A stretch of DNA of 28,750 nt from a virus. Below the pieces are notes generated by a model, which saw nothing but the letters and a program-made list of their open reading frames with translations, ran no database searches and was not told the DNA's origin. The translations under genes and the position numbers were made by a program. The stretch covers positions 1-28,750 of IMG/VR virus record IMGVR_UViG_3300046820_000758, one strand, 5' to 3'. Positions 1 through 28,750 of this stretch are shown here, in pieces. Each line of letters opens with the position of its first letter. Position 1 is the stretch's first letter.

Positions 1-131
1 GTTACCTTTAAAGTAATATATGTTGGGTCAACGTATTCCATATTTAAATCGTGACATAAAGCACTAATACGTTTAGTGATTTTGTCATATCTCATTTCTT
101 CTAATTCACCGTTCCTCTTTTTAACTTTCAT
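1..131 (-). CDS. nrdA: Ribonucleotide reductase large subunit, N-terminal fragment (cut by window edge)
   Basis: Only the first 43 codons are inside the window; the gene continues past base 1. The peptide begins MKVKKRNGELEEMRYDKI and continues with a YVDPTYI segment. This is the usual start of an ATP-cone, the N-terminal allosteric domain of class I ribonucleotide reductase alpha subunits. The ATG is at 129-131. It lies 21 bases downstream of the nrdB stop on the same strand, so the two subunits are probably co-transcribed with beta first. The enzyme would reduce ribonucleotides to deoxyribonucleotides for phage DNA synthesis. The catalytic cysteines cannot be seen here. Identification rests on the short cone sequence plus the neighbour and is fairly secure for that reason. 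Confidence 0.75.
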   Translation of the reverse strand, partial: MKVKKRNGELEEMRYDKITKRISALCHDLNMEYVDPTYITLKV

Positions 132-152
132 TTTATATAAAAACTTTTAATT

Positions 153-1127
153 TTAAAAATCCATATCAGAAAACGCACTATCAAGTTCTTCGTCTGATTT
201 ATTATGTACCCCTGCTTTTTGATATTCAGCAACTCTTTTCTCAAAGAAATTTGTTTTTCCTTGGATTGCAATGTTCTCCATAAAATCAAAAGGATTTGTG
301 GTATTGTAAACCTTAGAACATCCTAAAGCAACTAACAATCTATCCGTTACGAACTCAAGGTATTGAGCCATCAAATCAGAATTCATACCAATTAAACGAA
401 CTGGCAATGCTTCAAGGATAAATTCTTTTTCAATTTCTAATGCCCCACAGATAATATCTTTAATCTTTTTTTCAGATAATTTATTTTCAATATGGTTATT
501 GTAAAGATGACAAGCATAATCACAGTGCATACCCTCATCACGAGAAATTAATTCGTTTGAAAAGGTAAGACCTGGCATTAAACCTCTCTTCTTTAACCAA
601 AATAATGAACAGAATGAACCTGAGAAGAAAATACCTTCAACAGCCGCAAATGCAATTAATCTTTCAACGAATGTACCGTTGTCAATATAGTTCATAGCCC
701 ACTTTGCTTTCTTTTGAATAGCAGGGACAGTCTCAATTGCATTAAATAATTTATTCTGTTCTTCTTTGTCTTTAATATATGTGTCAATCAACAATGAATA
801 CGTTTCACTATGAATGTTCTCCATCATAATTTGAAAACCATAAAAGAATTTAGCCTCAGTGTATTGAACAGAATTAACAAAATTCGTTGCAATGTTTTCA
901 TTAACAATCCCATCAGACGCCGCAAAGAATGCCAATACGTGTTTGACAAAATGTTGTTCGTCATTGTTCAATTTATTTTCCCAATCTGAGATATCCTGTG
1001 ATAAGTCGATTTCTTCAGCGGTCCAAAAACACGCTTCTTGTTGTTTATAAAGTTTCCATAAATCGTGATGTTCGATTGGAAAAAGGACAAATCGTCCAGG
1101 ATTTTCTTGCAAAATCTTTTCAGTCAT
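153..1127 (-). CDS. nrdB: Class I ribonucleotide reductase small (beta/R2) subunit
   Basis: This 324-aa protein carries the full di-iron and radical set of R2 proteins. D72 is in the [10 protein letters not shown] segment, E103 and H106 in ENIHSETY, E164 in AAVEGIFF, and E198 and H201 in SRDEGMH. Y110, at the expected spacing after E103/H106, is the probable stable tyrosyl radical. The last residues DSAFSDMDF match the flexible acidic-aromatic tail by which R2 docks onto the alpha subunit. [12 protein letters not shown]-type sequences are common in the R2 branch found in eukaryotes and Bacteroidetes. Length is normal for the family. The gene lies between the helicase (18-base gap) and nrdA, forming the nucleotide-supply end of the replication operon. 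The start is the ATG at 1125-1127; no Shine-Dalgarno sequence precedes it. Confidence 0.95.
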
Positions 1128-1145
1128 CGTTTTAGTTTTTTTTGA

Positions 1146-2531
1146 TTAATTAATTAATATTTGTTTTTTTTCTTGGGTCTTCTTGTACACCTCTGCAGCT
1201 CTGTTAGCTCTCTCCTGTGTTTTTTGTTCTTCGAATCCAAGTAGGGTATTTTGACTATCTGTGTCAATGATTAACATTTCATTGTTAAATGTGCAGTTTT
1301 GGAATATAACACCATCTCTACCAATACGAGATTTCAATAATGTCATAGTTGCTAAGTTGTGTTCTTTTTGTTCCATCGTTTTACCAACTGACATTACTAC
1401 GTGTCCAATTTGTGCTTTTTTAATTGAGCCACCCATTTGGTCTGTAGTTACAACTTCTGACGAAATTGAGTCTCTATTACCTTGTGTTGCGGTCCAAATG
1501 GCAATATTAAATTCCGATGTCATCGCCTCTAAACTTCTCATAATTGAACCTTCACCTTTCCATTCTTCACCAAAGGTAGACCTTTCTGGTGAAATACAAT
1601 CAACATAGTCAATTAGTAACACATCGACAACAAATCCCTCAGAATGTAATTTTCTAATTTTAGATTTGATTTCAGAAATTGTAACTGAATCACTCGGCAT
1701 CTTCAAAAGTTTTAACTTACCTTTTGAATTAGCTTCCATTTCTTTAACCTTCTCAATTACTTCTTCTTTTCGTTCGATTTGGTCATCAGGTGCGATTCCA
1801 CTCCAAATTGTGTAATGCTTTCTTAAGATGTTAGTAACATTATCTTCAAAGAATATTTGAAGTACGTTTTTACCATCAGCGTGTGCACTATTTGCAATCT
1901 TAGTAAGTAATGTAGTTTTACCCGTTCCTGTAGGTGCCAATACAACGCCTAACTCACCGATACCAAGACCCCCCTTCAATAGATTGTCAATACCCACAAT
2001 TCCCAATGGAATTGGTACTCTTGAGTCTTTTTCTAAAGCCGCGGATGGGTTTTCAAACACGTCTCTGATATCGTCTGATGTTGCACCTACTTGTAATGCC
2101 TTTTGAATTATCTGTTCAATCTTTCTATATTCTTCGAAATCACCATTTTCTATAATCTTCTCAACAGTCTTAAGTTCTTTCTTTAATACCTGTTGTTTAC
2201 AGAAATTCATTGCGGTGTCCATAATCCAAGACTCATTAGTTAAGTCGTGTTCTTGGACTCCTTTCAAGGTGTCCATATGGATTGAAGATGTGGTGTCTTT
2301 GTTATTCTCAACTAAGATTTTCTGAGCTAACGTTTCATAAGACGGCATCTCGCCATATGTGCCATACAATTCTTTAATATTTTCAATAATATATCTGAAA
2401 TATGGACCATCAAAGTACTTACTTTCAATTACATCGACAATAGTGACTGCAAATTTTTTGTTTTCTATTATTACCTTAATTAAGGATTTTTGGAAATTCT
2501 GACCAAGTTGACCAAAGTTTTTTTCACTCAT
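1146..2531 (-). CDS. DnaB-family replicative helicase, T4 gp41-like
   Basis: This 461-aa protein has the two-part layout of DnaB-type hexameric helicases. There is a helical N-terminal domain (about residues 1-150, including a YFDGPYFRYI segment seen in similar form in phage gp41-type proteins) and a RecA-fold motor. Visible motor motifs are Walker A APTGTGKTT (199-207), an acidic FFEDN near 227-231, Walker B LLIDY (305-309), a WTATQ segment ending in Q350 (the sensor/H3 position), and SRIGRDG at about 401-407, where the arginine finger and basic tail of this family fall. It would unwind the fork 5'-3' and load primase; no primase gene is visible in the window. It sits between the duplicated unknown protein and nrdB in the replication unit. 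Confidence 0.9.
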   Translation of the reverse strand: MSEKNFGQLGQNFQKSLIKVIIENKKFAVTIVDVIESKYFDGPYFRYIIENIKELYGTYGEMPSYETLAQKILVENNKDTTSSIHMDTLKGVQEHDLTNESWIMDTAMNFCKQQVLKKELKTVEKIIENGDFEEYRKIEQIIQKALQVGATSDDIRDVFENPSAALEKDSRVPIPLGIVGIDNLLKGGLGIGELGVVLAPTGTGKTTLLTKIANSAHADGKNVLQIFFEDNVTNILRKHYTIWSGIAPDDQIERKEEVIEKVKEMEANSKGKLKLLKMPSDSVTISEIKSKIRKLHSEGFVVDVLLIDYVDCISPERSTFGEEWKGEGSIMRSLEAMTSEFNIAIWTATQGNRDSISSEVVTTDQMGGSIKKAQIGHVVMSVGKTMEQKEHNLATMTLLKSRIGRDGVIFQNCTFNNEMLIIDTDSQNTLLGFEEQKTQERANRAAEVYKKTQEKKQILIN

Positions 2532-2563
2532 TAGATGTATATGTTTATATATTAAAAATATTA

Positions 2564-3007
2564 TTAAAGTTCATAACCCAAATAGGTAGTTTCAAGTTCA
2601 TAATCTGACAAAACATCAGTTAACTCTGACAAAATTTTCCTAACTTTAGGTCTAACATCAACCGCGTATCTAGCCTTTGGGTGGTAAACGTGTGCGGGAA
2701 ATATTCTTGAAATAAATACATCGTCATTTAACTTAACTTCCAATAAAAAGTACTCTTCTTTTTGTGGTTCGTTATCTTCCACATTCTCGTTAGACAAGAA
2801 ATAATTTTGATTTTCACACATATAATCGGAACTTTTCATTTTCAAATCTTCAGCAATTTCGTCACAAATATTTTTCACTGTGTAGTGTAAATCTAGTGAC
2901 CTTCTAGCCTGTGGATTATATCCCTTTACGTTAAAGAATCTTTGGATAATGAAATTACCTTCAAGGGTTAGAAGGAATTCAAATTTTGTTACGTCTTGAT
3001 TGTTCAT
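2564..3007 (-). CDS. Unknown protein made of two tandem copies of one domain
   Basis: I do not recognise this 147-aa protein. It contains an internal duplication: residues about 9-56 and 87-134 align with a constant offset of 78. Both copies keep a hydrophobic strand, an R-x-F (23-25) or R-x-F (101-103), a YxPxAR motif (30-35 and 108-113), an aspartate four residues later (39 and 117), then an amphipathic helix starting near V44/V122. An acidic linker (about 74-86) joins the halves. Its ATG overlaps the RNase H stop by four bases (ATGA), so it is translationally coupled to that gene and lies just upstream of the helicase. The context suggests an accessory role in replication or recombination, possibly nucleic-acid or partner binding by a pseudo-dimer. 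That is inference only. Confidence 0.8.
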   Translation of the reverse strand: MNNQDVTKFEFLLTLEGNFIIQRFFNVKGYNPQARRSLDLHYTVKNICDEIAEDLKMKSSDYMCENQNYFLSNENVEDNEPQKEEYFLLEVKLNDDVFISRIFPAHVYHPKARYAVDVRPKVRKILSELTDVLSDYELETTYLGYEL

Positions 3008-4026
3008 TGTTTATTTTTTTTTAATTTAAAAATGTGTTTATTTTTTTCTTTTCTGGTTAATCTTAGGAATGGATTTAAAAATACTATCCATTTATCATCT
3101 GATTTAGGTAATAGGAGGAATATCCCGTCCTCCATCATCATTTTCATTGTGTTTTTATATGACCTCCCCTCAGTGTCCAAATTTTCATTTATTAATTGAG
3201 TGACCTGTGATTTAGCTTCATCATCTAAAAATGGAACATCTAAATTCACTATCCTATCATTGATGTCAAAAAATTCTTCACCGAATACACCATATTTGGT
3301 GACGCCAGTTAATAGGTTTCTAACCAACCAATTATTTTTATCTTGTTCAAATAATAGGTTACCTTTTTCTTTAATTTCTGAAAGTGTGAGGGGTGAATGT
3401 TTTATCTCAGGAAAAAGAGATATGAGTCTTTTAATTCCCATATTCTTTATCCCTGAAATATTGTCTGAAGGGTCACCACATAAAATTTTAATTAATTTTA
3501 CATTTTCAATTAAAATTGTTTCGTGGTCGTATTCAATTGTATCCTTTGGTTTGTATAACTTACCGTGTGAAGGATTAAATAATTGAGTGTGTTCATTAAC
3601 AAGTTGTGCTAAATCTCTGTCTGAAGAATAAATAATCTTTTTTTCATTAGGGGAGTTTTGAACATAGTATGCAATACAATCATCAGTTTCACAATTTTTG
3701 TACTCACCTTGTCTAACGTAAAGTTCTTCAAGGTATTGTTTTATTCTTGTTCTTTGATAATTGTAATTATCAATCTCCTCTTCGGTCCTTATTCTACTTC
3801 GTCTATTCTCTTTATATTGATGATATATTTGTTTTCTTAGGATTGCAGAATTTTCTCCGTCCCAAAAAACTACAATTTTATCTAATTGATATATCTCAAA
3901 CGCTCTTCTAAGAGTATTGATAAAATGATAAATTCCTCCAATATGTTTGCCCTTATAGTAATGGTTTTTGAGACCATAGAAACCAATCGTAAGTAAATTA
4001 TCTCCATCAACAAGTAAAACGGACAT
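3004..4026 (-). CDS. 5'-3' exonuclease / RNase H, FEN family (T4 Rnh-like)
   Basis: This 340-aa protein is a flap-endonuclease-type nuclease. The metal-site acidic residues appear in family order: D7 and D9 in LLVDGDN, D56 in VVFWDGE, E113/D115/D116 in CETDDC, D136/D138 in SSDRD, and D185/D188 in CGDPSDN. The helix-hairpin-helix segment SGIKNMGIKRL (191-201) follows directly, as expected for DNA binding. In T4 this enzyme removes RNA primers and short DNA stretches from lagging-strand fragments, together with gp32. Here it lies between uvsX (18-base gap) and the duplicated unknown protein (4-base overlap). The length is close to that of T4 RNase H. The ATG at 4024-4026 is the only sensible start before MSVLLVDGD. 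Confidence 0.9.
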   Translation of the reverse strand: MSVLLVDGDNLLTIGFYGLKNHYYKGKHIGGIYHFINTLRRAFEIYQLDKIVVFWDGENSAILRKQIYHQYKENRRSRIRTEEEIDNYNYQRTRIKQYLEELYVRQGEYKNCETDDCIAYYVQNSPNEKKIIYSSDRDLAQLVNEHTQLFNPSHGKLYKPKDTIEYDHETILIENVKLIKILCGDPSDNISGIKNMGIKRLISLFPEIKHSPLTLSEIKEKGNLLFEQDKNNWLVRNLLTGVTKYGVFGEEFFDINDRIVNLDVPFLDDEAKSQVTQLINENLDTEGRSYKNTMKMMMEDGIFLLLPKSDDKWIVFLNPFLRLTRKEKNKHIFKLKKNKQ

Positions 4027-4044
4027 TTAAATTTTTATTATAGA

Positions 4045-5019
4045 TTACTCTTCTTCTGTTACAACTTGTACGTCTGCGATGTCTGTAACGTTAACACCTA
4101 ATTGTTTACCGATATACTCACTATTGTCTCGTTTGTATTCTTCGATAGAACGTTTTTCTTCAGTATCGTCTTTACCGTGCATAAATCCTTGTGGAGTTAC
4201 CAAGATACGACCATCCTCATATCCACCACCATTGATGTGGTTCTTACTGATTGAGATTTTAGTACGTGTTGCAATTCTGATTTTTCTCTTATCTTTAGTG
4301 ATAGAGATTTTAGTAGTACCCGCACCTTTTTGGTTACCAAATAAGAATACCAATGATGAGTTTAACCAAATGGCTTCTCCACCTTTAGCTTTGATTTTTG
4401 GTTGTCCAAAAGGATTATCAGGTAATTCTACCCAAGGTTGGTTAACAATAACCAATGTACTTGTGTAAGGTTTGTCTGTTCTTCTTGAACCTGCAATACG
4501 TTGGTTGATTCCCATACCAATCTTATCAGCTAAAACTGATGCATTGTGTTGTTTACCACCTTTACCGTCAAAGGTCATTTTACAAGGAACTGAACCTACT
4601 GAATCCCAAAGGAATAATAAGTCGTGTGGAATATCTCCTTTTTGTTGTGCATCTAATAAGTCGTTGATGTACTCAGTAATTTGTTCGATGTATTCGAAAT
4701 CACTATTAAAAAGATAATCACCTTCTTTATCAAATCCCATTAACTCCGCGTGTTCCCAACTCCATTTCTGTTCAGTAATAATGAACACAGGAATGATTCC
4801 TTTCTTTTGAGCGTCGACCGCAGTCTTTACTAATGCGGTTGTTTTACCAGTATCACTATGTCCTAATAACATATTGATGTGACCCATTGCAGGACCCGGT
4901 AAACCTGTTGCTTCCAAGAAGGCATCGCCCAAATCGAAGAAACGGTCTGGTTTGTATTCGGCTTCTTTCGAGAATTTCTTCTTGATTGCCGAAAAATCTG
5001 TTTTTTTAATACCTGCCAT
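4045..5019 (-). CDS. uvsX: RecA/UvsX-family recombinase
   Basis: This 324-aa RecA-fold ATPase has Walker A GHSDTGKTT (53-61), a catalytic glutamate in TEQKW (E83), Walker B LLFLWDSVGS (134-143, D139), and a sensor glutamine in VNQPW (Q194). A loop-2-like DNA-binding stretch follows (about 196-215). The family forms a filament on single-stranded DNA coated with gp32 and drives strand invasion for recombination-dependent replication. The gene lies between the gp32-like protein and RNase H, a natural grouping for T4-type replication. The 50-base gap to the gp32 gene holds a GC-rich hairpin, so its expression may be lower than that of gp32. The N-terminal extension before the Walker domain is short, as in UvsX rather than long bacterial RecA. 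Confidence 0.9.
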   Translation of the reverse strand: MAGIKKTDFSAIKKKFSKEAEYKPDRFFDLGDAFLEATGLPGPAMGHINMLLGHSDTGKTTALVKTAVDAQKKGIIPVFIITEQKWSWEHAELMGFDKEGDYLFNSDFEYIEQITEYINDLLDAQQKGDIPHDLLFLWDSVGSVPCKMTFDGKGGKQHNASVLADKIGMGINQRIAGSRRTDKPYTSTLVIVNQPWVELPDNPFGQPKIKAKGGEAIWLNSSLVFLFGNQKGAGTTKISITKDKRKIRIATRTKISISKNHINGGGYEDGRILVTPQGFMHGKDDTEEKRSIEEYKRDNSEYIGKQLGVNVTDIADVQVVTEEE

Positions 5020-5036
5020 TGTTTTGTTTTTTAAAA

Positions 5037-5062
5037 GTGGGGTGGATATTTCACCACCCCTT
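5037..5062 (-). terminator. GC-rich hairpin between gp32-like and uvsX genes (possible attenuator)
   Basis: On the minus strand GGGGTGG and CCACCCC form a perfect 7-bp stem (plus-strand arms 5039-5045 and 5054-5060) around an 8-base loop. ACTTTT and an A-rich run follow. The U-tract is short and interrupted, so partial termination or 3'-end protection of the gp32 message is more likely than full termination, because uvsX downstream has no obvious promoter of its own. Confidence 0.55.
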
Positions 5063-5069
5063 AAATTAT

Positions 5070-5924
5070 TTAGAACGGTAAATCGTCGTTTGATTCTTCC
5101 TCATCTTGTGGGTCAGTATAAGTTACTGACGGTGCTGCGGATGAGGTAGATGTTCCGATAGTTGCTTCACCTGTTGAGTTTGAAACGAATTTCTTTGCTT
5201 CACTATCCCAACGTGGAACTTCTCCTCTTGCTACCATTTCAAGATAATCTTCACCTTTTTTAGAATAAACATCTGCCCAAGTTAACTCGTCGTTTGTCCA
5301 TTGTTGAGCAATTGATGAGTCTGTGTGTAGTGGAGATGGGTCATCAGGGATTACTGAACTGATTGTTGTGTATTCTTTACCATTACCAGCTTTAGTTAGT
5401 GATAATGTAAGAATTAAGTCACGACCTTTTTCGACATCTGTAACATCACCTTTAGTTCTGAAAATTGGGTGGATTTTATCCAATACCCCATCAGCCTTTG
5501 TGTTATGTTTAAATCTCCAAAATTTTGGTCCGTCTTGTTCGTTATCACGGTCGATAACTTTAACGATGTAGAAACCACGAGAACGATAGCTTCTTGCTAA
5601 GTCTCTGTCTTCTTGTACACCTGTCATCATTAAACTTTCATAAACTTCATTTAATGGTGAACGCTTACCCTCTTGTGCTGGGTCATATAATTTAGTCCAT
5701 TGTCCATCAACCTGAATTTCGTGAAATTTAACAGGTACAAATGGGGTTCCACCATCTGCGGGTGGTAAAATACGAATACGTTTTTCCACACTTCTTACAC
5801 CTTTTGGTAAGATTGTTGTGAAATACTTCTTCATTCTATCCTCTTGGGATACTTTGTTTGCACTGCCGCTTGCGGCGTTTTTGGTCTTCTCATACTGAGC
5901 AAGTACCGAATCTAATACTGACAT
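5070..5924 (-). CDS. Single-stranded DNA-binding protein, gp32-like, without the zinc-site cysteines
   Basis: This 284-aa protein matches T4 gp32 in size and plan. The N-terminal basic/helical segment (about 1-45) is where gp32 self-associates. An OB-type core follows, with aromatic/basic stretches such as KFWRFKH (134-140). The tail is low-complexity Ser/Thr/Ala (about 245-270), ending in an acidic DEEESNDDLPF terminus that in gp32 and bacterial SSB recruits partner proteins. There is no cysteine anywhere in the protein, so the Cys3-His zinc site of T4 gp32 is absent. It is the first gene of the replication unit, directly after a terminator and a candidate host-type promoter with a palindrome in its spacer, and is followed by uvsX. 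gp32 family assignment is by pattern and context, not by strong sequence identity. Confidence 0.8.
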   Translation of the reverse strand: MSVLDSVLAQYEKTKNAASGSANKVSQEDRMKKYFTTILPKGVRSVEKRIRILPPADGGTPFVPVKFHEIQVDGQWTKLYDPAQEGKRSPLNEVYESLMMTGVQEDRDLARSYRSRGFYIVKVIDRDNEQDGPKFWRFKHNTKADGVLDKIHPIFRTKGDVTDVEKGRDLILTLSLTKAGNGKEYTTISSVIPDDPSPLHTDSSIAQQWTNDELTWADVYSKKGEDYLEMVARGEVPRWDSEAKKFVSNSTGEATIGTSTSSAAPSVTYTDPQDEEESNDDLPF

Positions 5925-5948
5925 AATAATTGGGTTTTAAATTAAATA

Positions 5949-5979
5949 ATAATTTATCTATACTTAAAGTATAAACAAA
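5949..5979 (-). promoter_or_regulatory. Candidate Bacteroidota-type promoter for the replication unit
   Basis: Reading the minus strand, TTTG (5979-5976), a 19-base spacer and TAAATTAT (5956-5949) resemble the Bacteroidota -33 TTTG / -7 TAnnTTTG pattern, with the last two -7 bases off. It lies 25 bases upstream of the gp32-like ATG. The TTTG is part of the U-tract of the preceding terminator. AT-rich DNA makes chance matches likely. Confidence 0.4.
5959..5973. promoter_or_regulatory. Palindrome TATACT-TAA-AGTATA, candidate operator
   Basis: A perfect 7-bp inverted repeat (TATACTT / AAGTATA with one central base) fills the spacer between the candidate -33 and -7 boxes of the gp32 promoter. 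That is a classic repressor position. The same TATACT-N3-AGTATA pattern occurs at 21137-21151 ahead of the gp26-like gene. Confidence 0.45.
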
Positions 5980-6006
5980 AAAAGCCGGATTGTCAAACCC
6001 GGCTTT
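5976..6006 (-). terminator. Intrinsic terminator at the end of the tail/baseplate unit
   Basis: On the minus strand AAAGCCGG, a 10-base loop and CCGGCTTT form an 8-bp stem (plus-strand arms 5981-5988 and 5999-6006), followed by TTTTG and TTT. It begins 19 bases after the stop of the Dps-like gene and separates the structural transcription unit from the replication unit. Confidence 0.85.
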
Positions 6007-6024
6007 AAAAATTTTCAGGAAATT

Positions 6025-6399
6025 TTATTCCAACGTCAAGAGATACGATAATTTGTTTACGTCCGCCAAAATCTCGTCTTTTATGTTTAATAAATCTGTG
6101 TCTTTTTCTTGTGACAAACCATTTGCAATTCCAATGATGTTAGATTTCAAAGTTTTTAAAAATACAGTTAAATCTAATTCTGACAAATTCTGTAAATTAA
6201 GTGTTCTTTCATTTTCACTTAATGTGAATCTACCATACTTACCCATTGCAACTTCGACAAATAAATCTATCTTTTCATCCATAGATGAATATATGTCACC
6301 AAATGCAATATGTCTAGAATATCCTTTGGTTTGCCAATGTAATATTTTAAATTGTATCTGTGCTTCTAATAAAAATTGAACGTTAGTACTGAGGTTCAT
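6025..6399 (-). CDS. Small Dps/ferritin-like four-helix protein
   Basis: This 124-aa, largely helical protein has an LHWQTKGYSRHIAFGDIY segment (from L20) that resembles the LHWN-K-G opening of Dps/ferritin-like helix bundles. Part of the Dps ferroxidase spacing is kept: H30, D45 and E49 sit at the same relative distances as H43, D58 and E62 of the classic family. The first histidine is displaced (H21) and one aspartate position is glycine with D35 next to it, so metal binding is uncertain. Short phage proteins of this look occur in T4-like genomes with no clear role. It is the last gene of the baseplate unit; its start overlaps the preceding gene by 17 bases and it ends just before a terminator. 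Possible jobs are DNA or metal binding, or a virion component. Confidence 0.7.
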   Translation of the reverse strand: MNLSTNVQFLLEAQIQFKILHWQTKGYSRHIAFGDIYSSMDEKIDLFVEVAMGKYGRFTLSENERTLNLQNLSELDLTVFLKTLKSNIIGIANGLSQEKDTDLLNIKDEILADVNKLSYLLTLE

Positions 6400-7060
6400 T
6401 ATCGTCTTGGTCTGGGTTGAATGATTTCATTATTTGTTCTTTACCATAACTTTCAACTTCATCCTTAGTTAAAACATATTCATTTTTACCTGTTTGTCTC
6501 ATTTCTTCTTGTTTTTGACTAAAAAAGTCTTGTGGGTGTTGATTAAATGGATATGAATCTAATGAACGCATTTCCAATTTCTCTTGTGGAGTTTTTGGTT
6601 TAACTTGTTCAATTCGATTACCTAATTCATCAATTTTAGCCATAACAGAATCCATTTGAGCCAATTTCTGTTCTAAATCAGATAACTTACTGAATACACC
6701 ATCCATTTTTTGGATAACGTCGTTGTTATTATCTTTTGAACTGTCTAATTGGTTTTTGATATTTTTAGTCATATTAACTAAATCAGTAATATCAATCTCT
6801 TCGGTACCTCCCGCAGCATCTACAGGTGCTCCTTCAACAGGCGGTGCAGCAGCATCTACAGGTGCTCCTTCAACAGGTGGTGCTGATAATGGGTCAGCCG
6901 GTGCTCCTTCAACAGGAGGTGCAGCTGCTAATGGGTCAGCAGGTGGAATTGCAGGAACTGCAGCGTCCGCACCCATATCTTGTTCCAAAATCATTGTCTG
7001 TGTGTATTTGTTAATCGCTCTGTGACGATTTAACTCTTCCATTAATTTTTGTTCTAACAT
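6383..7060 (-). CDS. Unknown protein with Pro/Ala repeats and a coiled coil
   Basis: I do not recognise this 225-aa protein. It has a short charged N-terminus, then a proline/alanine-rich stretch with three PPVEGAP units (APPVEGAPADPL and APPVEGAPVDAA forms). A predicted coiled coil rich in K/D/Q/L heptads follows (ITDLVNMTKNIKN through LGNRIEQV), and then a charged C-terminus. I start it at the ATG at 7058-7060, two codons past the stop of the 67-aa gene. The reading frame is open further upstream only to a TTG at 7123, which would overlap that gene by 59 bases. The layout of flexible linker plus coiled coil fits a virion fibre, tether or scaffold part. Its place between the hub-like protein and the Dps-like protein supports a structural role, but this is inference. 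Confidence 0.75.
   Translation of the reverse strand: MLEQKLMEELNRHRAINKYTQTMILEQDMGADAAVPAIPPADPLAAAPPVEGAPADPLSAPPVEGAPVDAAAPPVEGAPVDAAGGTEEIDITDLVNMTKNIKNQLDSSKDNNNDVIQKMDGVFSKLSDLEQKLAQMDSVMAKIDELGNRIEQVKPKTPQEKLEMRSLDSYPFNQHPQDFFSQKQEEMRQTGKNEYVLTKDEVESYGKEQIMKSFNPDQDDNEPQY
6814..6926. repeat. In-gene tandem repeat encoding PPVEGAP units
   Basis: The 17-mer GGTGCTCCTTCAACAGG occurs exactly at 6826-6842, 6862-6878 and 6901-6917 (spacing 36 and 39, so always in frame). The first two copies share longer flanks (GCATCTACA). A second short repeat, AATGGGTCAG, flanks the third copy on both sides. This looks like recent in-frame tandem duplication of a linker. Confidence 0.85.
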
Positions 7061-7064
7061 AATA

Positions 7065-7268
7065 TTAGTCTTGTAATAATTGTCTACCGTCTTCGGTAAT
7101 ATATTTTTTATTGATTCTTTCAACGATACCGTCTTTTGACCTTATGATGTAGCACTCACCAGTCACTAAATCACACTCTTCTCTTTCCATACCATCTTGA
7201 GATGTTCCCTTGACAGTTTTTGGATTTAAGAATTGGTCCACCGAGTTTTTTATTTTTGAATTTTCCAT
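7065..7268 (-). CDS. Small unknown protein (67 aa)
   Basis: I do not recognise this protein. It is hydrophilic and contains EECDLVTGECYII, a pair of cysteines seven residues apart (C32 and C39) in what looks like a beta hairpin, followed by RSKDGIVERINKKYI. Two cysteines are too few for a zinc ribbon on their own but could bind metal in a dimer. The ATG at 7266-7268 lies nine bases after a TATTTATA candidate late promoter, so it probably heads a three-gene sub-unit with the coiled-coil and Dps-like proteins. The gene is probably real because spacing to both neighbours is tight and it starts with its own signal. Confidence 0.65.
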   Translation of the reverse strand: MENSKIKNSVDQFLNPKTVKGTSQDGMEREECDLVTGECYIIRSKDGIVERINKKYITEDGRQLLQD

Positions 7269-7277
7269 ATCTTTTTA

Positions 7278-7285
7278 TATAAATA
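7278..7285 (-). promoter_or_regulatory. Candidate late promoter octamer TATTTATA (67-aa gene)
   Basis: The minus strand reads TATTTATA nine bases before the ATG of the 67-aa gene, followed by TAAAAAG. It belongs to a set of octamers found upstream of most structural units in the window. Confidence 0.45.
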
Positions 7286-7303
7286 TCAAGAAATTTTTAA
7301 ATT

Positions 7304-10300
7304 TTATTTTATTAATCGGAAATAAACAACATCTCCCTCAAATAATCCGAGTTCGTCCATTAATGCTTTGGACATTCCTATACCATATGGTATTCCGGCC
7401 GCAGGTCCTGTATTAACCGGACCGATAAATCTTCTTGTTGTATAATCATAACTATACCCCAATGTAACCTTTTTATTCACTTTAGGGTCAGGATTAAAGA
7501 ATTCAGTTTTTGGACTACCTTCTAAAATATTATTAGGGGTTACTGTATTATCAAACAAGAATTTAGTTGAGTAGAATTTATCTTTATCTGAATTAGGACT
7601 AAGTTCTGACCACTTAACAACACTACTTGTTTTAGTGGTTCCTGACATAAATTCATATCTACTCACAAATCCCATATCTATGTCGTTATTAATAGGATAG
7701 TTTTTACCTCCCATTATTGTAACGTTAGCTCTTAACCACTCTTCATCGTTAAACTTAACTAACTGAACGTATTTCTCATTTTTAAATCCATTGTACGATA
7801 TACCATAAGGTGTTGATGATGCATTTTCAATGATTTTCTCACCACTGATAGATTTAGTACCCGGGTCATAAACATATGTGTTACCCTTATTGTCTTGTAC
7901 CACCTTTTCGTTATTTGTTTTATTTGCAAGTTTCTGATTTTCATCCTTAACTTTTGCAACCGCCTTAGATACCATCTTATCAAACAACGCACGATAACTC
8001 GCCATAAATGAATCTTTAGGGTCAGGTAATGATGTAATTGGTATTCTCGTACCTTTGAATGTTGTTTGAATGTTATTATTTGAAATACTATGGTTTACTT
8101 CTTGAATCCAATAGGTACCTCTAAACAATGGTATATTCTTAAGATAGAAATACATCGTAGGTTGAATCATAACGTTACCCATCATTGTAACATCGCAAGT
8201 ATATGATTGTGACCTATAAATGTCAAATAATCCAATATCAATTTGTGCGGTACTTGAACCTGTTTCACTAGCTCCCAATCTTTCTAACACCGCAAATGAT
8301 TCCGAAGTGTTTTTAACCGATGATTGATTTAATTCAAGACCCTTAAAAATACTTTGATTTTGGTCACCGAAACTAACCTCAAATGCAACCGCTTTATTAG
8401 ATTTAAAGAAATCTATAGTATTAAACACCTCAGGTGCAATTAATACGGGATTGTTGTTTGGTTGTTGGATATTAAAACTATCATCCTTAAACATCATCTT
8501 TTTGTTTACCTCACTCATTTCCAAATACTTGGAAGTTGGTCCTGTGTATTGTAAGATGATTTTAGGTGACGAATCTTGGTAATCCACTTCCAAGAATGTT
8601 CCAAATATATTTTTAGCAACCGTTTTTGATGGTGTTATCTTTGATTTGTTATTATAATTCGTTCCATAGAAATTGATATAAGCCGGCATCGCTCTCATAT
8701 CAAATCCCGTTCTTGAGATAAGATTTGAAATTGTACCGTATAGGTTTTGTTTTTTAGAATTTCTTTGGTCACCAATTTCTATTAATTTTTTAATATCAAT
8801 ATAAACTGAATCACCAATGTCTACGTTTGCTTTATCTAAAAATAAAAACTCCTCCAATAAGTTTCTTTGACCGATAGAGTTACCAGCAATCCACTTATCA
8901 TTAAATGATTTAAAGAAATTATATAATTCTAATTTAATTATATCGTCATTATATCCTCTATCTATCTTTAACCTTTGTTCAACATTGTCGGCTTTCAGAG
9001 TACTGAATCTACCTATTAATACTTTTAAGAATAACGCAAGTCTATTTGATTGTCCCCCAACTTTAGAAAATGTGTCACTATCTTTTAATATGATGTTGTT
9101 TCTTAAGTAGTTAACAAAAGTTGCCTTACTAATTCCATATCCCACCTTTCTAAAACCTGCATAGATATAAATTAGGAATCTAAATCTTTTAATATTTTCT
9201 TCGTTAAGTTCAACGTTATTATACCTAAAGAAATCTTCATAATAGTTATCCATATCTTCTCCAAGATATAGTTTAATATAGTTCTGTGTTTCAGTGTCGA
9301 TTTGTCCTGAATCAAATGCAATTCCTGTTGAGAATCTTTCTACATTCGCCTGAGCAAATCCTCCCAATACGTGTGCATTAATTTCTTTAGGGTTTGATAA
9401 ACTTAACTTAACCAAATTATCGTTACTTAATATATCATTGGTTATTTGATAGAGTTTTTCTTTTTGTCTCCAATAAGCATTCAGCATAAATTCATTCATA
9501 CCAGGAGCATTGTCAATATTGTCCGTTGAATACTTTGGTATTGAAACTAATTCTTTAAGTATTTTTTTAAATGTGTTATACTTGAATTTATATTTTGACT
9601 GAGGTACTTCTTCGTTTAATGTGTCTGATGCAAACTCAATGAACATATCTTCAAAGACATCTAATATTTCAGGTTTGAATGTTGCAATTAAATCAACAAT
9701 TTTTCTATTGTTCGCTGAAATAGATGGTAACGAATTATTCTTTACCATATATTGACTTGGTGGGTTAAAAGTTTCTCCACTATAAAGTGGTGATTGATTA
9801 CCCATAAAAATTTGGTCATAGCTTGACCAATAGGTTTTAAAATTATCTTGTTCGTTTCTACTAAAACCTGTTAGATTTGAATAAACGTGTCCTGAACCTG
9901 GTAATAATGTATATCTTTGGTCTTTCGAATCGTATTTTGAGTTATCAACCATAACACTCCAATTCCAAGCACCATCACTACCAATTTTGTAAATGGGTTT
10001 TACGACACCTTTATTGACCATTTCAGTATACATCGTATTACCCGTTGCAATAAATGGATTATAGAAAGTATAATCATTAACTATTTGATGGAATATAGAA
10101 TGATAGTATGGATAAAAACCAAAGTCTTTTGGGTTTACTCCTCTAATAACATTAAAACTAGCAGTGTTTCCCGATGTACTTCCCGTGAAAGGTACCGCAT
10201 ATGTTCTATTTTGATTAAAATCATAAAACAAATTAGTATCGATTGGTTCAGTTATACCTGATAAAATATCAACACCTTCTAATATGTGTTTTTTATATCT

Positions 10301-13156
10301 ATGATATAACGCCCCCCACTTCAATATTAAATGATATGGTACATAATGAGTAGCTCCAATCTCTCTAAACATTGAAGACATTAAAACTCCTTCATCATTT
10401 GTGTTTATAACCGCTTGTAATCCAATGTTTAAATTATCTTTTAATGGATGTGCTAAGTCTTTAAAGTTTAATTGATTTAAGAGTAAGTAAGCAGAACCTG
10501 CATATCTTCCTTTTGATGTTCTATTTTGATAATCATTGTATAGTTGTTTATGAAAATACGGAGTATTAATCATCATCCTATAATCCGTGGTAGGTGCGTT
10601 TTGATAATCTACTGTATCAAAAAAGATATAATTATTAAATAAGTTTCTACCTGTTTTAGTGTTTCTTGATGTACTTCCTGATACATCAACAACATATTCC
10701 ACAGGGTCAGACCATACCCACATTTCAGGTTCAATTGATGAAGAAATAAAATCTTCAACAGTATTTAACCTAACCATACCTTTAAGGTGTATTTGGTTTT
10801 TAGTGAATCCTGACGATAATAAACTGTAACTATATTCAGTTGAATTAAAAGGGTATATGTTTACTCTATATTCCTCTCCAACATAGTTGATTAAGTTTTG
10901 AGCTAAATTTGGATAATATCTATTGTTATCCAACGATTTATTTTTAGGTACGTATTTTTCAACTTTAAAATCCGCTTCCAAAGACTCCCTAATATACGGT
11001 ATGGTTGGGAGTTGGTCTTCGTAATATGGATATCTTTCATAGGCTGAAAAACCTAACATATATTTCTTTAAATCTTCAGGATTTTTAACCGATGTTTTTA
11101 AAATTTCAATAATATCAAAATCTTCAGCAATTCTATTTTTAAGATTATCAAATTCTAACAATGCCAATTCTTGTATTGTATTGTTACTAAATGAATCTAT
11201 AGTTGTAATATATGTTGCTCTTTCCCATATTTCATATAGTATAGAAGCAATTGATTTATCTTCGTATGGAATCGCATTGTTTAAATGTGTTAACATACTG
11301 ATATCTCTTCTTTGTAATGATTCAGAATCGTTGTTTGTTATATAGTCAATTAAATCAGGACCATTTTCGTTTGAGTCATTACTCTCAACTTTTTTGGTAG
11401 ATACCGCGTGATAGTTTTCTACAAAATCAACTTCAGGCCACAATTTCTTATCATAACTCTGTAGTTTTTTTGACATTTCAAAAGAACCGGGGTAAACTAA
11501 AACATTTTGTTTTTTACCCGTTGCAGGTTTTTTAACTTCAGGCCAAGGATATATCGATTCACCAACACTATCTGTTGATACTGAATTAAGAATATCTTTT
11601 CTTTGTTCCGCAACTTGGAACGCTTTATAATGTGTGTCTTTTAATAATCTAATATATGTGTCGGCGCTTGCAAGAATTAAACCCACAACATTACGAATCG
11701 TGGGTTCAAATCCAATTCCGATATCTCTTCTTTTGATGATATCGTTCATTTTTTTCTCGATTAACTGTTCTAATTTGTTTCTTTCTTCGATGTAATCTTT
11801 TTGGATAGTGTACAATGTCTGTAACATTCCGTTTATATCAACACCGATTTTGGAATCTATTTTGTAAAAGTTTTTAATATTCAATAACGCATCACCTGAG
11901 ATTGTTCTTGTGTTAATTGTTTTATCTTTCAATAATTTAACATCTCTATTCTTACCAAATGCTTGGTTATTGTCCATCGCCTGTACGTTGGTTTTGATTA
12001 ATAATTCTAACGTACCAGGTGTTGAGCCTGTAAGCATAGCTAACGAGGTTGCTGGTTTACTTTTCTCTAATAATACATTCCACTCTATTTCTTCGTTTGG
12101 TTCTTTTCTAAAAAATTCAGCACTTAAGTTTCTTGATTTCCAAGATAATAGAGCCTTTTCAAAGTTTTTTAAAACGTTATCAAAATCACGAATACCATTT
12201 AATACTTTTGGGTCTGCAGTTTTTGAAAATATTTCTTCTTCCAAAATACTTTCTAATCTTTGTGCAATTTTAATAACTTCCCTTAATGTTTTATCAGGGA
12301 AGGTTTTTGGTAGTAGTCCTTTTTGTCTATACTCAGCATAAACAGATTTTAAAACTGTTAAACCTCTACTTGTTTTTCTAACTACCTTATCATATTTTTT
12401 CGTTTTCTCATTAAATTTACCGTCTCTAATACTTTCAATTGGGTACATATATGGGGCTTCCATAATACCATCCAACGGAATATCATTTAGATATGCATAT
12501 GTTGAGCCAACAAATGTTGTTTCTATTTCAAAGTTACCATTTGTCGAATTGAATCGTGAATTGAACTTAACTAAGTGAAGTCTATATCTTATCGCTTTTC
12601 CATAATAACCTTTTATGGTTAAATAAAAAATTGGCCAAGGTAAATGGAAAAACGCTTTGTATGGTGAATTTTCAGGAGACTCAAAAAGTGTCTTACCTCT
12701 AACATCAACAAATTTAATATTGACTTGTGGTATAACATTGACTCCTTGTATTTGTACGTTAATACTTTCAATACCAAAACTTTGAGCAGTACTATCAAAT
12801 TGATAAAATTCACCTGTTGGTATTTTATTTCCGTCCTTATCTTTTTTTGTTTTTTGGTCATATTCAGTATATACGTCAGTCCACTTTGAATCAAAGTCTC
12901 TTCCTTCCGCATTTCTCATTAAGTTGAAAGTACCCTTCGCAATTGATGTTAACGTACTAGCCTCGTTACCTGTAACCAAAGTTGTTCTTGGTATTAGGTC
13001 AGCCTCGAGGTTAACATACATTACAAGTTCTTCAGGTTTACTTTCTCTTGATAAAACTTGACCATCGGACACAACGCTATTAGGGTCGATGTACATTAAA
13101 TTGTTTTGGTCGACCTTAACTAATATATCGTTTGTGTTTCCTTTTTTACTCGCCAT
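7304..13156 (-). CDS. Giant (1950 aa) baseplate hub-like structural protein
   Basis: The C-terminal part holds the best clue. At about residues 1640-1705, a CDVTMMGNVMIQPTMYFYL segment is followed by PLFRGTYWIQEVNHSIS and TTFKGTRI. This resembles the hub (gp27/gpD-like) fold, in which a beta domain ends in V-x-H-x-I-x-x-x-x-x-T-T. The first 250 residues are beta-rich (GYYGKAIRYRLHLVKF, ETTFVGSTYAYLNDI). Residues 270-500 are helical, and the long middle is aromatic and Asn-rich with no motif I recognise. After the hub-like part come a K/N-rich linker and a compact end domain (MSKALMDELGLFEGDVVYF). T4 hub proteins are only about 400-600 aa, so this may be a fusion of several baseplate functions. 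The start overlaps the gp53-like gene by 11 bases. Structural role is likely; exact identity is uncertain. Confidence 0.75.
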   Translation of the reverse strand: MASKKGNTNDILVKVDQNNLMYIDPNSVVSDGQVLSRESKPEELVMYVNLEADLIPRTTLVTGNEASTLTSIAKGTFNLMRNAEGRDFDSKWTDVYTEYDQKTKKDKDGNKIPTGEFYQFDSTAQSFGIESINVQIQGVNVIPQVNIKFVDVRGKTLFESPENSPYKAFFHLPWPIFYLTIKGYYGKAIRYRLHLVKFNSRFNSTNGNFEIETTFVGSTYAYLNDIPLDGIMEAPYMYPIESIRDGKFNEKTKKYDKVVRKTSRGLTVLKSVYAEYRQKGLLPKTFPDKTLREVIKIAQRLESILEEEIFSKTADPKVLNGIRDFDNVLKNFEKALLSWKSRNLSAEFFRKEPNEEIEWNVLLEKSKPATSLAMLTGSTPGTLELLIKTNVQAMDNNQAFGKNRDVKLLKDKTINTRTISGDALLNIKNFYKIDSKIGVDINGMLQTLYTIQKDYIEERNKLEQLIEKKMNDIIKRRDIGIGFEPTIRNVVGLILASADTYIRLLKDTHYKAFQVAEQRKDILNSVSTDSVGESIYPWPEVKKPATGKKQNVLVYPGSFEMSKKLQSYDKKLWPEVDFVENYHAVSTKKVESNDSNENGPDLIDYITNNDSESLQRRDISMLTHLNNAIPYEDKSIASILYEIWERATYITTIDSFSNNTIQELALLEFDNLKNRIAEDFDIIEILKTSVKNPEDLKKYMLGFSAYERYPYYEDQLPTIPYIRESLEADFKVEKYVPKNKSLDNNRYYPNLAQNLINYVGEEYRVNIYPFNSTEYSYSLLSSGFTKNQIHLKGMVRLNTVEDFISSSIEPEMWVWSDPVEYVVDVSGSTSRNTKTGRNLFNNYIFFDTVDYQNAPTTDYRMMINTPYFHKQLYNDYQNRTSKGRYAGSAYLLLNQLNFKDLAHPLKDNLNIGLQAVINTNDEGVLMSSMFREIGATHYVPYHLILKWGALYHRYKKHILEGVDILSGITEPIDTNLFYDFNQNRTYAVPFTGSTSGNTASFNVIRGVNPKDFGFYPYYHSIFHQIVNDYTFYNPFIATGNTMYTEMVNKGVVKPIYKIGSDGAWNWSVMVDNSKYDSKDQRYTLLPGSGHVYSNLTGFSRNEQDNFKTYWSSYDQIFMGNQSPLYSGETFNPPSQYMVKNNSLPSISANNRKIVDLIATFKPEILDVFEDMFIEFASDTLNEEVPQSKYKFKYNTFKKILKELVSIPKYSTDNIDNAPGMNEFMLNAYWRQKEKLYQITNDILSNDNLVKLSLSNPKEINAHVLGGFAQANVERFSTGIAFDSGQIDTETQNYIKLYLGEDMDNYYEDFFRYNNVELNEENIKRFRFLIYIYAGFRKVGYGISKATFVNYLRNNIILKDSDTFSKVGGQSNRLALFLKVLIGRFSTLKADNVEQRLKIDRGYNDDIIKLELYNFFKSFNDKWIAGNSIGQRNLLEEFLFLDKANVDIGDSVYIDIKKLIEIGDQRNSKKQNLYGTISNLISRTGFDMRAMPAYINFYGTNYNNKSKITPSKTVAKNIFGTFLEVDYQDSSPKIILQYTGPTSKYLEMSEVNKKMMFKDDSFNIQQPNNNPVLIAPEVFNTIDFFKSNKAVAFEVSFGDQNQSIFKGLELNQSSVKNTSESFAVLERLGASETGSSTAQIDIGLFDIYRSQSYTCDVTMMGNVMIQPTMYFYLKNIPLFRGTYWIQEVNHSISNNNIQTTFKGTRIPITSLPDPKDSFMASYRALFDKMVSKAVAKVKDENQKLANKTNNEKVVQDNKGNTYVYDPGTKSISGEKIIENASSTPYGISYNGFKNEKYVQLVKFNDEEWLRANVTIMGGKNYPINNDIDMGFVSRYEFMSGTTKTSSVVKWSELSPNSDKDKFYSTKFLFDNTVTPNNILEGSPKTEFFNPDPKVNKKVTLGYSYDYTTRRFIGPVNTGPAAGIPYGIGMSKALMDELGLFEGDVVYFRLIK

Positions 13157-13469
13157 AATATAACTTATACAATTCTACCCCTCTTTTATAGTCTTGTAAA
13201 GTCGTTACTAATGGAAATGGAACCCTAATAATAAAATTATCTTGAATTTCAAATTCAACACTACCAGCCATTGGGTTAGCTAACATAATTAACCAACCAA
13301 AATATGGTGTTCCGTAATATTCCTGTGACGCTTTATCAAGTCTATCCTTACCTTTTTTATATTGAAAATACTTGTCAGTAGACTTAATTGGTATTTCAAT
13401 GCCTGGTATTATTTTAAAACTACCGTCATCTATAAAATATTGGTACCTATCAAAATATTGATTACTCAT
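13146..13469 (-). CDS. Baseplate wedge protein, gp53-like (LysM-like fold)
   Basis: This 107-aa protein has the hallmark core of gp53-type/LysM-like baseplate proteins: KKGKDRLDKASQEYYGTPYFGWLIMLAN (residues about 38-65), followed by DNFIIRVPFP and a C-terminal helix. In T4, gp53 clamps neighbouring wedges and closes the baseplate around the hub; LysM-type relatives do the same in simpler contractile systems. The ATG overlaps the stop of the 1604-aa gene by four bases (ATGA), and its own end overlaps the start of the 1950-aa gene by 11 bases. The three are therefore tightly coupled and probably made in fixed ratios for baseplate assembly. The fold call is good; the exact wedge position is inferred from T4. 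Confidence 0.8.
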   Translation of the reverse strand: MSNQYFDRYQYFIDDGSFKIIPGIEIPIKSTDKYFQYKKGKDRLDKASQEYYGTPYFGWLIMLANPMAGSVEFEIQDNFIIRVPFPLVTTLQDYKRGVELYKLYYGE

Positions 13470-16400
13470 TTTTTCTTTTTATAGTAGTTTAATTTATCTC
13501 CTAACCTAACATCTGCAGAATGTAGTTTTATTAAGTTGGTTTTAGTTTCACCTGTAATTACAAAGTCCTCATTTACAACTTGAAACTCTACTTTGTTAGT
13601 ATTTTTAGGTTCAGGATATTTTCCAACTTTAACGTTAATTGCTTTTGGTTCTACAAAAAATTTGGTTAATTTTTTATCAATAGTCTTAATTACCCCATCA
13701 TTAAAATTTACGGAATCTTTTTTGGTTAGTGTATCTAAAAGAACTTGTTTTTTACTATACAGTAATAAACTAACGAACTCTTTAAAATTATCGTCGGATA
13801 TTGTCATTTCTCTATCAAATGTTAATGTAGTATCAACATCTACTAACATTTTTGGTTCATTTTTCTCAATAAATTCTACACAATTTGAATAACTACTGTA
13901 GATTTTATTTTTAGTGAATCCTGTTGAAGACGCATAATCAAATGTTGCTCCTGAAAAAACATTACTATCTGAGACTTTACCGTCGTGGGTTGTATCTATA
14001 ACAAAATTAAGTTTGTCTAAATTCGCAATTAAATCATTTCTTTTAGTTTCAAGTTCAATCGCCGTTTTATCATCGGCAGCCTCTTTTAATATTTTAGTTA
14101 ATTCATCCGCAACTATTGGTTTTAAATAAGTTTCAGTATAATCTGTTAATGGTTTATTTAAAACGTCATTTAGACCAAACATTGTAGTAATATTTGTTGC
14201 CGATAATTTATTACCCATTTTAACTCTAAATGCTGTTAATATATAACTCGTATATTTGTTAACACTTTTTTGTTGTCCAAATAATTGCACATTTAAATCA
14301 GTAACATTATTACTATTGTCAACCTTTTTAATTGTAAAATCTTTTACCTCCCTATAAACAGGTGAGAAAAATGTACTAGCGATTTTACTTCCGTATTTTT
14401 TTGTGATATTACTTATAGCTTGAATATATGAGGTGTAATAATTTGTTGTTCCACCATAAACATTTTTTATTAACTTATCATAGTTCAATACCTTACCTGA
14501 TAAATCACCAAGATATTGTCCTCTCGAAACGTTATTTGGACTTTCAGGATTAGGTGTTGGGACTAAATTGGTTGGTACAGGGGTTTTAAGTCCTGACAAT
14601 TTTTCAAGTTCTTGTTTATTAAACTTAGTTCTGTCTTCTGTTGCGGTTGCTCTATAATCATATACTTCAGTATTCGCATAGAAGTTTGAAGATAATGCGT
14701 TCTGTAATCTTTCGACTGGTCTTTCCATTCCGTGACCACCGATGAAACTAACTTGTAGTGTTACGTCGGCAATCATTGGTTGTATACCAATACCTTCAGG
14801 GTTTAAATCCCAAGGTGAATTATCAAATTGTATGTTAACGTCTCTGATAATAACTTTAGAATGGTAAAAATCACCAACTCTCATAACACAAATTGGTGGT
14901 GGTCCGAATGTTGTATTTCTAGCCGGTAAATCTGTTTCATCATTAATACCTTTAATTGGTATTGTATCTCCTGGTCTAATACATTGTTGTAAAAAAGTTA
15001 AACGTGCATTCAATCCTTCAGGTGTTGTTGAATGGAACGCCGGATGAAAATACTTTAACTTTTCTTTTAATGAACTAAATGCAACAGGTGATGTTTCTTC
15101 TAATTGCTTGAAGTAATAGCACTCACCCAAAGTCTTCATTATAATTCTCTTTAATTCGTCAAGTGGTGGTTTTTCTCTCTTACCTTGTTCTTGAACAGGA
15201 ATTACGTTTACTGTCGGTACATTAGGTGGTGGAGTTGGTACTGGTGGTGGAGTTGGTACGGGTGCAGGGTTGTCTGCAGGTTTTGTTTTATATGAAATAC
15301 CTACAGTTGTTTCTCTACAATAAAATGTAATAGGTGCGGTTCTTTTTAAATCTTTATTACTTTTAATTTCTTGGTTGTGACAATCAATGTTTTTGTCACC
15401 AGAAATTGTCGTTTTAAATTGTTCACCTTTATTTGAAACAAAATTAAATTTTAATTCTCCGTCATAATCATAACCCAAATCTCTAAATTTGATTGCAGGG
15501 ATTTCATCTACAATTTCCTTATCTTTTTCGTTTGGTGTTTTACCCCACTTTACACTTGAGGTATCATATTTTGCACCTTCTCCTTTTATATTTTCAAGTA
15601 TGTCTTTTATAATACTTGAACTTCTTCTATATGAAAGTTTTAAATTATATGTGTCATCAGCAACAAATGATGTTGTTGATTGAAGTGATAATTTAATTTC
15701 TTGGATTTTTTTATCTTTCAATAAACCCTTAACATCCGTCAATAATTTAGTGTATTCGTTATACGTTGATGTTAATGTATCGAACGCCTTGTTTATTTCA
15801 CTAACGGTTTTACCTGTTAGTTCCGCAATTTTAGCATCAGATGGTCTTACCTTGGTTTCTTCATTATAAAGAATTTTATAATCGTTTTGACTTTTAGGTC
15901 CCCAAGCGTGGTTAGGGTTAAATAACGCATCATCACCAGTTAATAATCCTTGTTCTAATTCTTCCAAAAACGCACTTCTTTGATAAAGTTCATATTCTTC
16001 TTTGAATCTTTTACCTTGTAAATCCCCCGAATCTTTTTTAGGGTAGTCATTTTTAAAATAAAGAGTAAACTTTTTATTTACAGGACCACCCGCAGCATTA
16101 TTTTCTGAACTATCACTTTTAGTTGGTGTAGAGCCAGGGACATCAGGGACATTTAAATCTTTAACAGGGTCAATTATTGTTCTTACTTTTTCAATAATTT
16201 TTGGGTCGTTTGAAAATGAAAGATACCTTTGAATATTTTCAATGTCACTTTGGTCTAATGTTGTGTATTTTCTAATTAAAGAATAGAAATCTAAATCTTC
16301 ACATCCCGCAAAGAACGCATTAATATAGTTGTCGGCCTGCTCGTCTGACATACCTTTAAAATGTTCTCTAACCAATAAGTTTAAAATACTTGGGTGGTCA

Positions 16401-18280
16401 ACTACAATTTTAAAAGACACACTACCGTTTCTTGTTGTATTTTGATATGTGAAAATTGGTTCGGGTCTACCAAGAAATGTGTTCTCCTCCCATCTAGCAC
16501 TATTTTGTTCACTAACTTTTAAATCATATGGAGGAAACCACATAACACGTCCTCCATTATTACCTCTTTCACAATAAGGTAAATCGTTGTATGTGAATCC
16601 TGGTATATTAGATGTTTTCCAAGCCAAGTTCTCAATAGAGAACATATACTTCTTAGCATAGAATCCACCGTTACCTTTTACTATATTTGTTGACCCATCA
16701 AATGATGATTTACCATCTGAATTCGGATATATGTTTAAATTGTAAGGTGTAGACATTACAGATGAATCGTACTTTCTAATAAGACCAGTTCTTTTCATCG
16801 TGTCAGAATAATTCAAGTGTGACCTATCTTTAGTCCATACTCTACAATATTCAACACCACTTTCTTCACCTGAGTACATATTAACGTACTTCACATTAGA
16901 ACCTCTAGACATAACATTGTTACCATCTCTAAAAACTCTACTTGTTTGGTCAATTACGTTAGCAACGTGAGACCTTTGTTCTATACCATTAAATGGTAAT
17001 GTGTTAAGTAAATCTTGTGTTACTCCTAATATTGAATCGTCTCTAAATCTAAAGTTCGTTGATAACGTTCCGATGTATTGTGATTGTTCTGATGCAAATT
17101 CTTTGTTGTGTTGACCAATCTTGTTAGTTGATTTTTGACTAATCCAAGTTAGTTTACCACCAATCGGTCCTCCTTCAGTAATATTTCTTTTTCTTTGGAA
17201 TAACCCTGCTTGAATTGGGTCAAACATTGATGACAAGTAAAAATTACTTCTTACAGGTCTATCATTAAAATCATTCATTGCAAATTTGACATCGTTACCT
17301 CTGTCATCTCCAATGTATGCTCTACCTTTTGGTGCTTCAACACCTAAAAGATTTTTAACACCTGAAGCTATTTTATCAACAAAAGAAAATATTTTTGATG
17401 ATTGTTGGGACCTTGCGGTTGTTGTGTAGTTAGGTGCGTATGTTGAATATGATAATAAATCATATAATCTTTGTCTTTGACCTTCACCCATATATTCAAT
17501 GAATAAGTCTGAAGGTTTTCTTGATGCCTTTGGTCTTCTTTGTATACCAATTAAAGAACCTATAGCACCTGTAACATCCTGAAGTATAGCCTGAGCTTCG
17601 TTTTGTGCAACAGGTCTAACATTTACAGGGTTTCTTGGGTTTGTTAAATAATCACCAGGAACCTCGCTCCAAGGAAATTCAACACCTGATACTGTTTGTA
17701 AAAAATCAATTGCTTTACCCGATAAGGTTTTTGCAACAGTTATTTTATTATTGAATTCAATTAATGGTTCTCTACCTGTAACAATATTAATTGCTGTTGT
17801 TGTGTTACCTTGTAACGCATCAATTAATCTAACTCTACCAACAGTTGCGGCATATAAATTTTGTTGTATTCTCGCAAATACAGGACCATTAGGATTGTTT
17901 TTAATATTATTCGCCGCAAACTTAAATAACTCAGATTCAGTATCGTAGTTACTTGTTGACATTATTCCAATAATGTTATAATCTTGACCTCCTCTAAAAT
18001 ATGGGTATAAAGCCAAGTTAGCTCTTCTTGGAATATTATCTAAAGTTTCTCTAACGAAATACTCTAAAGGTTTGAAAATGTTTAAATTTTGGGTATTGTC
18101 TAAACTGATTGTTCTTTCACCCTCGACATCCCCTAAGTTAGGTACAGGTGCATCACTTAGATTTTGAATGGTATATGAACCAGCATTAAAGGTTTGTGGA
18201 CCATTTGGAACAGATAAATTCTTACCTAATATGTAATCCCTAAATCTTTTAGTTGAATCAAAATCTACGTAGCTTGGCAT
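13466..18280 (-). CDS. Large (1604 aa) baseplate/tail structural protein
   Basis: No single family explains the whole protein. Around residues 595-625, FLGRPEPIFTYQNTTRNGSVSF resembles the G-R-x-E-P-x-x-x-Y segment of baseplate proteins that cap the tube or link it to the hub. A similar later module (about 1135-1205) includes VSFIGGHGMERPVERLQNAL and a YANTEVYDYRA end. Between them is a helical/charged stretch with a proline-rich linker (PAPVPTPPPVPTPPP) near residue 1000, suggesting two structural blocks on a flexible hinge. It follows the tape-measure gene and is coupled by ATGA overlap to the gp53-like gene, so it is almost certainly a baseplate or tube-baseplate junction part. The start ATG is at 18278-18280, 16 bases after a TATTTATA octamer. 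There is no sign of frameshift over 4.8 kb. Confidence 0.75.
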   Translation of the reverse strand: MPSYVDFDSTKRFRDYILGKNLSVPNGPQTFNAGSYTIQNLSDAPVPNLGDVEGERTISLDNTQNLNIFKPLEYFVRETLDNIPRRANLALYPYFRGGQDYNIIGIMSTSNYDTESELFKFAANNIKNNPNGPVFARIQQNLYAATVGRVRLIDALQGNTTTAINIVTGREPLIEFNNKITVAKTLSGKAIDFLQTVSGVEFPWSEVPGDYLTNPRNPVNVRPVAQNEAQAILQDVTGAIGSLIGIQRRPKASRKPSDLFIEYMGEGQRQRLYDLLSYSTYAPNYTTTARSQQSSKIFSFVDKIASGVKNLLGVEAPKGRAYIGDDRGNDVKFAMNDFNDRPVRSNFYLSSMFDPIQAGLFQRKRNITEGGPIGGKLTWISQKSTNKIGQHNKEFASEQSQYIGTLSTNFRFRDDSILGVTQDLLNTLPFNGIEQRSHVANVIDQTSRVFRDGNNVMSRGSNVKYVNMYSGEESGVEYCRVWTKDRSHLNYSDTMKRTGLIRKYDSSVMSTPYNLNIYPNSDGKSSFDGSTNIVKGNGGFYAKKYMFSIENLAWKTSNIPGFTYNDLPYCERGNNGGRVMWFPPYDLKVSEQNSARWEENTFLGRPEPIFTYQNTTRNGSVSFKIVVDHPSILNLLVREHFKGMSDEQADNYINAFFAGCEDLDFYSLIRKYTTLDQSDIENIQRYLSFSNDPKIIEKVRTIIDPVKDLNVPDVPGSTPTKSDSSENNAAGGPVNKKFTLYFKNDYPKKDSGDLQGKRFKEEYELYQRSAFLEELEQGLLTGDDALFNPNHAWGPKSQNDYKILYNEETKVRPSDAKIAELTGKTVSEINKAFDTLTSTYNEYTKLLTDVKGLLKDKKIQEIKLSLQSTTSFVADDTYNLKLSYRRSSSIIKDILENIKGEGAKYDTSSVKWGKTPNEKDKEIVDEIPAIKFRDLGYDYDGELKFNFVSNKGEQFKTTISGDKNIDCHNQEIKSNKDLKRTAPITFYCRETTVGISYKTKPADNPAPVPTPPPVPTPPPNVPTVNVIPVQEQGKREKPPLDELKRIIMKTLGECYYFKQLEETSPVAFSSLKEKLKYFHPAFHSTTPEGLNARLTFLQQCIRPGDTIPIKGINDETDLPARNTTFGPPPICVMRVGDFYHSKVIIRDVNIQFDNSPWDLNPEGIGIQPMIADVTLQVSFIGGHGMERPVERLQNALSSNFYANTEVYDYRATATEDRTKFNKQELEKLSGLKTPVPTNLVPTPNPESPNNVSRGQYLGDLSGKVLNYDKLIKNVYGGTTNYYTSYIQAISNITKKYGSKIASTFFSPVYREVKDFTIKKVDNSNNVTDLNVQLFGQQKSVNKYTSYILTAFRVKMGNKLSATNITTMFGLNDVLNKPLTDYTETYLKPIVADELTKILKEAADDKTAIELETKRNDLIANLDKLNFVIDTTHDGKVSDSNVFSGATFDYASSTGFTKNKIYSSYSNCVEFIEKNEPKMLVDVDTTLTFDREMTISDDNFKEFVSLLLYSKKQVLLDTLTKKDSVNFNDGVIKTIDKKLTKFFVEPKAINVKVGKYPEPKNTNKVEFQVVNEDFVITGETKTNLIKLHSADVRLGDKLNYYKKKK

Positions 18281-18296
18281 TATGTTTTTCTTTACC

Positions 18297-18304
18297 TATA
18301 AATA
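18297..18304 (-). promoter_or_regulatory. Candidate late promoter octamer TATTTATA (1604-aa gene)
   Basis: The minus strand reads CCTATTTATAGG, followed by TAAAG, 16 bases before the ATG. The octamer is embedded in a short dyad, ACCTAT-AA-ATAGGT, on the plus strand. The 41-base gap from the tape-measure stop... start region holds nothing else recognisable. Confidence 0.5.
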
Positions 18305-18321
18305 GGTGTTATATTAAAAAT

Positions 18322-20217
18322 TTATTGGGGTACCGAGGTGTAAGAATCCCAAGAATCAAAAAACTTACCAGCCATATCAGGATTTTTCATAATGAGTCTT
18401 GTAAATTCATCTCCACTAACATCAGTAGTAACTTTAAGATTTACATTTTTTTGTCCTGATTGGTTGTTCGATGTTTGTGTCTTAGCCTTTTCAGCCTCTT
18501 CTTTAGCCTTTCTTTCCGCTTCAGCGACGGGAATAGTTTTTTGTGGTTCAGTTTGACTTTGTGCTTTTTTTCTACCTTCCACATTTGTAACGTCATTAAT
18601 CGTACTTGTAACTGCATTACCTAAACTATTAATTCCTTCAGCAGCCGCTTTACTCGCTTCTCTTGATTTTTTTGCAACTTCCATTGGGTCGAAGCCTAAC
18701 GCATCCACCACCGCTTTACCACTCTTCCCCATTTGAAGTCTCGCAGCCGCAGCAATAAAGTTTACATCTCTATTGATGTTTTCAACCAACCCAACTTGTT
18801 GTGTTGCGATGTCTTCCATTGACATCTTCTTAAATTGTTCCCTATATGTTAATAATGTTTCTTTTTGTTTTTCTGATAGTGATTCCAACGCTACAGTTGT
18901 TCCACCCATTGCCTCTTGTAAGTTTTTAGGAACCTCAATAACCATCTTACCATCTTTCATTTGAGCAAGATTGGTTAAGAACTCTTTATCTTCGTCATTA
19001 TTAAATGTTAAACCAGCAGCCATTAAATCTGCCGCTGCTGATGACCTTTGAGCAGCTTGTACTGAAAGTTTTGTTAATTCTGAATAAGAAATACCCAACT
19101 CTTTAGCCATCGCCTGTGCTTTTCTTAAGTTAGCACCTGTTACTTCAAATCTTCCTTGTTCGCTATTGTATGTGGCTAACGATTCTGCTGCCCCGATTAA
19201 TGCGTCTTGTAAATCTTCAACGTTATTTGTTGAATCATACATCATTTTAATTGGGTCACTGAAACTACCCATTGCACCACCAATAGCTTGAAGACCTGCC
19301 GCCATTGATAATGCGTTTTCAGGGTCCATAACTTTTTCTGCAAGTGTATAAACACTTTGCATATCCATCTTTAATTGTTGTGCTTTTTGAACCATACTAT
19401 TAAGTCCTTGAACACCGTTCTTAAAACCATACTGATTTAACTTGTCAATATTCTGAACTAAAGTCGCTGTAGTTGTTTTTGAATTTAAACCGAGTTCTAA
19501 TGAACCTTTACCGGCTTGTGCAATTGCTTTCATTGCATCGTTCGCACCCAATGAAACATCTTGAAACGCTTTTACAGCGTCAGCGGTGTCATCTAATCTA
19601 TTAAAAAAGACTCTACCTGTTTCGGTCATACTATTGATAGTCTCACTATTAACAAGTCTAAATGTTCCGGCGTTATCAATTAGTCGAACCATTGTTTGTT
19701 CTAATTCACTAAATGAATATCCTAATCTAACCGCATTTGGATATGCGTCCGTAATCTCACCTCTGAAATCTTCAGAAAGTTGACCGGTCATACCAAGTTT
19801 GGTATTAATTTCAGAATGTAAAGATGATTGTTGTTCTAATACGGTATAAATCGAATTTTGGATACCCTTACCGACATTTTCTACCATTTGACTAAAGGTA
19901 TTCAACTTACCTGTAGATTTATCAATGGCAACCTCGTATAGACCTTTTATACCAATGTTTTCACCCGCAGTTTGTTGTGAGTTTTTTAAACTTGCGGCAT
20001 CAATTGCGTTACCTATAAATTGTCCCGTATTGTCCATACCTGAACCTGTTGGGGTTGTAGTATCTGCGGATTTGGGGTTTGAGCTATCGTATAATCGACC
20101 AATATCAGATTCAGATGCGGTATCATCAATGGCTCTGTAAGCCTTAATGAAACCACTTCTGTCTCCTTTGTACCTGTTAAGTAAATTGTTTAAATCTTTT
20201 GCGGTTACATTAGCCAT
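18322..20217 (-). CDS. Tail tape-measure protein (probable)
   Basis: This 631-aa protein is rich in Ala, helical throughout and low in aromatic residues. It contains the Gly/Ala-rich amphipathic segments typical of tape measures (AAGLQAIGGAMGSFSDP, AAAEGINSLGNAVTSTINDV) and a K/E/A-rich stretch near the C-terminus (about 550-590) ending in a small basic/hydrophobic domain. T4 gp29, the tape measure of a contractile tail, is 590 aa. With the usual rule of about 0.15 nm per residue, this one would set a tail near 95 nm. Placement is diagnostic: it follows the tube gene and the chaperone-like gene with its out-of-frame extension, and precedes baseplate genes. No transmembrane or lysozyme domain is seen. 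The ATG at 20215-20217 has TATTTATA 19 bases upstream. Confidence 0.75.
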   Translation of the reverse strand: MANVTAKDLNNLLNRYKGDRSGFIKAYRAIDDTASESDIGRLYDSSNPKSADTTTPTGSGMDNTGQFIGNAIDAASLKNSQQTAGENIGIKGLYEVAIDKSTGKLNTFSQMVENVGKGIQNSIYTVLEQQSSLHSEINTKLGMTGQLSEDFRGEITDAYPNAVRLGYSFSELEQTMVRLIDNAGTFRLVNSETINSMTETGRVFFNRLDDTADAVKAFQDVSLGANDAMKAIAQAGKGSLELGLNSKTTTATLVQNIDKLNQYGFKNGVQGLNSMVQKAQQLKMDMQSVYTLAEKVMDPENALSMAAGLQAIGGAMGSFSDPIKMMYDSTNNVEDLQDALIGAAESLATYNSEQGRFEVTGANLRKAQAMAKELGISYSELTKLSVQAAQRSSAAADLMAAGLTFNNDEDKEFLTNLAQMKDGKMVIEVPKNLQEAMGGTTVALESLSEKQKETLLTYREQFKKMSMEDIATQQVGLVENINRDVNFIAAAARLQMGKSGKAVVDALGFDPMEVAKKSREASKAAAEGINSLGNAVTSTINDVTNVEGRKKAQSQTEPQKTIPVAEAERKAKEEAEKAKTQTSNNQSGQKNVNLKVTTDVSGDEFTRLIMKNPDMAGKFFDSWDSYTSVPQ

Positions 20218-20222
20218 TTATG

Positions 20223-20244
20223 TATAAATCTTTCTATATAAATA
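20223..20244 (-). promoter_or_regulatory. Candidate late promoter octamers ahead of the tape-measure gene
   Basis: The minus strand reads TATTTATA at 20244-20237, followed by TAGAAAG, and the near copy GATTTATA at 20230-20223. They lie 19 and 5 bases before the ATG. The first begins three bases after the stop of the frameshift extension. Confidence 0.45.
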
Positions 20245-20246
20245 GA

Positions 20247-20399
20247 TTAATTACTAGATTCCATTTCGAGAATGTAATTAATATAATATCTTCGAACATA
20301 AACCGGCATTGAGATTAAATCAGAGTAAGAAAACCCTCGTTTAACTAAAAATAGAATCTCGTCTAATTGTCCTTTCTTATAATCCGTAGAAAGGGCGAA
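20247..20399 (-). CDS. Out-of-frame (+1) extension of the gp26-like gene
   Basis: In the +1 frame the sequence stays open past the gp26-like stop, from 20399 to a TAA at 20247-20249. It encodes ALSTDYKKGQLDEILFLV, then KRGFSYSDLISMPVYVRRYY, then INYILEMESSN. This reads like a genuine tail-chaperone C-terminus, with a helical, Tyr-rich S-x-x-x-L-x-x-M-P-x-x-x-R-R-Y-Y pattern. Before its internal ATG, which would give only 20 residues, the part after the gp26-like stop has no ATG, GTG or TTG. It is therefore most simply reached by a ribosomal +1 shift at the T6 run, giving a 292-aa fusion: 243 residues from the gp26-like frame plus 49. A base-call error in the T6 run is the alternative. Confidence 0.65.
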   Translation of the reverse strand, partial: FALSTDYKKGQLDEILFLVKRGFSYSDLISMPVYVRRYYINYILEMESSN

Positions 20400-21126
20400 A
20401 AAACTCCACCCCGAAGCCGATTTCAACTTCGACTGTCTCTCCTGACGGGGTTGTAATATGTTGTACTAAATCTAAACTTGGTTTATTTTCTAAAATGTAT
20501 TTACGGAAATCTTGAGAATCTTTGATTGGCATTCTCTCAATAAAATTTCTAATTTGTAATTGGTCTTTAATTCCACCAACAGACTTAATCATCATTTCTA
20601 ATTGTCTTGTTATAACCGGCGCAACTCCTAAACCATTCCAACTATCTTTAATTTTATCAATCTCCTCTTGTTGTTTTTGCGTTAAGAACTTAAATGTGAT
20701 ATCTGTTTTACTTTTTTCCAAATAAAACTTAAACTCACCATTACTATCTTCCTCTAATTTAAAGTCTCTTAGTTTAACTTGTGATAAATCAGCAATGTGA
20801 TTGAATCTTTCTCCCGTTTTAGGGTCGGTTACTAACATCTTATAATCAGAACCAAAAGCTGTGTTTCTTAAAAACAAAAGAATCGCTTGTCTATCTTCTT
20901 CAACTAAATCATCAGTTGAGATGTCTTTATCTAAAACTTTTCTTTTTAGTAGTTCATTAACAACACCATTAGATTGTACTAAATTTGGTGATGCTAAAAT
21001 ATTTTCATCAGATGCAGTTAGATATGCAATTCTTAATGATTTTTTCTTTGTTGAATAGTGAATACCTCTACTAGGTAACTCAACAACGTCGTACGCAATC
21101 GTGGGGTCAACTTTAAATTCTTCCAT
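20377..21126 (-). CDS. gp26-like baseplate hub / tail-assembly-chaperone protein
   Basis: This 249-aa protein has the N-terminal ELPSRGIHY motif (from residue 17) followed by a strand-rich SLRIAYLTASDEN segment. That is the pattern of T4 gp26-type baseplate proteins: L-P-S-x-G, then a short region ending in E-N-I-L. The rest is mixed alpha/beta and ends VEIGFGVEFFRPFYGL. Gene order tube, this gene, tape measure is the position held by tail-assembly chaperones in many tailed phages. Such genes often make a second, frameshifted product, and here a +1 open frame continues past the stop. The ATG at 21124-21126 follows a palindrome and a terminator, so this gene begins a new transcription unit. 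It lacks the TATTTATA octamer seen before other structural units. Confidence 0.8.
   Translation of the reverse strand: MEEFKVDPTIAYDVVELPSRGIHYSTKKKSLRIAYLTASDENILASPNLVQSNGVVNELLKRKVLDKDISTDDLVEEDRQAILLFLRNTAFGSDYKMLVTDPKTGERFNHIADLSQVKLRDFKLEEDSNGEFKFYLEKSKTDITFKFLTQKQQEEIDKIKDSWNGLGVAPVITRQLEMMIKSVGGIKDQLQIRNFIERMPIKDSQDFRKYILENKPSLDLVQHITTPSGETVEVEIGFGVEFFRPFYGL
20395..20403 (-). other. Candidate +1 frameshift site UUU UUU CGC
   Basis: In frame 0 the codons are TTT (20403-20401), TTT (20400-20398) and CGC (20397-20395), eight codons before the TAA. tRNA-Phe on the second UUU can re-pair with UUC after slipping forward one base, with a probably slow CGC arginine codon in the A site. The motif resembles the UUU CGU site of influenza PA-X. 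Confidence 0.55.
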
Positions 21127-21136
21127 ACCATAAATT

Positions 21137-21151
21137 TATACTATAAGTATA
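21137..21151. promoter_or_regulatory. Palindrome TATACT-ATA-AGTATA, candidate operator
   Basis: The arms are the same TATACT / AGTATA as in the palindrome before the gp32-like gene, here 10 bases before the gp26-like ATG and after a terminator. On the minus strand TTTA, 19 bases, TAAATTTA (21161 to 21131) is a weak match to a Bacteroidota promoter and overlaps it. Confidence 0.4.
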
Positions 21152-21170
21152 AAAAAGTAAAGTTTATATG

Positions 21171-21201
21171 AAAAAAATAAAGGTCCCTTTTGAGGACCTT
21201 T
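21171..21201 (-). terminator. Intrinsic terminator after the tail tube gene
   Basis: On the minus strand AAAGGTCC, a 7-base loop and GGACCTTT form a perfect 8-bp stem (plus-strand arms 21179-21186 and 21194-21201), followed by ATTTTTTT. It begins 28 bases after the tube stop codon, so the tube can be made as a monocistronic message. Confidence 0.9.
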
Positions 21202-21228
21202 AAGACAGATTTTATGTTTATTAAAATA

Positions 21229-21717
21229 TTAGTATACAAGGATACATCTATCCATTCTCAATGTTGCACTGATATCAGCTAACGCATCTTGGCTATAATC
21301 CAATGTACCAAAATCCAAACCTGATAAGAATGTACCTTGAAGAATCCATTTTTCAACCACAACACCTGTTGGGTCTAACATTTCAAGTTCAATATCTTTT
21401 TTATATCCAGCTGCATATCCCATACGACCTGTTACAGATTCTGCGTGTAAACGGAACCACTCCATTAATGCTTGTGCAGCTGAAGGACCAATCGGGTCTT
21501 TAAATTTAACTGAAATTGATTCCCACTTAAATCTACCTGCAACATATGTTGAAGTATTCAAAAAAGGAATTTCTGTTTCAGCGATAGTTGCTTTAGGTCT
21601 TGAAGCCGATGTTACGTACCATTCGTTGATACCCAATGAAGATGGGAATCTTAGGATAAATCGGTTCTGTCTTTTCGGTTCGTAAGGAACCGGCATTTTC
21701 ATTAATAAATCTGCCAT
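21229..21717 (-). CDS. Tail tube protein, gp19-like
   Basis: This 162-aa protein is nearly the exact length of T4 gp19 (163 aa) and has the same plan. It has a start with conserved PYEPKRQNRFILRFPSSLG, a beta-rich middle with a W-x-S-I-S-V-K-F-K-D-P strand pair (about 65-75), the helix AAQALMEWFRLHAES (about 80-95), and a C-terminal strand region ending ATLRMDRCILVY. gp19 stacks as hexameric rings to form the inner tube, through which DNA passes. It stands alone between a 348-base non-coding leader region and its own terminator, as expected for one of the most abundant tail proteins. The ATG at 21715-21717 is preceded by ACAAATAGACA without a Shine-Dalgarno sequence. A TATTTATA octamer lies 34 bases upstream. 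Confidence 0.92.
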   Translation of the reverse strand: MADLLMKMPVPYEPKRQNRFILRFPSSLGINEWYVTSASRPKATIAETEIPFLNTSTYVAGRFKWESISVKFKDPIGPSAAQALMEWFRLHAESVTGRMGYAAGYKKDIELEMLDPTGVVVEKWILQGTFLSGLDFGTLDYSQDALADISATLRMDRCILVY

Positions 21718-22015
21718 TGTCTATTTGTTAAGTTTTAAATTATTACTTTCCTATAAATATGTGCTATTTGGAAAATAGTTTTTTTTCGTTTATTTATTGT
21801 GAGAAGCTTGATTTTCTCATTTTTTTTCTTTATTTTTTCTCTAGGCTCCAGTATAACAATAGAATACACCAGAATAATAACTAGATTAATTAATAATATA
21901 TAATAAATACTAGTATATCTGGTTCCAGAATACTGGGTAAATTATAAAAATATTAGTTTTATAAAATTTGGTTCCCCGTGGAACATTTTCAATTTCACCA
22001 TAATGGTGTCTATAT
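21718..22015. other. Structured AT-rich non-coding region between sheath terminator and tube gene
   Basis: I find no open frame or tRNA here. From the tube side it holds TATTTATA (21752-21759), an adjoining dyad CTATTT-GGA-AAATAG (21764-21778), and a plus-strand terminator-like hairpin TGAGAA-N8-TTCTCA followed by eight T (21800-21827). Three CCAG-[AT]ATA words occur (21848, 21869, 21925), the last forming CCAG-AATA-CTGG. Further hairpins are GTTCC-CCGT-GGAAC (21971-21984) and CACCAT-A-ATGGTG (21996-22008). It could hold a small RNA, a long regulated leader or protein-binding sites. Confidence 0.5.
21752..21759 (-). promoter_or_regulatory. Candidate late promoter octamer TATTTATA (tail tube gene)
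   Basis: The minus strand reads TATTTATAGG then AAAGTAATAA, 34 bases before the tube ATG. The downstream AAGTAATAA and a following AATTTAA also occur after the sheath octamer, so the two major tail genes share a similar leader. Confidence 0.5.
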
Positions 22016-22047
22016 AAAAAAAGGGGTCCTTTCGGAACCCCTTTTTT
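22016..22047 (-). terminator. Strong intrinsic terminator after the sheath gene
   Basis: The stem pairs GGGGTCC with GGAACCCC (22023-22029 and 22034-22041) with one bulged A and a TTTC loop. It is extended by a flanking A-run and T-run that also pair. On the minus strand it ends in a run of T, 19 bases after the sheath stop. The symmetric T-runs would let it work in both directions. Confidence 0.9.
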
Positions 22048-22065
22048 ATTTTATCTCCTTTTAGA

Positions 22066-24906
22066 TTAGATATTCTCAAATGATGCTCCTGTTGGAGTAA
22101 TGATGAATTCTACATCAATAAATTCAAGAGAACGAGTTGGTTTGATGTAAATCTTACCTCTCAATGTGTTAGCATCGATGTCCTCAGGGTCACTAGATAC
22201 TGTTACACGGAAGTCGTAAAGACCTCTTTCTTTCTTTATTGATTCAAGAATTGGGTTAACCAATCTCAAGAATTCTTGTCTTACTTGTTCATCGTTTTGT
22301 TCAAACAATAATCTAACAGCAACTGCAGAAATTAATTTTCTTGCTCTTAATAACAATCTTCTTACGTTGATTCTATCAAGTGCAGATTCTCTAACTTGTA
22401 ACGTTTTGTTACCCCAGATAATAGTACCTGTATCAGAGAATGTTGCGATTGGGTTGATTCTTGCTTTGTAAAGTGAATCTCTTTCGTCAAGAGTTAACTT
22501 TTTAAACGCTTTAATTGAATTAACCAAACCTCTTGAATAACCTGCTACCGCGAACCAAGGATAAGATACGTTATCAGTCAACGCGATGTTTCTTACAACT
22601 TCACCTGTTGGTGGTAAGTACAATTGAGTTGAGTTATCGTTATCTCTAACTTGAATCCAAGGCCAATATGTTGCAGAATAGTTACTATCCAAATTAGCTC
22701 CATCCAATAAATCAGTAATCTCATCAGCAGTTGATACGTTTGGTGAGTTAATGATGTAAAGTGAATCCGCTCTATCATTCTCAATAATATCAATTGTTTG
22801 AGTTACTAATGAATTGTGGTCATCAAAGTTGATACCTGGTGTTGCAAATATGTTAATATCTACAGCTTCAGGGTTTGAGTATGTTTCGATACCTTTTAAG
22901 TATGCGTAGTAATCAGAGTTACCTACTGTTGTACTGAATACACCACTGTTAGTTGTGTGTCCTGATACGTAAGTTCTTTTACCGAAAACATATCCATCAC
23001 CATTTGTTCTACTACTTCTGTAGATATCCCAACCATCAAATCCACCACATACTGCAAATGTGAATTTACGGAATGATATAGTGTCTAATTTTCCTTTATT
23101 AGAACCTTCTAAGTCGTAAGGTGTACAATCGAAAGCTTTACCTGTAATAGTATTACCTGTGATTGCAGATGCGTTTGTTGACAAGTGGAAACCTACGGTT
23201 ACCGCGTCAGGTGCTACACCTTTATATTTTAATAAATCACTATCAAATCCAATTTGAGATGAAAGACCTAAAGAAACTTTCTTTGGTTTATCACCTTGAG
23301 CCGATAATGTTGGTTCACCCGTTAATGAGAAAGAACCTGTTTCATCACCCGCTTCAAAGAATTGTGTTTTATATTTTACAGCTCCTAACACAGATGTTGA
23401 GTTTGCTAAGTTGTCTGCAACGAATCCTTTGAAACCTGCAGGAATTGCATCTTCAGGATGTTCGTCAGCCATAACTAACATAATGTATTTTGAACGTAAT
23501 TCATATTCACCATCTTGAGTACCTACTTTTCTACCAACATAACCTGGTAACGATGAATTCATAGTACATCTTGTGAATTTCTCCAAAACAACCATATTAT
23601 CATCACTATCATTAAAGTCACGAACAAGTATATCAAACTCACCTGTATCTAAGTCGATGTTAAGAAGAGTAATTTTTACTTGGTAGTTTGCCGCGTTACC
23701 GTCAGAAACTGTGAACACTTGGAAAAGGTCTGAAACTTTACCACCTCGTACTTCAGAAACAACCATTGGTGATGCTGGAGTATCCCACTCACCAACGAAA
23801 TCGTTACCAACTGTATGGTAAACTTCACTTAGACTTAAACCAAGGATTAAACCTTGTTCATATAATGTTTTAATTAAAGTTGGATAAACTTCGTGTACAT
23901 AAACAGGAATTTCATCACGTTTTTTATCAAACACATCTAAACCAATTACTTTGGTGATGTATTTTGATGACGTAGTATCTAAAGAACAAGTAAATTCTTT
24001 TGCTCCACTTGTAGAACCTGTTACATTAATTGTAAATTCTCCTAATGGATTTGTTGTTAATGTATCAGATGTAACTATAAATGCAGAATTTGAAGTTACT
24101 TCTAAATTTAAAGAATCTGTAGTGTATCCACCTCTTGGTCTTAGTGCTGCAACAGTGATGTCACCATAGTCATTACTTGTTGTACCTGTGTAATTGTATC
24201 TTGTAACTACGAAAGTTGAACTCGCTCCTGAATAGTGGAACAAATATGAATATAATCCATTAACGTTTCCACCACTTGTAGTGTAGAAATTGTTGTACCA
24301 ATTCTGATTTGTATATTCACCTAATGGACTAGGTAATTGAGTTCCTGTTTCTGCAGCAATAGCAGCTTCAGGAACCACACCGATTGTAAACCAATCGTTA
24401 TTTGAATATGTTGCTCCATCAAGGATAAAATCAGTTACACTATCACCTGTAGATGCAGTTTTACCTGATAACGCTCCGTAGAATGTACTTCCTGTAATTC
24501 CGTTTACTGTTGGTACCAATGTACCTGAAGTTGAAACAGGGGTTTCGGTAGAATTCCAAGAGATACCTGCAATTGTTTTGATACCGAATGTTTTATTAGG
24601 TTTGAAACCTGTTAAACCAAGTACTCTTGTTACGAATAATTGGTTAGATTCTTGTAAATACGCTTTTGCCACATATGCCAATTCGTACTTTGGGTTACCG
24701 TTACCGTATTTTTCAGGTGAGGTAGTACCAAAGTAAGTTTTGAATTCATCAAAATCTGTAATCAATACGGGTTCGAAAGCTGGACCTTTTAAAGTTTCAC
24801 CTGCTAAACCTAATGTTGTTACTCCGACACTTTGTGCAACAAATGTTAAGTCTTTCTCTGATGTGTAGACACCCGGAGAAACGAATACTTTGTTTGAATT
24901 TGCCAT
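22066..24906 (-). CDS. Tail sheath protein, gp18-like, enlarged
   Basis: The 946-aa protein begins with the canonical sheath opening FVSPGVYTSEKDLT and a VGVTTLGLAGETLKGPA segment. It closes with the conserved C-terminal handshake region: YPWFAVAGYSRG, IIWGNKTLQ, RINVRRLLLRARKLISAVA, EQNDEQVRQEF, DFRVTVS and a final strand (FIDVEFIITPTGASFE). T4 gp18 is 659 aa. The excess lies mainly between residues about 110 and 480, where Thr/Ser/Gly-rich, beta-type sequence (GSTSGAKEFTCSLDTT, NFYTTSGGNVNGLYSY) is inserted around an ALRPRGGYTTDSL core strand. These are probably surface domains on the outside of the sheath. The sheath contracts to drive the tube into the host. It has a 37-base leader after a TATTTATT octamer and its own terminator. 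Confidence 0.93.
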   Translation of the reverse strand: MANSNKVFVSPGVYTSEKDLTFVAQSVGVTTLGLAGETLKGPAFEPVLITDFDEFKTYFGTTSPEKYGNGNPKYELAYVAKAYLQESNQLFVTRVLGLTGFKPNKTFGIKTIAGISWNSTETPVSTSGTLVPTVNGITGSTFYGALSGKTASTGDSVTDFILDGATYSNNDWFTIGVVPEAAIAAETGTQLPSPLGEYTNQNWYNNFYTTSGGNVNGLYSYLFHYSGASSTFVVTRYNYTGTTSNDYGDITVAALRPRGGYTTDSLNLEVTSNSAFIVTSDTLTTNPLGEFTINVTGSTSGAKEFTCSLDTTSSKYITKVIGLDVFDKKRDEIPVYVHEVYPTLIKTLYEQGLILGLSLSEVYHTVGNDFVGEWDTPASPMVVSEVRGGKVSDLFQVFTVSDGNAANYQVKITLLNIDLDTGEFDILVRDFNDSDDNMVVLEKFTRCTMNSSLPGYVGRKVGTQDGEYELRSKYIMLVMADEHPEDAIPAGFKGFVADNLANSTSVLGAVKYKTQFFEAGDETGSFSLTGEPTLSAQGDKPKKVSLGLSSQIGFDSDLLKYKGVAPDAVTVGFHLSTNASAITGNTITGKAFDCTPYDLEGSNKGKLDTISFRKFTFAVCGGFDGWDIYRSSRTNGDGYVFGKRTYVSGHTTNSGVFSTTVGNSDYYAYLKGIETYSNPEAVDINIFATPGINFDDHNSLVTQTIDIIENDRADSLYIINSPNVSTADEITDLLDGANLDSNYSATYWPWIQVRDNDNSTQLYLPPTGEVVRNIALTDNVSYPWFAVAGYSRGLVNSIKAFKKLTLDERDSLYKARINPIATFSDTGTIIWGNKTLQVRESALDRINVRRLLLRARKLISAVAVRLLFEQNDEQVRQEFLRLVNPILESIKKERGLYDFRVTVSSDPEDIDANTLRGKIYIKPTRSLEFIDVEFIITPTGASFENI

Positions 24907-24944
24907 CGATTGTTGTTTGGTTAAATTATTTTTATTACTTATTC

Positions 24945-24972
24945 AATAAATATCTTTGTTTTTAGCAAAGAT
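24945..24972 (-). promoter_or_regulatory. Candidate late promoter TATTTATT with adjoining dyad (sheath gene)
   Basis: The minus strand reads TATTTATT (24952-24945), 38 bases before the sheath ATG, followed by GAATAAGTAATAA. Immediately upstream is a perfect 7-bp inverted repeat, ATCTTTG-N7-CAAAGAT (24952-24972). This resembles the tube gene, where a small dyad also adjoins the octamer. Confidence 0.45.
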
Positions 24973-25012
24973 TTCGGTACTTTTCTTAAAAAAGATAGTT
25001 AATTATTTTTTT

Positions 25013-25028
25013 AGATATATATTTATCT
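25013..25028 (+). promoter_or_regulatory. Palindrome AGATATATATTTATCT before the ribbon-helix-helix gene
   Basis: Seven of eight base pairs of this 16-base dyad match, five bases before the ATG at 25034. It contains TATTTATC (25020-25027) in the sense direction of this plus-strand gene. It could be a promoter element, an autoregulatory operator, or both. Confidence 0.4.
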
Positions 25029-25033
25029 TTACT

Positions 25034-25192
25034 ATGGAAAACAAGAGTAAAAACGTAAAAATTAGTGAGAAACACCACGAAATGTTAAAAACCCATTGTG
25101 ATAAAAATGGGTTAAAAATTTACAAAGTTTTAGAAAAGTGGATTGAAGACTATTGTAAACCCAAGAAAAAAGACATATACGGGGAATCTTAG
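25034..25192 (+). CDS. Small ribbon-helix-helix type DNA-binding protein (probable)
   Basis: This 52-aa protein fits the Arc/CopG pattern. It has a short basic strand (KNVKI, 6-10), then SEKHHEMLKTHCDKNG as helix A and turn, and LKIYKVLEKWIEDYC as helix B, ending in a lysine-rich tail. Such proteins bind palindromes as dimers and usually regulate their own or neighbouring promoters. I start it at the ATG at 25034; the frame is open upstream to a TTG at 24956 but that would add a hydrophobic unlikely N-terminus through the promoter region. It is one of only two plus-strand genes. Its TAG overlaps the stop of the convergent gp15-like gene by three to four bases, and it sits between that gene and the sheath. 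A regulator of late genes is an attractive but unproven role. Confidence 0.65.
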   Translation: MENKSKNVKISEKHHEMLKTHCDKNGLKIYKVLEKWIEDYCKPKKKDIYGES

Positions 25193-26424
25193 TGAATATA
25201 GGTAATACCAATATTTGACCCTACAAGAGGTGCAGATAACAATGTTATCTCCTTATCTCCTGAAACTGCGAATCCATCTCCCTCCTCATCAATAAGACCG
25301 TTTATATTAACGTTGATAACACTATCAATCTTATTTGCAACTGTGAATACCAATGATGAACCATCATATACGAAATTTTCACTATCTAAGAATAATGGTT
25401 TACCATAACTGTCAATAAAGACACTATTTCTACCCGCATAATATGATACAGTAACCTCCCATCCTTCAGGTGGTGGTTCTGAAAAAGTTATTTTGGATGT
25501 TCCTGCAATATGGAAATAATCAACATCCTTTTCTTGTATCAAACCATTTAATGCCACAGAAAATAAAAATCCAATAGATTCTCCCACACTAAATGTTGTT
25601 TGCATACCATCAGCAACAAACTTTGCGGTTGTCGTTTCAATCGATTTATTAAAAAATTTCTTTTCGTATGGTTTGGTACCAATGAACTCAGTCATTAAAA
25701 ATAATCTACTAACCGCTGGTTTAATTTCAAATTCCTCATCATCGATTAAAAATCCTAACATAGTGAAATCATATGTTTGCATATAAAACCTACGACCATC
25801 CATTGAATCGATTGGTGAGTTATCACTATTCTTATCTAATATGATTGGAATGAAATGTCCTTTTACTGTTGTATAATCTTGTCTTGATGAAAAGTTTTGA
25901 AGTACAATTTTATTGAAACGGTTCAAATCTCTAAATTTCTGACAAACAATTGTAACCTCATAACTAATATCAACCGCAACGGGTTGAGGTATTTTATAAA
26001 CATCTGCACCCATTTGGGTACCGTTCCAAGTCGGAACAGAAGCATAATAGAATGTTCTTCTGTCTGGTATGGTTCTTTGTACAATTGGATTCGTACCTGG
26101 CTGAACGTCGGGTCTTCTGATTATTGCAATGAATGGTAACTTCATATTACCGTCTTCGTCCATAAATGACCAATTGTTAGTCATTTCACCCCATCTCTGA
26201 ATTGTTAAAATTTTATTAATTACAGGAATTTGTACACCATCCGACACTACCTTAAAGTTTTCTTTAACATATTCAAGCATACCTAAATCTAAATCATCGT
26301 GTAATATAGCGTCAGGTAAGTAGGTGTCGGATTTAGTTATTCTTTCAAGTAACTCTTGTCTTCTACCTAATAATTCTTTTTGTCCGTATACGGATATATT
26401 GTTTTTTCTTTTTGGTAACGGCAT
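25189..26424 (-). CDS. Tail completion / sheath-terminator-like protein (gp15-like) with two C-terminal beta modules
   Basis: The N-terminal 255 residues of this 411-aa protein resemble tail-terminator/completion proteins of T4-like phages in plan and place. A GHFIPIILDKNSDNSP segment is followed by RRFYMQTYDFTMLGFLIDDE and SRLFLMTEF. T4 gp15 (272 aa) caps the sheath and tube and joins the tail to the head. The extra C-terminal part is a duplication: residues about 269-329 and 351-411 each have a strand, N-G-L-I, a V/I-A/S-G-x-x-x-I-T turn and a closing strand (VTVSYY / IGITYI). I start at the ATG 26422-26424, one base after the upstream stop; a GTG start at 26463 is possible but would overlap that gene. 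It ends tail-to-tail with the ribbon-helix-helix gene. Confidence 0.7.
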   Translation of the reverse strand: MPLPKRKNNISVYGQKELLGRRQELLERITKSDTYLPDAILHDDLDLGMLEYVKENFKVVSDGVQIPVINKILTIQRWGEMTNNWSFMDEDGNMKLPFIAIIRRPDVQPGTNPIVQRTIPDRRTFYYASVPTWNGTQMGADVYKIPQPVAVDISYEVTIVCQKFRDLNRFNKIVLQNFSSRQDYTTVKGHFIPIILDKNSDNSPIDSMDGRRFYMQTYDFTMLGFLIDDEEFEIKPAVSRLFLMTEFIGTKPYEKKFFNKSIETTTAKFVADGMQTTFSVGESIGFLFSVALNGLIQEKDVDYFHIAGTSKITFSEPPPEGWEVTVSYYAGRNSVFIDSYGKPLFLDSENFVYDGSSLVFTVANKIDSVINVNINGLIDEEGDGFAVSGDKEITLLSAPLVGSNIGITYIH

Positions 26425-26425
26425 A

Positions 26426-26938
26426 TTATATTCCTCTAAATTCTGATTCTTGTACAGGCGCACAAGTTATTGTTCGATAGTACGGTTTATAACCAAAGTA
26501 GTTATGTTTATTGTCTGATGTTACTTTACCATCATTTGTTACCGTATAATATCTAAGTCTACCCTCAGATTCAGGGTATCCAACATAATCACCATATCTA
26601 ATATCTATCCCCAATTCATCTAAATGTTTTAGATATACCTGAAAAACCATATTACCTGGCTCAAGGTATCTTAACATACCACTTTTATATGATGAATTTT
26701 TAGGTTCTTCAATCTTAACCAACGCATTCACCTCAATCGGAGGAAAATACTTTATTTCATCCTTACCAACTTCAGCATACACGTCATCCTTCTCGGTTTT
26801 AGCTCTATCCACACGATAGATAACCAATTTCATATTCAAATCTCCGTGCAAATACTCTTGACCCATTTGTATTTGTAAATCAAAATCTTCGTTTGAGAAG
26901 AATTTCGACATTCTGGTAATCGGTAACTTATTTTCCAT
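26426..26938 (-). CDS. Probable neck / head-completion structural protein
   Basis: This 170-aa, beta-rich protein is rich in Tyr and charged residues (GQEYLHGDLNMKLVIYRVDR, GKDEIKYFPPIEV, GIDIRYGDYVGYPESEG, NYFGYKPYYRTITCAP). It directly precedes the gp15-like gene by one base. In T4 the order is 13-14-15, so its position is that of a neck protein; the general look fits gp14-type proteins in which a short strand is followed by I-x-x-G-D-Y-x-x-Y. I cannot assign the exact homologue from sequence alone. The ATG at 26936-26938 lies only five bases after a TATTTATA octamer and diverges from the helicase gene. Confidence 0.6.
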   Translation of the reverse strand: MENKLPITRMSKFFSNEDFDLQIQMGQEYLHGDLNMKLVIYRVDRAKTEKDDVYAEVGKDEIKYFPPIEVNALVKIEEPKNSSYKSGMLRYLEPGNMVFQVYLKHLDELGIDIRYGDYVGYPESEGRLRYYTVTNDGKVTSDNKHNYFGYKPYYRTITCAPVQESEFRGI

Positions 26939-26943
26939 ATACC

Positions 26944-26951
26944 TATAAATA
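26944..26951 (-). promoter_or_regulatory. Candidate late promoter octamer TATTTATA (neck gene) in the divergent gap
   Basis: The minus strand reads CTATTTATAGG five bases before the ATG of the neck-type gene. If it is a -10 type element the message would be leaderless or nearly so. On the plus strand the same bases read TATAAATA, the T4 late consensus, pointing to the helicase gene 35 bases away, so direction is ambiguous here. Confidence 0.4.
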
Positions 26952-26986
26952 GTTTAAATATATAATCAAATTAGTTATATTTTATT

Positions 26987-28738
26987 ATGGAAAAGAAAAT
27001 CCCTGAAATTGAGGCGAGAGAGATATTATCATCATACTCAGGTTCCAATAATCAATTATTGGAATGGAAGGTTAAAATGGAAACTGCTAAAAGTTTTACA
27101 TTTACTCGTCCACAGGCTGAATATGTAATTAAATACCAAGATACGGTTCCCAAGGTTGCGAGAAAATATGTTAATATAGTAGAGACGTTTGGTGAGAAAA
27201 TAATGGAACAACGTTTATTAGTAACGGTTCCTCAAAAAATATGGGTTGAGAAACTATTATGTGATTCAGATAAGGCGTTTCATATATGGGGTAAAGTTTT
27301 TGAAACAGATAAACTTCACGCAATGTGGGTTCCAAAATCGGCAATCTTACAAGAAGAGAAAAAGTTAAATAGAGTTATTGATTATTCACCATATCATAAA
27401 AGACCACCTATGGAACACCAAAAGGTGGCAATTGAAAAATTGTTGGCAAATGATAAATTCATTTTGGCTGATGATATGGGTTTAGGTAAGACTACCGCAG
27501 CGGTGATTGCTTCGTTGGAATCAAATGCCAGAAAAATTCTGATAGTTTGTCCGGCATCGTTGAAAATTAACTGGCAAAGAGAAATAGAGAATTATACTGA
27601 TAGAAGAATACTATTAGTTGAGGGTCGTAGATGGGGTTCCACATTTGATTTTTATATTATAAACTATGATATATTAAAAAACTTCCACACAACTGACAAG
27701 AGTGAAGATAGTGACGATTACAAATTATTAGTCAATGCAGGTTTTGAATTGGCAATCGTAGATGAGGCTCACTACATTTCAAACAATACAGCTCAAAGAA
27801 CAAGACTATTAAATGATGTCTTAGAGCAAATTCCTAAAGTTTGGTTACTAACAGGAACACCGATGACCTCAAGACCAATCAACTATTTTAATCTATTAAA
27901 AATCGTTGAGTCACCATTGACATTAAATTGGCAATCATATGTTCGTAGATACTGTGCGGGATACCAATTTAGAGTTGGTCAAAGAAAGGTTTGGAATACG
28001 AGTGGTGCAAGTAACTTGGACGAACTTAGAGAAAGAACAAAAAGTCTTGTTCTACGAAGAATGAAAACAGACATTCTCGATTTACCCGAAAAAATTGTAA
28101 CTCCTGTTTATTTGGAACTTAGAAATACTTTTTACGATGATGAATTGGAAGAGTTTATGAGAATCAGTAAAGATAATAAAGAAAATGAAAGTATTACTGT
28201 TACTCTAAATCGTTTGATGAAAATTCGTCAATTGATTGCAATTGAAAAAGTTCCATACACTTGTGAATTGATTGATAAATGTATCGACCAAGGTAAGAAA
28301 GTAATTGTGTTTACTAACTTCACGAGTTCATTAGATTTATTACAAGAAAAATATAAAAAGACTTGTGTGACTCTTGATGGTCGTATGTCTAAAGAACGTA
28401 GACAAGAATCAGTTGATAAATTTCAAAACAACGATAAAGTAAAAGTATTCATCTCAAATATTATTGCGGGTGGTGTTGGTATTACTTTAACCGCTGCTGA
28501 GATTGTTATTATGAATGACTTATCCTTTGTTCCAGCACATCATAGTCAAGCGGAAGATAGAGCATATCGTTATGGGCAAAAAAATAGTGTTCTCGTATAT
28601 TATCCAATATTTGAAAACACTATTGAGAAAATTGTCTATAATATGTTACAAAAGAAGAAAGGTATTATAGACCAAGTTATGGGGGATGGGGAATATTCTG
28701 AAAGTTTCAGTAAAGATTTACTTAAAAGTCTTCTCTAA
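26987..28738 (+). CDS. SNF2-family (SF2) DNA helicase / translocase
   Basis: This 583-aa protein shows the full SNF2 motif series: the Q-motif-like PMEHQ (141-145), motif I ADDMGLGKTT (161-170), Ia VCPASLK, motif II DEAH (259-262), motif III LLTGTPM (287-293), motif IV VIVFTNF, motif V NIIAGGVGITLTAA (491-504), and motif VI QAEDRAYRYGQ (521-531). About 135 N-terminal residues with no recognised domain precede it, where related helicases carry substrate-recognition modules. Phages use such translocases in recombination-dependent replication or fork remodelling (T4 UvsW has a comparable role but is a different SF2 branch). It is transcribed away from the tail genes. The plus strand upstream has TTTA-N19-TATATTTT, a weak promoter-like match. 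The last codon is just inside the window edge. Confidence 0.9.
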   Translation: MEKKIPEIEAREILSSYSGSNNQLLEWKVKMETAKSFTFTRPQAEYVIKYQDTVPKVARKYVNIVETFGEKIMEQRLLVTVPQKIWVEKLLCDSDKAFHIWGKVFETDKLHAMWVPKSAILQEEKKLNRVIDYSPYHKRPPMEHQKVAIEKLLANDKFILADDMGLGKTTAAVIASLESNARKILIVCPASLKINWQREIENYTDRRILLVEGRRWGSTFDFYIINYDILKNFHTTDKSEDSDDYKLLVNAGFELAIVDEAHYISNNTAQRTRLLNDVLEQIPKVWLLTGTPMTSRPINYFNLLKIVESPLTLNWQSYVRRYCAGYQFRVGQRKVWNTSGASNLDELRERTKSLVLRRMKTDILDLPEKIVTPVYLELRNTFYDDELEEFMRISKDNKENESITVTLNRLMKIRQLIAIEKVPYTCELIDKCIDQGKKVIVFTNFTSSLDLLQEKYKKTCVTLDGRMSKERRQESVDKFQNNDKVKVFISNIIAGGVGITLTAAEIVIMNDLSFVPAHHSQAEDRAYRYGQKNSVLVYYPIFENTIEKIVYNMLQKKKGIIDQVMGDGEYSESFSKDLLKSLL

Positions 28739-28750
28739 TTCTTTAATCAC

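Follow-up and report, generated by a model that had tools for sequence, protein, structure and literature searches.

The sequence studied here, an IMG/VR virus contig of 28,750 bases that is referred to as the window throughout, carries a gp26-like gene on its minus strand, with a second open frame overlapping its 3′ end. The features of this region are listed below.

21229..21717, minus strand: tail tube protein gene (gp19-like), directly upstream of the gp26-like gene (phrog_4542 tail tube, 4.8e-24)
20377..21126, minus strand: gp26-like gene, whose frame 0 gives the 249-aa short form of the putative tail assembly chaperone
20437..20445, minus strand: AGGAG-containing stretch TCAGGAGAG, synonymously conserved, approximately 30 nt upstream of the slip site
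20404..20412, minus strand: Shine-Dalgarno-like stretch GGGGTGGAG, a candidate stimulator, with its end 3 nt upstream of the P-site codon
20395..20403, minus strand: putative slip site TTT TTT CGC, with T6 at 20403-20398 and CGC at 20397-20395
20400-20398, minus strand: presumed P-site Phe codon TTT, with predicted +1 re-pairing to TTC and the rare Arg codon CGC in the A site
20377..20379, minus strand: frame-0 stop TAA, end of the short form
20250..20396, minus strand: +1-frame extension ALSTDYKKGQLDEILFLVKRGFSYSDLISMPVYVRRYYINYILEMESSN, 49 codons, predicted C-terminal domain of the long form
20249-20247, minus strand: stop TAA of the +1 extension
18322..20217, minus strand: 631-aa gene downstream of the chaperone gene, tape measure candidate by synteny

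Profile searches of the window returned no family match for the 631-aa downstream gene, and the gene at the corresponding place in Flavobacterium phage immuto carries a tail tape measure annotation. Judged by this synteny, the gp26-like gene would sit between the genes for the tail tube and the tape measure. Further upstream, a sheath-like ORF (22066-24906, minus strand) is unusually long at 946 aa; its C-terminal third matches tail sheath families and its first ~640 residues match little.

In profile searches the product of the gp26-like gene scored 36.1 bits against PF12322 (T4_baseplate; cut-off 24.5) and matched phrog_150 (baseplate hub) at 1.9e-12. Structure prediction with AlphaFold covered the frame-0 protein only, and this 249-aa model (pLDDT 87.5) matched gp26/baseplate-hub proteins in BFVD, among them those of Bacillus phage SP-15 (1.6e-14) and Aeromonas phage 25 (gp26, 3.6e-4). 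Searches of solved structures (PDB) with the short form returned no relative by sequence and nothing significant by fold.

A preliminary description of this DNA had placed TTT TTT CGC eight codons before the frame-0 TAA and a +1 frame open for 49 codons up to the TAA at 20249-20247, and both were found exactly there; translation with a +1 shift yields a fused product of 292 aa, the long form. It had further suggested that a gp26-like tail chaperone gene is shifted +1 at UUU_CGC, and this reading gained support from the conservation of the site and of the amino acid sequence of the extension, as detailed below.

In the first search for relatives, sequences of 59-100% identity and one relative at 33% were retrieved, and the extension was present in all of them. 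A degenerate pattern search, with third positions and the choice between CGN and AGR left free, recovered around 120 stretches, every one with TTTTTT CGN and an open +1 frame. Since that pattern touched the slip site and was biased in this respect, the search was repeated with the N-terminal domain only, resulting in an unbiased clade-A set of 78 readable loci. The first TTT was retained in 77 of these, the second TTT in 78/78 and CGN likewise in 78/78, so that T6-CGN with its open +1 frame is kept in related gp26-like genes as the preliminary description would predict. With the exception of contigs cut off inside the site, slip site and extension were kept in every readable clade-A locus from the N-terminal search; two loci (L189 and L214) read TTC TTT CGC and keep the extension. 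Overall, apart from a few relatives that changed strategy, all readable ones share the site together with the open +1 frame, well beyond what chance would give.

The main alternative named at the outset was an assembly or homopolymer sequencing error splitting one continuous gene, a T6 run being an error-prone place. This alternative was refuted by the comparative data and retains virtually no probability: numerous assemblies made independently agree on the T6, the arrangement recurs in the complete genomes of isolates, the frame-0 tail RPFYG shows conservation of its own, and none of the relatives examined reads through in one uninterrupted frame.

Codon usage makes the slip site stand out further. 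Arginine in these contigs is encoded by AGR in ~88% of cases and by CGN in 11.5%, with CGC accounting for 0.8% (0.6% of Arg codons in the window). Codon controls were performed on 70 clade-A representatives of less than 85% identity, in which conserved Arg columns elsewhere in the chaperone gene are AGA in 63/68 and 56/70, and in which the first TTT of the slip site is kept in 69/70, above background strictness. As conserved Arg and Phe codons elsewhere in the gene use AGA and TTC freely, the pattern at the slip site is not phylogenetic inertia. Moreover, the selected C following TTT is unconstrained by either protein, as CGN and AGR both encode Arg and the base is skipped in +1 reading; its retention is explained by re-pairing from UUU to UUC.

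Past the end of the short form, the +1 frame has a pN/pS of 0.32, vs 1.05 and 1.46 for the other two frames, and variation in the extension region is greatest at third positions; only the +1 reading of the extension is thus under purifying selection. The amino acid sequence of the extension is conserved among relatives, as had been anticipated, with the motif YKKxQLDEILFLVKRGFSYxDIxxMPxYxRRYYxxYxxE. A rival reading is that the extension is a separate small protein translated from its own start codon. The claim that the extension lacks a start codon did not hold strictly in the window, where one TTG lies in the +1 frame 23 nt before T6, and in loci L304 and L306 and in Pseudomonas phage Cygsa01 the extension occupies a different frame and has a leading Met. 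The claim stood, however, for many relatives: in 16/70 clade-A representatives and 34/76 clade-B loci the segment that starts after the last +1 stop and runs to the frame-0 stop contains neither ATG, GTG nor TTG, and the last upstream +1 stop can be as near as 2 nt from T6, so separate initiation is not a general explanation. It would also leave the invariance of TTTTTTCGN unexplained, and we consider it extremely improbable as an account of the locus.

The site and its extension were then followed into distant relatives, with Microcystis phage Mel-JY01, Flavobacterium phage immuto and the huge phage LR756508 as search seeds. At approximately 75 additional loci the site is TTT TTT TGG or a near variant of it, and where the locus is complete the +1 extension measures 66-114 aa; the immuto clade contributes 62 loci with TTT CTT TGG, 14 marine loci have TTC TTT TGG with a T run of only four, and one locus (L269) has GCT TTT TGG, the extension being intact or kept in all three cases. 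A +1 extension likewise follows TTT TTT CAC in Bacillus phage SP-15, TTC TTT CGT in Streptococcus phage GXN1 and TTT TTT TGG in Rhodothermus phage RM378, and the same layout is thus found in the named phages Mel-JY01, immuto, SP-15, GXN1 and RM378. Among the distant clades the tetranucleotide is UUU_U (88 loci preceded by TTT, 14 with only four consecutive T), UUU_C or CUU_U (65 loci). The presumed P-site codon with its following base is TTT_C, TTT_T or CTT_T in 246/250 loci, a count that includes L306, whose extension lies in another frame.

The variants TTC TTT CGC, TTC TTT TGG and TTT CTT TGG argue against sequencing error and against two other routes to the same frame. A ribosomal shift of −2 on T6, as in phage Mu, would produce the long form with one extra Phe; most sites do possess six or seven T, and the first TTT, which a −2 shift would need, is the one kept above background. 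However, at TTC TTT CGC, TTC TTT TGG and GCT TTT TGG such a shift would place tRNA-Phe on UCU or CUU, and the extension is kept nonetheless, whereas +1 re-pairing stays perfect in all three; we therefore hold a −2 shift to be very unlikely. Slippage of RNA polymerase on the T run, by which transcripts lacking one U or carrying two extra would encode the long form, draws on the T6-T8 runs present at most sites, and the title of Vladimirov et al. 2022 was counted in its favour. Against it, the extension is intact at TTT CTT TGG in the 62 immuto-clade loci and at the four-T sites of the 14 marine loci, and slippage gives no reason for C rather than A after the run, nor for a rare A-site codon. 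The longest T run is six in the window and only 3 or 4 in 84/250 loci, unlike the long uninterrupted homopolymer of transcriptional slippage sites, and runs of three or four T are unlikely to provoke slippage. Polymerase slippage is accordingly rated a shade below the −2 shift, as highly improbable.

Several loci depart from the +1 arrangement. In L273 (clade B; L273:4735 onwards) the site reads TTC TTC TGG and the canonical −1 heptamer A_AAT_TTC precedes an extension that lies in the −1 frame, which gives the appearance of a switch from +1 to −1 shifting. L304 and L306 have TTC TTG TAT or TTC CTT TGG, and here the extension, in its other frame, is probably a separate gene. In Kyanoviridae, Emmerichvirinae, Schizotequatrovirus, phage DLP6 and a Variovorax phage, T_TTT_TTC or T_TTT_TTT is found with the extension in the −1 frame. 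In cyanophage and other T4-like gp26 loci (L298, L300, L301 and L409-L413), such a −1 extension after T_TTT_TTC or T_TTT_TTT is annotated by several records as a small 'hub assembly catalyst' gene of its own. Synechococcus phage S-SCSM1 (L299:3687-3874) differs from the other cyanophages examined in that its extension is +1 and includes internal Met codons.

The search for stimulators of a +1 shift centred on the sequence before T6. Three codons upstream, GGG is used in 78/78 unbiased loci and 62/70 representatives, compared with 5.5% of Gly codons genome-wide. The resulting GGGGTNGAR is complementary to the 16S anti-Shine-Dalgarno, with a mean duplex energy of −7.9 kcal/mol, where synonymously drawn sequences give −6.12 +/- 0.15 and the gene background gives −0.3 kcal/mol; in clade B the Shine-Dalgarno-like signal before the site is much weaker. 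In RF2 mRNA, the Shine-Dalgarno likewise ends 3 nt from the P-site codon. A Shine-Dalgarno signal was looked for at the gene starts of these contigs and none was seen, which makes the upstream element odd and suggests a host such as a Bacteroidota bacterium. We rate it as unlikely, though conceivable, that GGGGUNGAR, with its end 3 nt ahead of the P-site codon, acts as a true stimulator with RF2-like placement. If it were, output of the long form would depend on the exposure of the anti-Shine-Dalgarno on host ribosomes, and tail assembly would be coupled to the condition of the ribosomes at late stages of infection. The second stretch, TCAGGAGA (20437-20445), uses GGA in 61/63 and TCA in 58/70 at conserved Gly and Ser, and contains AGGAG despite the lack of Shine-Dalgarno at gene starts. 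Downstream of the site, RNAalifold detected no conserved RNA structure of note in the 70 representatives; +1 sites are often without downstream RNA structure.

Taken on this comparative evidence, the gene is very probably a T4-type tail assembly chaperone gene that normally yields the short form of 249 aa and, by programmed +1 frameshifting, a minor long form of 292 aa. We infer the shift itself, its re-pairing step and the ratio of the products to be as follows: with the P-site tRNA-Phe paired to the second UUU and CGC, a seldom used Arg codon, in the A site, tRNA-Phe would re-pair one base forward, onto UUC; GCC would then enter the A site and 49 more codons would be read, the long form being the minor product. 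By analogy with lambda G/GT, the short domain may coat the tape measure protein and the extension of the long form may recruit the tail tube protein.

The comparison with influenza PA-X made in the preliminary description is apt, PA-X shifting in the +1 direction at UCC_UUU_CGU (PMC3498833), and bacterial UUU_Y is the closer precedent. The tetranucleotides at the presumed P site of the 246 loci are of types already known as +1-prone in bacteria, namely UUU_Y, which is particularly so, and the CUU_U of RF2 (PMC5009743). In PA-X, at bacterial UUU_Y and at CUU_U of RF2, the P-site tRNA re-pairs from UUU to UUC/UUU, or from CUU to UUU, before a slow A-site codon, and the same would apply here. The genes of PA-X and RF2 are nevertheless unrelated to this chaperone, and the A site, which holds a stop codon in RF2, is occupied by a sense codon (CGN or TGG) in the present phages.

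The tail assembly chaperone frameshift of the lambda G/GT type was reportedly described by Xu, Hendrix and Duda in 2004. The lambda chaperone uses a −1 shift, and Mu uses −2. As in lambda G/GT, the gene studied here lies between tail tube and presumptive tape measure, with the shift near its 3′ end and a conserved startless C-terminal extension; the direction differs, being −1 in lambda and apparently +1 here. Neither sequence nor fold comparison revealed similarity to the lambda/HK97 chaperone, HK97 2ob9 appearing only with a Foldseek E of 4.6. The haloarchaeal HSTV-2 chaperone is reported to be shifted +1 with high likelihood (PMC5009743). A 2025 paper (PMC12846349) attributes the poly-T −1 signals in chaperone genes of T4-like phages to Vladimirov et al. 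2022 and names Kyanoviridae, Schizotequatrovirus, Emmerichvirinae and phage DLP6 as carrying these sites. These groups share with the present gene the family, the same kind of extension motif and poly-T at the shift; in Kyanoviridae-type genes, however, T6C stands in the other phase (T_TTT_TTC) and the extension is −1, rather than +1 as here.

T4 has two PF12322 genes, 26 (short) and 51 (long), the product of the latter being annotated as a chaperone in T4. These hub assembly chaperones belong to the same Pfam family as the gene in the window, gp26 resembling the short form and gp51 the short form plus extension: gp26 ends close to the equivalent of the short-form end, and gp51 has 40-45 further residues collinear with the +1 extension. 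On its own, the extension gave no Pfam family match and no meaningful PHROG match. Once it was added to the window protein, the end of the phrog_150 match moved from profile position 233 to 265/282, and the fused Mel-JY01 protein reached position 274. An hhalign comparison of the extended family with two gp51 sequences only gave a collinear but weak match (probability 16%), and we regard the longer phrog_150 match as the better evidence for a putative link between the extension and gp51. Eight +1 contigs (125-288 kb) and LR756508 hold one PF12322 match each, and a single family-profile match each was found in Mel-JY01, immuto, SP-15, RM378 and five more contigs. While T4 has separate genes for the short and long forms, the +1 phages tested have one PF12322-type gene, which would supply both forms via the +1 shift.

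It is highly likely that +1 frameshifting in this T4-type chaperone is real and widely conserved, and that it belongs to a known functional class. Frameshifting of tail chaperones was already known; what looks new is the deep conservation of the +1 route, the site seeming to be conserved across a large, mostly unstudied group of tailed phages. In the annotated relatives immuto, Mel-JY01, SP-15 and RM378 the long form is missing or split. With two products from one gene, it would be a counterpart of the T4 gp26/gp51 pair and a link from the frameshifted chaperones of the lambda type to the two genes of T4. Together with the −1 sites of cyanophages, it would mean that one chaperone family relies on shifts of +1 and of −1, on separate genes and perhaps on split ORFs, and the hundreds of natural variants may serve as a library for the requirements of bacterial +1 sites without a stop codon in the A site.
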